Source: Thermococcus celer Vu 13 = JCM 8558
GTDB lineage: Archaea > Methanobacteriota_B > Thermococci > Thermococcales > Thermococcaceae
Reading direction: 5' to 3'
Assembly (NCBI RefSeq): GCF_002214365.1
Contig: NZ_CP014854.1
Coordinates: 620,001-684,000 of the forward strand
Length of the DNA stretch: 64,000 nucleotides
Positions 1 to 64,000 of this stretch are shown piece by piece. The first letter of the stretch is position 1. Every line of letters starts with the position of its first letter. The position numbers and the translations under genes were made by a program. Below the pieces are notes generated by a model. The model searched no databases and was not told the origin of the DNA. It worked only from the letters and a program-made list of their open reading frames with translations.

Positions 1-438
1 TAAATCCATTACGGTCTGGCCGATGAAGGCCCTGATTCCGAGTTTTCTCGCCGCTTCGGCTATCTCATCGGCGAAGAAGTAGTGGTCGTTTATCGTCGTC
101 GAGCCGTTGGATAGGGCCTCGGCCATGCCGAGAAGGGCCCAGCGGCCTATCTCCTCTGGCGTCCACTCGAGTTCCGCCGGCCAGATAACGTCCTTGAGCC
201 ACCGTTCGGTTGGAAGGTCCTCGCCGAGCCCTCTGAGTTTCGCCATCGCCACGTGGGTGTGGGCGTTGACCAATCCCGGCAGAATTAGATAACCGGTTCC
301 GCCGTAGGTTTCATCAACATCGTAATCGCCGAGCCTCTCGACGGGAACAACGCCCCTTATCGTGGGGCCATCTATCAAAACCGCGGAGTTCTTCCTAAAG
401 CCTTCCGGGTCCACGACGGTTCCGACGAGTGCCTTCAT
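1..438 (-). CDS. Amidohydrolase, MTA/SAH deaminase type (N-terminal part)
   Basis: Only the first 146 codons are in the window; the gene runs off the left edge. The reading starts at an ATG (438) and gives MKALVGTVVD..., an early beta-sandwich segment, then the metal-binding NAHTHVAM motif with His60 and His62, followed by the helix WLKDVIWPAE typical of the ATZ/TRZ and MtaD group of amidohydrolases. By family, such enzymes deaminate 5'-methylthioadenosine, S-adenosylhomocysteine or related purines in the cytoplasm using one metal ion. The remaining metal ligands (two His, one Asp) lie outside the window, so substrate cannot be judged. Upstream an ACTTTAATCT stretch on the minus strand may be its TATA box. 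Cytosine or guanine deaminase is a possible alternative. Confidence 0.85.
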   Translation of the reverse strand, partial: MKALVGTVVDPEGFRKNSAVLIDGPTIRGVVPVERLGDYDVDETYGGTGYLILPGLVNAHTHVAMAKLRGLGEDLPTERWLKDVIWPAELEWTPEEIGRWALLGMAEALSNGSTTINDHYFFADEIAEAARKLGIRAFIGQTVMDL

Positions 439-806
439 TTTCTCCACTTCTCCACAATAACTGATTCAGTTGGGAGTTAGATTAAAGTTTCGGTCGTTGC
501 CCCGCCCTTACCCGTTGTTCCCACGCGGTAAAACCCTCCGCGCGTCGTATTTCTGAACTTATCCGATAGTCGATGGAGAGGTGTGTTGTCATAATTGAAC
601 CAAAAAAAACCAATTTTATGATAAAATGACAATCAAACCGGCAAAGAATTTAAATTGGGCCTTTCGAAACCCCTCCCATGCCCCTCCTCATAGTGATCAG
701 ACAAAGGATTGGAGCGTTTCCGCTCTGGATGAATTGACGCTCTTCTGGTCAGTCCTCAATCGCTACCGTTATAAAGGCCGTTTCAAAGCCCCTGGAGGTG
801 GTAAGG
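439..806. other. Intergenic region between divergent genes
   Basis: About 370 bases separate the amidohydrolase gene from asnS. A TATA-like GTTATAAAG lies at 768-776, about 30 bases before the asnS start, and a minus-strand TATA candidate lies near 480-490. The middle part is A+T-rich around 600-650. A short open reading near 679 (18 codons, MPLLIVIRQR...) has no convincing ribosome site. I see no RNA gene or repeat here. Confidence 0.6.
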
Positions 807-2099
807 ATGATCGATAAGGTTTATTGCGCCGACGTTCGGCCCGATATGGAAGGTAAGCGCGTTAAACTCGCCGGATGGGTTTACAGGAAGAGGGAAGTCG
901 GAAAGAAGGTCTTCATAGTCCTCCGCGATTCAAGCGGTGTGGTTCAGACCGTCTTTAAGAGGGAAGCCAGCGAGGAGGCCTACGCCGAGGCCAAAAAGGT
1001 TGGCATCGAATCGAGTGTCATCATCGAGGGAACGGTCAAGGCCGACCCCCGTGCGCCCGGCGGCGCGGAGGTTCAGGCAGATAAAATGGAGATCGTCCAG
1101 AACGTTGACTTCTTCCCGATAACGAAGGACGCGAGCGACGAGTTCCTGCTCGACGTCAGACACCTGCACCTGCACTCGCCGAAGGTCTCCTCCATAATGA
1201 AGGTCAAAGGGACGATGATGGCGGCCGCCCGCGAGTGGCTCCTTCAGAACGGCTGGTACGAGGTTTTCCCGCCGATACTCGTGACCGGAGCGGTAGAGGG
1301 CGGCTCGACGCTCTTCAAGCTCAAGTACTTCGACAGGACAGCCTACCTGAGCCAGTCCGCCCAGCTGTACCTCGAAGCGGCAATCTTCGGCCTTGAGAAG
1401 GTGTGGTCGCTAACGCCGAGTTTCAGGGCCGAGAAGAGCAGGACGAGGAGGCACCTAACGGAGTTCTGGCACCTTGAACTCGAGGCCGCCTGGATGGACC
1501 TCAACGACATCCTGAAGGTGGAGGAGGAACTTGTGAGCTACATGGTGCAGAGGACGCTCGAGCTCAGGAGAAAGGACGTGGAGACCTTCAGGAAGGACTT
1601 GAAGACGCTCAGGAACACCGTCCCGCCGTTCCCGAGGATAAGTTACGACGAGGCTATAGAGATCCTGCAGAGCAAGGGCGTGGAGATAGAGTGGGGCGAG
1701 GACATGGGTGCCGACGAGGAGAGGATCTTAACCCAGGAGTTCGAGAGCCCGTTCTTCGTCTACGGCTACCCCAAGCACATCAAGGCCTTCTACATGAAGG
1801 AGGACCCCGAGGACCCGCGGAAGGTTCTCGCGGCCGACATGCTCGCGCCCGAGGGGTACGGTGAGGTCATCGGCGGCTCCCAGCGTGAAGACAGCTACGA
1901 GAAGCTCGTCCAGCGCATCCTTGAGGAGGGCATGGACCCGAAGGACTACGAGTGGTACCTCGACCTGAGGAAGTACGGCAGCGTTCCGCACAGCGGCTTC
2001 GGCCTCGGTCTGGAGAGGCTCGTCGCGTGGGTGCTGAAGCTCGACCACGTCCGCTGGGCCACCCTCTTCCCGAGGACGCCGAGCAGGCTGTATCCGTGA
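807..2099 (+). CDS. asnS: Asparaginyl-tRNA synthetase
   Basis: Cytoplasmic class IIb enzyme that charges tRNA-Asn. The 430-residue protein has an N-terminal OB-fold anticodon-binding domain (about 1-110, with GWVYRKREVGKKVF and the IEGTVKADPRAPGGAE segment) and a catalytic core with class II motif 2 near 208-228 (FRAEKSRTRRHLTEF) and motif 3 near 397-410 (GFGLGLERLVAW). Overall it closely follows the Pyrococcus AsnRS I remember (VLVTGAVEGG and GSQREDSYEKL segments), not the archaeal AspRS. I chose ATG 807 because GGAGGTG at 794-800 is well spaced for it; an upstream GTG at 798 overlaps that site. It stands alone, with a TATA box at 768-776. The family assignment is firm; AsnRS versus AspRS rests on recall of close homologues. 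Confidence 0.93.
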   Translation: MIDKVYCADVRPDMEGKRVKLAGWVYRKREVGKKVFIVLRDSSGVVQTVFKREASEEAYAEAKKVGIESSVIIEGTVKADPRAPGGAEVQADKMEIVQNVDFFPITKDASDEFLLDVRHLHLHSPKVSSIMKVKGTMMAAAREWLLQNGWYEVFPPILVTGAVEGGSTLFKLKYFDRTAYLSQSAQLYLEAAIFGLEKVWSLTPSFRAEKSRTRRHLTEFWHLELEAAWMDLNDILKVEEELVSYMVQRTLELRRKDVETFRKDLKTLRNTVPPFPRISYDEAIEILQSKGVEIEWGEDMGADEERILTQEFESPFFVYGYPKHIKAFYMKEDPEDPRKVLAADMLAPEGYGEVIGGSQREDSYEKLVQRILEEGMDPKDYEWYLDLRKYGSVPHSGFGLGLERLVAWVLKLDHVRWATLFPRTPSRLYP

Positions 2100-2406
2100 G
2101 TATCTGGCGGACAAAGATAGCAACGTTTGGCGGCTTCTCTTTAATTTTCCAGTATACGACACAAACGTTTCAAATCGCATGCACTATGAGGTTCTACCGG
2201 GGATGCTCATCAAGGCCCTCTAAGGGAGATAAAGAAATGGTAATGACAAACGGGATTGAGATCGAGAAAAGGGATTATCAAGAGGTCTGCTGGGAATGGA
2301 ACAGCCACTAAATGTTTTCAATTTATTTGGAAAAGTATATTGCCCTCCTTCTCTTTATGATGACAGAATTACAACCTTTCCGCCAGCGCTTTTTAAAAGG
2401 GCTGAA
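2100..2406. other. Intergenic region with a possible gene remnant
   Basis: Roughly 300 bases between asnS and tRNA-Leu. A 24-codon open reading starts at ATG 2238 (MVMTNGIEIEKRDYQEVCWE...) and follows GGAGATAAAG, so it has a plausible ribosome site, but it ends at 2312 and resembles nothing I know. It could be the start of a truncated gene. No other structure is evident; T-rich tracts at 2340-2360 may end asnS transcription or serve the tRNA on the other strand. Confidence 0.35.
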
Positions 2407-2494
2407 TGGTGCGGGGGCGGGGATTTGAACCCCGGAACCCCTACGGGACAGGACCCTCAATCCTGCGCCTTTGACCAGGCTCGGCAACCCCCGC
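2407..2494 (-). tRNA. tRNA-Leu (anticodon GAG)
   Basis: Reading the minus strand, a 7-bp acceptor GCGGGGG/CCCCCGC encloses a full cloverleaf with the D-arm GTTGCCGAGCCTGGTCAAAGGC, an anticodon stem CAGGA/TCCTG with loop TTGAGGG (anticodon GAG), a long variable arm (CCCGTAGGGG) as expected for Leu, and a T-arm CGGGG-TTCAAAT-CCCCG. Discriminator A and an encoded CCA end the gene at 2407. The extra arm and anticodon agree, so the assignment is secure. No intron is seen. Confidence 0.97.
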
Positions 2495-2561
2495 GTTGCC
2501 AAAGTATAACGCTCGGAGAGGCTTTATAAATTTTGCGGTGCCCCGGGCGGGCTTGGAGGCG

Positions 2562-3308
2562 TTACCCTTTTATCCAGCTGAATTCCCTCTCAAGCATCGC
2601 GAGCTGTCGCTTTTCCAGGGCCTCGGGATCGACCACCAGCAAAACGCCCGCACCCCTCTCGAGGAGGGCGTCCTTGAGTGACAGGAGGAACTTAAAGGTT
2701 GGTTCAAATCCGTTGTGGAGCACCAGATAGTCGATCCCGTCCAGAACGACGAAAGCGTCTTCATCAACACTGTTTATCACACTGTGGAGGAGAGGGGCGA
2801 GCCTCGTTGGGGATATGGCCCGCGGATGATCCAGGTTCGTTATCCAGATGTAAGGGACGTTGAGGACCTCGTAGGCATGGGGACTTCTCGTTACAGCGAG
2901 CACCTTCTTGCCCGAGAGGAGGCTCAGAATCCTTCCGGGGGACGCGGGCTTAACCATGTAAGCACCACGCTGAAGCTTCGATTCGCCATTGAGAACAACG
3001 CTGGGTTCCACCCCCATCCTTATCTGCCGCCTGACCCCCACAAGCGAGAAAGCCATCACCACCATCCCGATAGCGACGATAACGTCGTCCAGCACCTTCA
3101 TGAACTCGAACGGAAAAACGTCGTTGAGGACGTTCGTGAGGTAGCCCAACCAGAATATCAGCACCCCGGCCCAGATCCACCTGGCCGTGGAGGTCCCGAG
3201 GAGTTCCCTTATCATAGCCCTAAATGTGCTCAGCACATAGACTACCCCGGTTATGGAAGCGAAGGCCACTACCTCGGCCGCGAGTTTAATCCCTTCGTAG
3301 GTGACCAT
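2562..3308 (-). CDS. Membrane-anchored DUF835 protein
   Basis: A 248-residue protein with three hydrophobic segments near residues 8-28, 42-60 and 72-92, then a cytoplasmic C-terminal half (about 125-245) that matches the archaeal DUF835 family: YIWITNLDHP, AFVVLDGIDYLVLHNGFEPT and VLLVVDPEALEKRQLAMLER are typical. DUF835 looks like an inactive RecA/KaiC-type fold; its role is unknown, with proposed links to signalling or motility in Thermococcales. Start ATG 3308 has a weak AGGA site; a TATA-like ATATAAAGG lies about 25-30 bases upstream on the minus strand, so the transcript probably has a short leader. It is monocistronic, between tRNA-Leu and tRNA-Lys. Confidence 0.85.
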   Translation of the reverse strand: MVTYEGIKLAAEVVAFASITGVVYVLSTFRAMIRELLGTSTARWIWAGVLIFWLGYLTNVLNDVFPFEFMKVLDDVIVAIGMVVMAFSLVGVRRQIRMGVEPSVVLNGESKLQRGAYMVKPASPGRILSLLSGKKVLAVTRSPHAYEVLNVPYIWITNLDHPRAISPTRLAPLLHSVINSVDEDAFVVLDGIDYLVLHNGFEPTFKFLLSLKDALLERGAGVLLVVDPEALEKRQLAMLEREFSWIKG

Positions 3309-3423
3309 CGTTCCTAATGTGTATCCGCACCTTTATATCTCTTTCTCCGACGTAACTCCCGAGGCACCCTCCCCCCAACCAAAAAACTTATAAATGCACT
3401 CCCCGTCTATGACTTCGGGTTGA

Positions 3424-3501
3424 GGGCCGGTAGCTCAGCATGGTTAGAGCGCGGGACTCTTAATCCCGTGGTCGGGGGTTCGAATCCCCCCCGGCCCGCC
3501 A
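3424..3501 (+). tRNA. tRNA-Lys (anticodon CTT)
   Basis: Acceptor GGGCCGG pairs with CCGGCCC; the D-arm is TAGCTCAGCATGGTTAGAGC, the anticodon stem CGGGA/TCCCG encloses loop CTCTTAA with anticodon CTT, and the T-arm is CGGGGG-TTCGAAT-CCCCCC. Discriminator G and CCA are encoded, ending at 3501. A TATA box (AACTTATAAATG, 3385-3396) lies about 30-40 bases upstream. No intron is present. The DEAD-box helicase gene follows 70 bases later and could be partly read through from this promoter. Confidence 0.97.
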
Positions 3502-3570
3502 AATCGCGTTTCTTCTCGACGCGTTCCGCTTGGGAAGGAATGCGTTTGAGTAACGTAAGGAGTTAAGAAA

Positions 3571-4788
3571 ATGAGTTTTGAAAACTTGGGCTTATCCGAG
3601 GCCACGTTAGTGGCGGTTAGGGAGAAGGGTTTTGAGACCCCAACGGACATTCAGAGGGAGGTGATCCCGCGTCTTCTATCTGGCGACGTGGATATAATCG
3701 GCCAGTCCCAGACAGGGACGGGAAAGACGGCCGCTTTCGCCTTGCCGATAATCGAGGCCATCGACCCGAAGATGCGGGCCGTTCAGGCGATTGTGCTGAC
3801 CCCAACGAGGGAGCTCGCCCTTCAGGTGGCGGATGAAATCAAGAGCCTCCGCGGGAGGAAGAGGGTCTACGTCTACGCCGTCTACGGCGGTCAACCGATA
3901 GGACCGCAGATAAGGGCGCTCGAGAGGGGAACCCACGTCGTTGTTGGAACCCCCGGAAGGGTTCTCGACCACATAAGGCGCGGAACCCTCGATCTAAGCT
4001 CGGTGAAGTTCTTCATTCTCGACGAGGCCGACAGGATGCTCGACATGGGCTTCATCGACGACATAGAGGCGATCTTCAGGGAGACCCCGAAGGAGAAGCG
4101 CGTGCTCATGTTCTCCGCGACCATGCCCCCGGAGATCAAGAGGCTCGCGAGACGCTACATGAGCAACCACGAGGTGATAAGCGTCAGCAGCGACGAGCTG
4201 GTTCCCGAGATGGTGGATCAGGAGTACGTGGAGGTCGTTCCGGCGAGGAAGTTCGGCGTGCTGAAGAAGATCTTGGACGACGATTTCTACGGCATAGTCT
4301 TCTGCGCGACCAAGCGGGAGACCCGGGAGCTGAGCGAGAGGCTCAGGAGGGCAGGCTATTCCGCCGAGGCCCTGAACGGCGATATGAGCCAGGCCGCCCG
4401 TGAGAGGGCCTTCTGGCGCTTCAAAACCAGGCGGACGAGGGTTCTCGTGGCGACCGATGTGGCCGCCCGCGGACTGGACGTCCAGGACATAAGCCACATC
4501 GTCAACTACTCCCTGCCCATGACGGCCGAGGACTACGTCCACAGGATAGGCAGGACCGGCAGGATGGGGAAGAGGGGAAGGGCGATAACCTTCACGATGC
4601 CCGGCGAGCTCAAGAGGCTCCACTACTTCGCCCAGCAGGCTGGTGTGGAGATAAGGAAGTCCGAGCTCAGCGAGGAGATCCCCAGGGAGTACAGGGAAAG
4701 GTACGAGCGCGGCCGCTCCGATGGCTACTGGAGAGGGAGGAGAAGAAACTACGGGGGCTACTCTAAGAGCTCCCGAGGTAGATGGTGA
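3571..4788 (+). CDS. DEAD-box RNA helicase
   Basis: ATP-dependent RNA unwinding or remodelling, cytoplasmic. The 405-residue protein has the full motif set: Q motif near 6-29, SQTGTGKT at 46-53, PTRELA at 78-83, DEAD at 151-154, SAT at 182-184, and HRIGRTGR at 324-331. The tail from about 376 is rich in Arg, Gly, Tyr and Ser (GRRRNYGGYSKSSRGRW), like RGG-type RNA-binding tails. Length is usual for archaeal DeaD-like enzymes; in Thermococcus kodakarensis a homologue of this type is induced in the cold. AAGGAG at 3557-3562 supports the ATG at 3571. The 3' end overlaps the convergent lipoprotein gene by 26 bases. Role in cold adaptation here is inference. Confidence 0.92.
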   Translation: MSFENLGLSEATLVAVREKGFETPTDIQREVIPRLLSGDVDIIGQSQTGTGKTAAFALPIIEAIDPKMRAVQAIVLTPTRELALQVADEIKSLRGRKRVYVYAVYGGQPIGPQIRALERGTHVVVGTPGRVLDHIRRGTLDLSSVKFFILDEADRMLDMGFIDDIEAIFRETPKEKRVLMFSATMPPEIKRLARRYMSNHEVISVSSDELVPEMVDQEYVEVVPARKFGVLKKILDDDFYGIVFCATKRETRELSERLRRAGYSAEALNGDMSQAARERAFWRFKTRRTRVLVATDVAARGLDVQDISHIVNYSLPMTAEDYVHRIGRTGRMGKRGRAITFTMPGELKRLHYFAQQAGVEIRKSELSEEIPREYRERYERGRSDGYWRGRRRNYGGYSKSSRGRW

Positions 4789-5932
4789 GGATCAGGTCCT
4801 CGCCCTCTGTTTTGACCTCTATCCAGAGCGCGTCGCTTTTCTCGAGGTAGTCTTTGAACTCCGCGTTCGAGAGCATCTGGGAGACCAGCCACCCCGCGTA
4901 TTCTCCTCGGAAGAAGGGATGGTAGTAGTCGGCGAGGTTGGGGTACGTAACCCCCCACGTCCAGCCCGCTTTGTAACCCCTGGGAAGCTTCCCGGTGGAG
5001 AGCTCGATCAGGGATCGGTCGACTTTTAATCCGAAATCCTCATGCAGAACGTTCATCATCGAGGCGGCGAGGTTCCTGGCGTCGGCATCGCTCATGCTGT
5101 AGTCCTGATTGAGGAACTCCTCGCCGGAGAGGACGCCGAGAACCTTCACGTCGGCCTTCCCCTCCCCCGGCGTTATCTTGTAGAGCGTCGCGTTGACTAT
5201 CCTGCCCCCCTGCCCCTCCCAGTAACGGTAGTACGCCCCCAGATCCATCGGTGGAAGGTGCTGATCGAGGGCGAAGTACCAGCCGTTTATCTTCACCAGG
5301 GCCGTCGCGTGGCCGGAATCGGTCAGGTTCAGAGCCATAGCGTAGACCGGTGAGTAATTCATGGCGAGGAGCAGTGCATCCGTGAGAACTGTGTAGTCGG
5401 TGCATATCCCCTTTCTCCTCATTATCGTCTCGTAGGGGGTCTGGATCGTGTTGTTCTGCCCCTCAACGACCTCCTGACGTCCGTCGGGGTATACTATGAC
5501 CCTGGCGAAGGGTTGCCTGGCCTTCTCCCGGTCGTAGCTCAGCCATTCTCCCTCCCACGCAAGGACGTTCCAGGAGCTCTGGGTGAGGTCTTTCCCTTTT
5601 AGCTCGCCCGCGAGCGGCGATATAACTCTGAGCTCTTTCCGATCCAGCATGCAGGTGAGGGCATCTTTGAGGACATAGCGCCATAGAATTCCGGGGCAGT
5701 CAAGCGAGGCGTCGTGAGTTGGAAGGGATACGCTCGCGTTCCCCCAGCTCACCAAGGGATTTGTCCAGCTTGCGGGGGTACCTCCCGGTATCGGAGTTGA
5801 GGAGGACGTCGTTTCCGAAGTTGATGGATACATCGCCCCGCTTGATCTCCCAGTCTGTGGGATCGTTGAGAGACAGCCAGCGGTAAGGACCATGAAGGCA
5901 ACTATGAGCGCCGTGATGAATCGTTTCATCAT
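4763..5932 (-). CDS. Lipoprotein with transglutaminase-like domain
   Basis: A 389-residue surface lipoprotein. The start MMKRFITALIVAFMVLTAGC is a signal peptide ending in a lipobox (LTAGC), followed by a Ser/Thr/Pro-rich linker. The core RRKGICTDYTVLTDALLLA... with Cys near 177, then GHATALVKING (His near 207) and ALDQHLPP (Asp near 221), forms the Cys-His-Asp triad of the transglutaminase-like superfamily. In archaea such proteins are presumed peptidases or cross-linkers; the substrate is unknown. A minus-strand TATA (CTTTATAAT) lies only about 25 bases before the start and no strong ribosome site is seen, which points to a leaderless transcript. The gene converges with the helicase gene. 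Confidence 0.82.
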   Translation of the reverse strand: MMKRFITALIVAFMVLTAGCLSTIPQTGRSSGAMYPSTSETTSSSTPIPGGTPASWTNPLVSWGNASVSLPTHDASLDCPGILWRYVLKDALTCMLDRKELRVISPLAGELKGKDLTQSSWNVLAWEGEWLSYDREKARQPFARVIVYPDGRQEVVEGQNNTIQTPYETIMRRKGICTDYTVLTDALLLAMNYSPVYAMALNLTDSGHATALVKINGWYFALDQHLPPMDLGAYYRYWEGQGGRIVNATLYKITPGEGKADVKVLGVLSGEEFLNQDYSMSDADARNLAASMMNVLHEDFGLKVDRSLIELSTGKLPRGYKAGWTWGVTYPNLADYYHPFFRGEYAGWLVSQMLSNAEFKDYLEKSDALWIEVKTEGEDLILTIYLGSS

Positions 5933-6262
5933 GGGATTAACTCGGGGATGGTATTATAAAGGGCTTTTGGGTCAACAATTTATCTCATCTTTAAGGGCAG
6001 GGAACAACTTTTGATAAACATAAGGATTACAAATTCGTGAGGATATAAACGTAATAAAAGGTAGAAACCTCTGTGGGAAGTGCAAGTGAGCCAAGATCTC
6101 CGGAGGCAAGCTCCAGAGAGTGAAGAAGAGAGATAATTACTTTTTTTCTTTGTAATTTTAATTCAATTAATTATTTTGCCGCTCCATATTTTTTAGAGAA
6201 CGAAACTTTTAAATAATATAACATTGCAATTGCTATTGACGATTCTATTGGAGGAAAGTAGA
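5933..6262. other. A+T-rich divergent promoter region
   Basis: About 330 bases between the lipoprotein gene and the unknown secreted protein. It holds the TATA of the left gene near 5955-5963 and a plus-strand TATA (CTTTTAAATAAT, about 6206-6217) for the right gene. The stretch from about 6060 to 6135 is purine-rich with partial repeats (GAGCCAAGATCTCCGGAGGC). No tRNA, C/D box RNA or coding region is apparent. Confidence 0.55.
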
Positions 6263-7462
6263 ATGAGACAGAAGATGACATGGTTCATACTCGGTGTTCT
6301 GGTTGGGAGTCTATTCCTTGTTTCGGCGTATCCCACAACGGGAAATAAAGTCCAGAAAACCGTCAACATCCACCCAAAAATTCAAGAGAATGATCCATCA
6401 CTGAAAAACAGCTCTTTAGACCTCGTGCACGGCATTTCCATGGAGGAGGCTCAAGAACTGATAAAGGAGGGAGGATTTATTCTGGTGGACTCCAAAGGCC
6501 TGGAGATCCTTAAGGATGCGAAGCTCCTTCCGTACGTCATAAGATTCGGAAACGACGGCGTGTACGCGGTCAAAATCCTCCCCGGAGGGCGGTTCTTCGT
6601 TTACGGTGCCCCAAGGGGATACGCCATGAGGGATCTGAAAAAGTTCAAGGAGGAGGCGCTTGAGGAGTTCATGAAAGCCCGCTTCGTCAAGTACACCGTC
6701 TCCGTCGAGATCCCAGTCAACTACTCCTGGAAAGTCGTGGCCAACGGGAAAACGTTCTCCAATTTTTCAACCGAGGCCGTCTCTGGCTCAGCGAAAGCGT
6801 ACCTGGAGAGTACTATAACCTGGACATCAGGCGACAACTGGTATCCTCACGGCCGGTTGAAGCTGGTTTACAATGTTTACAAACTGGCCGACGTAAACCC
6901 ATCCTACGACTGGCGCGTCGTTGAGATGCAGACGTACGTTTACGCCGGCCGGTATCTTTGGGGTCCAAAACACGACTCAAAGATCCGTACTAACTCGAGG
7001 AACGTAATCCCCTGGCCAGTGTACTGGGAGTTCGAGAAGGTCACGATCAAAGCCGACGTGAGGCCCGACGGAAACGATGTTTTCTCCATGGATTCGTTCA
7101 AACCCTCTTACGATGTGGATTACTACAACGACGAACATTCTCAGACTATCCAGTACACCCTGGGCAACGCGGGGGCGAGCGTCACGATCACCAACAGGCT
7201 CAAAGCCGTCAAAATCACCGTTGATAACACCGGTGAGAACTGGGTTCGCTGGAGTTACAAGTTCAACAGAAAGCTCGGCGTTGGGGACAAGTTCGTCGTG
7301 ATCGAGCCCGCCTACACCTTCTCGTTAAGGATCCCGCGGGGACACAGGGAAGCCACTCAGAAGTTCGTCGTGACGGTCAACTGGGTGGGCAACATCCCAC
7401 TATCTCGCGACGCCCATGCATCGAATACCATCGACTATTTCTGGGAGTGGGGCATAAACTGA
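6263..7462 (+). CDS. Secreted protein of unknown family
   Basis: A 399-residue exported protein. Residues 1-25 (MRQKMTWFILGVLVGSLFLV...) form a signal peptide or N-terminal anchor; GGAGGAA at 6250-6256 fixes the ATG at 6263, so an earlier in-frame ATG at 6224 is unlikely. Residues about 55-140 form a mixed alpha/beta part (GISMEEAQELIKEGGFILVD...). The rest, from about 140, is predicted to be rich in beta strands and aromatic residues (NYSWKVVANGKTFSNF, DNWYPHGRLKLVYNVYK, VIPWPVYWEFEKV), with no cysteine that I noticed and no membrane anchor at the C-terminus. I do not recognise the family. A T-rich run follows the stop. It is monocistronic, just before tRNA-Met. Confidence 0.7.
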   Translation: MRQKMTWFILGVLVGSLFLVSAYPTTGNKVQKTVNIHPKIQENDPSLKNSSLDLVHGISMEEAQELIKEGGFILVDSKGLEILKDAKLLPYVIRFGNDGVYAVKILPGGRFFVYGAPRGYAMRDLKKFKEEALEEFMKARFVKYTVSVEIPVNYSWKVVANGKTFSNFSTEAVSGSAKAYLESTITWTSGDNWYPHGRLKLVYNVYKLADVNPSYDWRVVEMQTYVYAGRYLWGPKHDSKIRTNSRNVIPWPVYWEFEKVTIKADVRPDGNDVFSMDSFKPSYDVDYYNDEHSQTIQYTLGNAGASVTITNRLKAVKITVDNTGENWVRWSYKFNRKLGVGDKFVVIEPAYTFSLRIPRGHREATQKFVVTVNWVGNIPLSRDAHASNTIDYFWEWGIN

Positions 7463-7632
7463 AGGAGACCCTATCTTTATGGGCTCCTCTTTATTTTTGA
7501 GTTTTGATTGGGTAGAACGGTTGAAGGCGTTTATTAAACTCCGGAGGGGTGTCGTGGTCTTTGATGCACCTTCGTCCTATCGAAAGATTTAAAAATGCCC
7601 CCCGGGAGGTATAACCCGAGCGCTCGGGTCGT

Positions 7633-7740
7633 GCCGGGGTAGCTTAGCCTGGTCAGAGCGCTCGGCTCATAGGGCCGCTCCCCTTCGGGGGAGCCTGAGA
7701 AACCGAGAGGTCCGGGGTTCAAAGCCCCGCCCCGGCACCA
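7633..7740 (+). tRNA. tRNA-Met (elongator, CAT) with intron
   Basis: Acceptor GCCGGGG pairs with CCCCGGC, discriminator A and CCA encoded. Anticodon stem CTCGG (7661-7665) pairs with CCGAG (7703-7707). The anticodon CAT is followed by A37, and a 30-base intron (7672-7701) sits at the canonical position 37/38. The precursor folds as a bulge-helix-bulge: CTCA (7666-7669) pairs with TGAG (7696-7699), flanked by three-base bulges TAG and AAA, with an intron hairpin CTCCCC-TTCG-GGGGAG. This predicts cuts TA|G and AA|A by archaeal tRNA-splicing endonuclease. Introns in tRNA-Met are usual in Thermococcales. The GC-rich 5' part argues for elongator, not initiator, tRNA because the first pair is a true G-C. 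Confidence 0.95.
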
Positions 7741-8613
7741 TTACAAACTTTTAGAAAAAGTTTGATCAAAAGAGTGTAGCTCGCTTTTATCAATCTCAAA
7801 CAAGCGGGTTTTTACTTTACAAGCGTTCATTCGGTAGAGAACACTTTTACTTGCCACTGAACTCAGGGTTTTTACTCTCCCCGGCGCCCTTCGGGCGCCT
7901 TTCAGCCTTTTGGGAAAAGGCTGGCGAAAAGGGTGTTTTCTTTTGAAAATTCAAAGAATGATAAGCGTGCGCTTTAAAATTGGGGATAGGATAGTGGATT
8001 AACCTTAAAACAAGATATTAGGCAGGTTTCACGGTTATTCTAGCGCCCGGAGGGCGCCTTGTGAGAGTGAAACCATACAAAACGGGCCGATTAAAAGTAA
8101 TCCAACTTGATAGCTGGCGTCTCTGAGAAGCACCTGAACTTCCGCCATCCGTCAGGATGTTCGAACGATAGTGAGAACAGCGCTTGCGAAGCAAGGGCTG
8201 AAGGCTGGCGAAAAGCTTGTTATTCCTTCAGGGGGCTGTTTAGTTGTGTTTGCGCTGTTAAAAGGCGTTTAAAACTCGAATTCGAGATTAAAAGGGCAAA
8301 TTCAAGGGGTTTAGGATTCTCTCGCGCTCCGAAGGAGCGCTATCCAAAAGTAAACCACACCATAAAAGCTTTCTTAAGAAGAGTGAATTCAAAACCCAAG
8401 AGCAGTCTTTACCTTAGCAAACACATCACAACCACCCTAAAAGGAGTCACGCCTATTTCCGCCAGCGCTTTGCGGAGCAGGAACCTGTTCCGGGGTGTGG
8501 GGGCGTTAGCCCCTCGAAGTTTTAGAGGGGAGAGGGGTCGTGGGGCAAAGCCCCACTACGGGGGTTTGAGAGTACAGAGAGATAAGGGGGCGGAGCCCCC
8601 TTGTCTTTCGTTA
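7741..8613. repeat. Gene-free, hairpin-rich region between two tRNA genes
   Basis: This 870-base stretch contains no credible gene. It holds at least nine perfect or near-perfect hairpins with 3-base loops or similar: AAACTTTT-AGA-AAAAGTTT (7745-7763, directly after tRNA-Met), GGCGCCC-TTC-GGGCGCC (7883-7899), CAGCCTTTT-GGG-AAAAGGCTG (7903-7923), GCGCCC-GGA-GGGCGC (8043-8057), CTTGC-GAA-GCAAG (8183-8195), GCGCTCC-GAA-GGAGCGC (8324-8340), GGGGC-GTTA-GCCCC near 8505, GTGGGGC-AAA-GCCCCAC near 8540 and GGGGGC-GGA-GCCCCC near 8590. The word GGCTGGCGAAAAG occurs twice (7919-7931 and about 8204-8216). Function unknown; it may be a decayed mobile or repeat element trapped between tRNA genes. Confidence 0.7.
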
Positions 8614-8690
<77 letters not shown>

Positions 8691-8756
8691 TCGCTCCCAG
8701 GTTCATGGGCGTTCTTATAAAAGTTGCGGTGAAGGGAAGCCGGGAAAAAAGAGAGC

Positions 8757-9896
8757 TCAGCGCCTCCTCCGGAGGAGGGGCACCAGGGCGAGGGCTGCCA
8801 CGAACGCCGGACCGCAGATCCCGCCGCCCGATTCCTTCGTGTCGCTCCTCGTACCCGTCTTCCCGAGTATCTCGTCAGGGCTCTTGCCCTCCACCATAAG
8901 CTGGGTCCACTGGTCGAGCCAGGTCTTGTAGTTCTTCTCTATCTCCGCAGGGTCAACGGTGGCGGGCTTGTCCACCCTGACCGCGTACTTGAAGACCTCG
9001 GGTAGCTTGACGTCCCTGTTGACCGGGTACATCCACTGGTTGAGCGGGAGCTTCTCCTGGGCTTCCCTGCTGATGAGGAACTCGATGAACTTCTTTGCCA
9101 GCTCGGGGTGCTTGGCGCCCTTGACGATCCCGGCACCCTCGATCTGGAGGTAGTTACCCTCCTTAAAGGCAACGGCCCCGACGTTGGTCTTGTTGTCGTA
9201 GTAAACGGTGGCGGCCGGTGAAGTGGCGTAGCTGAGGACGAGCGGGTACTCACCCTTCATGAAGGCCTCCCACGCCTCGCTCCAGCCCTTGACAACCTGA
9301 ACGTCGTTCTCCTTGAGCTTTTCCCAGTAGTTGAGCCAGTCGTCGCCGTAAACCGCTACCGTCCACAGGAGGAAGGCCATCCCCGGCGAACTGGTCCTCG
9401 GGTCCTCGATTATCAGTTTGCCCTTCCACTCGGGCTTGGTGAGGTCCTCAAGGCTCTCCGGAGGGTTCTTAACCATGTCCTTGCGGTAGTTTATGGCTAT
9501 GTAACCGTAGTCGTAGGGGGTGAGGTGGAAGGTCGGGTCGAACTTCTGGATTATCCAGTCCGGTATGACGTCGGCGTTACCCGGCTTGTAGGGCTCCAGT
9601 ATCCCGGCGTCGATGGCCTTGGCCAAATAACTGTTGTCTATGCCGACCACAACGTCGGCCTGTGGGTTGTCCTTCTCGAGGATGAGCCGGTTGAGTACCT
9701 GGCCGGCGTCGCCTATCAGGACGAGGTTCACCTTAACGTTGTACTTCTGCTCAAAAATCGGGATGATCTCTTTCATCCACCACTCTATGCTGTCGTAGGA
9801 GTAGACCGTCAGCGTCTCCTCGGCTTTAACGGGTTTTGCCGTCCAGAGAGCGCCGAGGAGCAGGAAAGCAAACACCAGCGCCGCGAGCTTCCTCAT
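8757..9896 (-). CDS. Thiamine-type ABC transporter binding protein, CGP-CTERM
   Basis: Extracytoplasmic solute-binding protein, 379 residues. Residues 1-25 are a signal peptide ending near AKPVKA; the mature part follows the TbpA/PotD-like fold (ETLTVYSYDSIEWWMKEIIP, then DVVVGIDNSYLAKAIDAGIL and KGWSEAWEAFMKGEYPLVLS), closest by memory to thiamine-binding proteins. The C-terminus (about 357-379) is a CGP-CTERM tag: a Gly-rich stretch, Cys-Gly-Pro, a hydrophobic helix and RRRR. By family, the cysteine of such tags is thought to be processed and lipid-anchored. GGAGGTG supports ATG 9896, and CTTTTTAATT lies upstream as a TATA box. No permease or ATPase gene lies beside it. Iron or another ligand remains possible. 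Confidence 0.82.
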   Translation of the reverse strand: MRKLAALVFAFLLLGALWTAKPVKAEETLTVYSYDSIEWWMKEIIPIFEQKYNVKVNLVLIGDAGQVLNRLILEKDNPQADVVVGIDNSYLAKAIDAGILEPYKPGNADVIPDWIIQKFDPTFHLTPYDYGYIAINYRKDMVKNPPESLEDLTKPEWKGKLIIEDPRTSSPGMAFLLWTVAVYGDDWLNYWEKLKENDVQVVKGWSEAWEAFMKGEYPLVLSYATSPAATVYYDNKTNVGAVAFKEGNYLQIEGAGIVKGAKHPELAKKFIEFLISREAQEKLPLNQWMYPVNRDVKLPEVFKYAVRVDKPATVDPAEIEKNYKTWLDQWTQLMVEGKSPDEILGKTGTRSDTKESGGGICGPAFVAALALVPLLRRRR

Positions 9897-10011
9897 TCTT
9901 TCACCTCCATGAGCGGGTTTTTGTTTCTCATAATATGGTAATGGAGGGAATTAAAAAGCTTTACCTCCCAGAAATGTGCCCCGGAAGTTCGAGAAAAATC
10001 CAAATAAAGGG

Positions 10012-10950
10012 TCATCCCCCGGGCAGGTTGACTCCACCGGTGAAGTACACGTAGAGGAAATAGGAGTAGATGGCCAGGAACACCGTCCCCGTTAGCCTGT
10101 TTATCCTTCCCGTGAGGCGAAGAACGGCCGTCAGTATGGCCATGACGAGGAGCGTGAGGGGCAGTGTGAATGCGTAGATGGAGGGGTCGACGCGTATGGG
10201 GTGTATGACGGCCGCCACGCCTATCACCATCAGGATATCGAGTATATCCGCGCCTATCATGTTGCCGACGCCTACGTTGTGGAGACCCTTCAGCGTTGCC
10301 GTGACGGAGTTCGTGAACTCCGGGAGGGACGTCCCGATTGAGACCATCGTGAGGCCTATGACCACCTCCGGAACCCCAAAGGCCCTGGCCATCTTAACGG
10401 CGCTGTCCACGACGAACTCCGCGCCGATAACAACGAGGATACCGCTCACCAGCATGATAAGGCCGTCCCTCCTTGGGTCTCCGCGTCCCTCCTCGGGGAG
10501 ATCCTCAAGTGTCATGTGTTTCTTGTAGAGGTAGTAAAGGAAGCCGAAGTATATCGCTATCAGGCTCGCACCGTCGAGCCGGCTTATGGTCCCATCGTAC
10601 ATGAGAAGTCCGGAGTAGGCCGTGACGGCTATCATGAAGAGGGAATTCCTCCAGGCGGTTTTTTCCACATCGAGGGGGTGAATCAGGGACGACACGCCCA
10701 GGATCAGGGCGATGTTGGCCAGGGCACTCCCGATGGCGTTGCCGAGTGCCACGTCGGGGTTTCCATGGTATGACGAGATGGCCGACACCGTGAGCTCGGG
10801 GAGGGTCGTGGCTATGCTCGCCAGAACCAGCGCTACAAGGAACTCGCTAACGCCGAAGCCTTTCGCAAACCGGGAGGCGGCCTCGACGAAGTAGTCACTC
10901 CCCTTGATGAGCAGGACGAGACCAAGCGTGAAGACGATGATTTCAACCAT
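10012..10950 (-). CDS. Calcium/sodium antiporter family (CaCA, YrbG-like)
   Basis: An integral membrane protein of 312 residues with about ten hydrophobic helices in two inverted repeats. The duplicated alpha motifs are visible: TTLPELTVSAIS with GNAIGSALANIALILG in the first half, and TSLPEFTNSVTA with GNMIGADILDILMVIG in the second; their acidic residues bind the transported cation. The family exchanges Ca2+ (or other cations) for Na+ or H+. I take ATG 10950 as start; an adjacent GTG at 10953 is also possible. Its end lies about 115 bases before the thiamine-type binding protein gene, which has its own TATA box, so co-transcription is not required. Ion specificity is not visible. Confidence 0.9.
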   Translation of the reverse strand: MVEIIVFTLGLVLLIKGSDYFVEAASRFAKGFGVSEFLVALVLASIATTLPELTVSAISSYHGNPDVALGNAIGSALANIALILGVSSLIHPLDVEKTAWRNSLFMIAVTAYSGLLMYDGTISRLDGASLIAIYFGFLYYLYKKHMTLEDLPEEGRGDPRRDGLIMLVSGILVVIGAEFVVDSAVKMARAFGVPEVVIGLTMVSIGTSLPEFTNSVTATLKGLHNVGVGNMIGADILDILMVIGVAAVIHPIRVDPSIYAFTLPLTLLVMAILTAVLRLTGRINRLTGTVFLAIYSYFLYVYFTGGVNLPGG

Positions 10951-10994
10951 CACCCTTTACCACCAGAAGGGGCTGGAAAGGGGGCTTAAAAAGT

Positions 10995-11510
10995 TTATTT
11001 GAACTCCCTTCCCTCATCCTTTCCCTCCATCTTGATGACGTAGTCCGCCGCGTTCTGGAGGGCAACGGAGAAACCGGGCTCCACGCCTACGACTATCGTC
11101 TCCTTACCCCTGCGCTTGGCCTCGTTTATTATCGGGAGGAAGTCTGCATCCCTCGTTGCCAGGGCTATGACGTCAACATCGGAGTTGTAGATGAGCTCCA
11201 TGGCCTCGATGGCGATCCTCACGTCGGTATCTCCTGCCACGATTATCGGCTCCAGCCCCTGGTTGACGACGGCCTCTATGAGGCCCTGGGGTGCGTACTG
11301 GTTGAGAACCACCTTGGCAACGCGAAGCTTCCCTATCCTCCCGAGGGCCTCCACTATGTCCTCCAGCTTTATCCCGAACTCCTTTCGGAGGATGTTTGGA
11401 CCGTCTATTATGAGGCCGATGCTCCTCTTCTTCTGTGGCCTTTCGAGGGCACCGGCTTCCTTGACCTCCTTCTCCCCCCGCCCGATGATCCTGAAAAAGC
11501 GCTCTTTCAT
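10995..11510 (-). CDS. NYN/PIN-like ribonuclease domain protein (intact active site)
   Basis: A 171-residue protein of the archaeal NYN-domain (LabA/DUF88, TIGR00288-like) family, a PIN-type fold that in other members cuts RNA with acidic residues holding metal. Residues 32-160 form the domain: IIDGPNILR (Asp36), [14 protein letters not shown] (Asp94, Asp96) and [10 protein letters not shown] (Asp121, Asp123). All expected acids are present. The first 4 bases overlap the last 4 of the upstream paralogue, so the two genes are translationally coupled. The N-terminal 30 residues are basic and probably flexible. Activity and substrate are inferred from family only. Confidence 0.82.
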
Positions 11511-12016
11511 TCTCCCTCACCGCCCCCAAGGATTATGACGTAGTCGGCGGCGTGCTTTAACGCGGCTGAAAAGCCCGGTTCGATGCCGATAACCACCGTC
11601 TCCTTGCCGCGTTCCTTCGCCTTGAGGATGACCGGGAGGAACTCCGCGTTCCTCGTTGCGAGCGCTATCACGTCTATGTTGGGGTTGTAGATTTCCCTCA
11701 TCGCCTCGACGGCCAGCTTCACGCCCGTCTCCCCCGAGACGACGACGGCCTCAAAGCCCTGGTTGGACACCGCCTCTATGAGGCCCTGGGGAGCGTATTG
11801 ATTGAGGATCACCTTGGCAACGCGCAGGTCGCCCAGATCCTCGAGGGCCTCCACTATGTCCTCCAGCTTCACCCCGAACTCCTTCCTGAGGATGTTCGGA
11901 CCGTCGATGAGCAGTGCTATCTTCTTTCCCCTGCTTATCTTTCGCCTCATCGTTCCTATGATCCTCATCCCGTCCTTCGTCATCGAGATTATCCTTTCCC
12001 AGTTGCCGCCCGGCAT
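11507..12016 (-). CDS. NYN-domain paralogue with degenerate active site
   Basis: A 169-residue paralogue of the downstream gene; the two share long identical blocks ([28 protein letters not shown]). ATG 12016 is preferred because GGTGA sits about five bases upstream; a GTG at 12025 overlaps that site. Compared with the partner, Asp94/Asp96 become Glu96/Gly98 and the RDADF pair becomes RNAEF (Asn123, Glu125), while Asp38 of DGPN is kept. This pattern suggests loss of catalysis with the fold preserved, perhaps as the regulatory half of a heterodimer. A TATA box (CTTTTTATA on the minus strand, near 12075) serves the pair. Confidence 0.8.
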
Positions 12017-12089
12017 AGGAGTCACCGTTGAAATGGATACACCGGAGATACGCCTGAGGGAGTACGTACCAATCCTATAAAAAGTTAGT

Positions 12090-14531
12090 TCAGGGTTTGG
12101 AAATAATCCTCTTGTAATAGTACCAGAGTCCCCGGATGACGTCCCTGACCTCGATCATCGTGAAGGTCTCCGTCCTGTCTATCAACTCCGCCGCCTCCTT
12201 CCAGCTGTGGGCCTGCAGGACGCGGTAGATGAGCAGTTTTATCTGCCTCTCGTCGAGGTAGGGCTTCATCCAGCCGTCGAGGAAGTAGAGCTTGACGATG
12301 GGCTTGACCGCGTCAACGACCGTGTCGTAAGTCAGGACCTTTCCTGTGAAGGCGTCGAGGCGCTTCCTCTGGACGTCCGTCAGGTAAACAGGGTAATCAA
12401 CGGCCTCGCCGAAGGGCGTTTCGAAGAGCCAGCGCGCTATCTCCGGCTCGAGCTCACGGTGCGTATCACCCAGCCACTCCGTCAGCCTTACCCTGAACTC
12501 GTCGTTGGCCTTTTTTATGAGCTTCTCGGCCCTCTCGCTTATCGGCTTCAGGACTATGGCGGTGAACTCGCCGCTCACGGGGTTCCTCGCCGGGCTGAGG
12601 TGGACCACGGCGAAGCCGTTCCTGACCCAGAAGCGGACCAGTTCCTCGCTCGCCCCGAAGCCAGAGCCTATCCAGTCGAGGCCCCTCTCCTTGGCCTCCT
12701 TCTCGAGCAGTTCGAGGGCCCTGCTCCCGAGCCCCATGTCCATGGCATCGGGGTGTGTCGCTATCCTGACTATCCGGTAACCCCTCAGCCTCGCGAACTC
12801 CTTGGCCATGTGGTGCTTGACCATCATGTCGGGAATGATGTTGCCGCGCGGCTTGTAGCCCTTCACCATCTTCTCGATGACCTTCCTCGGGATGTTGCCC
12901 TCCTCCGCTATCTGCAGGGCCGTGACTATCTTTCCGTTCTTCAGGCGAAGGACCCTCGCCTTATGATGGGGAGCGTCGGCGAGGAGGGCAACGTCGCTCG
13001 GTCTGTTCCTGTAGTGGGCGAGGATGTATATCCCGACGAAGTTCCTGAGGTCCTCCCGGTCGTTCTCGAACCAGTCGTCCAGGTCGGGCTCCTCAAGGTA
13101 TACCTCCTTGTTCTCTATCAGCTTGTAATCCTCGTCCGTGAGCTCAACGGGTTCTGCATCCAGGAGGAGGACATCGAAGAGCCACCTCTCTATCGGGTCG
13201 CCCCCGGCGTAGCGGATCGGCTCGTCCATGTGGAGTTCCTTGAAATCCCTCTTCTCCCTGGCTTTCTTGAGGAACTTGACGGAGAAGCCCCTCCCGGCCC
13301 CCTCGTAGCCGTGAACGGTCGAGGAGTAAACGACCCTCCCCTTGTTGAGGTACCTGTGGAGTATAGGCACGTGGATTCCCGCGGCCTCGTCGAGGATGTA
13401 GAGGTCGGCGCTCTCCCTGTAACCCTCGACGGGGCGGTAATAGCGTAGCTCCACCCCTTCGGCTTGAACGCCCTTTATGATGCCCTTCTCCTCGACAACC
13501 CGCGGCTCGAAGCCGAGCCTTTCGAGGGCCTTCTCAGCGAAGCGGAACAGCGACTGAACGTTCTCCGGCTCGGGAGCGGTTACGACTATCCTCGTGTGCT
13601 TCTTGAGGGCCAGGGCGAGTCCAATCGCGGCTATCCCGACGGAGACGCTCTTTCCCCTCCCCCTATCGGCGGTGAGGACGAGCATGCCCTTGTTCCCGAC
13701 GAGTTCTTCAAATGCCCTAAAAACCTCAACCTGCCCCTCGGTGAGGGCCATCTCGTAGAGCTCGCGCGGGAAAACGGTCTCATCAGGGATGGGGACGTTT
13801 TTCCTGGCCCTGATACGGGCCTGGCTCTTCGAGCGCCTGGGTTTCTTTTTCGCCTTTCCGGCCTCGGTGATGATGTAGATGCCCTCGTGCTCCGTGAACT
13901 TCCTGATGAGGCGCCGGTTGAACCTCTTCTTGACGTCGTCGATGGTGTAAGGGGGTGTCACGAGGCTCTTGTGGAAGCCCGTCCACATATTCTTCCACTT
14001 CTCGAAGGGGTGGGCAAGGATGAATATCAGCCCGCCGCCCCTGACAGTCTCGATTATCCTGCCGAGGTCGTTCGGCGAGTAGTCGTAGCTCATGTCGAGG
14101 ACGAGGAGGTCGTAGGTTCTACCCAAGATATCGCGGGTGTGCTTGAAGGTAACCGCCTGAACCTCCACGTTGGAACCGGCCAGGACGTCGAAGTGCTTCC
14201 TGAAGGCCTCGTAGCGCTTCCGCCCGAAGGTCTCCTCCCCGAGGGCGTCCGTCGCGTAGAGAACCTCGATCCTGTCCTCGCCCTCGTCCCTCAGCCTCTT
14301 CCTCACGAGCTCGTCGATGATTCCGTTTAGGGTTCTGGCCGCGGCTCCTGCGAGGATCCCCGCCAGCTCGGCCTTCCTCGTCGTGTCTCCCTCTATCACT
14401 ATCATTCTTCTATGGAATCCCTCGAGTGCCTGGGCCAGAGCGGTCTCGGTGAGCTTTAAAATCGAGTCCTTAACCTTCTCGCCCTTCGCGTACTCTCTCA
14501 CTTCCCCATCAAAGCGAACCTTAACGGTCAT
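12090..14531 (-). CDS. tmcA: tRNA(Met)/RNA cytidine acetyltransferase
   Basis: Archaeal TmcA/NAT10/Kre33 enzyme, 813 residues, which makes N4-acetylcytidine in RNA using ATP and acetyl-CoA; in Thermococcus the homologue acetylates many RNAs. Order: N-terminal DUF1726-like domain (1-170), helicase module (about 270-440) with Walker A ADRGRGKS near 287 and Walker-B-like [13 protein letters not shown] acetyltransferase domain (about 450-640) with the acetyl-CoA loop [14 protein letters not shown] near 600, and a C-terminal RNA-binding part ([19 protein letters not shown]). ATG 14531 follows AGGGGGTC; the open frame extends 35 codons further upstream but that part is not protein-like. Full length and intact. 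Confidence 0.95.
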
Positions 14532-14675
14532 GGTGACCCCCTGATGAGAAGAGGAGGGGCGGCTTAAAAAGTTAGTTCCGCACTCTGTTGCGGCTCGCAG
14601 TTTACGGGATCGGCTTGATGATAAACTTTTAACCACTTCCAGCGATCAACCGTATCTATCAGGTCTCCCAGATGG

Positions 14676-15119
14676 GTGAGGCTATTGAGCCCGGCGAAAC
14701 CCCCCAAAACCCTTTACCCGGCCGATGAGCTGTTCGTCCCGAAGATTACCTTCGATGCTAAGAAAGCGTCGATACCCGAGGTGTTCCCGTTCAGGGAGGT
14801 CATCCTTCAGTCGTTAATCCGAAAGTTCCTTGAAAGTGTCCCCGAAGATCGTGGTTGAAGCGAAGAGGGGAACTGCGAGGAGAAAAGACGTAGAACAGCT
14901 GGAGGGGTACGTGAACGAGCTCGGCAACGAGTGCGCTGGAGGTGTTTTGATAGCGAAATCATCTCCCCCAGGCTTTCAGATCTTCCCGGAAACATGCTGT
15001 TCCTGAGTTACGGATTCGACGATATGAGCCGGAACGAGCTCTACACGTACGACGAACTCCTCGAAAGGCTCACCCTAACTTCCCCGCAGGGGGAGTGCAA
15101 TACCTCACACCCTCGATAA
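14676..15119 (+). pseudogene. Degraded nuclease-like gene, at least two frameshifts
   Basis: Three consecutive protein-like segments lie in two alternating frames. Segment one (14676-14835): MRLLSPAKPPKTLYPADELF... to VILQSLIRKFLE. Segment two, shifted by one base (about 14836-14965): SPKIVVEAKRGTARRKDVEQLEGYV..., which carries an E-A-K motif like the ExK of PD-(D/E)XK nucleases and a following helix. Segment three, back in the first frame (to 15119): GNMLFLSYGFDDMSRNELYTYDELLERL. Read through, they form one protein of about 145 residues. I infer a decayed endonuclease-like gene; the family is not certain. Sequencing errors are an alternative, but two independent shifts make decay more likely. 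Confidence 0.6.
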
Positions 15120-15174
15120 CTATCGAAACGCTAAGCTTTTATACGAAAAGAGCCAAGTTTCATCGGTGGTTTCT

Positions 15175-17076
15175 ATGGCCGTGAAAGGTCTAACCGAGAA
15201 GGATCTGGAAAAGTTCAGGCTCGTCGGGAACGTCGATGCTCGGGGGAGAAAGCTCGTCTTCCAGGTGACGGAGATAAGCCTTAGGGAAGACGACTACTTC
15301 TCAAGGCTCTACCTCTACGACGGGAGGAGGGTTAAGCCGTTCACCTCCGGCAAAAAGGACTCCGGCCCGAGGTTCTCGCCGGACGGAAAGCTGGTGGCCT
15401 TCGCCTCGAAGCGCGATAGGGAGAGCAAGGAGGCCGAGCTCTACGTTATTCCAACCGATGGCGGTGAAGCGAGGCTCCTCACCAAGTTCAGGTACGGGAT
15501 CAGGAACCTCCGCTTCACGGAGGACGGGAAGGGCATAGCCGTCGTTACGCCGATAGACGTCGAGAAGAAACCAAAGGACGACGTGCACGTCATCAGGGAG
15601 ATACCCTTCTGGTTCAACGGCGTCGGCTGGGTCTACGGCAGGAGGAGCGTCGTCTACCTCGTCGACGTCGAGACGGGCAGGAAGAAACGTCTGACTCCAA
15701 AGAACCTCGACGTGGGCCAGATACGCTTCAGGAACGGCAAGCTCTACTTCGTGGCCCAGGAGGACCGCGAGAGAAAGCCGCTGGTGAGCGACCTCTACGT
15801 CCTCGAGGGCAGGAGGGCGAGGAGGTTAACCCCCGGAAAGTGGGGCATAAACGACTTCATCCCGCTCGACGACGGAACCTTCATCCTCAAAGCCAACACC
15901 CGCGAGAGGGGCATCCCCACCAACACCCACATCTACCACTACAACCCGGAGACGGGCGAAATGAGGAAGCTGACCGCCGGCCTCGACCGCTCCGCCTACA
16001 ACTCCCTCAACTGCGACGTCCGCGGAAGTCAGAGGGCCGAGTTAATATACAGGGACGGCTGGGTCTACTACGTCGCCACGGACGGCCCGAGGGCGAGCCT
16101 TTTCAGGGTGAACCTGGAAGGCAAAATCGAACGCGTCGTCGGCGGCGATAGGAGCGTCGAGAGCTTCGCCATCGGAGATTACGTGGCCTTCACGGCCCAG
16201 GACACGATTACGCCAACGGAGCTTTACGTCCTGCGCGACGGAAAGGAGAGGAGACTTACGGACTTCAATGGCTGGATTAAAGAGTATAAACTCTCGAAGC
16301 CGGAACACTTCACGGTTAAGGCCAGCGACGGCGTCGAGATAGACGCCTGGGTGATGAAACCCGTTGACTTCGAGCCCGGAAGGAAGTACCCGGCCGTCCT
16401 TGAGATCCACGGCGGGCCGAAGACCGCCTACGGTTACTCCTTCATTCACGAGTTCCACGTTCTAACGGCGAAGGGCTTCGCCGTGATCTTCTCGAATCCG
16501 AGGGGAAGCGACGGCTACGGCGAGGAGTTCGCGGACATAAGAGAGCACTACGGTGAGCGCGATTATAAAGACCTCATGGAGGTCGTTGACGAGGCGGTTA
16601 AGCGCTTCGACTTCATCGATGGGGAGAAAATTGGAGTCACTGGCGGCTCCTACGGCGGGTTCATGACCAACTGGATAGTCGGGCACACGAAACGCTTCAA
16701 GGCCGCGGTTACCCAGCGCTCCATCTCCAGCTGGGTGAGCTTCTTCGGGACGACGGACATAGGCTACTACTTCGCTCCCGACCAAGTGGGCGGCGACCCG
16801 TGGAGCAACGCCGACGGCTACTGGGATAAATCGCCGCTGAAGTACGCGCCGAACGTGGAGACCCCCCTGCTCATAATCCACTCGATGGAGGACTACCGCT
16901 GCTGGCTGCCGGAGGCTCTCCAGTTCTACACAGCTCTAAAGTACCTCGGAAAGACCGTTGAATTGGCGCTTTTCCCCGGTGAGAACCACGACCTCAGCAG
17001 GGGCGGGAAGCCGAAGCACAGGGTTAAGCGGCTCGAGCTGATAGCGGGATGGATGGAGAGGTGGCTGAAGGGATAG
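15175..17076 (+). CDS. S9C-family peptidase (acylaminoacyl-peptidase type)
   Basis: Serine peptidase of the prolyl oligopeptidase clan, 633 residues, probably cytoplasmic (no signal peptide). An N-terminal beta-propeller (about 1-375; repeats such as GPRFSPDGKLVAFASKRD) precedes an alpha/beta hydrolase domain. The triad is Ser near 491 (GGSYGG), Asp near 572 (HSMEDYR) and His near 604 (ENHDLS). It removes acylated N-terminal residues or cuts short peptides in studied Pyrococcus and Aeropyrum relatives. GGTGG at 15165-15169 supports ATG 15175; an in-frame GTG at 15166 overlaps that site. TATA box CTTTTATAC lies near 15136. Monocistronic. Confidence 0.93.
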   Translation: MAVKGLTEKDLEKFRLVGNVDARGRKLVFQVTEISLREDDYFSRLYLYDGRRVKPFTSGKKDSGPRFSPDGKLVAFASKRDRESKEAELYVIPTDGGEARLLTKFRYGIRNLRFTEDGKGIAVVTPIDVEKKPKDDVHVIREIPFWFNGVGWVYGRRSVVYLVDVETGRKKRLTPKNLDVGQIRFRNGKLYFVAQEDRERKPLVSDLYVLEGRRARRLTPGKWGINDFIPLDDGTFILKANTRERGIPTNTHIYHYNPETGEMRKLTAGLDRSAYNSLNCDVRGSQRAELIYRDGWVYYVATDGPRASLFRVNLEGKIERVVGGDRSVESFAIGDYVAFTAQDTITPTELYVLRDGKERRLTDFNGWIKEYKLSKPEHFTVKASDGVEIDAWVMKPVDFEPGRKYPAVLEIHGGPKTAYGYSFIHEFHVLTAKGFAVIFSNPRGSDGYGEEFADIREHYGERDYKDLMEVVDEAVKRFDFIDGEKIGVTGGSYGGFMTNWIVGHTKRFKAAVTQRSISSWVSFFGTTDIGYYFAPDQVGGDPWSNADGYWDKSPLKYAPNVETPLLIIHSMEDYRCWLPEALQFYTALKYLGKTVELALFPGENHDLSRGGKPKHRVKRLELIAGWMERWLKG

Positions 17077-17208
17077 TAACTCCTGTTCTCATCTCCTTTT
17101 AGTTGTCAGCTCAATCACGCCCGAATATCATTTTCCATTCAAAACTCTGGAGGCCAGATTTGGAGGGGCGAGGAGAGCATTTTTAAACCCCCTCTCGAAC
17201 CCGGCCCC

Positions 17209-17799
17209 ATGCTCGGGGTAATCCTCGCCTTCCCTGAAAAGCGGTGGGAGAACTACACGGTTCCAGTCCTCGATGAGCCCGTCGTTAGGATCACCGAGAG
17301 AAGGCTCTCGCTGAGCAAGAGGATCGACGGGGTGATCACCGTGGTCAGGAGAGACAGACTGAAGACATACTCGCTCCACGTCTCGAATCCCGTTCCCGTC
17401 ACGGCGGGGGGCAAGATGGAGGCGCTCCTCAGGGCCCTCCCGGACGGGCCCTTCTTCCTGGCGGAGGGAAACATGTCCCTGATAATGCCCTTCCTCGTCA
17501 ACTACATGGTTGGACTCTTCTACGAGGGAGAGCCAGAGGCGTTGATACCCCTGTGGAAGGACGGGACGGCCGAGGTCACCCACGCCATCTACGAGCCCGA
17601 CGCGCTGAGGGATGCGGTAAGTGCCGCCCTCGCCGAGGGTTACAGGAGCCTCTCCCGGATCACGGAGTTCCTCGATTACGAGCCTCTCCCCGTCGAGGAG
17701 CTGGCGAAGAGGAACCCGAAGGTCACGCTGAGCTTCTTCAGGGTCAAGAGCCCCATCGACGTCGGGTTCGCGGAGGAGACCCTCAAAAAGCTGAAATGA
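17209..17799 (+). CDS. MobA-like nucleotidyltransferase protein
   Basis: A 196-residue protein that resembles molybdenum cofactor guanylyltransferase in its second half: EGNMSLIMPFLVNYMVGLFY (gDmPf-like), PEALIPLWKDGTAEVTHAIY, DAVSAALAEGYRSLSRI and SPIDVGFAEE (nvntpeD-like end). At the N-terminus the nucleotide-binding LAGGxSxRxG loop is missing: LGVILA is followed by FPEKRWENY. By family MobA joins GMP to molybdopterin; here nucleotide binding is doubtful, so the activity is unclear. Start ATG 17209 lacks a clear ribosome site, and a TATA-like TTTTTAAACC lies near 17179-17188, consistent with a leaderless message. It converges with bioY. Confidence 0.7.
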   Translation: MLGVILAFPEKRWENYTVPVLDEPVVRITERRLSLSKRIDGVITVVRRDRLKTYSLHVSNPVPVTAGGKMEALLRALPDGPFFLAEGNMSLIMPFLVNYMVGLFYEGEPEALIPLWKDGTAEVTHAIYEPDALRDAVSAALAEGYRSLSRITEFLDYEPLPVEELAKRNPKVTLSFFRVKSPIDVGFAEETLKKLK

Positions 17800-17837
17800 T
17801 GCCGACGGGATAATTGAAGAGGAGAAACGACAGATAA

Positions 17838-18356
17838 TCACCCCAGATCCACCGCTTTTCGCACCCTGTACGCGGTGAGAACCGCGAGGGCTGCCTTCAC
17901 CAGGTCAACCGGGACGAAAGGCGCCACCCCGAGGAGGAACGCCTTGTGAAAGTCTCCTCCGAGGAAGAGGCCGAGCCTCAGCCAGCCGAGGAGGTAGACG
18001 ACCGCTATCCCGACGAGCGAGCCGATGGCCATTCCGGTGAGGCTCCGATACCTCTCGCTCAGGTAACCTGCTAAAAGGGCCGCCAGCGGAAAGGCGAGTA
18101 TGTAACCTCCCGTCGGCCCGTAGATGGCCGCCAGCCCGCCGTGGAAGTTGGCGAAGACGGGAATTCCGAGAGCGCCCGTGAGGACGTAGGCCAGCTGGCT
18201 CAGAAAACCGAGCCTCGCCCCGAGGAGGAGGCCGCTGAGGAGGACGAAGAAGACCTGGAGGGTAACGGGGACTGGCCCTATCGGGATACTAATTTGGGCC
18301 CCCACGGCCGTCAAAGCCGCGAAGAGACCGGCGAAAGCCACGTCGCGCGCGTTCAT
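17838..18356 (-). CDS. bioY: Biotin transporter substrate-binding subunit BioY
   Basis: S-component of an ECF-type vitamin importer, 172 residues, with five to six membrane helices. BioY signatures are present: QISIPIGPVPVTLQVFFVLL with the GPVPvTlQ motif, LLGARLGFLSQLAYVLTGALGIPVF, GPTGGYILAFPLAALLAG, and the C-terminal VPVDLVKAALA. It captures biotin at the membrane. GGTGG five bases ahead supports ATG 18356. The gene is divergent from the ATPase and EcfT genes with only 61 bases between, which supports one regulated biotin-uptake unit. Confidence 0.94.
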   Translation of the reverse strand: MNARDVAFAGLFAALTAVGAQISIPIGPVPVTLQVFFVLLSGLLLGARLGFLSQLAYVLTGALGIPVFANFHGGLAAIYGPTGGYILAFPLAALLAGYLSERYRSLTGMAIGSLVGIAVVYLLGWLRLGLFLGGDFHKAFLLGVAPFVPVDLVKAALAVLTAYRVRKAVDLG

Positions 18357-18388
18357 TCCACCACCGTTAGGGCACCCGGGTTAACCTT

Positions 18389-18400
18389 TAAAACGTTTTA
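18389..18400. promoter_or_regulatory. Palindrome in the shared bioY / ECF promoter region
   Basis: The perfect palindrome TAAAACGTTTTA is nearly central in the 61 bases between the divergent biotin transporter genes. On the minus strand it overlaps a TATA-like TTTTAAAGG for bioY, and on the plus strand CTTTAAAACG could serve the ATPase gene. A second palindrome GGTTAACC (18379-18386) lies beside it. A repressor binding here could shut both units together. Regulator identity is unknown; A+T-rich promoter DNA can be palindromic by chance. Confidence 0.4.
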
Positions 18401-18417
18401 GCTGAAAGTGGAAGACG

Positions 18418-19209
18418 ATGCTGAGGGCCGAGAACGTCTGGCACACCTACGAGAACGGGAGAGAGGCGCTGAAGGGCGTGGACTTCGAGATGGGCGAGGA
18501 GATAGTGGCCTTAGTGGGCCAGAACGGGAGCGGGAAGACCACGCTGGCGAAGCACTTCAACGGCCTCCTGAAGCCCACGAGGGGAAGGGTCACCGTCGAC
18601 GGGATGGACACGAGGGAGCACACGGTGGCGGAGCTGTCGAGGGTCGTTGGCTACGTCTTCCAGAACCCGGAGCACATGTTCTTCGAGGAGAACGTCTTCA
18701 GGGAGGTCGCCTTCGGGCCGAGGAACCTCGAACTGAGCGAGGAGGAGATAGAAAAGAGGGTGAAGTGGGCCCTCCGCGTCGTGAACCTCGAGGGCTACGA
18801 GGATAGGGTGCCCTACTCCCTCAGCGGCGGCGAGAAGCAGAGGCTGGCTATAGCCTGCGTCTTAGCTATGAAACCGAAGTACCTCATCCTCGACGAACCA
18901 ACGACGGGGCTGGACGCAAGAAACGCCGCGGGGGTTATCAAGGTTATACGGGAACTCAGGGAGGCGGGTCATGGGGTCCTCCTGATAACCCACGACATGG
19001 ACCTCGTCCTCGAGCTCGCCGAGCGCGTCGTCCTGCTTCAGGAGGGCAGAAAGGTCTTCGACGGCCCCACCGAGGAGTTCTTCTCCATTGACCTCCACGA
19101 CTACGGTCTTGAAAAGCCCGAGCTCCTAAGGATAAGCGAGAAACTCGGGATAGGGTTCGTCAGAAGTGTTCCAGAGGTTGTAAAAGCCCTTCTGGGTGGT
19201 TCGCGATGA
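18418..19209 (+). CDS. ECF transporter ATPase (BioM-type)
   Basis: ATP-binding subunit of the energy-coupling module, 263 residues. Walker A GQNGSGKT near 38-45, Q-loop VFQNPEHMFFEENVF, signature LSGGEKQR near 136-143, Walker B YLILDEPT and the H-loop LLITHDMD are all intact. The C-terminal extension (YGLEKPELLRISEKLGIGF) is usual in EcfA proteins. It works at the inner face of the membrane with EcfT and BioY; sharing with other S-components is possible. The start ATG 18418 has only a weak GTGG site. Its stop overlaps the next start (ATGA), so the two are coupled. Confidence 0.92.
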   Translation: MLRAENVWHTYENGREALKGVDFEMGEEIVALVGQNGSGKTTLAKHFNGLLKPTRGRVTVDGMDTREHTVAELSRVVGYVFQNPEHMFFEENVFREVAFGPRNLELSEEEIEKRVKWALRVVNLEGYEDRVPYSLSGGEKQRLAIACVLAMKPKYLILDEPTTGLDARNAAGVIKVIRELREAGHGVLLITHDMDLVLELAERVVLLQEGRKVFDGPTEEFFSIDLHDYGLEKPELLRISEKLGIGFVRSVPEVVKALLGGSR

Positions 19210-19967
19210 TTTACCCCATCTACGTTGATAGGGACTCCTTCCTGCACTTCCTTGACCCGCGGGTCAAGATACTCGGAACCCTGCTCGGGATAGTCGCGAT
19301 AATGCTCTACAACGACCCGCTCGTCCTCACCGCGCTGTTCATCCTCACGTTCGCCGTCGGCCGGGCCCTCGGAAAAATCGGGGTCGGGGAGATGCTCCAC
19401 CTCCTGAAGCCCCTCGTCCCAATAGTCATCATAACCCTCGTCCTCTGGCCAATAATCTACAAACCGCGGCTCCAGGGGCTCCTCTTCGGCGTCTCATTCT
19501 CCATGCGCCTCCTGACCTTCGCCCTGCTGACGTTCCTCCTCCTCATGACCACGAGCCAGCGTGACCTCATCCTCGGCTTCGTGAGGCTCGGCATGCCCTA
19601 CGAGTTCGGCCTCACCATCTCCATCTCCCTCCGCTACATCCCGACGCTCTACGCCCTCACGAGCAACATAATGGACGCCCAGAAGAGCAGGGGCTGGGAG
19701 ATGGAGAAGGGCAACTTTCTGGTGAGGATGAAGCGGATGAGTGCGGTTCTCATTCCCCTCCTCGTCGCGTCCCTCAAGACCGCCCACGAGCTGAGCATCG
19801 CGCTGGAGAGCAGGGGCCTCGGCGCGGCCAAGAAGAGGACCTTCCTCCACGACATCGAGATGCGGAGAAGGGACTACGCGGCGATGGCCGTTATTCTGGT
19901 TCTCTTCGGGCTGGCACTCTACGTCCGCTATGGCCTGGGATTCGGCCACATCAACATGTACGGGTAG
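19206..19967 (+). CDS. ECF transporter transmembrane subunit EcfT (BioN-type)
   Basis: A 253-residue membrane protein linking the ATPase to BioY. It opens with the family sequence FLHFLDPRVKILGTLL, has about five helices, and carries the two cytoplasmic Arg-Gly coupling motifs: QKSRGWE and LESRGLGA, which contact the ATPase. Start ATG 19206 overlaps the upstream stop by four bases, showing tight translational coupling. Together with the divergent bioY it forms a complete biotin ECF importer. Confidence 0.93.
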   Translation: MIYPIYVDRDSFLHFLDPRVKILGTLLGIVAIMLYNDPLVLTALFILTFAVGRALGKIGVGEMLHLLKPLVPIVIITLVLWPIIYKPRLQGLLFGVSFSMRLLTFALLTFLLLMTTSQRDLILGFVRLGMPYEFGLTISISLRYIPTLYALTSNIMDAQKSRGWEMEKGNFLVRMKRMSAVLIPLLVASLKTAHELSIALESRGLGAAKKRTFLHDIEMRRRDYAAMAVILVLFGLALYVRYGLGFGHINMYG

Positions 19968-19971
19968 GCGA

Positions 19972-20601
19972 CTAAAGGAGCGGTTTTACCAGGGAATCCA
20001 CCGGGATCGAGTGGTCGCCCACCGCCGAAACGTATTCGGGAGGAGCCCTTAGAACCGTCGCGTTGAGGCGGTGGTGGCCGCGGTAGGAACTGGTTCTAAG
20101 AACGGCGAGCGCCTCGAAGAGCTCCGGGACATCGAAGAAGCGCCTGAATTCCCCGGGAAGGTCGAGCTCGTTGAGGTCAATGGTGGAGTGCCCCAGAACG
20201 AGTACGAGCCCCTTCCCATCGACCAGTTTCCTTACCTCGACCAGCGTCTCGGCGGAGCGGTTGAGGAGCGTGGGGAAGGGCGAGGCGACCACGAGGGAGC
20301 CATCCTCGACGAGGTTTAAAGCCTGAACGAGCTCCTCGAGGGAGTAGACGTTGCCGGTGTAGAGGTTGGAAACGTCCTCGGTGAGGCGCTTCAGAACCTT
20401 TACGGAAAACGAAGCCCCGGGCCCGACGTGGTAGACTGGACCATCCTTAAGGGCGTTCGCGACGAGGTGGTACAGGAAAACCGTCTCGGCCAGCTCGTCT
20501 GTGAAGATGACCCCGGCTAAGCTTCCCTCCGCGAGGCCGAAGGGGAACCCTTCGAAGGGCTTAACCTCCCTCGATTGGAGCTCCGCCGGTTTGAAGAACA
20601 T
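19972..20601 (-). CDS. Uncharacterised protein, possible degenerate RecA-like fold
   Basis: A 209-residue soluble protein of a family I know only as hypothetical in Thermococcales. Segments AGVIFTDELAETVFLYHLVANAL, YHVGPGASFSVKVLKRL, SLVVASPFPTLLNRSAETLVEVRKLV and GLVLVLGHSTIDLNEL follow the strand-helix rhythm of RadB/KaiC-like ATPases, but no Walker A lysine is present and the Walker B position lacks the acid. It may be an inactive RecA-fold partner; this is inference. ATG 20601 is chosen; a GTG at 20610 is part of the likely ribosome site (GTGATAACC). It converges with ecfT, four bases away. Confidence 0.6.
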   Translation of the reverse strand: MFFKPAELQSREVKPFEGFPFGLAEGSLAGVIFTDELAETVFLYHLVANALKDGPVYHVGPGASFSVKVLKRLTEDVSNLYTGNVYSLEELVQALNLVEDGSLVVASPFPTLLNRSAETLVEVRKLVDGKGLVLVLGHSTIDLNELDLPGEFRRFFDVPELFEALAVLRTSSYRGHHRLNATVLRAPPEYVSAVGDHSIPVDSLVKPLL

Positions 20602-20677
20602 GGTTATCACACGATTTAGCGCGCTGGGGGTATTTATACCTTACCCAAGCGGTTCAAAAGGAAAAGGGGGGAAGGGG

Positions 20678-21073
20678 TCAGATGCCGGCGAGGGCACCGA
20701 GTGCGCCGAAGGTGAGGAGGCCCAGGATCACGAGGATGAAGAGCACGAGCACCACTATTACCCCTGATAGCAGCCACGCCAGGAACGCCCTGAGCCAGTC
20801 GGTGTTGAAGACCACCTTTATGACCCAAAGCTCTGTGATAAAAGCCATTATCGGCCCGAGGGGATGCAGGAATATCCCGAACAATGCGCCCACGATCATC
20901 CCGAGGATGCCCCCGCCGAGTATCGCCACCATTGCCCTCCCTATCGACGCATCGCGGATTCCTATCAGCTTCGCCGCCATCCAGAGGAACAGCGCCGCTA
21001 CGAAGAGCGCCAGGAGAAAGGCGAGTACGGCCACCGCGCCCATACCAAAAAACATCGCGTGCCAGTACGGCAT
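20678..21073 (-). CDS. Small membrane protein, four to five helices
   Basis: A 131-residue, very hydrophobic protein (MPYWHAMFFGMGAVAVLAFL...). GGGGGTGAT precedes ATG 21073 at good spacing, so the longer open frame to 21142 is not used. Hydrophobic stretches near 6-35, 47-70, 72-88 and 98-131 are rich in Gly and Ala. A minus-strand TATA (TTTATATGGG) lies near 21155. No family is recognised; neighbours give no hint of function. Confidence 0.6.
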   Translation of the reverse strand: MPYWHAMFFGMGAVAVLAFLLALFVAALFLWMAAKLIGIRDASIGRAMVAILGGGILGMIVGALFGIFLHPLGPIMAFITELWVIKVVFNTDWLRAFLAWLLSGVIVVLVLFILVILGLLTFGALGALAGI

Positions 21074-21254
21074 CGTATCACCCCCCATCTTTTGAAAGCC
21101 CATCCTTTTCCGGGTGGATTCGGTAATCCACCAACGATCCATAGTTGATTAAACCCATATAAATACATATCACATAACGCCCTGAGGGGGAAGCCATCGT
21201 CGGTGATTTGTGTTTCAAGCTCAGCATTAATTTTATATTCTTTTGGGCTTAATT

Positions 21255-23345
21255 ATGTCCATGGTTTCGCGGGTGGGAATTGGGAAAAGTCACGCTGGAG
21301 AGCGTAAGGATAAACCCCTCAAGCGTTACTTTTCACTCGTGTTAATCATGCTCCTCATCATCGCGAGCGGTTGCCTCAGCGGCCATCACCCCAACCCAAC
21401 CACTTCAACCATAACCCAGCAAGCCACGGAGACCCGGCAAAGGGATACTGCTCCCCCCGAGGTGATCCTGGAGAGCGTGAGCAAAAACCCGGACAACGGG
21501 AGCATAACAATAAAACTCGCGATAAGGGACGACTCCACCGTGAAAACCGCCCGCCTAACCTACGATAACGTTAACCTAACCCTAAACAAGACCGGTGAGT
21601 ATTACAAAACCACGCTGAAACTCGAAAACCCGGATGAAGCGAAGGAAGCATGGTTAAAAGTAACGGCCACGGACGAGTACAACAACACTGCCCAAAAAAC
21701 CATTAGAATCGAGTGGAGCTTACGGGACGCTTACGTTTACTTCCTCAACGAGAACAACCTTGATGACAACTTCTTCCTCGAATTCTTCAATCAGAGCGAG
21801 GGCTTAAGGCATATGTTCGACGTGAGCAAAAACCTAACGCGGGAAATCCTCCTCGTGGCGAATAAGAGCAGTAAGAACCTCGAGGACAACATCGCCTTCC
21901 TCGCGCTGAATTACACCGAAACCTCGCGGGAGGCGAGGCTCTACTTCAACATCCTATCCAGCACGGGAACGTATAACGCTAAACCGGAAGTGGTTCGAGC
22001 CTTGTACTACTACGTTAAGGCCGTGACCGGCCAGGATCTGCCGTTGCACGATTACGCGATTTTGAAAACCTTCATCAACGCGAGCGATGAAAACCCGGAG
22101 TTAATAGACTTCCAACCTATTGTATTGCATGATAACTATCGCCACTGGATTAAAATATATTGGTACAATAAGCCGCGGGACACGTGGATGATAGTAGAAT
22201 TCATAAGGAGGAATCCTTATGTTGTTGAAAACGAAAACTTATACCTACCTGTAAACATGCTGATAAAAGAGACTGCGTGGAATTTCTTTGACAATAAATT
22301 TGGACCCAGGTACGCTGATAAACACCATAACAATCTAACAGAAAAACAATTAGATGCAATATACAATCCAGAGAGTGAAGACGTGTGGTATGTTATACAA
22401 AAACTCTGGGATTATTATTACCAAGGCATAAACAAGAGATACCAATACATTAAATGGTGGGATAAAGAAGAATTCGCTAAACAGTATCCGGATATAACAG
22501 AAAGAAAGCTTATACTGCTTGGTTTATGGGATGTACCAAACCAAGTACCGGATTTGAGTCATACTCATAAAGACGAAAGAAACAATGATGTTTACAACGT
22601 TGTTTGGGGTATGGAAGCACAAAGAAGGCTTGTTGATGAACTAGAAGAAATGTATAAAATACTTGATAATGCAAGTAAAACAAATGAAGGTAGATGGCAA
22701 TACCTTTTAGCTTGGTATCAATGGATAGTGGATAGAGGACATAATGGTTTGCCGAACATGCACGAGCAGTTCGTCGGGGCGAAAGTGGGGGAAATAAAAA
22801 TAGCTTTAAGAGTACAATTCGAGAGATGGACGGAGCAACAAAAAGAAGATTGGTATAACGACATCATGAACCACAACGGAGTAGATCAATTTCTGACAAA
22901 AATCTTTCCAGATTATGAAAAAGTGAAAGCGGCTTATGGATACGTAAGGTATAATGGAGGAGATTTCGGCGGAGAAATAGGAACTTATTATTATGGATTA
23001 AACCTAGCTTTCAAGGCATATGGGATACCAACTAGAATAAATTCTCTTGCTATAAATAAGGGTAGATCTGCATATTCATCTATTTACATATACAAAGCAC
23101 CTTTAAGTACAATAGGTGGCGAATTCATTTTCCCATTACCAAAAAACATAAGGGATTTGCTGAAACAAAAATATGGTGATGGTATAGTATTTTCTCCAGA
23201 AGGAGGATTTAGCATGTATGGCTTAAAAGATGGTTTAGAGAAAGATGGGATGCTTGAAATAGGAACATGTTTTTACAGAATAACAAAAGACGTAAAAGTG
23301 ATAGACCCAGAGAAACACAAAATAGTTCTCTGGAAAAAGAGCTAA
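21255..23345 (+). CDS. Large lipoprotein with transglutaminase-like C-terminal part, compositionally mosaic
   Basis: About 696 residues. After a basic N-terminus comes a signal segment with lipobox (SLVLIMLLIIASGC) and a Ser/Thr/Pro linker, then an Ig-like domain (about 60-150: APPEVILESVSKNPDNGSIT). Near the C-terminus, GGEIGTYYYGLNLAF followed by KAYGIPTRI resembles the transglutaminase core, but the usual catalytic Cys position is Ile. From about 22110 (residue 285) to the end the DNA turns sharply A+T-rich and uses AAA, GAA, ATA and AGA codons, unlike the first part and unlike the neighbours. TATA TTTTATATTC at 21231-21240 makes a leaderless start at ATG 21255 plausible; ATG 21261 is an alternative. 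Function unknown. Confidence 0.7.
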   Translation: MSMVSRVGIGKSHAGERKDKPLKRYFSLVLIMLLIIASGCLSGHHPNPTTSTITQQATETRQRDTAPPEVILESVSKNPDNGSITIKLAIRDDSTVKTARLTYDNVNLTLNKTGEYYKTTLKLENPDEAKEAWLKVTATDEYNNTAQKTIRIEWSLRDAYVYFLNENNLDDNFFLEFFNQSEGLRHMFDVSKNLTREILLVANKSSKNLEDNIAFLALNYTETSREARLYFNILSSTGTYNAKPEVVRALYYYVKAVTGQDLPLHDYAILKTFINASDENPELIDFQPIVLHDNYRHWIKIYWYNKPRDTWMIVEFIRRNPYVVENENLYLPVNMLIKETAWNFFDNKFGPRYADKHHNNLTEKQLDAIYNPESEDVWYVIQKLWDYYYQGINKRYQYIKWWDKEEFAKQYPDITERKLILLGLWDVPNQVPDLSHTHKDERNNDVYNVVWGMEAQRRLVDELEEMYKILDNASKTNEGRWQYLLAWYQWIVDRGHNGLPNMHEQFVGAKVGEIKIALRVQFERWTEQQKEDWYNDIMNHNGVDQFLTKIFPDYEKVKAAYGYVRYNGGDFGGEIGTYYYGLNLAFKAYGIPTRINSLAINKGRSAYSSIYIYKAPLSTIGGEFIFPLPKNIRDLLKQKYGDGIVFSPEGGFSMYGLKDGLEKDGMLEIGTCFYRITKDVKVIDPEKHKIVLWKKS

Positions 23346-23476
23346 GAACTAAATGGATTTTCTATCAACGATCTTAACAATAAAGAATAGTTGTATGCCC
23401 ATGTTGGTTCATCGCATAAAGCATTACCCTGGTTGAACACAAATACCGGACCCACCGCGCGGGAAATTTCCGCCAT
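23342..23476 (-). pseudogene. Possible gene fragment (44 codons)
   Basis: A minus-strand reading MAEISRAVGPVFVFNQGN... to SLIENPFSS ends with a stop that overlaps the stop of the convergent lipoprotein gene. Its composition looks protein-like, and a convergent stop overlap is common in this genome, but no ribosome site precedes the ATG at 23476 and the upstream sequence in the same frame is closed. It may be the tail of a lost gene. I do not recognise the family, and chance cannot be excluded. Confidence 0.3.
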
Positions 23477-23740
23477 AGTCTTGTGACGCGATCATCGGAA
23501 CCATCGGCTCCATCGTCACGATGATAATTTTCATCACGCCTTTTTCCATTCCACCGCTGAGGGATCAACTTTCGGCAGAGTTGAGGAGGATCCTTAACCC
23601 CCAAATTAATTGCAGGTGGTTAACCATGGAACTCCCTGAACACACAAAAGGAGTTGCATTTTTAGAACCTCACCACTTATCAGCTTTTCCGTCCCGAAAC
23701 CCCTTTAAACCCCGGGTATGAGGGACTCGGGGGGAGAAGC
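23477..23740. other. Intergenic region before the DUF63 gene
   Basis: With the fragment to its left this makes about 395 bases without a firm gene. A 31-codon reading starts at ATG 23625 (MELPEHTKGVAFLEPHHLSA...) with GGTGGT in front at the right spacing, ending at 23720; it may be a tiny gene or the start of a truncated one. CTTTAAACC near 23703 may be the TATA of the DUF63 gene. Nothing else is seen. Confidence 0.4.
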
Positions 23741-24538
23741 ATGACTGGAATATGGCAGGCGATCTGGGAGTTCTTCTACACCTACTTCTGGCACCCGATG
23801 TTCACGAGGAGCGGCTACAACGCGGTCAACACGTTCGTGTACGCACTCCTGTTCGGGCTGGGAGTGATATACTCATATAAGTATATAATCAAACCTCTCG
23901 GGATAAAGGTGGACGAGAGGCTCTTCCTGGCGGTTACGCCGATGGTGGTCTTCGGCTCGACGGTGAGGGCCCTCGTCGATGGCGGGATCCTTCCGGAGAA
24001 CCCGCTCATACTGACGCCGGGGATAGTCTTCACCGCGTTCCTCCTGATAGTGCCGGCCATCATGGCCGACGCAAAACTGGGAACGTACCCAAAGGTAACG
24101 ATTGCCTGGGGCTCGGTTCTGGCCCTCTGGGCCATCTACGTCTGGGTCACCCACGCCAGGAACTGGGAGCCCTATGCGCTCACCCTCCTCCACACCGCGG
24201 TGAGCTTCGCCGTTGTCCTCGCGTTCTACCGGTGGAAACCCTTCGACAGGCTCTACCTCTACCCCACCCTGGCTCATTACTTCGACGTAGCCTCCACCGT
24301 CGTGGCCATCCACTACTACGGCTACCGCGAGGTTCACTGGCTCGAGAACATCCTGGTGAACCACTTCGGGGCCTACTTCTACTACCCCTGGATAACGGTG
24401 ATACTCATCGTTGTCTACTACGGCCTCAAATACCTCGTGCCGGATGAGGAGGAGAGGCGGTTCTGGTACCTCGCGGTTTACATCCTCGGCCTCGGACCGG
24501 CCATAAGGGACCCGGCCCAGCTGGTTCTTCAGCTTTGA
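23741..24538 (+). CDS. DUF63 family membrane protein
   Basis: An integral membrane protein of 265 residues with about seven helices, matching the archaeal DUF63 family: FWHPMFTRSGYNAVNTFVYALLF at the start, VTPMVVFGSTVRALVDGGIL, ILTPGIVFTAF, and YPTLAHYFDVASTVVAIHYYG. Function of the family is unknown; the conserved Asp, His and Arg in membrane segments suggest transport or enzymatic chemistry in the bilayer. ATG 23741 follows GGGGAGAAG. The gene stands alone upstream of two tandem inverted repeats that belong to the next gene. Confidence 0.85.
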   Translation: MTGIWQAIWEFFYTYFWHPMFTRSGYNAVNTFVYALLFGLGVIYSYKYIIKPLGIKVDERLFLAVTPMVVFGSTVRALVDGGILPENPLILTPGIVFTAFLLIVPAIMADAKLGTYPKVTIAWGSVLALWAIYVWVTHARNWEPYALTLLHTAVSFAVVLAFYRWKPFDRLYLYPTLAHYFDVASTVVAIHYYGYREVHWLENILVNHFGAYFYYPWITVILIVVYYGLKYLVPDEEERRFWYLAVYILGLGPAIRDPAQLVLQL

Positions 24539-24565
24539 GGCCCGTCCCCAATTCTTTTGTTTTTG

Positions 24566-24623
24566 ATTTTGTCTTTTCATGAAGACAAAATTCGGCGATT
24601 TTGTCTTTGCGTGAAGACAACAT
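24566..24623. promoter_or_regulatory. Two tandem inverted repeats, candidate operators
   Basis: Site one (24566-24591) has perfect 10-base arms ATTTTGTCTT and AAGACAAAAT around TTCATG. Site two (24598-24623) has ATTTTGTCTT, TGCGTG and AAGACAACAT, one mismatch in the arm. The site starts are 32 bases apart, close to three helical turns, so two dimers could sit on the same DNA face. They end about 38 bases before the ATPase start and probably cover its promoter. TTGTCTT...AAGACAA palindromes in front of archaeal ATPase genes are familiar to me from Thermococcales and Sulfolobales; autoregulation is inference. Confidence 0.7.
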
Positions 24624-24660
24624 TTTCAAGCATTGGGCCCAATGAGATACGGTGGGGGGA

Positions 24661-25833
24661 ATGGAGGAGAGGGTTCTTTCGTCGATAGTCTCAACGAGCA
24701 AGAGGCTCATGAAGTGGGCCTCAAGGTTCCCGAGGAGGAGGTTCCTTTACGATGAGCTAAAGGGGGTAGACGAGGAGTACTACGTCGGGATAAAGGGAAT
24801 CCGCGGCGTTGGGAAGACCGTGCTCCTCCTCCAGCTGGCGTTTGAAACCGAAAAGAGCGTTTATTTTTCGGCGGATTCAACCCTCTTAAAGCCCTACTCC
24901 CTGTACGAAGTCGTTAATGAACTCGCAGGAATGGGTTTTAGGAACGTCTTCATCGACGAGATTCACAGGAAGGCCGGATGGGAGGAGGACCTGAAAACTC
25001 TTTACGACGAGCACGGGGTCAGGGTCTTTTTCTCGGGCTCTTCTGCCGTGGATATAGTCCATTCCTCGGCCGACCTGTCCAGAAGGGTGGTTCTTAAGGA
25101 ACTTCCCCCGGCGTCCTTCAGGGAGTGGCTCAACGTAAAGAGGGGAACCGACCTCCCCCGACTATCGCTCGATGAAATCCTCTCGAACACGTTCGAGGCA
25201 ACAGAGTTGTACATGGAATACGCATCCGCCTGGAGGGAGTACATGCTCAGAGGCGGGGTTCTTTATCCGGAGGGGGGATTCTTTGACGCCCTTGAGAACT
25301 CCATCCGGAAGGTCATCCTCGAGGACATGGCCTCCATGAGGGAGGTGAACGTCAAGTACGAGGAGGACGCCTTCAGGTTGCTCTACCTCATAGCGAAGTC
25401 CAAACCCTTCGAGGTCAACTACTCGAAGATAGCCAGGAACCTCGGGGTGTCGAAGACCCTCGCCGTGCGGCTCGTCTCCGACCTGGAAAAAGCCGGGCTG
25501 GTGATCAGGGTCCTTCCATGCGGTAACGTCCGGAAGGAGCCCAAGCTTTACCTGACGGTACCGGTCAGGCGATTCTTCGAGAGGAAGGGCTTTTCCGTGG
25601 AGCTGGGGGCACTCCGCGAGGAGTTCTTCGTGAACCACGCGCGGCACCTTGGGCTCTGCTATCCCAAGGGTTCCGGAACAGGGAGAAAACCCGACTTCGT
25701 GGTGAATGGGAAAGTCTTCGAAGTCAGTGGCCCCGGTAAGGGGAGGGGACAAAGGCCGGACTACGTGGTCTCCGAGGGCCTCCTCACCGGGGGTAACCGC
25801 GTCCCCCTCTTCCTCTTCGGTTTTCTATACTGA
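24661..25833 (+). CDS. AAA-type ATPase with winged helix and nuclease-like C-terminus
   Basis: A 390-residue protein of the archaeal AAA_14/DUF4143-type ATPase group. Walker A GIRGVGKT at 46-53, Walker B NVFIDEIH near 95-101 and sensor FFSGSSAVDI are intact. A winged-helix segment (about 245-290: NYSKIARNLGVSKTLAVRLVSDLEKAGLV) is followed by a C-terminal fold KPDFVVNGKVFEVSGPGKG that resembles PD-(D/E)XK nucleases, except that Ser stands where Lys is expected. Such proteins are widespread, mobile and of unclear role; the winged helix may bind the tandem repeats upstream. GGTGGGGGGA supports ATG 24661. The gene overlaps the convergent helicase gene by 50 bases. Confidence 0.85.
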   Translation: MEERVLSSIVSTSKRLMKWASRFPRRRFLYDELKGVDEEYYVGIKGIRGVGKTVLLLQLAFETEKSVYFSADSTLLKPYSLYEVVNELAGMGFRNVFIDEIHRKAGWEEDLKTLYDEHGVRVFFSGSSAVDIVHSSADLSRRVVLKELPPASFREWLNVKRGTDLPRLSLDEILSNTFEATELYMEYASAWREYMLRGGVLYPEGGFFDALENSIRKVILEDMASMREVNVKYEEDAFRLLYLIAKSKPFEVNYSKIARNLGVSKTLAVRLVSDLEKAGLVIRVLPCGNVRKEPKLYLTVPVRRFFERKGFSVELGALREEFFVNHARHLGLCYPKGSGTGRKPDFVVNGKVFEVSGPGKGRGQRPDYVVSEGLLTGGNRVPLFLFGFLY

Positions 25834-28321
25834 CCCTCCCCTCCTCGATCTCCCTCCTGAGGGTCCTCGCTTCTTTTTCGGCCTGCGCAACGCGGAAGAC
25901 CCTCGCTATCCTCTCGATGGCCTCCAGCTTCCTCACGACCCCGTCGAGCCAGGTGAAGACGTCGCCCGGGTAGACTATCAGCCCGTAGACCTTCCTGAAG
26001 TGCTCCGCTATCTGCGTGGGGTGCCTCCCGCTCCGCCTCAGCTCGATTACGAGGTTGCTAACCCGCTCCATCGCGTGGTCGGTGCAGTCCTCCTCCGGGC
26101 ACATGAAGAAATCCTGGTAGAGGGTGAAGAGCCTCTCAGCCGCGCCGGGGCTCAGCTCCGGAATTACCTTATCCAACTCGTCGAGTATCGAGGCGAAGCT
26201 CGGGGAGAAAACGTTGGCGCTCAGCCGCCCTCTCACCGCCCCTTCAAGCTCCCTCTGGAGCGTCCCGCTCAGGTAGAGGTTCTCGAAGGGGAGGAGCTTA
26301 ACCGCTATCCATTGGGCGGGCTTCTTTCCGAGGTTCTCTCTTATGAAGGCCGCCTCCTTCGGGAGTAGGAAGCTCATGCTGACGGCCCTTCCGTAGGGCG
26401 TGACCTCGACGACCGGCCTTCTGAGGCGGACGAAACCGAACTCCTCGAGCTTTTGGAGGACGTTCTCCGCGCTCTGGTTGGCGCCGAGGCATCTCCCCTG
26501 CACCTCCTCTATGACGTCGAGCCTATCGAAGACGCAGGAATGGGCCAGGACATTGTCCTGCTCCAGCTCGTCGCTCCACTCGACGCTCACAGGCTCTATC
26601 GGGGCCGTCAGGAGCTTGAAGGCGACCTCATCCTCGGAACCGTCCATCCCTGCGGAGTACTTTCTCCCGGGCTCGACTATCAGGTAGACCTTCCCCTTCT
26701 CGTGATAGAGCGGCCTTCCGGCCCTTCCGAGCATCTGGTGGAACTCCCTAACCGTAAGCCACTTGTTGCCCATAGCGAGGCTCTCGAAGATGACCTGCGA
26801 GGCCGGGAAGTCGACGCCCGCCCCCAAAGCCGCCGTCGTGACGACCACGTCCAGGCGCTGGGCCAGGAACTCCATCTCGGTTAACTTCCTCTGCTTGTAG
26901 GGGAGGCCGGAGTGGTAGGGCTTGGCCTTCAGACCCTTACCCGTGAGGTAAGCGGCCAGCTCGTGCGTTCTCTTCCTTGAGAAGGTGAAGACTATCGTCT
27001 GCCCTTTATAGCCCTGCCTCGACTTCCCCATCGCCTCGGCCCTGCAGAGGACCGCTATGTGGCGCCACTTCTCGGACTCGTTTCTCGCTATGATGACGTG
27101 CCTCTCGAGGTCAACGGGCCTCTCGTCGTAGAGGACCGGCTTAAGTCCGAGCCCCCGGGCCAGCTCTCCCGGGTTCCCGACGGTCGCGCTCAATCCGATA
27201 AACTGGGCTTTCGGGTAAAGCTTCCTCAGGCGGGCGATGAGGCCGTCAAGCCTCGGCCCGCGCTCCTCGTCGTCCAGCGTGTGTATCTCGTCTATGACTA
27301 TCGTCCCGACGTTGCCGATTTTCCTGCCCGCCCTCAGCAGGTAGTCTATACCCTCGTAGGTTCCGACGATGATGTCGGCGTCTATGCCCGTATCGACCAC
27401 CACGAGCTCGTCCCTCGTCTTGATCCTGCTCATGCCGACGCGAATCGCGACCCTCAGCCCGAGCCTGGAATATCTCCGCTTGAAGTCCTCGTACTTCTGA
27501 TTCGCCAGGGCCACGAGCGGGACGAGGAAGAGGAACTTCTTGCCCCTCAGGGCCTTCGGGACGCCGGCCAGCTCGCCGATGAGGGTCTTGCCGCTCGCCG
27601 TCGCCGAGACGACGAGCAGGTTTTCGCCCTCAAGAAGGCCGTTCTTCACCGCGAGACTCTGAACCGGGAGGAGCTCGTTTACCCCTTCGGCCTTGAGAAC
27701 CGATTTGAACTTCTCCGGGAGGGGAAGCTCGTCGATGCGGATCCTCTCAACGCGCACGTGCTTGGCCTTCAGCTCGTCCCACTTCGTCACCTCCGGATGT
27801 TTCGTCGGGTCGAAGCGGGGGTCGAAGGCGTAGAGAACTTTGTCGAGGTCGCGGAAGCGTTTGAGAAGCTTCTTCGCCTGGTCAAACATGGCCGTGCTCT
27901 TGAACCTGAAGCGGAGCTCCCTCTTAAGCTCGTCCTCCGCACAGCGCTCGCATACGTACTCGTTCCCGTACTTAATCCGGTTGCCCTCCGTGAGAACCGT
28001 TATCCTCCCCTCGAGGAGGCAGAGGCGGCAGAGCTCGGCCTTCTCGATTCGCCTGTTCTGGAGCCTTCTCCTGAAGTAGTCCTCCCATTCGTCGGCGTTG
28101 ACGAGGACTATCCTCGCCCCCCTGAGGAGCTTCTCCATCTCCTTGGGATTGCGATACTGGCTCCCCTCGAGGACCTTGAAGAGCCTTCCCTCGCGCATTA
28201 CGAAGCGGTAGACCGCGTCGGCATTGAGGTTCCCCATCGCCGAGAGCTTCTCCGGCTCGTTCTCGATGAAGAAGGCCTCGAGCTCGTTTCTCTTTCTACC
28301 CGGTCGAATCACGAAGAGCAT
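25784..28321 (-). CDS. Ski2-like helicase with N-terminal zinc finger (ASH-Ski2 type)
   Basis: An 845-residue superfamily 2 helicase. The N-terminus holds a Cys4 zinc knuckle (Cys98, Cys101, Cys124, Cys127), then the helicase core with SATASGKT at 239-246, DEIH at 344-347, GLSATVG and the QMLGRAGR motif VI, followed by C-terminal domains with another Cys-rich stretch (CPEEDCTDH). This order matches the archaeal ASH-Ski2 helicases that, in Pyrococcus abyssi, associate with the exonuclease aRNase J in RNA turnover. ATG 28321 follows GGAAAAGAG. It lies 13 bases after the Lrp regulator gene and 50 bases overlap the convergent ATPase gene. RNA-decay role is transferred from the family. Confidence 0.9.
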   Translation of the reverse strand: MLFVIRPGRKRNELEAFFIENEPEKLSAMGNLNADAVYRFVMREGRLFKVLEGSQYRNPKEMEKLLRGARIVLVNADEWEDYFRRRLQNRRIEKAELCRLCLLEGRITVLTEGNRIKYGNEYVCERCAEDELKRELRFRFKSTAMFDQAKKLLKRFRDLDKVLYAFDPRFDPTKHPEVTKWDELKAKHVRVERIRIDELPLPEKFKSVLKAEGVNELLPVQSLAVKNGLLEGENLLVVSATASGKTLIGELAGVPKALRGKKFLFLVPLVALANQKYEDFKRRYSRLGLRVAIRVGMSRIKTRDELVVVDTGIDADIIVGTYEGIDYLLRAGRKIGNVGTIVIDEIHTLDDEERGPRLDGLIARLRKLYPKAQFIGLSATVGNPGELARGLGLKPVLYDERPVDLERHVIIARNESEKWRHIAVLCRAEAMGKSRQGYKGQTIVFTFSRKRTHELAAYLTGKGLKAKPYHSGLPYKQRKLTEMEFLAQRLDVVVTTAALGAGVDFPASQVIFESLAMGNKWLTVREFHQMLGRAGRPLYHEKGKVYLIVEPGRKYSAGMDGSEDEVAFKLLTAPIEPVSVEWSDELEQDNVLAHSCVFDRLDVIEEVQGRCLGANQSAENVLQKLEEFGFVRLRRPVVEVTPYGRAVSMSFLLPKEAAFIRENLGKKPAQWIAVKLLPFENLYLSGTLQRELEGAVRGRLSANVFSPSFASILDELDKVIPELSPGAAERLFTLYQDFFMCPEEDCTDHAMERVSNLVIELRRSGRHPTQIAEHFRKVYGLIVYPGDVFTWLDGVVRKLEAIERIARVFRVAQAEKEARTLRREIEEGRVSIENRRGRGGRGYPR

Positions 28322-28334
28322 CTCTTTTCCTCCG

Positions 28335-28805
28335 TTACCCGCGCTTCTCCAGGGAAATCCAGTTATCCTTGAACGTGTCTATGATGAGGGTAACCTCGAC
28401 CCGCTCGAGGTTCTTGCCGAACAGTCGTTTCAACCTCCCGGCGAAGGCCTTGATCTCATCGGTATCGCGGAAGCTCACCCTTATCAGTATCTGTTTCTCC
28501 CCGCTGCGCCTGTAAATGGCCTGGACCTCATCGAAGCCCGCGATTCTCCTCAGGATCGGGTCGACGGTGTGGTCGTCTATGGCCAGCCTTAGCTCCAGAA
28601 ACGCCTGGACGTACTCGTCGAGGAAGGCGGGGTCAACGACGGCGGAGTAACCCCTAATGGCCCCGAGCTTCTCCAGCTTCTCCATCCTGTTCTTCACACT
28701 CGCCGGGGAGAGGCCTATCCTCCTCCCGAGCTCGGTCAGGGTTATCCTGCCCTCCTTCCTGAGGATCCTTAGAATCTCCCTGTCCTTCTCGTCCACGCCG
28801 GGCAT
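28335..28805 (-). CDS. Lrp/AsnC family transcription regulator
   Basis: A 156-residue DNA-binding protein. Residues about 5-50 are the winged helix (VDEKDREILRILRKEGRITLTELGRRIGLSPASVKNRMEKLEKLG), and the rest is the RAM-type ligand domain (about 65-145). GGTGGA supports ATG 28805. It sits between tyrS (26 bases away) and the Ski2-like helicase gene (13 bases), all on one strand, so the three are probably co-transcribed. Effector unknown; members of the family commonly sense amino acids. Confidence 0.9.
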   Translation of the reverse strand: MPGVDEKDREILRILRKEGRITLTELGRRIGLSPASVKNRMEKLEKLGAIRGYSAVVDPAFLDEYVQAFLELRLAIDDHTVDPILRRIAGFDEVQAIYRRSGEKQILIRVSFRDTDEIKAFAGRLKRLFGKNLERVEVTLIIDTFKDNWISLEKRG

Positions 28806-28831
28806 CGGTTCCACCAGCGAAGATAGGAAAA

Positions 28832-29959
28832 TCAGCGGGTTATCTTTATCTCCCGCATCAGCTCGAGGGGCTCCGGGTGCCTCTCGAAGTAATCCCTGAC
28901 CGGTTTGAGGAGGTCGATCAGGTACTCGGCAACGGCGTTCTTGAGGTCGAGCGGGTGGAGCTTTCCGGCCGCGAAGTCCCTCTTCAGCTCTTCAATGGTT
29001 GTGTAAGTGACGTCCCCACCGAACTTCGCCGGGCGGTGAACGGTAAACTCCGCCGGCTCCTCGCGGAAGATTATGTGCTCGGCCCAGTCGAGGACAGGGT
29101 TGTAGTTGACCTCCCTCGCTGGACAGAAGGCCTTCCTGAGCTTCTCCTTGATCTCCTTCGGGGAGTCGTGGATGAAGACGGCAGAGTAGGGTTTGCTCTT
29201 GCTCATCTTCATCTGGGTCTTGAGTTCTTTGAACTGCTCTTCGCTCTCTATGGGCCACACCGGCGGCTCCTGAAGGCCGAGGAGGAGGTGGTGGTGCAGC
29301 GCCACCGGCTTGAGCTTCTCGCCCTTCCACTCGAGGGCGTGGTACCTGAGCTTCTGGGCGACGTCTATCGCTATCACGTGGGCCTTCCTCTGGTCCATGC
29401 CCGCGTGGGCTATCGTGACGCCCTGGTAGTAGATGTCCGCGACCTGCATCGCAGGGTAGATGAGCTTGGCGAAGTCTATGCCCTCGCCCATCTGGCGGCC
29501 CATTATGGTTATCGAGCGCATCATCCTCGCGAGGGTGACGTTCTTGGAGATGTCTATGACGGTCTGCCAGTAGTCGCCCTTCTCGAGTATCTCGCTGGCC
29601 AGCACGAACTCGACCTTCTCCGGGTCGCCGCCCATGACCTTTACGCTCTGCTTCATGCCCTCCTTGAAGTAGCTCAGCGCCACCTTCTGGATTACCTCGA
29701 GGTCGCCGCCGAGTTTGTCGTTTATCCAGCTGTGCCAGTCGGCTAAGAAGATCCTCGTCCTGATTCCAGCCTTCTGGAGGTCGGCTATCTTCGCCCCCGC
29801 CATGAGCCCGGTTCCGAGGTGAATGTAACCGCTTATCTCGAACCCGATGTAGTGCCGCATCGGAACGCCGACCTCAAACAGGTGCCTCAGGTTCTCCTCC
29901 GTCAAAAGCTCCTCCGTGGGCTTCCTCTTGATGAGCTCGATCTTCTCCTCCACGTCCAT
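28832..29959 (-). CDS. tyrS: Tyrosyl-tRNA synthetase
   Basis: Archaeal class Ic enzyme, 375 residues, charging tRNA-Tyr in the cytoplasm. The HIGH-like site is HLGTG (after FEISGYI) and the KMSKS loop is intact (TQMKMSKSKPYS); QRKAHVIAIDVAQ and the C-terminal anticodon-binding helices match Pyrococcus TyrRS nearly throughout. ATG 29959 follows GGTGGTG; the frame three codons upstream is not needed. First gene of a likely tyrS-lrp-helicase unit. Assignment is firm. Confidence 0.96.
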   Translation of the reverse strand: MDVEEKIELIKRKPTEELLTEENLRHLFEVGVPMRHYIGFEISGYIHLGTGLMAGAKIADLQKAGIRTRIFLADWHSWINDKLGGDLEVIQKVALSYFKEGMKQSVKVMGGDPEKVEFVLASEILEKGDYWQTVIDISKNVTLARMMRSITIMGRQMGEGIDFAKLIYPAMQVADIYYQGVTIAHAGMDQRKAHVIAIDVAQKLRYHALEWKGEKLKPVALHHHLLLGLQEPPVWPIESEEQFKELKTQMKMSKSKPYSAVFIHDSPKEIKEKLRKAFCPAREVNYNPVLDWAEHIIFREEPAEFTVHRPAKFGGDVTYTTIEELKRDFAAGKLHPLDLKNAVAEYLIDLLKPVRDYFERHPEPLELMREIKITR

Positions 29960-30082
29960 CAACACCACCTGAAGCTTGAACGGTACGAGCCTTTAAGGAC
30001 TTTGCGGAAGTTTTTCTGAGCTGTTAAAGTTCGGATTCATAAGATTTATAACCCCGCAGGGCATAAATAACCCGGTGATACC

Positions 30083-31111
30083 ATGAAGAAGGCTGCGGTG
30101 ATAATAGCCGTGTTTGTGTTCTTTGGGATTTTTGGTTTTGCCATGGCAAGCGCCACGACGATCGGTGTTGACCTCTCCCACGGGGAGAGCGACAAGGGAC
30201 TGACAGCTTTAACAGACAAGGATGGCAACGTTCTCGCCGAAGGGATGATAAAGACCATCAGCGACGTCACCTGGGCCTACATCGGTCCCGCCGAGAAGGC
30301 TGACACCCTTGGAATCAAGCAGCTCGGCGACAAGATAACCTACGACGCGATTAAGGACGTCGACTTCCTCATCTTCGGCCAGCCGACCCAGGCGTTCAGC
30401 CCCGACGAGATCCAGGCCATCGTTAAGTGGTGGAACGACGGCAACAGGATCCTCTGGGTTGCCGCCGATTCCGACTACGGCGACGGCCCGCAGAGGATTG
30501 ACTTCGCCGACGCGGTCCTCGACGCCATCGGAGCGAACCTCCGCATCGACCAGGCTTCGGTTGAGGACTCCACCAGCAACGCCGGAGCGGGCTACCGTGT
30601 CGTTGGCCTCGTCAACCCCGACTCGGCCACGCCTGAGAAGGACATGCTCACCAAGAACCTCGCCAACGGTGGAAAGGTCCTCTTCCACGGCCCGGGCGTC
30701 GTCGCCTACTACGATGAGAACGGTAACTGGAAGGCCCTCAAGCCGAACGCCGGCATTAAGAACGTTTACGTTATAGTCACCAGCAGTGAGAACGGTCAGA
30801 TAGTCGAGAACACCGACCCGGCTGCCAACGCTTATACCGCCGGGGACACCGGCCAGTTCCCGCTCATGGCGGTTCAGCTCTTCCCGGACAAGAAGAACGT
30901 GCTCATCGTCAGCGGTGAGACTCCGTACGGTGGATACGAGCCGATGTGGGCTCCTGAGTACCATGGCGTCAAGCTCGACGGCCCGCAGTTCGTGAGCAAC
31001 TTCATCCACTGGGCTGTAAGCGTCCAGAAGGAATCCGGTGGGAGCACCTGCGGTCCGGCGGCTCTCGTTGGACTCGCCCTCGTCCCGCTCCTCCTCAGGA
31101 GGAGGAAGTGA
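30083..31111 (+). CDS. Secreted CGP-CTERM protein, glutamine-amidotransferase-like fold
   Basis: A 342-residue exported protein. Signal peptide at 1-25 (MKKAAVIIAVFVFFGIFGFA), then an alpha/beta domain in which VDFLIFGQPTQAFSPDEIQAIVKWWNDGNRILWVAADSDYGDG recalls class I glutamine-amidotransferase-like or DUF4350 folds, and a C-terminal tag (about 318-342) with Ser-Cys-Gly-Pro, a hydrophobic helix and RRRK. By family the tag anchors the protein to the cell surface. GGTGATACC supports ATG 30083. No catalytic residues are clear. The tag DNA is almost identical to that of the phosphoesterase gene at 38.4 kb. Downstream lies an ABC importer, so a role in nutrient handling is possible but unproven. 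Confidence 0.75.
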   Translation: MKKAAVIIAVFVFFGIFGFAMASATTIGVDLSHGESDKGLTALTDKDGNVLAEGMIKTISDVTWAYIGPAEKADTLGIKQLGDKITYDAIKDVDFLIFGQPTQAFSPDEIQAIVKWWNDGNRILWVAADSDYGDGPQRIDFADAVLDAIGANLRIDQASVEDSTSNAGAGYRVVGLVNPDSATPEKDMLTKNLANGGKVLFHGPGVVAYYDENGNWKALKPNAGIKNVYVIVTSSENGQIVENTDPAANAYTAGDTGQFPLMAVQLFPDKKNVLIVSGETPYGGYEPMWAPEYHGVKLDGPQFVSNFIHWAVSVQKESGGSTCGPAALVGLALVPLLLRRRK

Positions 31112-31152
31112 GCGGTTTTCTTCTTTCTTTGTCTATTGAACCATTAATTTTT
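31112..31152 (+). terminator. T-rich termination tract
   Basis: Runs of T (GGTTTTCTTCTTTCTTTG and TAATTTTTTATTG) follow the stop of the CGP-CTERM gene directly. Archaeal RNA polymerase stops at such U-tracts without a hairpin. Part of the tract may also serve as TATA for the next gene. Confidence 0.35.
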
Positions 31153-31187
31153 TATTGCGTTTTGCGAAGGTTGAGAAGGTGATGGAC

Positions 31188-32651
31188 ATGAGAAAGCTGG
31201 CTTCAATTGGCGTGATCCTTCTTCTTGCACTCAGCGTAGTGGCCAGCGGATGCATCGGCGGTGGAGGAACTTCCACGGGGACTTCAACCGGTTCCTCGGG
31301 CGAGGGTATAACCCTTGTTGTGATCACGAGGCACGACGCGACCATCCAGTACATGGTGAAGCAGGCCTTCCTCAAGAGCGATATAGCCAAGCAGTACAAC
31401 ATTAAGGATCTTAAGTTCATCAAGGTTCCCGAGAGCCTCTGGCCGAGCTACATCCAGAAAGGCGCCGACGTTGGATGGGGCGGCGGCCCGACGCTCTTCG
31501 ACGACCTCTACAAGGCCAACTACCTCGCCCCGATAACGGATCAGAGAGTTCTCGGTCTCCTCGGCAACCCAATACCTACCGAGCTCGCCGGAATGTCCAT
31601 GATCAGGAAGGACGGCGATAAGGTGTACTGGATAGCGGCCGCGCTTTCCTCCTTCGGTTTCACGGTCAACAAGAAACAGCTCGCCAAGTGGAACCTCGAG
31701 ATGCCCGAGAAGTGGGAGGACGTCGCCAGCGAGAAGTGGGCCCTCGATCCCCCGCAGTACGGCATAGCCGACCCGACCAGGAGCACCTCGAACACGAGGA
31801 TATACCAGATCATCCTTCAGGCCTTCGGATGGGACAAGGGCTGGCGCATCATGACGCTCATAGCGGCCAACTCCAAGATTTACATGGCGAGCGACGCCGT
31901 CAGGGACGCCGTGATAAACGGTGAGATAGCAGCAGGAAACACCATAGACTTCTACGGTTACACCGCCATGCAACAGAACCCGGACTGTCTCTACGTTGTC
32001 CCCAAGGGTGAGAGCATCATAAACGGTGACCCCATAGCACTGCTCGCCAAGGCACAGCACCCCGAGGCCGCACAGGCCTTCATCTACTGGGTTCTCACGG
32101 AGGGGCAGGCGGTATGGATGAGCCCCGACATCAACAGGTTGCCGATCAACCCGCAGATATTCGACATGAAGGTGACCAAACTTTACGCAGACGTCGTGTT
32201 CAAGGGCAAGTACGAGGGCCAGACGTTTGGCGAGGCCAGGCCGGCGCTCAAGAAGGCCTACGAAGACGCCACCAGCGCCCAGGGAATCCCCTTCGACGAC
32301 AAGCGCGCCCTTGAGACCGTCAGTGCACTCCAGTACTACTTCAAGGCAACCCTAGTTGACCCGAACCAGCAGCTCCACAGCGCGTGGGTGGCCATAGTCA
32401 AAGCCTACAAGGACGGCAAGATAACCAAAGAACAGTTCGAGCAGCTTAAGGACGAGCTCACCGCGCCGATAGAGTTCAAGGATCCGGAGACCGGCAAGAC
32501 CGTTACCTTCACCGAGGACTACGCCAAGAGCATCAACGACAAGATAGTGAAGGACAGGAACTTCCAGGATCAGCTCGTTCAGGAGTGGCGTCAGGGGGCC
32601 ATCGACAAGTACAACAAGGTTCTTCAGGACCTCAAGAAACTCACGGGATGA
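31188..32651 (+). CDS. ABC transporter substrate-binding lipoprotein (AfuA/COG1840-like)
   Basis: A 487-residue lipoprotein. The signal segment MRKLASIGVILLLALSVVASGC ends in a lipobox, then a Gly/Ser/Thr linker leads into a type II periplasmic-binding fold (GITLVVITRHDATIQYMVKQ..., VYWIAAALSSFGFTVNKKQL, GEIAAGNTIDFYGYTAM). The sequence resembles COG1840 binding proteins for ferric iron, thiamine or aminoethylphosphonate; the ligand cannot be told from sequence. It is longer than most relatives, with an added C-terminal helical region (about 400-487). GGTGAT at 31179-31184 favours ATG 31188. It is followed by its permease and ATPase genes. Confidence 0.85.
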   Translation: MRKLASIGVILLLALSVVASGCIGGGGTSTGTSTGSSGEGITLVVITRHDATIQYMVKQAFLKSDIAKQYNIKDLKFIKVPESLWPSYIQKGADVGWGGGPTLFDDLYKANYLAPITDQRVLGLLGNPIPTELAGMSMIRKDGDKVYWIAAALSSFGFTVNKKQLAKWNLEMPEKWEDVASEKWALDPPQYGIADPTRSTSNTRIYQIILQAFGWDKGWRIMTLIAANSKIYMASDAVRDAVINGEIAAGNTIDFYGYTAMQQNPDCLYVVPKGESIINGDPIALLAKAQHPEAAQAFIYWVLTEGQAVWMSPDINRLPINPQIFDMKVTKLYADVVFKGKYEGQTFGEARPALKKAYEDATSAQGIPFDDKRALETVSALQYYFKATLVDPNQQLHSAWVAIVKAYKDGKITKEQFEQLKDELTAPIEFKDPETGKTVTFTEDYAKSINDKIVKDRNFQDQLVQEWRQGAIDKYNKVLQDLKKLTG

Positions 32652-32802
32652 TTTTGACATTTTTCTGAAAACTTTCTTCTTCATTTTCCCGGGAGTTCAA
32701 ACGTAAAAAGCACAAGCGGTTTTGGAAACGTTTAAATAGGCCTCCCCTTAGACCATGCGAGAAGCGAGGAGTGTCACATAATGAGAAGGAGGTTGGTAAT
32801 CC

Positions 32803-34641
32803 ATGAAGGTTAGCAAATGGAGCGAGAATCTCTTTGGAACCCCAATTTTCGATCCCGTGGTAACCGCTTCATTCCTGATACCCCTTCTGTACATGGTGAC
32901 CTTCCTGATAATCCCCGTCCTCGCGATGTTGGCCATAGCCTTCGAGTACAACGGACACCTTTCCCTGCACTGGTTCGCAAGCCTGAAATCTGATTACTAC
33001 TTCAGCCTCCACCCCCAGGGAACGTTCTCGCAGCTAATAACAATGGGTAACGGCGAGAAGATCTACTACGTTCAGGGCCTGGACTTTGGGGTCATCCTGA
33101 ATTCAATAATAGTCTCCATCAGCGTCATGATACTGACGACGATTCTGGGGACGGTCTTCGCCTTCGTCATGGCCCGCTACAACTTCCCCGGAAAGAACAT
33201 CGTCAGGATCCTCCTCTTCGTTCCCCTCCTCGTCACGCCCTTCGTTAACGTCTTCGTGGTCAAGAAGATGTTCCTTCCGAACGGGCTCATCAACTGGATC
33301 TTCTACGACATCCTTCACGTGTTCCCGCATAGGATAGTTATCGATGGTCTCGTGGGCGTCATAGTGGCCCAGACGATGACCTACTACCCGATAGTCTACC
33401 TCAACGCCTACGCCAGCTTCATCAACATAGACCCGACCCTCGAGGAGCAGGCCGAGAACCTCGGGAGCGGTGGGGTCCACCTCTTCAGGACGGTAACCTT
33501 CCCGCTCGCCCTCCCAGGAATAGCGGCCGGGGCTACCCTCGTCGGAATATTCAGCCTCGAGGACCTCGCCGCGCCGATAGTCTTTCAGGGCAACCCCCTC
33601 GCCAGGAAGCTCATGTCCTTCCAGATCTACAGCGCCTTCACCAGCGGCTTCAACGTGGGGAGCCCACAGTTAGCCGCCCTCGCCCTCGTAATGCTGACCA
33701 TAGCCCTCCTGATGTTCCTCGGCATCAGGAAGTACGTGAGCATGAGACAGTACGCCATGCTAAGCAAAGGTGGACGGTGGAAGCCCCGCGTTGCCAAACC
33801 CAAGCGGTGGCAGGCGGTTCTCATATACCTCGTCGTTCTTCCGATGCTCCTCATCTCGATCTTCCCGCAGATTGGAGTTGTTCTCCTCGCCTTCAGCAGG
33901 AGCTGGGCCGGCACGTGGCCCTCCGGCTTCACGACCGCCCACATAAAGAGCATAGTGACCCAGCCCGACATCGAGAGGGTCATACTCAACAGCGTCACCT
34001 ACTCCACCATAGCCATAGCAGTCATCATCCTCCTGTCGCTCACTGCCTCCTACGCTTCCAGCAGGTTCAAGAAGAGCAAGCTCGGCCCCGTCCTCGACAG
34101 TCTCGCCACGATACCCATAGCGGTTCCCGGAATAGTCATCGCCATGAGCTACTTCTTCTTCTTCGCCAAGGTGTTCCCGGACACGCCCCTCGATCCCACC
34201 AACCTGCTCGGCTTTAACCCGGCCATGGTTCTGGTGCTGGCGTACTCAATAAGGCGTCTGCCCTTCGCGGCGCGCTCAATATCCGCGGGAATCCAGCAGG
34301 TCCACGTATCGCTTGAGGAAGCCGCTCTGAACCTCGGAGCGAGCAGGTGGAAGGCCCTGACGGGCATACTGATACCCCTGATACTGCTCAACCTCCTTGG
34401 TGGGGCAATGCTCAGCTTCGTCTACTGTATGAGCGAGACAAGCGTAGGCATCACCCTCGGTTCTATAAACCCCGACTACTACCCAATAACCGCCAGGATG
34501 GTCGAGCTGATGACGAGCGCCGTCGGAAGTGCTAACTTAGCGGCCGCGCTTGGCGTCTTCCTCATGACCGTGCAGATCATAGCCATAGTCCTTGCCAACG
34601 TGATAACCAAGCAGAGGTACTCCTTCATAGGTCTCACATGA
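32803..34641 (+). CDS. ABC transporter permease with two fused halves
   Basis: A 612-residue membrane protein with about twelve helices and two copies of the binding-protein-dependent transport domain (about 90-315 and 385-605). Each copy shows the cytoplasmic EAA-type loop that docks the ATPase: EQAENLGSGGVHLFRTVTFP and EEAALNLGASRWKALTGILI. Such fused permeases are typical of FbpB/ThiP/PhnV-type importers. The start ATG 32803 follows GGAGGTTGGTAATCC. The ATPase gene begins ten bases after its stop (with the chosen start). A T-rich tract and a TATA-like GTTTAAATAGG (near 32730) suggest a promoter of its own between the binding protein and permease genes. Confidence 0.92.
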   Translation: MKVSKWSENLFGTPIFDPVVTASFLIPLLYMVTFLIIPVLAMLAIAFEYNGHLSLHWFASLKSDYYFSLHPQGTFSQLITMGNGEKIYYVQGLDFGVILNSIIVSISVMILTTILGTVFAFVMARYNFPGKNIVRILLFVPLLVTPFVNVFVVKKMFLPNGLINWIFYDILHVFPHRIVIDGLVGVIVAQTMTYYPIVYLNAYASFINIDPTLEEQAENLGSGGVHLFRTVTFPLALPGIAAGATLVGIFSLEDLAAPIVFQGNPLARKLMSFQIYSAFTSGFNVGSPQLAALALVMLTIALLMFLGIRKYVSMRQYAMLSKGGRWKPRVAKPKRWQAVLIYLVVLPMLLISIFPQIGVVLLAFSRSWAGTWPSGFTTAHIKSIVTQPDIERVILNSVTYSTIAIAVIILLSLTASYASSRFKKSKLGPVLDSLATIPIAVPGIVIAMSYFFFFAKVFPDTPLDPTNLLGFNPAMVLVLAYSIRRLPFAARSISAGIQQVHVSLEEAALNLGASRWKALTGILIPLILLNLLGGAMLSFVYCMSETSVGITLGSINPDYYPITARMVELMTSAVGSANLAAALGVFLMTVQIIAIVLANVITKQRYSFIGLT

Positions 34642-34651
34642 GGTGGTTGGA

Positions 34652-35716
34652 ATGGTTGAGGTCAGACTTGAGAACATCGTCAAAACCTTCGGGGAAACCG
34701 TCGCCCTTAAGGGTATAAACCTTCACATAAGGGAGGGGGAGCTCTTCACACTGCTCGGACCGAGCGGTTGCGGAAAGTCAACGACGCTCAGGATAATCGC
34801 GGGTCTCGACTTCCCGGACAGCGGGACCATCTACTTCGGCGACGAGGAGGTCACGTACCTCCCCTCCAGCAAGCGCGGAGCGGTACTCGTATTCCAGAAC
34901 TACGCCCTCTGGCCGCACATGACCGTCTTCGACAACGTCGCCTACGGCCTCAGACTCAGGAAACTGCCCAGGGAGGAGATAAAGAAGAAGGTGGAGTGGG
35001 CCCTCGAGCTCGTCAAGCTGAGGGGCTTTGAGAACCGCTACCCGACCCAGCTCTCGGGTGGCCAGCAGCAGCGTGTCGCCATAGCCCGCGCTCTCGTTGT
35101 GGAGCCCAAGGTTCTTCTCCTCGACGAGCCCTTGAGCAACCTCGACGCCAAGCTCCGCCTCGAGATGCGCTCGGAGATAAGGAGGATCCAGCGCGAGCTC
35201 GGGATCACCGTCATCTACGTCACCCACGACCAGGAGGAGGCCATGGCCATAAGCGACAGGATAGCCGTGATGAACGTCGGAACCGTCGAGCAGGTCGGAA
35301 CACCGAAGGAGATCTACGAGAGCCCGAGAACGGAGTTCGTGGCCAGCTTCATGGGCAAGACAAACGTCATCCCCGCCAGGGTCGTGGAGAGGGACGGCGA
35401 CCGCGTTTCCGTTGAGTTCGAGGGGATGAAACTGGATGGCCTTCACTACACGGGCGAGAGCGACGACGTCGTCATAGTCATCAGACCCGAGAGGATAAAG
35501 CTCAAGCCGGCCGAGAACACCGTTTCCCTAACCGGAACGGTAGACCTCGTAGAGTACTACGGTTTCTTCGTCGAGGTCGTTGGCCTCTTCGGGGAGACGA
35601 GGATCATAGCCAGGACCATCAGCGACAGGGAGGTCGTGGGATTAAAGCCCACGCAGCCCGTGACGTTTCACGTGGACAGGGACGATATCATAGTCCTTCC
35701 GAAGCAGCAACTTTAA
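34652..35716 (+). CDS. ABC transporter ATP-binding protein (CUT/FbpC-like, with TOBE)
   Basis: A 354-residue ATPase driving the importer encoded just upstream. Walker A GPSGCGKST near 38-46, Q-loop VFQNYALWPHM, signature LSGGQQQR, Walker B VLLLDEPLSNLD and H-loop YVTHDQEEA are intact; a regulatory TOBE domain occupies about 240-350. Family members serve iron, sugar, polyamine or phosphonate importers. GGTGG before ATG 34652 supports this start instead of the GTG at 34643. It ends the binding protein-permease-ATPase set. Confidence 0.92.
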   Translation: MVEVRLENIVKTFGETVALKGINLHIREGELFTLLGPSGCGKSTTLRIIAGLDFPDSGTIYFGDEEVTYLPSSKRGAVLVFQNYALWPHMTVFDNVAYGLRLRKLPREEIKKKVEWALELVKLRGFENRYPTQLSGGQQQRVAIARALVVEPKVLLLDEPLSNLDAKLRLEMRSEIRRIQRELGITVIYVTHDQEEAMAISDRIAVMNVGTVEQVGTPKEIYESPRTEFVASFMGKTNVIPARVVERDGDRVSVEFEGMKLDGLHYTGESDDVVIVIRPERIKLKPAENTVSLTGTVDLVEYYGFFVEVVGLFGETRIIARTISDREVVGLKPTQPVTFHVDRDDIIVLPKQQL

Positions 35717-35747
35717 ACCCCTTTTCTTATCCACATTCGGTGATGAC

Positions 35748-36365
35748 ATGGGGATCCTGGAGTTCTTCAACGAGGGCCAGGTTTACGAGGTTCTCCTGAT
35801 CACCCGCTCAAACGTGGCCCCCGTCGGCGTCGTGAGGGCCGGTAGGGTCCTCTCGTTCAGGCTCTTCGGGGGAAGGAGCGCGGGAGAACTGGGGGAGTAT
35901 CCGTACGCGTCAATTCAGATAACCAACGATGCCGAACTCCTCGTAAAACTCGCCCTGAACTTTGAAACCCACCTCGAATTCGGAGGGGATGGGAGGTACC
36001 GCTGGATCAGGGGTCTTCCAGGGGTGTACGGCGAGGTTAAATCCCGGGAGAAGGAATACGTGGACGAAATCGGGAAGACAAAGATACTGGAATGCTCCCT
36101 GGAACCAAAGGGGTTCATCGAGGGGAACCTGCCACCGAGGCCCCTCAGCAGGGCCGACTTCCACCTCATCGAGATGGCCGTCCATCTTACGAGACTCCTC
36201 CCGGCCGTTGAGGGTGGAAAGGAGGAGGTCGTGGAGAGGCTCTACGACGAGGTCATCTCGAACTACCGCATGTACAAACGCTTTGGGGGCCGCTCGAAGG
36301 TCGCGGATAGGATGGTGAAGATGGCGAAGGCCGGCCTTGGTGAGAGCCCCAAAAATGTCCGGTGA
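35748..36365 (+). CDS. DUF447 family protein (flavin-binding split barrel type)
   Basis: A 205-residue archaeal protein. The start GQVYEVLLITRSNVAPVGVVRAGRVLSFRLFGGRS and YASIQITNDAELLVKLALNFE are characteristic of DUF447, whose known structures are FMN-binding split beta-barrels. The C-terminal helical half (HLIEMAVHLTRLLPA) completes the family. No enzymatic role is established; in methanogens it is placed near pterin genes, here it follows the ABC ATPase gene by 31 bases and could be in its transcript, though CCTTTTCTTATCC may hold a weak promoter. GGTGATGAC supports ATG 35748. Confidence 0.85.
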   Translation: MGILEFFNEGQVYEVLLITRSNVAPVGVVRAGRVLSFRLFGGRSAGELGEYPYASIQITNDAELLVKLALNFETHLEFGGDGRYRWIRGLPGVYGEVKSREKEYVDEIGKTKILECSLEPKGFIEGNLPPRPLSRADFHLIEMAVHLTRLLPAVEGGKEEVVERLYDEVISNYRMYKRFGGRSKVADRMVKMAKAGLGESPKNVR

Positions 36366-36410
36366 AGGAAAACTTATAACCCCCTTTTACCACGGTTCTC
36401 CGGTGATGCC

Positions 36411-38417
36411 ATGTTCGGCAGGAAAATAATATCCCTGTTGATAGCCCTTTTTGCCCTGGCGGCGATTCCAGCCACCACGGTCTGGGGAGCGACTCCATCC
36501 AGCCCCGGTGAAATTCTGATCCAGCCCCTCCCGGGGGTGCCGGCCATAGGAATGCCCGGCGACGTCATAGAGATACACCCTGCGGAGGGCGTTACGATCC
36601 AGGGACTTCAGATAGTCTCGATACTCCACGGACCGTACGATCTTAAGATCCTGGGTACGGAGAACGGCGTTGTTAAGGCCAGGATACCCGAAGACGCGGT
36701 GCCTGACGATTACTTCCTCGTTGTTAAGAGCAACAAAGGTGAAGTGACCATCCCCAACGGAGTGTGGGTGATGAAAAGTGCTCCCACGGTTCTCAGGATA
36801 GCCCATGGCAGTGACCTCCACGTCACGAGCGGTTCTAAGATGGGTTTCGTCTGCGGGGACTACTTCCAGAAGAGCATCCCCGAGATACTCAAATACTGCA
36901 AGCACCCCTACGCGATGCACAGCTACACGGCCCAGGACAGCTTCATGACGTACTACGCCATGGTCGGAAGCGGCGAGAACGTTGTGAACCTGATAATAAG
37001 CACCGGCGATGACGTCGACACCAGCGGGGACAGCCAGGGGTACATGATGTTCGATAGGGGCATGACGCACGCCACCGCTGCCGGCGTGCCGGTTATAAGC
37101 GTCAAGGGCAACCACGATGATCCGCCGACATATTACAGCAAGTACATAGGCCCCAGATACTTCTACGAGGTCATAGGGAACTTCCTCATCATAGGACTGG
37201 ACAGCCGCGGCGATGAGGCGCATCCAACCATGGAGCAGCTCCAGTGGATGGAGGGGGTTCTGAAGGACCATCCAGGTAAGACCGTTATAGTCCTCGTCCA
37301 CCACCCCTTCTGGTACAGCACACAGGATGGCAAGTGGGGCGGGACGATAAAAGGTTACACGGCCTTCGATGACAACGACTGGAAGGAGATGACCAAGTTC
37401 GTGAGCTGGTACTGGGAGGGCAACAAGGGACAGTACGACGAGATAGCCAGAACCTTCCTCCAGATGGTGGAGAAGTACAACATTCCCCTCATCCTCGCCG
37501 GGCACATCCACAAGGACAAGCCGGTTCTCTACATCGACAAGGAGGGTCACGAGCACTGGTTCTACACCCTCACCACAACCGGTGCCCCGGACAAGACCAG
37601 CAACCCACCGAGCGAGGCGGACAAGAAGAAGGGGTACACCGTTCCGAGCTGGTACGGCTCCCAGGTCATATACGTCCATGAGGATGGAAGCGTGGAGTTC
37701 CCGCTCGCCGGCAACGTCCTCCACGAGGGCATAGACTCCCTCCCGGTTCCACAGAAGTTCATCGTGTACAGGCAGGTCGGAACGGAGGGAAGCGCGGTCA
37801 AGTTCGTCAACGAGCTTGGCAAGACGGTGAGCGGGCCCTTCGTCCTTGAGATACCCGCCGGGGCCAAGGTCGACCCGGAGCACACCAACGTAACCTACAA
37901 GGTCCTCGGGGAGAGGGAGATCGGCGGAACAGACTACCTGCTCCTCAACGTCACCGTCCCAACAGGGGTAAGCCAGGTAACGGTTGTTAAAGGCACCGAT
38001 ACGCAGGCACCAAAGGTTAGCGTGGGATACCTAATGCCGAGCAAACCCCGGGCGGGCAGGCCCTTCAAGGTCTACATCACCGCCGGCGACAACGTCGGGA
38101 TCAGGGACGTGAAGGTGCAGATAATAAGCGACGGCAAGGTCGTAGCCGAGTACCCGGCGTTCTCAATGAAGCCCGCCGAAGTCTCGGCCACCTACTTCAC
38201 GGAGATCCCCGGCGTTAACGCGACCAGCTTCACCATAAAGGTCATCGCGACCGACTTCTACGGAAACAAGGGTGAGGCGGCATACACCGTCGGGGGAGCG
38301 ACCAAGACGAGCAGCCCATCGGAGAGCACCACCCAGAAATCCGGTGGGAGCACCTGCGGTCCGGCGGCCCTCGTTGGACTCGCCCTCGTTCCGCTCCTCC
38401 TCAGGAGGAGGAAGTGA
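36411..38417 (+). CDS. Secreted metallophosphoesterase, CGP-CTERM
   Basis: A 668-residue surface enzyme. After a signal peptide (1-26) and a beta-sandwich N-terminal domain, the calcineurin-like core carries the metal motifs GSDLHV, TGDDVD, GNHDD, VHHPFW and GHIHKD. A beta-rich region with an Ig-like domain (SVGYLMPSKPRAGRPFKVYI...) follows, then a Ser/Thr linker and the CGP-CTERM tag (about 643-668) with Cys-Gly-Pro, a hydrophobic helix and RRRK. It should hydrolyse phosphate esters outside the cell using two metal ions; the substrate is unknown. GGTGATGCC supports ATG 36411. Closeness to an AfuA/PhnS-like importer suggests nutrient scavenging, as inference. Confidence 0.88.
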   Translation: MFGRKIISLLIALFALAAIPATTVWGATPSSPGEILIQPLPGVPAIGMPGDVIEIHPAEGVTIQGLQIVSILHGPYDLKILGTENGVVKARIPEDAVPDDYFLVVKSNKGEVTIPNGVWVMKSAPTVLRIAHGSDLHVTSGSKMGFVCGDYFQKSIPEILKYCKHPYAMHSYTAQDSFMTYYAMVGSGENVVNLIISTGDDVDTSGDSQGYMMFDRGMTHATAAGVPVISVKGNHDDPPTYYSKYIGPRYFYEVIGNFLIIGLDSRGDEAHPTMEQLQWMEGVLKDHPGKTVIVLVHHPFWYSTQDGKWGGTIKGYTAFDDNDWKEMTKFVSWYWEGNKGQYDEIARTFLQMVEKYNIPLILAGHIHKDKPVLYIDKEGHEHWFYTLTTTGAPDKTSNPPSEADKKKGYTVPSWYGSQVIYVHEDGSVEFPLAGNVLHEGIDSLPVPQKFIVYRQVGTEGSAVKFVNELGKTVSGPFVLEIPAGAKVDPEHTNVTYKVLGEREIGGTDYLLLNVTVPTGVSQVTVVKGTDTQAPKVSVGYLMPSKPRAGRPFKVYITAGDNVGIRDVKVQIISDGKVVAEYPAFSMKPAEVSATYFTEIPGVNATSFTIKVIATDFYGNKGEAAYTVGGATKTSSPSESTTQKSGGSTCGPAALVGLALVPLLLRRRK

Positions 38418-38452
38418 ATCTTTCCCTCCTTTTTATATCCTACCTCGTTTTT
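38418..38452 (+). terminator. T-rich termination tract
   Basis: CTTTCCCTCCTTTTTATATCC and CGTTTTTTCTG follow the phosphoesterase stop codon and form two U-tracts, the usual archaeal stop signal. The TTTTTATAT part might also act as a promoter element. Confidence 0.35.
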
Positions 38453-38505
38453 TCTGACCCATCCCCGGGAGGGAAGAGTTTTTAAGCCATCCCCATAAGC
38501 CCCCC

Positions 38506-39129
38506 ATGGTGATGAAGGTGAAGTTCAAGGGCAAGGCCTTCGGTAACATCGTGAGGATGGAATTCGATATCCTCACCCTTGGCGAGCTTAAGATAGACGA
38601 CCTGCGAGACTTCGATACTGACTCAATCAAGATCGAGCTCAAACCCACCTCCTCAGGTATAAAGGTTATCGGCATCTGGGAGGGCACCATCCAGGACGCG
38701 GGTGAGGGAATACGGAGGGCCCTTGAGGAGAGCTACAGGCTCCGCGAGAGGATACTGAACCGGATAAAGAGCAAGACCGAGGCGATAAGGAGCACCATGC
38801 AGCAGCTTGGCTTCAAGGAGGAGGTGGAGGGCTACGGAAGCGTCCTCAGGTTCACCAAGAACATAGGGGCCTACGAGGTGATGGTGATAGCCTCGACCAC
38901 CGAGGATCTCGTGCGCGTTGAGGTCTACGGCAACGACAGGAAGATAATCAGCCCCGAGATAGAGAGCATATTCGAGGACGTCGAGGTCGAGGAACTCGAG
39001 GTCTACGACTTCGAGGAGGGCAAGGAGGAGAAACTCGTCATCAACCTGGAGATCCCGAAGAACGAGGACAAACCCGAGAGGAAGATAGTCGAGGCCATAA
39101 AGATGATAGAGAACATGCTCATGGCCTGA
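38506..39129 (+). CDS. Uncharacterised archaeal protein
   Basis: A 207-residue soluble, acidic protein (MVMKVKFKGKAFGNIVRMEF...). It looks like three parts: a beta-rich start (1-65), a helical middle (about 66-105: GEGIRRALEESYRLRERILNRI) and a beta-alpha C-terminal region ending in acidic strands. A TATA-like GTTTTTAAG (38478-38486) lies about 24 bases before ATG 38506, so a leaderless transcript starting there is likely; ATG 38512 is the alternative start. I do not recognise a family or motif. It converges with the nuclease/PepSY gene, whose stop follows immediately. Confidence 0.65.
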   Translation: MVMKVKFKGKAFGNIVRMEFDILTLGELKIDDLRDFDTDSIKIELKPTSSGIKVIGIWEGTIQDAGEGIRRALEESYRLRERILNRIKSKTEAIRSTMQQLGFKEEVEGYGSVLRFTKNIGAYEVMVIASTTEDLVRVEVYGNDRKIISPEIESIFEDVEVEELEVYDFEEGKEEKLVINLEIPKNEDKPERKIVEAIKMIENMLMA

Positions 39130-41265
39130 TCACTTGTACTTGTTCTCGAGCTGGAACTGCTTCAGCTTTGCCGTTATTCCCCTTATGGGTGCGGAGTCCT
39201 CGCTGATTATCTCCCCGGTTTTTGTGTCTATCCTCGCGTAATAGAGCTTTTCCCTTCCGGCGACCTTGATGTGTATGTATCCCCCCTCCTTGTAGTGGGT
39301 GAGCCTCTCGGTTTTCAGGGTTTCCTCGCCAAAGGTCTTCCTCAGGTGTCCGTGGTACATTTCCTCGATGGCCCTCTCCGTGAAGTGCACGTCCTCCTTG
39401 AGGACCTCCCCCGTCGCCCTGTGGAGAACCAGGGTTCCCACCTTGGTCTTTCCTGTGAACTCAACGTTCCAGTTTTCGTCCAGGGAGATCGAATCTATCC
39501 TTGCTTCTTCGTCTATATCCCTGGCACGTTCCATGGCCATCTTTTTCACCAGCCCCTCCTTGAGAACGCGGTCAACCTCCTCCATCAGCTTCCCGTCCCT
39601 GCTCAACCTCACGGTTATCAGGTGTCTGTCGCTCCCCGCATTCACCCTGTACTCCGTCTCGTTCTCCTCCACGGAAATTATCTCAAAACCCGGATACTTC
39701 TCCGCCACGAGCTCCCTTGCCCGTTCTTGGCTTATCTCAACGAGGTAATCGAGAACGTCCCCCGTGGCACCGTCCATCTTCACGATCGCCTTTCCGTCGG
39801 GGCTTTCGAGGGTCAGCTCAAGGTACTTGTGTTCGAGCACCCTGTAGGACTTCATCGTAAGGTCTCTGAGCGGGAAGTTGGCCTCCATAACTTTCCGTCC
39901 GCTGTTGAAGACCCCTTCGGGAGAGAGAAGCTTTTTAGCCACCTTATACGTGCCCTTCGTCATGTCGACCTCGACGACCGCTATCCCGTCGCCAAGGAGG
40001 ACGTCCGCAACGGCCACTTTCCTGCCCTTTTCCAGGTTCAGGACGGTTCCTTCGGGATACTCCTTCTCAAACAGCTCCTTCAACGCCTCATCGCTCAGAA
40101 GGGCCTCAAAGTTAAGTATCTTCCCTGTGTAGGGGTTGAACGAAGCCTCAAAGGAGAACCTCAGGGTTTTACCGGACACCTTTACCCTATCCTTCTCCCT
40201 CCGTAGCTCCCTCTCAACCACTTCCTCCCCCGTCTGCTTTAGCACTGCCCCCTCGGTTTTTCTGATGAAGTGCTCATCCGGCAGGGGATTTATATCGAAC
40301 TGAACCTCGCCGGTTTCCAGGTTAACTGTGGCCTTCGCCGTGTTATCTCCCACCTTGAGGTGGAGCTTCGCGAACTTTGGAACGTAGACCTTCTTTCGTT
40401 CGTTTATGGATATTTTTCCCTCCGCTACACCAAGTTCCCTGGCGGCCCGCTCCTTGAGCAACAACACCGCCTCGCTCGGACTTATCGGAACCTCGATGTT
40501 CCTCTCGGTTGCCCGTATTGACGACGAATCGTTGAGCATGGCCTTGGTCACGGCGACACCGAGCTTCTTGTCTTCGGTCGCACGCAGGACTATCTCATCA
40601 TCCGAGAACACCACGGCCCTGTCCCGCTCGTCTGACTCCCCCACGGACCAGGAAAAGATGTAGGCGGTTGAAAGCGCTACGGACAGCGTTTGAATGCTCA
40701 TCTCAGCGGGCTTAATCGGATACTTGAGAGATGCAAAATTGGCAACCCTCTCGAAGACGTCCTGGGCCGAGAAATCATAGAGCAGTGGGGCATCGAGCTC
40801 AAATTCTTTCAGGGGATTTTTCTCCCTGGATTCCTCTGTGTTTTCCGGGATATTGAGAAGCTCCTCTGGGGGCTCAATCCCATAGTTGTGGAAGAGGGAG
40901 ACAAGTTTCTTACCATCCCAGGGGACTATCTTTCCCCTGTACTCCTTCGAGATGAGCACCCTGGCGTCCTTGGTAAAGCCCGCGGTTGATATGAGTATCC
41001 CCTTATCGGCCTTGTACCTGCTCACGAGGTCCGCGAAGACGTTAACGTCGCGTGATGAGGCCAGTCCTTTGCGGTGAAGAGCTATAACGAGCTTCTCCAT
41101 TCCCGCGATGGGGTCGTCCCTTATGGCGACGATGTCTATCCCCCATTCCTTCCCGCTCGAAACCCTCTCGTAATCCCTGAAGCCCATCCTCCTGAGCAAC
41201 TCGATTATGTTTTCAAGGAGAACGTCCTTGGGTGCGCGCATTATTGTATCCTTGCTCCACGGCAT
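39130..41265 (-). CDS. Mrr-like restriction-endonuclease domain fused to PepSY-like repeats
   Basis: A 711-residue protein without signal peptide. Residues about 8-125 (VLLENIIELLRRMGFRDYE, GIDIVAIRDD, GILISTAGFTKDARVLIS) follow the Mrr/HJR-like endonuclease fold, but the strand that normally ends in Q/E-x-K reads VIALHRKG, so catalysis is uncertain. From about 270 to 700 the protein is made of repeated beta-alpha units such as ARELVAEKYPGFEIISVEEN followed by YRVNAGSDRHLITVRLSRDG and NVEFTGKTKVGTLVLHRATGEV, which resemble PepSY domains with their x-D-x-x-T-G-x-V/I turns. AGGTGA supports ATG 41265 (ATG 41268 and GTG 41274 are adjacent). Function unknown; the combination is unusual. Confidence 0.75.
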   Translation of the reverse strand: MPWSKDTIMRAPKDVLLENIIELLRRMGFRDYERVSSGKEWGIDIVAIRDDPIAGMEKLVIALHRKGLASSRDVNVFADLVSRYKADKGILISTAGFTKDARVLISKEYRGKIVPWDGKKLVSLFHNYGIEPPEELLNIPENTEESREKNPLKEFELDAPLLYDFSAQDVFERVANFASLKYPIKPAEMSIQTLSVALSTAYIFSWSVGESDERDRAVVFSDDEIVLRATEDKKLGVAVTKAMLNDSSSIRATERNIEVPISPSEAVLLLKERAARELGVAEGKISINERKKVYVPKFAKLHLKVGDNTAKATVNLETGEVQFDINPLPDEHFIRKTEGAVLKQTGEEVVERELRREKDRVKVSGKTLRFSFEASFNPYTGKILNFEALLSDEALKELFEKEYPEGTVLNLEKGRKVAVADVLLGDGIAVVEVDMTKGTYKVAKKLLSPEGVFNSGRKVMEANFPLRDLTMKSYRVLEHKYLELTLESPDGKAIVKMDGATGDVLDYLVEISQERARELVAEKYPGFEIISVEENETEYRVNAGSDRHLITVRLSRDGKLMEEVDRVLKEGLVKKMAMERARDIDEEARIDSISLDENWNVEFTGKTKVGTLVLHRATGEVLKEDVHFTERAIEEMYHGHLRKTFGEETLKTERLTHYKEGGYIHIKVAGREKLYYARIDTKTGEIISEDSAPIRGITAKLKQFQLENKYK

Positions 41266-41348
41266 CATCCTCACCTATGAGGTTGAAATCCGGTACAAAA
41301 ATATCTTTGGCTCCTCATTTTATAAATCTCTTTCCCCCGGGAGTTGGT

Positions 41349-41365
41349 TATCACTCCAAGTGTTC
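41349..41365 (+). promoter_or_regulatory. Thermococcales glycolytic motif upstream of the pgk TATA box
   Basis: TATCAC-TCCAA-GTGTTC matches the motif TATCAC-N5-GTGATA in 10 of 12 defined bases. It lies directly upstream of the BRE/TATA (CAAAACAAGTTTTTAAT, 41366-41382) of pgk. In Thermococcus, the regulator Tgr/TrmBL1 activates gluconeogenic genes from this upstream position and represses glycolytic genes from a downstream one; this placement therefore predicts activation when sugars are scarce. Confidence 0.75.
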
Positions 41366-41412
41366 AAAACAAGTTTTTAATGGGGTAACTTTAACATTCG
41401 CGTGGTGATTGA

Positions 41413-42660
41413 ATGTTCAGGCTCACCGATTTCGATTATCATGGGAAGACGGTGTTCCTGAGGGTTGACCTCAACTCACCCGTCAGGGATGGCAGGATAC
41501 TGAGCGACGCGAGGTTCAGGGCGGTTCTACCAACCGTTGAATACCTTCTGGAAAACGGGGCGAAGGTCGTTGTGGGAACCCACCAGAGCAAGCCCTACAG
41601 GGGAGATTACGTAACCACAGAGGAGCACGCTGGGGTTCTGAGCGGACTTCTGGGCCGGGACGTCGAGTACGTGGAGGATATATTCGGGAGGTGCGCCCGC
41701 GAGAGGATAAAATCGCTGAAGCCCGGAGAGGTTCTTATGCTGGAGAACCTCAGGTTCTCGGCCGAGGAAGTGGAGTATCGGCCCATGGAGGACTGCGAGA
41801 GGACGTTCTTCGTGAGGAAGCTGGCGCCGCTAATCGATTACGTCGTGAACGACGCCTTCGCGGCCGCCCACAGGAGTCAGCCGTCGCTGGTGGGCTTCGC
41901 GAGGCTCAAACCCATGATACCGGGTTTTCTGATGGAGGCGGAGATCGAGGCCCTCTCGAGGGCCTACGACACCGAGGAGGGGCCCAGGGTCTACGTCCTC
42001 GGCGGCGCGAAGGTCGGCGATTCCCTCCGGGTTGCGGAGAACGTCCTGAGGAGCGGGAGGGCGGACTTTGTGCTTACGGGCGGCCTGGTAGGGCAGCTCT
42101 TCACCCTCGCCAAGGGCTTCCACATCGGGGACGCCAACCTTGAGTTCATGGAGCGAAAAGGTCTCCTGAAACTGGTGGACCGGGCAGAGAGGATACTTGA
42201 CGGGTTCTATCCCCGCGTGAAAACGCCGGTGGACTTCGCCGTCGATTACAAAGGAGAGCGTGTCGAGATCGGCCTCCTGAGCGGGGGGAAGTGGCTCCTC
42301 GACCGTCTTCCCATCCTCGACATCGGTTCAAGAACAGTGGAGAAGTACCGCGGTATCCTCATGAAGGCAAAGGTAATCGTCGCCAACGGGCCGATGGGAG
42401 TCTTCGAGAGGGAGGAGTTCGCCCTCGGAACGGTCGGTGTCTTCAGGGCCATCGGGGAGAGTTCCGCGTTCAGCGTGGTCGGCGGGGGTCATTCCATAGC
42501 GAGCATCTACCAGCACAACATAAAGGGGATAAGCCACGTCTCCACGGGTGGTGGGGCCATGCTGAGCTTCTTCGCAGGGGAAAAGCTTCCGGTCCTCGAG
42601 GCGTTCAGGATAAGCTACGAACGGTTCAGGAGCAGGATGGGAGGGATTAAGGATCAGTAA
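41413..42660 (+). CDS. pgk: Phosphoglycerate kinase
   Basis: Cytoplasmic enzyme, 415 residues, interconverting 1,3-bisphosphoglycerate and 3-phosphoglycerate; in Thermococcales it acts chiefly in gluconeogenesis because glycolysis bypasses it. Family marks are intact: VFLRVDLNSPV with the substrate-binding Arg and Asp/Asn, GTHQSKP, LENLRFSAEE, NDAFAAAHRSQPS, VLGGAKVGDSLRV and the C-terminal GGGHSIASI and STGGGAML nucleotide loop. GGTGATTG at 41404-41411 supports ATG 41413. A glycolytic-regulator motif lies upstream of its TATA box. The end overlaps the convergent small membrane gene by 7 bases. Confidence 0.96.
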   Translation: MFRLTDFDYHGKTVFLRVDLNSPVRDGRILSDARFRAVLPTVEYLLENGAKVVVGTHQSKPYRGDYVTTEEHAGVLSGLLGRDVEYVEDIFGRCARERIKSLKPGEVLMLENLRFSAEEVEYRPMEDCERTFFVRKLAPLIDYVVNDAFAAAHRSQPSLVGFARLKPMIPGFLMEAEIEALSRAYDTEEGPRVYVLGGAKVGDSLRVAENVLRSGRADFVLTGGLVGQLFTLAKGFHIGDANLEFMERKGLLKLVDRAERILDGFYPRVKTPVDFAVDYKGERVEIGLLSGGKWLLDRLPILDIGSRTVEKYRGILMKAKVIVANGPMGVFEREEFALGTVGVFRAIGESSAFSVVGGGHSIASIYQHNIKGISHVSTGGGAMLSFFAGEKLPVLEAFRISYERFRSRMGGIKDQ

Positions 42661-42962
42661 CCCATCATCACCCCGAAGACCACCGCGACCCACCATACCT
42701 CGAGGAAGGCGAAGCCGAGGGTTGCGGTTCCCGCGATGAGCCAGGCCACGAATATCGCGTAGGCCAGGAACGTTACCGCCACGTGGAGCATCAGGAAGGT
42801 TCTGTCTATCTCCCGTCCCGCCTTCATCCAGCCCGTTGGCAGGGGCAACCAGTCGAAGAAAGCCCCGGCGAGGGCGAAGATCGGGCGGTTAAAAAAGACG
42901 GCGGGGATAAAGAGGGAGCCCGCGAGGGCCACGCAAAGCATCGTCAGGGATTTCTTCCTCAC
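42654..42962 (-). CDS. Small membrane protein, three helices
   Basis: About 102 residues with hydrophobic stretches near 6-30, 53-75 and 78-100 (RKKSLTMLCVALAGSLFIPA, FLMLHVAVTFLAYAIFVAWL). The GTG at 42962 has GGGGTGAT at good spacing; the frame also allows a GTG at 42971. It begins 12 bases after the ABC-2 permease gene and is on the same strand, so it is probably the last gene of the padR-ABC exporter unit. Family not recognised. Confidence 0.6.
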   Translation of the reverse strand: MRKKSLTMLCVALAGSLFIPAVFFNRPIFALAGAFFDWLPLPTGWMKAGREIDRTFLMLHVAVTFLAYAIFVAWLIAGTATLGFAFLEVWWVAVVFGVMMGY

Positions 42963-42974
42963 CTTTATCACCCC

Positions 42975-43739
42975 TCAGTCTATCGTCGCCTTCCTGAACT
43001 CCAGGGCCGCGATTCCTGCGAAGAGCGCGGCCAGACCCGCGAGCACCAGCCAGTCCGTTGCGAGTCCGAAGGTGGGCTCGACCCCGGCCAGGTAGTGGCG
43101 CGAGGCGTCCACGGCGTAGGTTAGCGGGTTCACCTCGGCCAGCCACTGCATCCAGTTGGGCATCGTCTTCACGGGGTAGAAGGCGCCGCTGAGGAAGGTC
43201 ATGGGGAGCATCAGCATGGTCACCACCATCTGGAAGCCCTCCATGCTCGTCATCCTGAGCGCTATCGCGACGCCCATTGCCGCTATCGCGACCCCTACGA
43301 GGAAGCTCAGCCCGAGCACGGGGATGACCCCCGCCACTTTGAGGTCCGCCAGGAGGAAACTGAGCGCGAGTATGATGACGCCCTGTATCATGGCCATTAG
43401 CGCTCCCCCCGTGATCCTGCCGAGTATGGCCTCTACCCTGCTGGCGGGGGCGACTAAGATCTCCTTCAGGAAGCCGAACTGCTTGTCCCATATCAGGGTT
43501 ATCCCCTGCATGAAGCTCATGGTGAAGACCGTCATGGCTACCACGCCGGGCACGAGGTAGGTCATGTAGTCAACGCCCCCGAACAACCGTGACGCGAAGG
43601 GGTTGTTGAAGACCCCGCCCCAGCCCTTTCCGAAGAAGATGAGCCAGATCAGCGGGTTGATTAAAGTGCCCGCGACCCTCGAGCGGGAGCGGGAAAAGCG
43701 CTTCAGCTCGCGGTATATCATCGTGAGGAAAACTTTCAT
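42975..43739 (-). CDS. ABC-2 type transporter permease
   Basis: A 254-residue membrane protein with six helices of the ABC-2 (DrrB/NodJ-like) exporter family: RVAGTLINPLIWLIFFGKG, LVPGVVAMTVFTMSFMQGI with the family W-D-K-x-x-G segment (IWDKQFGFLKEILVAPAS) and MLPMTFLSGAFYPVKTMP. It pairs with the ATPase encoded four bases upstream to export drugs, lipids or polysaccharide. GAGGTGATACC supports ATG 43739. Part of a padR-ATPase-permease operon. Confidence 0.92.
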   Translation of the reverse strand: MKVFLTMIYRELKRFSRSRSRVAGTLINPLIWLIFFGKGWGGVFNNPFASRLFGGVDYMTYLVPGVVAMTVFTMSFMQGITLIWDKQFGFLKEILVAPASRVEAILGRITGGALMAMIQGVIILALSFLLADLKVAGVIPVLGLSFLVGVAIAAMGVAIALRMTSMEGFQMVVTMLMLPMTFLSGAFYPVKTMPNWMQWLAEVNPLTYAVDASRHYLAGVEPTFGLATDWLVLAGLAALFAGIAALEFRKATID

Positions 43740-43743
43740 GGTA

Positions 43744-44724
43744 TCACCTCCTCCTCGACCTCATTATCATCCTCATCACGTTCTGCTCTCCTCCATCCTC
43801 CCTGATCTCCCTGCCAGTCAGGTGGAGGAAGACGTCGTTCAGCGTCGGCCGGTGGTAGGTCACCTCGAGGATCCTCACCCCACTCCCGCTTGCGAGCTCG
43901 AAGAGCCTCGGCAGTGCTTCGGCGGCGTTCTCCACGTCGAACCTAACCCGCCCGTCCGGGAGCACCTTGCATCCCCTGATGAAATCCCCCTTGAGGCATC
44001 TGAGCTCTTCCCTGCCCTCGAGCTTCAGGTAGACGACCTCGTTCCCAACGAGCCTCTTCAGCTCCTCGGCCGTGCCCTCCGCTATTATCCTGCCGTGGTC
44101 GATTATCGCTATCCTGTCGGCGAGCCCCTCGGCCTCGTCCATGTAGTGGGTGGTGAGGAATATCGTCATGTTGTGCTCCTCCTTCATGGCCCGGATGTAG
44201 TCCCATATGTGGGCCCTCGTCTGGGGGTCGAGGCCTATCGTCGGCTCGTCGAGGAAGAGCACCTCGGGCTCGTGGAGGAGCGATCTGGCTATCTCGAGCC
44301 GCCTCTGCATCCCGCCCGAGAAGAACTTCACCTGCCTGTCCCTGAACTCCCAGAGCTCCACGAACCTTAGCAGACGCTCTATCTTCTCCCTCAGTTCGTT
44401 TCCGCTCAACCCGTATATCCTGCCGTGGATGAGCATGTTCTCGTAGGCGGTGAGCTCCCGGTCGACGCTCGGGTCCTGAAAGACTATCCCTATCTTCCTC
44501 CTCACCGCCATGGGCTCCTCAACGACGTCGTGACCCGCAACGACGGCCTTACCCGCGGTCGGCTTTAGGAGGGTCGTGAGGACGTGGACGGTCGTGGTCT
44601 TCCCGGCCCCGTTGGGCCCGAGGAAGGCGAATATCTCCCCCTTCTTAACGCTGAAGGATACGCCCCTAACGGCCTCGAAATCGCCGTACTTCTTAACGAG
44701 GTTCTCGACCTCTATAGCCTCCAT
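43744..44724 (-). CDS. ABC-2 exporter ATP-binding protein (DrrA-like)
   Basis: A 326-residue ATPase. Walker A GPNGAGKTTT near 38-47, Q-loop VFQDPSVDRELTAYENM, signature FSGGMQRRLEIA, Walker B EVLFLDEPTIGLDP and H-loop LTTHYMDEAE are intact; the C-terminal 80 residues form the DrrA-type extension. The GVFQD...VDRELT pattern is usual in drug-resistance exporters such as daunorubicin DrrA, but the cargo here is unknown. GGGGGTGAG supports ATG 44724. The preceding padR gene ends two bases upstream. Confidence 0.92.
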   Translation of the reverse strand: MEAIEVENLVKKYGDFEAVRGVSFSVKKGEIFAFLGPNGAGKTTTVHVLTTLLKPTAGKAVVAGHDVVEEPMAVRRKIGIVFQDPSVDRELTAYENMLIHGRIYGLSGNELREKIERLLRFVELWEFRDRQVKFFSGGMQRRLEIARSLLHEPEVLFLDEPTIGLDPQTRAHIWDYIRAMKEEHNMTIFLTTHYMDEAEGLADRIAIIDHGRIIAEGTAEELKRLVGNEVVYLKLEGREELRCLKGDFIRGCKVLPDGRVRFDVENAAEALPRLFELASGSGVRILEVTYHRPTLNDVFLHLTGREIREDGGEQNVMRMIMRSRRR

Positions 44725-44725
44725 C

Positions 44726-45175
44726 TCACTCACCCCCGAGGAGAATCAGGCGTAGCTCCCTGGCGCAGTCCCTGAACAGGCCCCTAATCTTCTCTCTCTG
44801 CTCCCCGCTCAGTTCATCTATCGACTCGAAGAGCTCCTTAAAGGCGGACTTGAGCTCATCCCCGCCGAGCTCGAGGAAAATCCTGTAGGCCCTCATCCTG
44901 CGTTTAGCCTCCTCAAGCTCCTCCGAGTGCTCCTCGAGGTACCTCTCCCCTTTTTCGGTGATGATGTACGTCTTCTTCTCCTTCCTGCCCTTTTCCGCTA
45001 TCTCGATGAGGCCGCTCCTCCTCAGGGAGGCAAGGAGGGGATAGATCGTTCCGGCGCTGAGTTTTACCCCGTACCTCTTCTCCAGTTCCTCCATTATGCC
45101 GTAGCCGTGCTTCGGCTCGTGGAGGAGCTCGAGCACGAGAACCTTCATGTAACCCCTGAAGCTTGGACGCTCCAT
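44726..45175 (-). CDS. PadR family transcription regulator
   Basis: A 149-residue repressor-type protein. The winged helix (about 5-75) shows the family sequence KVLVLELLHEPKHGYGIMEEL, LSAGTIYPLLASLRRSGLI and KTYIITEKGERYLEE; a C-terminal helical dimerisation part with a likely coiled coil follows. GGTGA before ATG 45175 selects this start; the frame extends 20 codons further across the promoter but is not used. It heads the exporter operon, and a palindrome sits between its TATA box and start, so it likely represses its own operon. Confidence 0.92.
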   Translation of the reverse strand: MERPSFRGYMKVLVLELLHEPKHGYGIMEELEKRYGVKLSAGTIYPLLASLRRSGLIEIAEKGRKEKKTYIITEKGERYLEEHSEELEEAKRRMRAYRIFLELGGDELKSAFKELFESIDELSGEQREKIRGLFRDCARELRLILLGGE

Positions 45176-45188
45176 TTCTTTCACCGAT

Positions 45189-45202
45189 ATATCGTTCGAT
45201 AT
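45189..45202. promoter_or_regulatory. Palindromic operator candidate before padR
   Basis: ATATCG-TT-CGATAT has perfect six-base arms and is flanked by partial extensions (CGATATATCG and ATATGTTAT). On the minus strand the TATA box (GGTTTATAAG, about 45210-45219) lies just upstream, so the palindrome covers the transcription start region, the right place for a repressor. Binding by the PadR protein is inference. Confidence 0.6.
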
Positions 45203-45246
45203 GTTATCCTTATAAACCTTGCCCACGAAGGTCATGGGGTGGTGGA

Positions 45247-45678
45247 ATGAGGCTTATTCTCAGGCCCCTCTTCGAGGCCGAACTACCGGCGGACTTCGAC
45301 GAGGTGGTGAGGAGCAAGCTCATCGGAAGGGAAGTCGAAACCGGTCAGGAAATCGAGATCGACCTCCTCGGAAGGCCCCTTCGCTTCAGGGTTATTCTCG
45401 CCGAGCCGTCGCCCCTAAAAGTCAAAAAGGGCACGAAGATAGAGTTCTCGACCGGAAGCATGGAGGTCATAGACTTCGAGTTCGATGAGCCGGTTAGGGA
45501 CGTGGTTCCCTTCGATATGGGCTTCGTCATCGTGCTCGATAGAAAGGTTCTGATTTTGAACCGGAACGGGCAAAAGATTTATAGCGATGAGTTCGAGGAC
45601 CTTAACGGAGTTAGGGTTTCCAAAGATGCAGTGGTGATAATCCATGGGGAAGGGAAGATCAGGATCGTTAAGCCTTGA
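45247..45678 (+). CDS. Conserved archaeal protein of unknown function (DUF6849-like)
   Basis: A 143-residue protein (MRLILRPLFEAELPADFDEV...). It has a beta-rich structure: IGREVETGQEIEIDLLGRPLRFRVILAEPSPLKVKKGTKIEF recalls the double-psi barrel N-domain of AAA proteins, followed by strands ending in VVIIHGEGKIRIV. I recall similar short Thermococcales proteins without assigned role; the DUF number is from memory. GGTGG supports ATG 45247. Its last 35 bases overlap the nth gene, so the two are likely co-translated. Confidence 0.65.
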   Translation: MRLILRPLFEAELPADFDEVVRSKLIGREVETGQEIEIDLLGRPLRFRVILAEPSPLKVKKGTKIEFSTGSMEVIDFEFDEPVRDVVPFDMGFVIVLDRKVLILNRNGQKIYSDEFEDLNGVRVSKDAVVIIHGEGKIRIVKP

Positions 45679-46378
45679 GGGGTTCCCCTTTGAGGAGAGC
45701 TGGGAGGAGAAGAGGAAACGCGCGGAGAGAATCGTCGAAATTCTGATGGAGACCTACCCGAGGGAGAGACTCCTCATAGGAGATCCGTACAGAACGCTGG
45801 TGCACTGCATAATCTCGCAGAGGATGAGGGACGAGGTAACCTACAGGGTCTGGAGGGAGCTCTTCGAGAGGTACGGGGACATGAGGAGAATAGCGGAAAC
45901 GCCCGTGGATGAGATGCGTGAGTTCCTCAGGAAGAGGGGGGTCGGCCTCTGGAAGACCAAGGGCGAGTGGATAGTCAAAGCCTCCAAGATGATCCTCGAG
46001 AGGTACGGGGGAAAGGTCCCCGACGATATAAGCGAGCTCATGAAACTGCCGGGCATCGGTAGGAAGTGCGCCAACATAGTCCTGGCCTACGGCTTCGGGA
46101 GGCAGGCGATCCCGGTTGACACCCACGTGAACAGGATAAGCAAGCGCCTCGGACTGGCCCCGCCGAGGGTTCAACCCGAGAGGGTCGAGGAGTACCTTAT
46201 GGAGCTGATCCCGAGGGACAAGTGGATATACGTGAACCACGCGATGGTGGACCACGGGAAGACGATATGCAGACCGATAAGCCCGAGGTGCGACTCCTGC
46301 CCGCTGAGGGAGCTCTGCCCATACGCGAAGGGCCTGGTGACGGACGGGGATATAAAGGGAAACTCCAAGAACCCGTGA
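45644..46378 (+). CDS. nth: Endonuclease III (DNA glycosylase/AP lyase)
   Basis: Base-excision repair enzyme, 244 residues, that removes oxidised pyrimidines and cuts the abasic site. The helix-hairpin-helix LPGIGRKCANIVL carries the catalytic Lys, and PVDTHVNRISKRLG carries the catalytic Asp. A [4Fe-4S] cluster motif Cys-X6-Cys-X2-Cys-X5-Cys is complete near the C-terminus (CRPISPRCDSCPLRELC). Residues 1-20 form an extra N-terminus; the start at ATG 45644 lies inside the preceding gene after GGTGATAATCC. A later start is possible. Intact. Confidence 0.93.
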   Translation: MGKGRSGSLSLEGFPFEESWEEKRKRAERIVEILMETYPRERLLIGDPYRTLVHCIISQRMRDEVTYRVWRELFERYGDMRRIAETPVDEMREFLRKRGVGLWKTKGEWIVKASKMILERYGGKVPDDISELMKLPGIGRKCANIVLAYGFGRQAIPVDTHVNRISKRLGLAPPRVQPERVEEYLMELIPRDKWIYVNHAMVDHGKTICRPISPRCDSCPLRELCPYAKGLVTDGDIKGNSKNP

Positions 46379-46957
46379 TCACTCCTCCTCTTCCACTTCC
46401 TCGCCCGCGAGTTCCCTCAGCCTGTCGAGGTCGGAGCCGACCGCTATCAGAACGTCGCCCTCCATTATCCTGTCGTCCTTGCCGGGGTTGTAGATGTACC
46501 TCTTCCCGCGCTTTATCGCCAGTATCCTCGTCCCGATCTTGCTCGGGAGCTTGAGCTGGGCGAGGGTTTTGCCGTGAAGGACGGAGCCGGGGTGAACCGT
46601 CACCCTCCCGAGTTCCTCCTCCGTGTCCTCCATTATCCTCCGGATTATCGGGTGGGGCTCGACGTCCCTCAGCACGAGGTCGGATATCTTGTAGGCGGCG
46701 TCGCTTATCTGCTCGTTTATCTCGGCCATGTCTATGACGCTGAGGAGCTTCAGCGGATCCTCCTCCTTCTTGGCGAGCCGGAGGGCCAGCTTCTTGACCT
46801 TGAGCGTCAGGTCGTCCATGCGCTCCTCAAGGATGTAAACCTCCTCGGCTATGTCCTCGCTGTTGTACATGACCGAGGAGAAGGCCAGGTCGACCATGAG
46901 GGAAGAGAGGTCCTTCATCTCTATGAGGCAGTTCCTTATCTCCTCAAGCTCGTCCAT
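46379..46957 (-). CDS. PhoU-like plus TrkA-C domain protein (second copy)
   Basis: A 192-residue cytoplasmic protein: helical PhoU-like part (1-105: LIEMKDLSSLMVDLAFSSVMYNSEDIAEEVYILEERM) followed by a TrkA-C/RCK_C domain (about 110-185: VTVHPGSVLHGKTLAQLKLPSKIGTRILAIKRGKRYIYNPGKDDRIMEGDVLIAVG). Such proteins are thought to gate cation transporters and RCK_C domains can bind nucleotides such as cyclic di-AMP. ATG 46957 follows GGTGATGGG inside the end of the upstream paralogue (14-base overlap). Both are divergent from an MgtE-like transporter gene, their probable partner. Confidence 0.85.
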   Translation of the reverse strand: MDELEEIRNCLIEMKDLSSLMVDLAFSSVMYNSEDIAEEVYILEERMDDLTLKVKKLALRLAKKEEDPLKLLSVIDMAEINEQISDAAYKISDLVLRDVEPHPIIRRIMEDTEEELGRVTVHPGSVLHGKTLAQLKLPSKIGTRILAIKRGKRYIYNPGKDDRIMEGDVLIAVGSDLDRLRELAGEEVEEEE

Positions 46958-47558
46958 CGCCCATCACCTTGATGTTGCCCCTCGCTATCTCCTTGAGGTA
47001 GTTTATAGAGGTGTCCGTGCCCCTTCCAATGAGAACGTCCCCGGGGAATATCTTGAAGTCCCCGTCGGGGTTGAATATCCAGCGCTTGCCCCGCCTGACG
47101 GCCACTATCCAGACGCCGGTGTTGGTGGCGAGGTCGAGCTCCTCCAGGGTCCTGCCCACGAGTATTGAGTCGGCGGAGACGTATATCTTGCCTATTATCT
47201 CCTCGCTCCCCAGTATTGCCTCCGTGATGACGGGGTGGAGTTGGACCCCCTCGAGAACCATCTTGGCGAGGTCGGCCGCGGCGTTGGACATGTCGTCTAT
47301 AGCGTGGGCCATGTGGAGGATGGACGTTATCTGCTCCGCCTCCCTCGGACTTCTGGCCGCCAGAACCGCGTGGACCATGAGGTGGTAGTTCAGCAGGTCG
47401 AGGTACTCTTCCAGCTCCAGAACCTCCTCCGCCATCTCCTCCTCGTTGAAGAGCAGCGAGGAGTAGGCCAGGTCAACCATCAGTTCGGCGGTGTTCTTCA
47501 TCTCAACGAAGATGTCCTTAACGTTCCTGGGAACCTCTATTTCGTCCCACTCTTCCAC
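46944..47558 (-). CDS. PhoU-like plus TrkA-C domain protein (first copy)
   Basis: A 204-residue paralogue of the downstream gene with the same order: PhoU-like helices (about 10-115: DIFVEMKNTAELMVDLAYSSLLFNEEEMAEEVLELEEYL) and TrkA-C domain (about 120-195: IYVSADSILVGRTLEELDLATNTGVWIVAVRRGKRWIFNPDGDFKIFPGDVLIGRG). It uses a GTG start (47558) preceded by GGTGAG. The two overlap by 14 bases and probably form a hetero-oligomer. The region up to the transporter gene (about 105 bases) holds both promoters. Confidence 0.85.
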   Translation of the reverse strand: MEEWDEIEVPRNVKDIFVEMKNTAELMVDLAYSSLLFNEEEMAEEVLELEEYLDLLNYHLMVHAVLAARSPREAEQITSILHMAHAIDDMSNAAADLAKMVLEGVQLHPVITEAILGSEEIIGKIYVSADSILVGRTLEELDLATNTGVWIVAVRRGKRWIFNPDGDFKIFPGDVLIGRGTDTSINYLKEIARGNIKVMGDGRA

Positions 47559-47664
47559 CCGACTCTCACCGGGGAGAGATGGTAGGGAAATCTTATTTAA
47601 CTTTTGCTCGAAAGGTTTAATACCACCCTGACGAACATCCCCGGGGTGAAACGCATGGAGAGTG

Positions 47665-48840
47665 ATGGCGGTGACGGTTCAGGGGTTCAAGGAGCGGGTG
47701 AAACACGCCTACAGGGTCTCACTGCCGTCCCTGATAACCTCCCTGGTCATCGGCTTCTTCGGCGGCACCTTTCTGGGTAAGTACCTCGACATGATAAGAA
47801 GGGATTACCCCGGTCTCCTCGTGATTCTGCCGGGCATGATGGGCCTCCGCGGGAACGTCTTCGGTTCGATGGCCTCCCGCTTCTCCACGATGCTCTACCT
47901 CGGTGACCTCGAGCCCTCCCTGAGGGAGAAGAAGGTCCTGAAGCACATAGTCATCGCCATGATGCTCTCCCTCATCCCCGTGACGATCCTCTGGGCCATC
48001 GGAATTGTGAGCGGGATAAAGTACCATGCCCCCGAGATACTCCTCATAGTCATTGGCTCAACGATCCTCGTCTCCCTCATCCTCGGTTACTTCACGGGTT
48101 TCGTGACGATATTCGCCTTCCGGAGGGAGGTTGACCCCGACAGCATGGCCGCCCCCCTCGTGGCCTCCATGGGGGACCTTCTGACGGTTCCTTTTCTCGT
48201 GTCGTTCATTCTCCTGCTGGAGAGGTCAAGGGGCATGTTCTGGGCCGGAAACGCGGCCATTATCTCACTGTTCGTCTTCCTGATCTCCGTTTCGAGGGTT
48301 AGAACGTCAGAGGTTCTGCAATTCAAGGATTTATTCACCACGGTGACGGGCCTGGCCCTCCTCTCGCTGGTATCCGGCTTCACCCTCCAGCGCTTCAGCG
48401 GGCTGATAAGCGCCTCGGTACTCCTCGGGTTCGCTTACCCCTCGGTCCTGAGCTCCTTCGGAAACTACGGCTCGATAATGGCGGCCAAGACCTCGACGGC
48501 GCTCCACCTCGGTGAGATTGAAGGGTACTTCTCGAGGAACCCCTTCACGGAGATGGCATCGCTCTTCCTGACGGCCCCCATAGTGGGCGTCCTGATAAAC
48601 CTCTTCGGTGTCGCGGTGGTCTACCTGGTTTCGGGCCTAAAGATAGGGTTGTCGTATCCACTAATCCTCAGCTACCCTTTCATGGCGCTCTTCATAATGC
48701 TCTACTCCTACACGATATCCTACTTCCTCTTCAGGTGGAACATCGACCCGGACAGCGTTGCCATCCCCCTCATCTCGAACAACAGCGACATATTCGGAAC
48801 CATCTACGTTGTCTTGATAGCGAAGATGATGGTGGGTTGA
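47665..48840 (+). CDS. MgtE/SLC41-like divalent cation transporter, two fused domains
   Basis: A 391-residue membrane protein with about ten helices in two MgtE-type repeats. First: LPGMMGLRGNVFGSMASRFSTMLYLG and REVDPDSMAAPLVASMGDLLTVPF; second: GSIMAAKTSTALHLGE and NIDPDSVAIPLISNNSDIFG. The conserved Asp-Pro-Asp motifs and N/D near the helix ends mark the ion path. It lacks the cytoplasmic N and CBS domains of bacterial MgtE, so gating may depend on the divergent PhoU/TrkA-C proteins. GGAGAGTG precedes ATG 47665; the exact start is not certain. Probably transports Mg2+. Confidence 0.87.
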   Translation: MAVTVQGFKERVKHAYRVSLPSLITSLVIGFFGGTFLGKYLDMIRRDYPGLLVILPGMMGLRGNVFGSMASRFSTMLYLGDLEPSLREKKVLKHIVIAMMLSLIPVTILWAIGIVSGIKYHAPEILLIVIGSTILVSLILGYFTGFVTIFAFRREVDPDSMAAPLVASMGDLLTVPFLVSFILLLERSRGMFWAGNAAIISLFVFLISVSRVRTSEVLQFKDLFTTVTGLALLSLVSGFTLQRFSGLISASVLLGFAYPSVLSSFGNYGSIMAAKTSTALHLGEIEGYFSRNPFTEMASLFLTAPIVGVLINLFGVAVVYLVSGLKIGLSYPLILSYPFMALFIMLYSYTISYFLFRWNIDPDSVAIPLISNNSDIFGTIYVVLIAKMMVG

Positions 48841-48841
48841 G

Positions 48842-49612
48842 ATGCTGGGCCTCTCCATGACGGCCTACCGCAGAAAAGACCTCGGGAACTTCGAGCGGTG
48901 GGTTGAAGAAGTCAAGGGAGCGGGATTCGACTTCGTGGAGGTGGTGAGCGAGTGGCCCCACTATTTGACCCGGGAGACCGCGAAACTCTTTGGTGAGGTG
49001 GTGGATTCGTACAAAATGGAACTAACGGTTCACGCCCCCTTCAGCGACCTCAACGTGGCCTCCTTCAACGAGAGGGTAAGGGAGATCTCCCTTCAGATAA
49101 TCCGGGAAACCCTCGAGCTGGCGGCGAAGATTGGGGCGAACCCCGTCACGGTTCACCCCGGCCACTGCTCGCCCCATAGCGTAAGGAACAGGGAGAAATA
49201 CCTCGAGATCCACCGGGAGTCCCTGGGGAAGATGGCCCGCTGGAGCGAGGAGTACGGGGTGAGAGTGGGTGTCGAGAACATGCCCAGCTTTCCGATCCTG
49301 GACGCCCAGACCTGCGAGAGGCTCCGGGAGCTGGTGGAGGGGATTGGGATAGGCGTAACCTTCGACGTCGGCCATCTAAACACCACAACGGGAAACTTCG
49401 GGAGGTTCCTGGAGGTTTTTAAGGGCAGGATAGTTCACGTCCACCTCCACGACAACCACGGGGAGCGGGACGAACACGGGGCACCCGGAGAGGGAACGGT
49501 TCCGTGGGGGGAGGTGCTCCCAAAACTTCCGAAGGTGAAGTGGGCCCTCGAGGTTAACGACATCGAAGCCGCCCGGAGGGGCCTCGAATTTTTGAGAAAG
49601 CTACACCGGTGA
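48842..49612 (+). CDS. Sugar phosphate isomerase/AP endonuclease family 2 TIM-barrel protein
   Basis: A 256-residue cytoplasmic protein of the xylose-isomerase-like TIM barrel group. Metal-site motifs are present: ELTVHAPFSDLNVAS, VTVHPGHCS, VGVENMPS with Glu, TFDVGHLNT (Asp, His), IVHVHLHDNHG and a final ALEVND. Either epimerase/isomerase or nuclease IV-like activity fits; the family call is solid, the substrate is not. The start comes one base after the stop of the transporter gene, so they are one transcript. Confidence 0.85.
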   Translation: MLGLSMTAYRRKDLGNFERWVEEVKGAGFDFVEVVSEWPHYLTRETAKLFGEVVDSYKMELTVHAPFSDLNVASFNERVREISLQIIRETLELAAKIGANPVTVHPGHCSPHSVRNREKYLEIHRESLGKMARWSEEYGVRVGVENMPSFPILDAQTCERLRELVEGIGIGVTFDVGHLNTTTGNFGRFLEVFKGRIVHVHLHDNHGERDEHGAPGEGTVPWGEVLPKLPKVKWALEVNDIEAARRGLEFLRKLHR

Positions 49613-49710
49613 ACTTTTAAGTTCAGCGGCGTCCAGTTTTTACAAAGCGCAACCCTTTTATACATCCGGGCTGAAGTTTCTACGAGAGCACTTTCTGCGG
49701 AGGGATAACA

Positions 49711-51129
49711 ATGGGGAAGAGTATAGTCGAGGAGATGAGGCCCTTCTTCAACCCTAAGGCGGTGGCTATCATCGGCGCAACCAACAAGAAGGGCAAGGTT
49801 GGAAACGTCATCTTCGAGAACTTCAGGATGAACAAAGAGAGGGGAATCTTCAAGGGCAACGTTTACCCCGTGAACCCCAAACTCGACGAGATAGAGGGCT
49901 ATAAAGTCTATCACAGCGTTAAAGAGCTTCCCGATGACACCGATCTGGCGGTGATATCGATTCCCGCGCCCTTCGTGCCGGCCACGATGAGGGACATCGC
50001 GGAGAAGGGAATAAAGTCCGTCGTGATAATCACCGGTGGTTTCGGTGAACTCGGTGAGGAGGGCAAGAAGCTGGAGCGGGAGATACTCAGGATAGCCCGC
50101 GAGAACGGGATAAGGGTAATCGGTCCCAACTGCGTTGGCGTCTACGTTCCGGATACGGGCGTTGATACGGTCTTCCTGCCCGAGAGCAAGATGGACCGTC
50201 CAAAGAGCGGGCCCATAGCCTTCGTCAGCCAGAGCGGAGCCTTTGCGGCGGCCATGCTCGACTGGGCGGCCATGGCGGAGATAGGTATAGGGAAGATGGT
50301 CAGCTACGGCAACAAGATAGACGTCGACGACGCCGACCTCATGGACTACTTCATCCAGGACGATAGCATAAACGTCGTCACCTTCTACATAGAGGGCGTC
50401 AACGACGGAAGGAAGTTCATGGAGGCCGCAAAAAGGATAACCAGGGTTAAGCCGGTCATCGCTTTGAAGAGCGGAAGGACGGAGTACGGCGCCAAGGCCG
50501 CGTCGAGCCACACGGGTTCGCTCGCGGGTGCGGACACAATCTACGACGCGGTCTTCAAGCAGACCGGGATAATCCGCGCCGAGGACTTCGAGCACATGTT
50601 CGACCTGGCAAAGGCCTTCGCCGCGCTGAAGGACAAGCTCCCAAAGGGCGACAGAATCGGCATAATCACCGACGGCGGTGGAGCTGGCGTCATGGCCAGC
50701 GATGCCGTGGCCAGGTTCGGGCTGAGGATGGCCGACCTCAGCGAGGAGACGCTCAAATTCCTCAGGGAGAGGTTCCCGCCGCACGCGGTTCCAGGAAACC
50801 CGACCGACGTCGTCGGCGACACGGACGCGGAACGCTACCGGGTGGCCCTCGAGGGCTTCGTGAACGACCCGAACGTCGACGCGATAGTCATCATCGTCCT
50901 CTTCCAGGTTCCGCTCCTCGAGGAGGAGAAGATAATCGATATCCTCGCCGATTACCAAAAGAAGAGCGACAAGCCGATAGTAGCGGTCGCAATGGGCGGC
51001 AAGAAGACCGATTACTACGCGAAGATGCTCGAGGCTAAAGGCGTTCCCGTTTATCCAACCCCCGAGAGGGGCGTTCGCGCCATGGCCGGTCTCGTCAGGT
51101 ACGCCGAGTACCTGAGGAGGGGTGACTGA
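49711..51129 (+). CDS. ADP-forming acyl-CoA synthetase, alpha subunit
   Basis: A 472-residue cytoplasmic subunit that makes ATP from acyl-CoA, ADP and phosphate, the terminal energy step of peptide and sugar fermentation in Thermococcales. CoA-binding Rossmann domain at the start (AVAIIGATNKKGKVGN), ligase domain with the phosphorylated His in ASSHTGSLAGAD (near 265), and DGGGAGVMASDA. GGAGGGATAAC supports ATG 49711 and a TATA CTTTTATAC lies near 49655. The beta subunit gene follows 26 bases later. Which acid (acetate, aryl acetate, succinate or others) cannot be told. Confidence 0.92.
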   Translation: MGKSIVEEMRPFFNPKAVAIIGATNKKGKVGNVIFENFRMNKERGIFKGNVYPVNPKLDEIEGYKVYHSVKELPDDTDLAVISIPAPFVPATMRDIAEKGIKSVVIITGGFGELGEEGKKLEREILRIARENGIRVIGPNCVGVYVPDTGVDTVFLPESKMDRPKSGPIAFVSQSGAFAAAMLDWAAMAEIGIGKMVSYGNKIDVDDADLMDYFIQDDSINVVTFYIEGVNDGRKFMEAAKRITRVKPVIALKSGRTEYGAKAASSHTGSLAGADTIYDAVFKQTGIIRAEDFEHMFDLAKAFAALKDKLPKGDRIGIITDGGGAGVMASDAVARFGLRMADLSEETLKFLRERFPPHAVPGNPTDVVGDTDAERYRVALEGFVNDPNVDAIVIIVLFQVPLLEEEKIIDILADYQKKSDKPIVAVAMGGKKTDYYAKMLEAKGVPVYPTPERGVRAMAGLVRYAEYLRRGD

Positions 51130-51155
51130 CACCCCAACTTTTAGGTGGTGGTATC

Positions 51156-51872
51156 ATGAAAGAGGAAGCCCTTAAGGTTATAGAGGAGGTCCTGGCCTCA
51201 GGCAGGACCGCCCTCGTCGAGTACGAGGCGAAGCAGGTTCTCAAGGCTTACGGCCTTCCCGTTCCAAACGAGAAGCTCGCAAAGACCCTCGATGAGGCGC
51301 TCCGCTACGCGGAGGAGATAGGCTACCCCGTGGCGATGAAGCTCATGTCGCCCCAGATCCTGCACAAGAGCGACGCCAAGGTCGTTCTCCTCAACATTAA
51401 AAACCCCGAGGAGCTGAAGGAGAAGTGGGAGGTCATCCACGAGAACGCGCGCAGGTACAGGCCCGATGCGGAGATCCTGGGCGTTCTCATCGCGCCGATG
51501 CTCAGGGTCGGAAGGGAGGTCATCATAGGAGTCACCGAGGACCCGCAGTTCGGCCACGCTATAATGTTCGGCCTCGGCGGGATCTTCGTTGAGGTCCTCA
51601 AGGACGTCACCTTCCGCATAGTGCCGATAACCGAACGTGACGCCAGGAAGATGATACGGGAGATAAAGAGCTACCCGATTTTAGCGGGAGCGCGCGGCGA
51701 GGAGCCGGCCGACATAGACGCCATAGTCGACCTCCTCCTCAAGGTCAGCGAGCTCGTCGACGACCTCGACGAGTACATAAAGGAGATGGACCTCAACCCG
51801 GTCTTCGTCTACGAGAAGGGCAGGGGCGCGGTCGTCGTTGACGCGAGGATAATCCTGAAGGCGTCTCAGTGA
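51156..51872 (+). CDS. ADP-forming acyl-CoA synthetase, beta subunit
   Basis: A 238-residue subunit with an ATP-grasp fold that moves phosphate between the histidine of the alpha subunit and ADP. Signatures: KAYGLPVPNEKLAKTLDEAL, YPVAMKLMSPQILHKSDAKVV, GREVIIGVTEDPQFGHAIMFGLGGIFVEVLKDV and EMDLNPVFVYEKG. GGTGGTGGTATC supports ATG 51156. In many Thermococcales isoenzymes alpha and beta lie apart; here they are adjacent and co-transcribed. Confidence 0.92.
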   Translation: MKEEALKVIEEVLASGRTALVEYEAKQVLKAYGLPVPNEKLAKTLDEALRYAEEIGYPVAMKLMSPQILHKSDAKVVLLNIKNPEELKEKWEVIHENARRYRPDAEILGVLIAPMLRVGREVIIGVTEDPQFGHAIMFGLGGIFVEVLKDVTFRIVPITERDARKMIREIKSYPILAGARGEEPADIDAIVDLLLKVSELVDDLDEYIKEMDLNPVFVYEKGRGAVVVDARIILKASQ

Positions 51873-51947
51873 CTTTCTTTTTCAAATTTGTCCCTAACAG
51901 CCGATCCTGGAATTTGAGGATTTGAATGGATGGGACGAGTGATCAAC

Positions 51948-52289
51948 TCACTCCTCACCCGCTTTTTCGGATTCGGCCTCCTCTTGCTCCTTCACGACGG
52001 CCCTGATGTAGCCCATGATGTCGTGGAGTATAAGGAAGCTTACCACAACCTCAACCAGGGCGAATAGGTTGCCAGCCATCAGGAACAGGAGGGTGAAGAA
52101 GAACGTGATGGCCGCGTATATCAGGGCGACCTTGATGGCGGTCTTGTTCTCCATCCCAACACCGTAGGCGAGCCCCATGTTGAAGATGGCGAATGTAAGA
52201 TAAACGGGAGAGCTCAGGTAGTAGGCGTAGTAGAGGAACATGAAGCCGCTGAGGGAGAGGAGAAAAGGGGAGATCCTGAGCCGTTTCAT
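51948..52289 (-). CDS. Small membrane protein, four helices, acidic tail
   Basis: A 113-residue protein with hydrophobic segments near 9-25, 29-45, 52-72 and 74-92 and a charged tail (VKEQEEAESEKAGEE). The start ATG 52289 overlaps the stop of the cysteine synthase-like gene by four bases, so it is translated with it. No family is recognised. The coupling is the only functional hint. Confidence 0.6.
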   Translation of the reverse strand: MKRLRISPFLLSLSGFMFLYYAYYLSSPVYLTFAIFNMGLAYGVGMENKTAIKVALIYAAITFFFTLLFLMAGNLFALVEVVVSFLILHDIMGYIRAVVKEQEEAESEKAGEE

Positions 52290-53189
52290 ACCATCCCCAG
52301 GTAACCCTCAAAGACCTCCACGTATTTAAACCCATCGTCCGGGAAGATCAGGACATGGGTTCCCTCCCCGAGCCCGTCCATGACTTTCTCGAATGCCCTG
52401 ACAACCGCCCCAGAGCTCAATCCTATAAGAAGCCCGTCCCTGCGTGCGACTTTAACTGCACCCTCAATGGCTTCCTTCTTCGTAACCTCGACCACCTCAT
52501 CAATCTCCACCTGGAAGAACCACTTTGGCTTCGTTTCAAGACGCTTTATGCCCGGTATCTTCTCGCCCTTTGCCGGGACAACACCGATAATCTGAGTGTC
52601 GTAGCGCTCTTTGAAGTACTTCGCCAGCCCTCCGATGTGGCCCGAAGTTCCTATTCCCGCTATTATTGCTTTGGGCTTCTTTCCAATGCTCTTAAGCTGC
52701 TCGTCTATTTCCCTGGCCGTGTACATATAGTGGGCCTCGAAGTTGTCGTCATTCTCAAACTGGTTCAGGTTCACGGCTCCCGCCTTTCTTGCCTCCTCCA
52801 CGACATAGCTCACCATTGTGGGGTCTATCGTCTCAAAATCTGTCCTGACGACCTCGGCACCCAGGACACCAAGCAAAACTTCCGTGGTCTTTGGCGTGGG
52901 CTTCGGCAGGTACGCCCTAAACCCGATTCCAAAGACGTTGCTCAGGGCCGCCATGGAGATCCCGACGTTGCCGGAAGTTGCCTCAAAAAGCCGCTTCGTG
53001 CCGTTGATGTCTCCACGCTTCAGGGCGTTCATGAGCATGTTAAAAACGGTTCTGTCCTTTATGCTCCTGCTGAAGGGGTTAAAGAACTCCAGCTTGGCAA
53101 AATACATCCCCCCTCTCGGCCGAAAGCTTAACCAGGGGGGTGGGTTTGTACATCTCGAAAAGCTCGAGGGTGCTGTTGAACACGTTCAT
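52286..53189 (-). pseudogene. Cysteine synthase-like PLP enzyme gene with one-base frameshift
   Basis: Fold-type II PLP enzyme of the cysteine/O-phosphoserine sulfhydrylase group. The N-terminus is read from ATG 53189 (after GGTGATGG): MNVFNSTLELFEMYKPTPLV..., with the family TPLVKL motif, and breaks at a run of six G (minus strand, 53108-53113). One base fewer would join it to the main frame MYFAKLEFFNPFSRSIKDR, which holds the PLP lysine (SIKDR), the SGNVG phosphate site and GTSGHIGGL. Joined length is about 300 residues, normal for the family. Either a sequencing error in the homopolymer, a true disruption, or slippage. The downstream membrane gene overlaps its stop by four bases. Confidence 0.8.
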
Positions 53190-53199
53190 TTGCCATCAC

Positions 53200-53580
53200 C
53201 GGGAGTTGCTTGGGTGACACATTTAAAAGCCTTCCGTAAACGTTCAGTTATGGACAAAATTGTATAATCAAAGGAGGCCTTCCTCCGCAACCTCTCCCTT
53301 ATCCTCTCGAACTCCCCTGACCACGGGGTGCCCCGGCACGAAGGGACACGTTCCTCGAGCTCAACGCTTATATCGAACGTCCCTATGTCCTGCAATCCTC
53401 ACTATCTCCTCCTTGTCCAGCCCAATGACCGGCCCGAGGATTGGTAAATCGCTCACGGCGCTTATTATGTGGCGGGTTACGAGGGTCTGTGAGACCACCT
53501 GACCGGGGGAATCACCGGTGATTATCGCCATCGCCCCCATACGGTGCGCCACCCTGCAAGCTTTCCACGACCCTTATGGT
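53200..53580 (-). pseudogene. Decayed ThiI C-terminal fragment
   Basis: Two frames together match the C-terminal third of ThiI encoded nearby at 54195-55337. First piece (about 53398-53575): KACRVAHRMGAMAIITGDSP then GQVVSQTL and VSDLPILGPVIGLDKEEIVRIA, against ThiI VMGDSLGQVASQTL and ATDLPVYRPLIGMDKEEIVAIA. Second piece, one base shifted (to about 53230): QDIGTFDISVELEERVP, against RIGTFELSILPEDEIDYIP. The THUMP and PP-loop parts are gone. It is therefore a frameshifted, truncated relic of a ThiI-type gene, diverged from the intact copy rather than a recent duplicate. Confidence 0.85.
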
Positions 53581-53618
53581 TGAAAAAACGGGAAATGATA
53601 TAGGAAGGTTTCCTGAAC

Positions 53619-54173
53619 TCAGGGTTTGAAACCACGGAGTTCGAGCAGGCCCACGTAGACGAACCACGCCATTATCGTGGCGGCCCCCACGAGCTCCGGA
53701 ATCGCCAGACCCCTGAAGATCCTCGCTTTAACAAGGTACAGCATCAGGGCGAAGGTTACGACCGCCAGAACGGACCAGAGATAGCCCACCGATAGACCCC
53801 TGGCCCCCAGTTTTACACCGACGATCGCGATATCGGCCAGTGCGAGAACGTAGAAGAGCACCGCCGACGGCCCGTGGGGCGCGTACTCCTCGGGGAAAAC
53901 GCCCACGAGGAACAGAAAGACCATCGCGAGGGGCATTGCGTAACTCAAACCGTTCCTGAGGGCGCCGACCGCCGCGATGAAGCCCAGGATCGCCAAAATC
54001 ATCAGGAAGCCGTTGAAGTAGTGGTTAACCGGGTTCCCTATCGACCCCATGTCGCTCAGGGCGTTTTCCGTGAAGGAGAACCACGGGTTCCGGCTCAGGA
54101 CGATGGCCAGCCCCAGGATGAAGATAATTGGAAAGGACAGGCTTACGTAAGCCGACAGCCTCGTGAGGTCCAT
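53619..54173 (-). CDS. DUF998 family membrane protein
   Basis: A 184-residue membrane protein with six helices matching DUF998: SLSFPIIFILGLAIVLSRNPWFSFTENALSDMG, IGNPVNHYFNGFLMILAILGF, GVFPEEYAPHGPSAVLFYVLALADI. Function unknown; the conserved ALSDMG and EEYAPHG loops face the outside. GGTGGTTCC supports ATG 54173. It starts 21 bases after thiI and probably shares its transcript. Confidence 0.85.
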   Translation of the reverse strand: MDLTRLSAYVSLSFPIIFILGLAIVLSRNPWFSFTENALSDMGSIGNPVNHYFNGFLMILAILGFIAAVGALRNGLSYAMPLAMVFLFLVGVFPEEYAPHGPSAVLFYVLALADIAIVGVKLGARGLSVGYLWSVLAVVTFALMLYLVKARIFRGLAIPELVGAATIMAWFVYVGLLELRGFKP

Positions 54174-54194
54174 GGAACCACCCCCTTTGTGAAC

Positions 54195-55337
54195 TTAGCA
54201 TCCCCTTTGCTTTGGCTCCTCCCCGAAGACCGCCCGATAGATCTTCCTGAACTCCTCCCAGGAGCCCCTTATGACGGGGTGCTTCGGGATGTAATCTATC
54301 TCGTCCTCGGGAAGGATGGAGAGCTCGAACGTGCCTATCCTCTTGGCTATGGCCACTATCTCCTCCTTGTCCATCCCTATGAGGGGCCGGTAAACCGGCA
54401 GATCGGTCGCCTGGCTGACGATGTACATGTTCTCGAGGGTCTGCGAGGCCACCTGACCGAGGGAGTCGCCCATGACGACCCCTTTGGCCCCGAACTCCTT
54501 AGCTATTCTGTCAGCGTGCCTCACCATCATGTACTTGCAGAGAACGCAGGTGTACTTCTCCTTCTTCATCTCCCTGAGTTTCTGGACGATCCTATCGCGC
54601 TCCCCCGGTTTAACCACTATCAGCTCGGCCTTGCCACCGTAGCCGTACCTCTTCAGCTGGTTCCAGATCTTCCTTACCTTCTCAAGGGTCTTCTCGCCGT
54701 TGTAGATGTGAACAGGGATGACCTCGACGCCGCGCTTCATCATGAGGAAGGCCGCAACCGGCGAGTCTATCCCGCCGCTGAGTAAGGCGACGACCTTTCC
54801 CTGCGTCCCTATCGGAAGACCGCCCCAGCCCTGAACTTTATCGACGAAGACGTAGGCTTTTCCCTCCATGAGCTCAACGCCCACCTCTATATCGTAGTCG
54901 TGCAGATCTACCTCACCCTCCTCGTTCTCGAGGATGTACTCGCCGACCTTCGCCTGGATTTCGGGGCTCTTGAGCGGGAACTCCTTGGTTATCCTCCTCG
55001 CAGTGACGCGGAACCTCGGCCTTTCGATCCCCAATTCGCGCTTTTTCCTCCTGAAGAGCCTGAGGGCAATTTTGTTTATCTTGTCAAGGCTGGCGTCGAC
55101 CTCCATGGCCGGGGAGAGTGAAACTATCCCGAAGACCCTCTTGAGGGTTTCAACGGCCTTTTCCGGCTCGTTCGTCCTCACCAGGACCCTGCCGTGCTTC
55201 GCCTCGACCTTTTTAAACCCCACCCCCTCGCTCACCAGGGCCTCGCGGATATTGTTCATGAGGATGTTCTCGAACCATCTCCTCGTCTGTCTTGCCTTAG
55301 TCCCTATCTCACCGTACCTGACCACCACAACGTTCAT
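54195..55337 (-). CDS. thiI: tRNA 4-thiouridine synthetase ThiI
   Basis: A 380-residue enzyme that activates U8 of tRNA by adenylation for sulfur insertion. N-terminal ferredoxin-like and THUMP domains (about 1-170, with FRVTARRITKEFPLKSPEIQAKVG) precede the PP-loop ATPase (ALLSGGIDSPVAAFLM near 185). Cysteines in the YTCVLCKYMM segment could take part in sulfur transfer, as in archaeal ThiI that lacks a rhodanese domain; none is present here. GGGGTGAGAGC supports ATG 55337. Five bases before it ends the gene for a small membrane protein. A decayed relative lies 0.6 kb away. Confidence 0.95.
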   Translation of the reverse strand: MNVVVVRYGEIGTKARQTRRWFENILMNNIREALVSEGVGFKKVEAKHGRVLVRTNEPEKAVETLKRVFGIVSLSPAMEVDASLDKINKIALRLFRRKKRELGIERPRFRVTARRITKEFPLKSPEIQAKVGEYILENEEGEVDLHDYDIEVGVELMEGKAYVFVDKVQGWGGLPIGTQGKVVALLSGGIDSPVAAFLMMKRGVEVIPVHIYNGEKTLEKVRKIWNQLKRYGYGGKAELIVVKPGERDRIVQKLREMKKEKYTCVLCKYMMVRHADRIAKEFGAKGVVMGDSLGQVASQTLENMYIVSQATDLPVYRPLIGMDKEEIVAIAKRIGTFELSILPEDEIDYIPKHPVIRGSWEEFRKIYRAVFGEEPKQRGC

Positions 55338-55341
55338 GCTC

Positions 55342-55668
55342 TCACCCCATCACGTGCGGAACCTTGATGACTATCTCCACGTACTTCTGGATGACGACGT
55401 AGAGGACCACGGATATCAAGTATGACGACAGGAGGATGAGCTCGTTCATCTCGAATATGTGGGCCGCTATGGCCTTCGCCCTTGGCGTCGCATCCACTAT
55501 GGCGCGCATGTACTTCCCTTTGAGCCAGTGGTTAATCTGAATCGCCAGGATTAGGAGGAGCACCCCGGCCAGGCCCCACATCTTTCCCAGGGCCAGCATG
55601 AGGAACAGCGTCGACGCCACTATCACCCAGCCGCCGATGACGCCGAGGAGTATCACGAACTCTATCAT
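55342..55668 (-). CDS. Small membrane protein, three helices
   Basis: A 108-residue protein (MIEFVILLGVIGGWVIVAST...). Hydrophobic segments near 2-22, 24-45 and 78-100 surround a basic loop (HWLKGKYMRAIVDATPRAKAI). GGTGGAAGG supports ATG 55668, so the long upstream extension of the frame is not used. It lies five bases before thiI on the same strand. No family is recognised. Confidence 0.6.
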   Translation of the reverse strand: MIEFVILLGVIGGWVIVASTLFLMLALGKMWGLAGVLLLILAIQINHWLKGKYMRAIVDATPRAKAIAAHIFEMNELILLSSYLISVVLYVVIQKYVEIVIKVPHVMG

Positions 55669-55708
55669 CCTTCCACCGGTTGGGGTTGGAGAGAGAGGAT
55701 AAAAAGGT

Positions 55709-56317
55709 TTAGATGAACCTGGTGACCTCTTCGAAGGTCTTTCTCCTTTTTCTGGGACGGGGTTCGGCACGCGGGTACCCCACCGGGATGACCCCGACGA
55801 GGTAGTGGTTCTCATCGAGCCCGGCCAGCTTCCTGACTTCCCCCTCTATCCCGGGGAGGCTGGTAACGCCGATGTAAACCGTCCCAAGCCCCAGCTCCAC
55901 AGCCCTGAGCATGAGGTTCTGGATGGCCATGGCGGCGCTCTCGACGCTCCATATGAATTCGAGTTCGTCAAATTCCTCCCCCGGAAGGAACCTAACGCGC
56001 CTGTCGATGAAGACGGCTATGTAAACCGGGGCCCTGAACATGCCTTCCTCGTATATTCTTTTCCCGAGCTTCGCTATCTTCTCCTCCGGCAGGTTCACGG
56101 CGCGGTAGTAGGCCTCCATGCCCTTTGCTATGAGGTTATACAGCTTTTCCCTGGCCTCCTCGCTCCTGAAAACCACGAAGAGCCAGTTCTCCAGACCGCT
56201 CGCGGTTGGGGCCCTTACCGCGGCGTTAATCAGTGACTTCACCTGCTCATCTGAAACGTCCCTCCCTGAGAAATACCTGATCGAGGTTCTCCCGAATATC
56301 GCGTCGTCCAGTTCCAC
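55709..56317 (-). CDS. Nitroreductase family protein
   Basis: A 202-residue flavoprotein. FGRTSIRYFSGRDVSDEQVKSLINAAVRAPTASGLENWLFVVF is the FMN-binding start of the family and GLGTVYIGV the later FMN loop. It probably uses NAD(P)H to reduce nitro compounds, quinones or flavins in the cytoplasm; a real substrate is unknown. It has a GTG start (56317) after GGTGAT. It is divergent from the maleate isomerase-like gene with about 95 bases between. Confidence 0.88.
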   Translation of the reverse strand: MELDDAIFGRTSIRYFSGRDVSDEQVKSLINAAVRAPTASGLENWLFVVFRSEEAREKLYNLIAKGMEAYYRAVNLPEEKIAKLGKRIYEEGMFRAPVYIAVFIDRRVRFLPGEEFDELEFIWSVESAAMAIQNLMLRAVELGLGTVYIGVTSLPGIEGEVRKLAGLDENHYLVGVIPVGYPRAEPRPRKRRKTFEEVTRFI

Positions 56318-56412
56318 GCTATCACCGCGGGTTATTCCTCGGGACACTTAATGAGCTTTTCCGAAACCAAAGGTTTAAGAGAATCCAGGAGTAATCCCCA
56401 GGAGGTGAAAAC

Positions 56413-57126
56413 ATGTACGGATGGAGAGGCAGGCTCGGACTCATAGTTCCATCCTCCAACACCACGATGGAGATGGAGCTTCACTCGGTTCTTCCGGAGG
56501 GGGTCTCGCTCCACACCGCGAGGGTTCCGCTCGGCAACGTCACGGAGGAGGAGCTCGTGAAGATGAACACCTTCGCGGTCGAGGCGGCGAAGCTCCTCCG
56601 CGATGCGGGCGTCGAGCTCATACTCTACGGGTGCACCAGCGGGTCGTTCATAGGTGGAAAGGACTACGAGAAGGAACTCGAGGCGAGGATCGAGGAAGAG
56701 GTTAACGTTCCTGTCGTGAGCACGAGCACCGCCGTCGTCGAGGCCCTCAGGATACTCGACGCGAGGGATGTACTCGTTGTAACACCCTACACGGATGAGA
56801 TAAACCAACGGGAGAGGGAGTTCCTCGAGGCGAACGAGTTCAACGTGTTAGACATACGCGGGCTCGGGATCGAGGACAACACCAGAATCGGAAAGCTTGA
56901 ACCTCATGAAGCCTACCGCCTCGCCAAGGCGAGCTTCATGGACGAAGCAGAGGCGATCTTCATCAGCTGCACCAACCTGAGGACGTTCGAGATAATCGAG
57001 CCCCTCGAGGAGGACCTCGGCGTCCCGGTCGTCACGAGCAACCAGGCGTCGCTCTGGCTTGCCTTGAGGCAGATGGACGTCATGGAGAGGATTCCGGGCC
57101 TTGGAAGGCTCTTCACGGAGTTCTGA
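56413..57126 (+). CDS. Maleate isomerase/Asp-Glu racemase superfamily protein
   Basis: A 237-residue cytoplasmic enzyme. The start RLGLIVPSSNTTMEMEL is typical of maleate cis-trans isomerases and arylmalonate decarboxylases. Two catalytic cysteines are placed as expected: ILYGCTSGSFIGG (near 76) and AIFISCTNLRTFEII (near 190), and VTSNQASLWLALR closes the family pattern. Substrate is unknown: maleate, malonates or hydantoins are all possible. GGAGGTG supports ATG 56413. Confidence 0.87.
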   Translation: MYGWRGRLGLIVPSSNTTMEMELHSVLPEGVSLHTARVPLGNVTEEELVKMNTFAVEAAKLLRDAGVELILYGCTSGSFIGGKDYEKELEARIEEEVNVPVVSTSTAVVEALRILDARDVLVVTPYTDEINQREREFLEANEFNVLDIRGLGIEDNTRIGKLEPHEAYRLAKASFMDEAEAIFISCTNLRTFEIIEPLEEDLGVPVVTSNQASLWLALRQMDVMERIPGLGRLFTEF

Positions 57127-57190
57127 GCCTTTGATGTTTTATCGATATCTCCGAAACCCTTTTAAGAACCCCTGCCGTCTCTCACCTGTT

Positions 57191-57207
57191 AGTCACTTAG
57201 GGTGATA
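57191..57207 (+). promoter_or_regulatory. Glycolytic-motif-like site downstream of the pfk TATA box
   Basis: AGTCAC-TTAGG-GTGATA matches TATCAC-N5-GTGATA in 10 of 12 defined bases and lies about 30 bases after the BRE/TATA (CCGAAACCCTTTTAAG, 57151-57166), at the expected transcription start and overlapping the ribosome site of the gene. In Thermococcus the Tgr/TrmBL1 regulator represses glycolytic genes from this position. Part of the match (GGTGATA) is also the Shine-Dalgarno region, so the left half is the independent evidence. Confidence 0.6.
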
Positions 57208-57210
57208 CAA

Positions 57211-58590
57211 ATGAGGCTCCTCGACGAGGCGAGGGAACTCTCGATGTACACCGCGTACAACACGAACGTGGACGCGATAACCTACCTCAACGGAGAGACC
57301 GTGCAGAGGCTCATCGACGAGTTCGGGGCCGATGCGGTCAGGAGAAGAATGGAGGAGTATCCAAGGGAGATAGACGAGCCCCTTGACTTCGTAGCGAGAC
57401 TGGTTCACGCGCTGAAGACGGGCAAGCCCATGGCGGTTCCGCTCGTCAACGAGGAGCTCCACGGCTGGTTCGATTCCCATTTCAACTACGACGTCGAGAG
57501 GATGGGCGGTCAGGCGGGCATAATAGCCAACATCCTGGCGAACCTCGATTTCAGGAAGGTTATCGTCTACACGCCCCACCTCGCGAGGAAGCAGGCCGAG
57601 ATGTTCGTGGATAAGCCGAACCTCCTCTACCCCGTCGTCGAGGACGGAAGGCTAACCTTCAAACACCCGCGCGAGGCATACCGCGAGGGGGATCCGCTCA
57701 AGGTGAACCGCATCTTCGAGTTCCGCGCCGGGACGAGGTTCAAACTCGGGAACGAGACGGTCGAGGTTCCCTTCTCCGGGAGGTTCATAGTGGCCGCGAG
57801 GTTCGAGAGCATAAGGATATACACCGAGCCCGAGCTGAAGCCCTTCCTGCCGGAGATAGGCCTCGAGGTCGATGGTGCGATTCTCTCGGGCTATCAGGGC
57901 ATAAAGCTACGCTATTCCGACGGGAAGGACGCCAACCACTACCTGAGGGAGGCTAAGAAGGACATCCTCCTGCTCAAGCGCGAGAAGGACGTCAAGGTTC
58001 ACCTCGAGTTCGCCTCGATACAGAACCGCGAGCTCAGGAAGAAGGTCATCTACAACCTCTTCCCTCTGGTGGACAGCGTCGGCATGGACGAGGCGGAGAT
58101 AGCCCACGTCCTCAACGCCCTCGGTTACTCCAAGCTCGCGGACAGGATATTCACCTACAACCGCATAGAGGACACGGTTCTCGGCGGCAAGATCCTGGTT
58201 GACGAGATGAACCTCGAGGTGCTCCAGATACACACGATTTACTACATCATGTACATCACCCACTCGGACAACCCGCTGAGCGAGGACGAGCTGAGGAGCA
58301 GTCTCGAGCTCGCGACGACCCTTGCCGCCTCCCGCGCCTCCCTCGGCGACCTCAGGAGCCCGGAGGACGTAAGGGTCGGGATGAACGTCCCCTACAACGA
58401 GCACGGCGAGTTCGTGAAGCTCCGCTTCGAGGAGGCGAAGAGGCGGTTGAGGACGAGGGAGTACAAGGTCGTTATAATCCCGACGAGGCTCGTCAAGAAC
58501 CCGGTCTCGACCGTCGGCCTTGGAGACACCATCTCCACCGGGGCGTTCACGAGCTACCTCGCGATGCTGAGGAAGAAGGGCGCGCTGTGA
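57211..58590 (+). CDS. pfkC: ADP-dependent phosphofructokinase
   Basis: A 459-residue glycolytic kinase of the modified Embden-Meyerhof pathway that phosphorylates fructose 6-phosphate with ADP. It follows Pyrococcus ADP-PFK almost throughout: MYTAYNTNVDAI, GGQAGIIANILANL, IYNLFPLVDSVGMDEAEI and the catalytic GLGDTIS near 434 with its Asp; this distinguishes it from ADP-glucokinase. Start ATG 57211 follows GGTGATAC. The regulator motif overlapping this site predicts repression in the absence of sugar. Monocistronic. Confidence 0.94.
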   Translation: MRLLDEARELSMYTAYNTNVDAITYLNGETVQRLIDEFGADAVRRRMEEYPREIDEPLDFVARLVHALKTGKPMAVPLVNEELHGWFDSHFNYDVERMGGQAGIIANILANLDFRKVIVYTPHLARKQAEMFVDKPNLLYPVVEDGRLTFKHPREAYREGDPLKVNRIFEFRAGTRFKLGNETVEVPFSGRFIVAARFESIRIYTEPELKPFLPEIGLEVDGAILSGYQGIKLRYSDGKDANHYLREAKKDILLLKREKDVKVHLEFASIQNRELRKKVIYNLFPLVDSVGMDEAEIAHVLNALGYSKLADRIFTYNRIEDTVLGGKILVDEMNLEVLQIHTIYYIMYITHSDNPLSEDELRSSLELATTLAASRASLGDLRSPEDVRVGMNVPYNEHGEFVKLRFEEAKRRLRTREYKVVIIPTRLVKNPVSTVGLGDTISTGAFTSYLAMLRKKGAL

Positions 58591-58656
58591 TTTCTCCCCT
58601 GGATTTTTACCTTTGTCTCCTGTTCAGATTATTCAGAACCCATTATCGGGAATCCG

Positions 58657-59499
58657 TCACTCAATTAAGCCCTCCATCAGTCTCGCCTTCTCCTGGGCCT
58701 TCCTGAGGTGCTCGACGGTTACCTTGGTGTATATCTGCGTCGTCGAGAGGTTCGAGTGGCCGAGGAGCTCCTGGATGGCCCTTATGTCCACGCCGTTCTC
58801 GAGCATGTGGGTGGCGAAGCTGTGACGGAGGGTGTGGGGAGTCACCTTTACCCCCGCCTTTTCACCGTACCTCTTGAGGAGGTACCAGACGGTTTTGGTG
58901 GAGAGCCGATCCTTCCTCTCCCGCCTGTCCTCGACGATGAGGTACTCGCTGGGGTCGCTCCTCGTCTCGAGGTACGATTTTATCTCCTCCATCAGAAAAC
59001 CCGGAACGGGGATCATCCTGTCCTTCGCGCCCTTGCCGCCGCGGACGACTATGAGCGAGCGCTCGAAGTCGACGTCGGACCTCTTGAGGCTGCACAGCTC
59101 GCTCACCCTGAGCCCCGTCCCGTAGAGGAGGAGAAGTATAAGCCTGTCGCGCTTCTTCGTTGGTGGTATCACCGAGAGCAACCTTCTAACCTCTTCTTTG
59201 GTCAGGGCCTTCGGCAGGCTCCTCGGAACCTTTGGGGGTTTGAGCTTCTCAGCTTCGTCCTCGTGGCCCTCGAAACGGAAGTAGGAGCGCAACGCCTGGA
59301 CAACGAGGTTGAGGCTCCTGTTGGAGTAGCCCTCTCTCCTGAGTCTCGCCAGAAAACGGAGGGCGGAGCGGGCGTTGAGCTTTCCGCCCCACTCGAGGTA
59401 GCGCCTCACGTAGTAGGAGTACATCCTTATCGTGTTCGGGCTCTTCCCCTCGAGGTCGAGGTAGGTCTCGTACTCCTCAAGGGTCTCGTCGATGCCCAT
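58657..59499 (-). CDS. xerA: Tyrosine recombinase XerA
   Basis: A 280-residue site-specific recombinase for chromosome dimer resolution at dif. SAM-like N-terminal core-binding domain (1-95) and catalytic domain with Arg131 (GTGLRVSEL), Lys156 (GGKGAKDR), His222/Arg225 (HTLRHSF), His248 (LGHSN) and the nucleophile Tyr257 (QIYTKV). The upstream Toprim gene ends one base before its start, so both are one transcript. Only GTGAT precedes ATG 59499. Length is normal for archaeal XerA. No obvious dif site lies in the neighbouring spacer. Confidence 0.94.
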
Positions 59500-59500
59500 A

Positions 59501-60397
59501 TCACAGTCCCTTCGGGAGTTCCTCGATGTCTTCGGGCCTTACCTCGGGGTTCTCCACTATATCCGGCCCCTCTCCAGCCTCCGGCTCAGGATTTTGTGGT
59601 TCCTCGGTTGGTGGCCTGGGCGGTTTCAGGGGCTCCTCCTTTATGACCCTGCTGAGGTACACGGTCTTGAGGAGCTCATCGACGAGCGCTTTGTCCTCGG
59701 CGAAGATGTAGCCCTGCCCCACTATCACCTTGCCGGCCAGACCGAGTCTCTCGACGGCCCTTCCGATGTATCCCTCATCGGGAACCGGCTCCGCCGGGAA
59801 GAGGGACTTCCAGGCTTCCTCAATTGTGTACACGTTCTTTGAATTCTCAAGGAGCGCCTTGAGCCCCTCGTTCTCCTCCTTCAGTTTCTCGTTTTCCTCC
59901 TTCAGCTCCTCGTGGGCCCTCAGGAGCGCGTCGTACTCCCCTCTGAGCTTTTTGTACTCCTCAACGAGACCATCGTAGCGTCCCTTGAGGTCGAGGAGCT
60001 GGTTTCTGAGCGCCATGTACTCCGGGAGTATCTGGAGGCTCTTCAGCCCGGCCCTGATGAGGGCGTTCTTCAGTTCCTTCCTCACGAGCTCGACGTCAAC
60101 GTGTTCCAGATCGTGGCCGAGGGGGAGCTTCATCCTCTCGACGTGCCCGACCATCTCCCCGAGCTCGCTGAACAGCCTCTCGGCAAGGTCCCTTCCAACC
60201 CGGTCGGCGTCGGTCGCTATTATCAGGAGGTCCGCACCGGCGGCCGCGCTCTTCGCTATCTCGATGTTAGTGGTCGGAATTATGGAGGAAATCGTTACGT
60301 TGTACTCGCTCCCAAGGGCCAGGCCCTGGAGGGCTTTGCTTACCACCTCAACGTCGCTCGCACCTTCGACGAGGATCCTAACATCAACTATGGTCAT
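59501..60397 (-). CDS. Toprim domain protein with coiled coil
   Basis: A 298-residue protein. The first 75 residues are a Toprim domain: [12 protein letters not shown] (Glu11) and [16 protein letters not shown] (Asp63 and Asp65), the metal-binding acids shared with primases, topoisomerases and OLD nucleases. A long coiled coil spans about 127-188 ([22 protein letters not shown]...), then a small domain and a Pro/Glu-rich tail (about 250-298). GGTGAT selects ATG 60397 rather than the ATG six bases upstream. It lies one base before xerA and 55 bases after sfsA on the same strand. Thermococcales homologues are annotated as hypothetical or toprim proteins; a role in DNA metabolism is inferred. 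Confidence 0.8.
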
Positions 60398-60452
60398 CTT
60401 CATCACCCGAGTCTTTCCCGTTGTAACTACGGGGATGCCCTTAAAAATCCTC

Positions 60453-61163
60453 CTAATCCGCCTCAAGCTCGACCTCGAGGCTCGGCCTATCGAGAACGAC
60501 CCGTCCGTCCGGGAGGAGGGAGAGGCCGAGGGCGTGGATTTCAACGCCTGCCTTTCTGGCCTCGAGGAGGAGCCGGGCTATCTCTGGATCTCCCCCCCTG
60601 TAAGGCCGGAACTTCTCAACGCCCGGGAGCGCGCCCACGAAGAATATCATTGCCCTCTTCCCTTCCTTGGAGAGGTGGATGAGCTCACGGATGTGCTTCC
60701 GCCCCCTGACGCTCGGGCAGTCGGGGTACATTGCGTATTCCCCGTTATCGCCGCCGCGAAGGACCGCGCTCTTCATCTCGGCGTAGACCCCTCCGGAGGG
60801 GCATTCGAAGAGGTAATCGAGCCTCGATTTCCCGACGGTTACCTCCTTTCTCCTTATCCTGCAGTCCCTTAGCCACGGGACCAGGCCGAGCTCCACCGCC
60901 CGTTCGAAGGCCTTGGCCTGGGTTCGCGTGTCTACTATCGCCCCCCTCCCGTGGAGGTCCTCGAAGGCAACGAGAACGAAGTCAGTCTTTCCACCGCTCT
61001 TTGGCGTGCAGAAGGCCTTCCTTCCGGGAACCATGAACTCCTCCAGCCTGCCTGTGTTCGTGACGAGGGCCTTCCTGACCTCACCATCGACTTCCATTAG
61101 GGCCACGAAGCGGTTTAGTCTCTCGAGAAAGGTGCACTCGATTACCGGGAGCTTCAGCAACAT
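60453..61163 (-). CDS. sfsA: SfsA family protein
   Basis: A 236-residue protein of the SfsA family: [24 protein letters not shown]-like [40 protein letters not shown] and [10 protein letters not shown] with [14 protein letters not shown]. The family has an OB fold plus a PD-(D/E)XK-like domain (D...E-x-K seen in RLDYLF...AEMKS) and was named as a sugar fermentation stimulation protein in E. coli; its real role is not known, and nucleic-acid binding or cutting is likely. ATG 61163 lies some 25 bases after TTTAGTTTATGG, so it may be leaderless. First gene of the sfsA-Toprim-xerA cluster. Confidence 0.88.
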
Positions 61164-61497
61164 GGATGGACTTGCCCCATAAACTAAAAAAAGTTTGCGA
61201 GTGGGAGAGAGTTTAACCGTTCTGGTTAGCCGTGACTTTTGTAAACATCGTTACCGGTTAACCTTCCCTCCCCAGGCTTCATTGGAGGGCTTTCGGGGGG
61301 AACGGAAACTCCCCACATCTTCCGTTTCCAACCCCCATTCGGGCTTACAACCCCACATACCGGGGATTCCCAGAGGGAAAATCCCTTCGCAAACTTTGAA
61401 CATCCCTGAACTTTGAACTTCCAGCGAACTTAACTCCGAGATGAAATCAAAAAAGATTTATATCCAAAAAATGAAACAGACTCCTTAGTGAGGCAAA
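61164..61497. other. Intergenic region, no gene seen
   Basis: About 330 bases between sfsA and a small gene. It contains an inverted repeat AACGGAA/TTCCGTT around 61297-61328, the words GAACTTTGAAC and GCAAACTTTGAAC repeated near 61390-61420, and a TATA-like GATTTATATCC (61456-61466) for the gene to the right. Words like GTTTCC and GGAAAC look vaguely CRISPR-like but do not repeat at regular spacing. Confidence 0.5.
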
Positions 61498-61662
61498 ATG
61501 AGCAACGAGTCTATTAAAATGATGCTTCTGGGGATTATGATAATGCTATTTGGTGGATTTATCATGCTGGAGCCATCGGGGCGCTGGGAGGGTGTTGGGG
61601 TTTTCACCCTCTTGATTGGACTGGCAATTGGGATTTTGGAAGTTATCAAAAAAGAAAAATAG
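61498..61662 (+). CDS. Small membrane protein (54 residues)
   Basis: A short gene with two hydrophobic helices (about 8-24 and 33-49): MSNESIKMMLLGIMIMLFGG, then FIMLEPSGRWEGVGVFTLLI and a basic end (VIKKEK). A TATA box lies near 61456-61466, about 35 bases ahead; GTGAGG at 61489-61494 could serve as ribosome site. The positive-inside C-terminus and Gly-rich helices support a real product. Family unknown. Confidence 0.6.
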   Translation: MSNESIKMMLLGIMIMLFGGFIMLEPSGRWEGVGVFTLLIGLAIGILEVIKKEK

Positions 61663-61764
61663 CTTAAGTAGCTTCGCTGAGGGCTATAAAACGGGGAATT
61701 ACAAACAGGTATCTGCAGAAACCTAAAACCTTAAATATCCAGCTTCCAACCATTCAGATGATAA

Positions 61765-62832
<1,068 letters not shown>

Positions 62833-62907
62833 TTCCCCTTTTCTTCCACCAACTTTAAAAACCGGTGTGAGTATTCCAGGTGAAGGGAATGTACAAGGGT
62901 GCGCCCT

Positions 62908-63621
62908 ATGGAATCAGAGGTTGCAGAGGTGCCCTTCTCGGGCCACTGGAAGGCCATGGTAGAAATCGCCAGGAAACCCGAGGAGCTGTTTCTCTCCTTT
63001 CCGTACCGCGCCCGCGTGTTCTCGAGCGGTGAGAGAACCCTCGTCAGCCTGTCTTTCAAAAGGTTACTTGCCAGATTCGATTTCGATGGCGTCCTCGAGT
63101 TCACCTTCGGCGAGCCCTTCGCCACCTACGTTATGAAGGGGGAGCGGGGGCTCCTCATACTCTCCTTCGCGGCCGGGGATGGAACCCTTCTTTCCAGGGC
63201 ATCGGCGGATATCCCCGGCGAACGGCGGTTGAAGGGGAAGTTGCGCTTTCTCGCGCTCCAATCGGGCAAAACCGTGGCCAGAATGGCGGAGAGCTATGAA
63301 AGCGTGGCCCCAAGAATCGTTGGCTCTCCACTGGATTTCGTCCTCCGCGACCTGGATCCCTCACTCCTGCCCCACGTGATAAGGTACGTGAGGTTGAAGC
63401 TGGCGAAGCCTTCCTTCAGGCTCGTGGGCAACGGCGGAAGCGAAAGGTTCTCGATATCCGTGGAGAACGACGTCGTCAGTGGGATAGAACACGAGGGGCC
63501 GAACGGGAGCGCCATAATCGAAATAGGAAAGGACGTCCTGGAGGTTGCCAAGGAGGATTTTCAGGGGGTGGATGTAAGGGGAAGGTACGAGGTTAAGGCT
63601 ATCCTCCCTTCTTCACCGTAA
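62908..63621 (+). CDS. Uncharacterised protein
   Basis: A 237-residue soluble protein (MESEVAEVPFSGHWKAMVEI...). The first part (1-120) is beta-rich with FTFGEPFATYVMKGERGLLILSF; the middle part is helical (LRFLALQSGKTVARMAESYESVAP); the end again beta-rich (SERFSISVENDVVSGIE). I do not recognise the family. AAGGGTG supports ATG 62908. A stronger ribosome site (AGGTGAAGGG) precedes an ATG at 62889 in another frame, which could mean a frameshift or a short leader peptide. The end overlaps the convergent membrane gene by 23 bases. Confidence 0.6.
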   Translation: MESEVAEVPFSGHWKAMVEIARKPEELFLSFPYRARVFSSGERTLVSLSFKRLLARFDFDGVLEFTFGEPFATYVMKGERGLLILSFAAGDGTLLSRASADIPGERRLKGKLRFLALQSGKTVARMAESYESVAPRIVGSPLDFVLRDLDPSLLPHVIRYVRLKLAKPSFRLVGNGGSERFSISVENDVVSGIEHEGPNGSAIIEIGKDVLEVAKEDFQGVDVRGRYEVKAILPSSP

Positions 63622-63943
63622 CGTCCCCGTCCTCCCCATCACCGGGATCTTCGCCACCTTCCTTTTCCCCGCCGTTGGGGGCAATCGACCGGGCCACCGG
63701 GGGACGAGTTTCGCCCTCCGTTTCAAGCTCCCTCTCGAGCTTCACCAACTCGTACCAGAGGAACATGCCCCCCGTGACGATTCCAAGTAGTGCAAACGGC
63801 CACCTTGACGGCAAAGGCAACCCGCGGTGCCATCTGTAAAGCAGGAAGTTCTGGTAGAAGAACAGGTACGCGAGCCAGGCCATTATAACCGCTTCCACGG
63901 AGTACTCGATGAGTCTCTTGTCCCTCTCCTCCAAATCGCTCAC
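63599..63943 (-). CDS. Small membrane protein with acidic tail
   Basis: A 114-residue protein with two hydrophobic helices (about 17-33 and 47-65: YSVEAVIMAWLAYLFFYQNF and WPFALLGIVTGGMFLWYELV) and a long charged tail rich in Glu, Gly and Asp. The frame begins with GTG 63943; a TTG nine bases downstream, with GGTGA in front, is an equally good start. A minus-strand TATA (CGCTTTTAACC) lies upstream. No family is recognised. Confidence 0.55.
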   Translation of the reverse strand: MSDLEERDKRLIEYSVEAVIMAWLAYLFFYQNFLLYRWHRGLPLPSRWPFALLGIVTGGMFLWYELVKLERELETEGETRPPVARSIAPNGGEKEGGEDPGDGEDGDVTVKKGG

Positions 63944-63966
63944 CTGGGAGAAAGGTTAAAAGCGAG

Positions 63967-64000
63967 CCGTTAAAACTCTTTCCCATGGGTGAAACCACGA
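63967..64000 (+). promoter_or_regulatory. Promoter and ribosome site of a gene beyond the window
   Basis: A TATA-like CGTTAAAACT (63968-63977) is followed by GGGTGA at 63987-63992, the usual ribosome site, and the sequence stops at the A of a possible ATG at 64000. An ATG at 63985 that overlaps this site is a weaker alternative start. Nothing can be said of the product. Confidence 0.45.

Follow-up and report, generated by a model that had tools for sequence, protein, structure and literature searches.

A tandem pair of NYN-domain paralogues kept across the Thermococcales, one with an intact and one with a degenerate active site

The window analysed here is a stretch of 64,000 nucleotides of Thermococcus celer Vu 13 (NZ_CP014854.1, positions 620,001 to 684,000). 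It contains two adjoining genes for NYN-domain proteins, named here copy N (upstream) and copy C (downstream), whose coordinates and neighbouring features are given in Table 1. A sequence-only reading had described them as overlapping paralogues sharing four bases, and both open reading frames were recovered, with one ATGA common to the two. The frame of N is open from a GTG at 12025, but a GGTGA lies a few bases before the ATG at 12016, which is therefore the most probable start. Residue numbers for both proteins follow copy C.

Table 1. The NYN gene pair and associated features, in window positions
Feature	Position	Strand	Description
Copy N	11507..12016	minus	degenerate NYN protein, family TIGR00288; keeps D36/N39; E94, G96, N121, E123
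Copy C	10995..11510	minus	NYN protein, family TIGR00288; five site acids D36, D94, D96, D121, D123
ATGA, 4-base overlap	11507..11510	minus	stop of N and start of C
TATA-box-like TTTTTATAGG	12071..12083	minus	about 60 bases upstream of the N start; putative, identified by eye
TmcA	12090..14636	minus	tRNA(Met) cytidine acetyltransferase; neighbouring gene, upstream of the pair

Both proteins belong to the archaeal NYN family TIGR00288, scoring 215 and 208 bits with its profile (curated cut-off 178) and 89.6 and 79.8 bits with the Pfam NYN profile PF01936 (curated cut-off 24.2), and the genome has no further Pfam NYN match. They share the fold of the family and its core motif, DGPN. Other orders mostly have one TIGR00288 copy, with all acids present, and a fixed tandem of an active and a degenerate copy was seen in Thermococcales only. 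The AlphaFold2 model of copy C (pLDDT 85.8, pTM 0.81) has the Rossmann-like PIN/NYN fold, and its closest solved structures are VPA0982 (2qip) and the NYN domain of MARF1 (6fdl, 5yaa), with TM scores of 0.62-0.65 by query length. These two differ from the archaeal pair in being single domains with intact acids, at about 16-20% identity, and the MARF1 domain is a monomer in solution (PMC6294520). Regarding the sequence ahead of the domain, the N-termini of N orthologues share a conserved stretch, about M..WE.I...TK.G, and C orthologues begin about MK..LF.ILKR; both stretches are modelled at low confidence.

A search of 94 Thermococcales genomes with copy C as query gave matches in 89, all of which hold both genes in tandem with N first, so that the side-by-side co-occurrence proposed as a check in the sequence-only reading was found in 89 of 94. 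Each copy is represented by 73 different domain sequences among the 89 genomes, and genome counts are thus not fully independent. No match was obtained in five genomes, four of which have a completeness of 73-82%. In the fifth, G076 (96% complete), neither copy was found; a flanking marker gene is also missing or very divergent, which makes this genome uninformative on co-loss. The candidate argument that co-loss in G076 supports pairing was dropped for that reason, as the local context is unrecognisable. An ATGA or GTGA overlap of four bases is found in 55 of the 89 genomes, while the remaining tandem pairs mostly have a longer overlap of their reading frames and a few abut or lie a few bases apart. 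In one genome (G063, L155:5067-6158) N and C are in a single reading frame, with only TGA TAG and a few codons between them. In most genera the gene immediately upstream is tmcA; in genera g3 and g4 the pair stays together but is flanked by other genes. On this basis, the idea that tmcA and the pair function together as an operon was rejected, and the conserved unit is the N-C pair itself.

The two copies differ sharply at the active site. Copy C has D36, D94, D96, D121 and D123 in 89 of 89 genomes, whereas copy N has E94, G96, N121 and E123, again in 89 of 89; D36 is kept by N in 88 of the 89 aligned rows, and the remaining row looks locally misaligned. The residues reported earlier for the T. 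celer pair were thus confirmed, and the substitutions in the first copy are fixed. The state of copy C is also that of its relatives. Among 50 single-copy relatives (Theionarchaea, Methanobacteria, Archaeoglobi and others), D94 and D96 are present in all 50 and D121 and D123 in 47, the three exceptions being what we take to be remote Hermodarchaea rows; a further 59 matches, which come mostly from Methanobacteriota and Halobacteriota, include 54 with the full acid set. At 48 positions that are at least 95% conserved in both C copies and single-copy outgroups, N keeps 41 residues and changes seven. Four of these seven are active-site acids (hypergeometric P = 8.5e-4), so the change of site acids in N is more than expected by chance.

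Alignment with 2qip, in which a three-residue tag offset was deduced from the position of the first Asp, places D14, D92 and D115 of VPA0982 opposite D36, D96 and D121 of copy C. These three are given as conserved active residues (PMC11346440). Copy C therefore carries all three core catalytic aspartates in every genome with the pair, and copy N keeps the first but lacks the other two. Such aspartates matter in studied NYN enzymes: most or all activity was lost in MARF1 D426A/D427A (PMC6294520), in KHNYN D524A/D525A (PMC12709174) and in Bacteroides fragilis NYN D13A (PMC11346440). The earlier statement that the acids are lost from the upstream copy thus holds for D96 and D121, but D36, E94 and E123 remain. 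As D94E and D123E keep the charge, three acids are left at the site of N where C has five, and a weaker metal site could be rebuilt from E94 and E123.

In a maximum-likelihood tree, N copies form one clade and C copies another, and the two are joined against the single-copy relatives (SH-aLRT 100, 95 and, for the joint clade, 84). Since the N and C clades lie together, apart from the single-copy relatives, the duplication most likely occurred on the Thermococcales stem. The N copies have a median dN/dS of 0.039 and the C copies one of 0.033, and by this sequence measure purifying selection acts as strongly on N as on C. The N copies have a mean identity of 86% among themselves. Codons at the four substituted sites vary between genomes, with all four Gly codons present at site 96, and the residues stay constant. 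Simple decay of a redundant copy, which is how the loss of catalytic residues would look in one genome, is given almost no credence here: the sequence-only reading had expected it to leave randomly distributed substitutions or a single conserved copy, and neither pattern was found. Fixed substitutions and purifying selection throughout the order refute decay. The pairing of an active with a degenerate copy is real, ancient and maintained, and the identical change of the active site in all genomes indicates that the disabled copy is retained because it has a function of its own.

A second NYN duplication was identified in 14 Methanobacteriaceae genomes, where the copies lie apart rather than adjacent. 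The first copy keeps all four aspartates at positions 94, 96, 121 and 123. Among the second copies (loci L216-L218, L248-L259 and L262), N121 is found in 13 of 14 and K130I in 14 of 14; E123 accompanies N121 in four, giving the motif TRNAEF as in the Thermococcales N copies. The exception is the second copy of G216, which instead has E94 and keeps D121. When the relevant columns were removed, the Methanobacteriaceae second copies grouped with their own first copies, away from Thermococcales N, and the loss of D121 is thus convergent. Because these copies are unlinked, any pairing in Methanobacteriaceae is not achieved via an operon. In a sample of 296 Halobacteriota genomes, no tandem NYN pair was present among the matches listed.

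The sequence-only reading had proposed an active/inactive heterodimer, such as a nuclease with a built-in regulatory subunit. The first part of this proposal, a maintained pair of active and degenerate copies, is supported; binding between N and C we infer, and N may regulate C. The two paralogues co-occur constantly and are arranged for co-expression, as expected for an enzyme-pseudoenzyme heterodimer, and the gene overlap, the fixed order and a set of opposite charges suggest that N may bind C. The charges are fixed at position 105 (R/K in N, E in C) and position 130 (K in N, E in C) and near-fixed at position 133 (E in N, R in C), while the outgroup state is E105/K130/E133. In the predicted secondary structure of the C model, two neighbouring helices bear the catalytic acids in their first turns, and the charged positions would be at the opposite ends of these helices. 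A mixed ancestral patch would thus have become basic on N and acidic on C, and this combination of sequence and topology suggests that a heterodimer surface could have evolved from a homodimer surface. Two observations point the other way. The NYN domain of MARF1 is monomeric, and in the AlphaFold2 model of the natural tandem read-through of G063 (pTM 0.52) both domains fold, the N half also confidently, with no confident relative placement. The latter is a weak point against the heterodimer because the N half was modelled without aligned relatives.

Overall, we lean, at a little better than even, towards the N-C pair as one functional unit in which a metal-dependent endoribonuclease, C, is accompanied by a catalytically impaired partner, N. 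By family precedent C would cut RNA with Mn2+ or Mg2+, as MARF1 (PMC6294520), KHNYN (PMC12709174) and the CRISPR-associated NYN protein of B. fragilis (PMC11346440) are metal-dependent endoribonucleases, and N, by the same precedent, would be without catalysis. Its probable role is that of a non-catalytic subunit that holds or selects RNA, or stabilises C. If the charge patch is the contact, N would be placed away from the active site of C and would serve not as a plug but as a scaffold or a subunit that holds RNA, since the opposite-charge positions are far from the helix starts bearing the catalytic acids. A broader proposal, which is possible but doubtful, is that TIGR00288 proteins were repeatedly (at least in Thermococcales and Methanobacteriaceae) made from homodimers into obligate enzyme-pseudoenzyme heterodimers through charge separation at a single patch of the surface, the result being an RNase of one active and one inactive subunit that serves core archaeal RNA metabolism.

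Alternatively, N could be an independent RNA- or ligand-binding protein that gave up catalysis and is co-expressed with C without forming a stable complex, perhaps competing for the same RNAs or protecting them. We regard this as unlikely, though it deserves serious weight: N keeps most family-invariant positions (41 of the 48 above), MARF1 NYN is a monomer, the tandem model of G063 has no confident contact (its N half lacking alignment depth), and in Methanobacteriaceae the second copy is not linked to the first. Against it, gene order and tight spacing are kept in 89 of 89 genomes and the charges at 105 and 130 are fixed and opposite. That the pair is a type II toxin-antitoxin system or a defence module, in which N would be the antitoxin, is far less credible. 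The genes are a small overlapping pair, and the PIN-like fold is shared with VapC toxins. However, such modules have a patchy, mobile distribution and an unrelated antitoxin, whereas here the partners are paralogues, inheritance is vertical and near-universal across Thermococcales, and the neighbouring genes examined have no signs of mobility.

It is also quite improbable, but better founded than a toxin-antitoxin module, that N remains enzymatically active through a rebuilt site, in which E94 and E123 replace D96 and D121 and confer another metal preference, another substrate or a slower rate. D94E stands beside D96G and D123E beside D121N, so that the longer Glu appears exactly where the neighbouring Asp was lost, fixed in 89 of 89; D36 is kept, and N121 with E123 also arose in the four Methanobacteriaceae copies. 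Yet D96 and D121 are present in nearly all single-copy relatives, and NYN enzymes with single or double Asp mutations are dead or nearly so (PMC6294520, PMC11346440, PMC12709174).

The NYN fold, the TIGR00288 family and enzyme-pseudoenzyme pairs as an arrangement are already known. The B. fragilis ribonuclease resembles copy C as a prokaryotic, Mn2+-dependent NYN endoribonuclease with the same three aspartates, but it is located in a type III CRISPR locus, and the available part of its description has no mention of an inactive twin (PMC11346440). The PIN pair SMG6/SMG5 is similar in that the acid cluster is present in one partner and missing from the other, SMG5 (PMC6294520); it differs in being eukaryotic, of another PIN subfamily and encoded by non-overlapping genes. 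In the literature searched, mostly papers open without subscription, we found no description of the fixed TIGR00288 pair and its convergent Methanobacteriaceae counterpart and, searching by family name, neither a paper on TIGR00288 nor biochemical data on any of its proteins; a search under guessed Thermococcus kodakarensis locus tags for the pair likewise found nothing. Archaeal RNA decay and processing are only partly mapped, and TIGR00288 proteins are widespread among archaea. An order-wide disabled paralogue beside its active partner, with the same residue lost independently in another order, offers a specific example, easy to test, of an enzyme gaining a built-in non-catalytic partner. 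As T. kodakarensis is genetically tractable, both genes are directly testable.

Some further NYN genes were observed in Thermococcales assemblies. A contig binned as Thermococcus (L086, G091:C77) carries an Archaeoglobus-type NYN gene and is most likely contamination. Two genomes of genus g4 have extra, more divergent NYN paralogues (L264 and L265 in G077, L267 in G075) that are degenerate in another way, with D36N, D94R and D123H and with D96 and D121 kept. A broken copy of this third class, L266 (G077:C1:1911560-1911981), is split over two reading frames.
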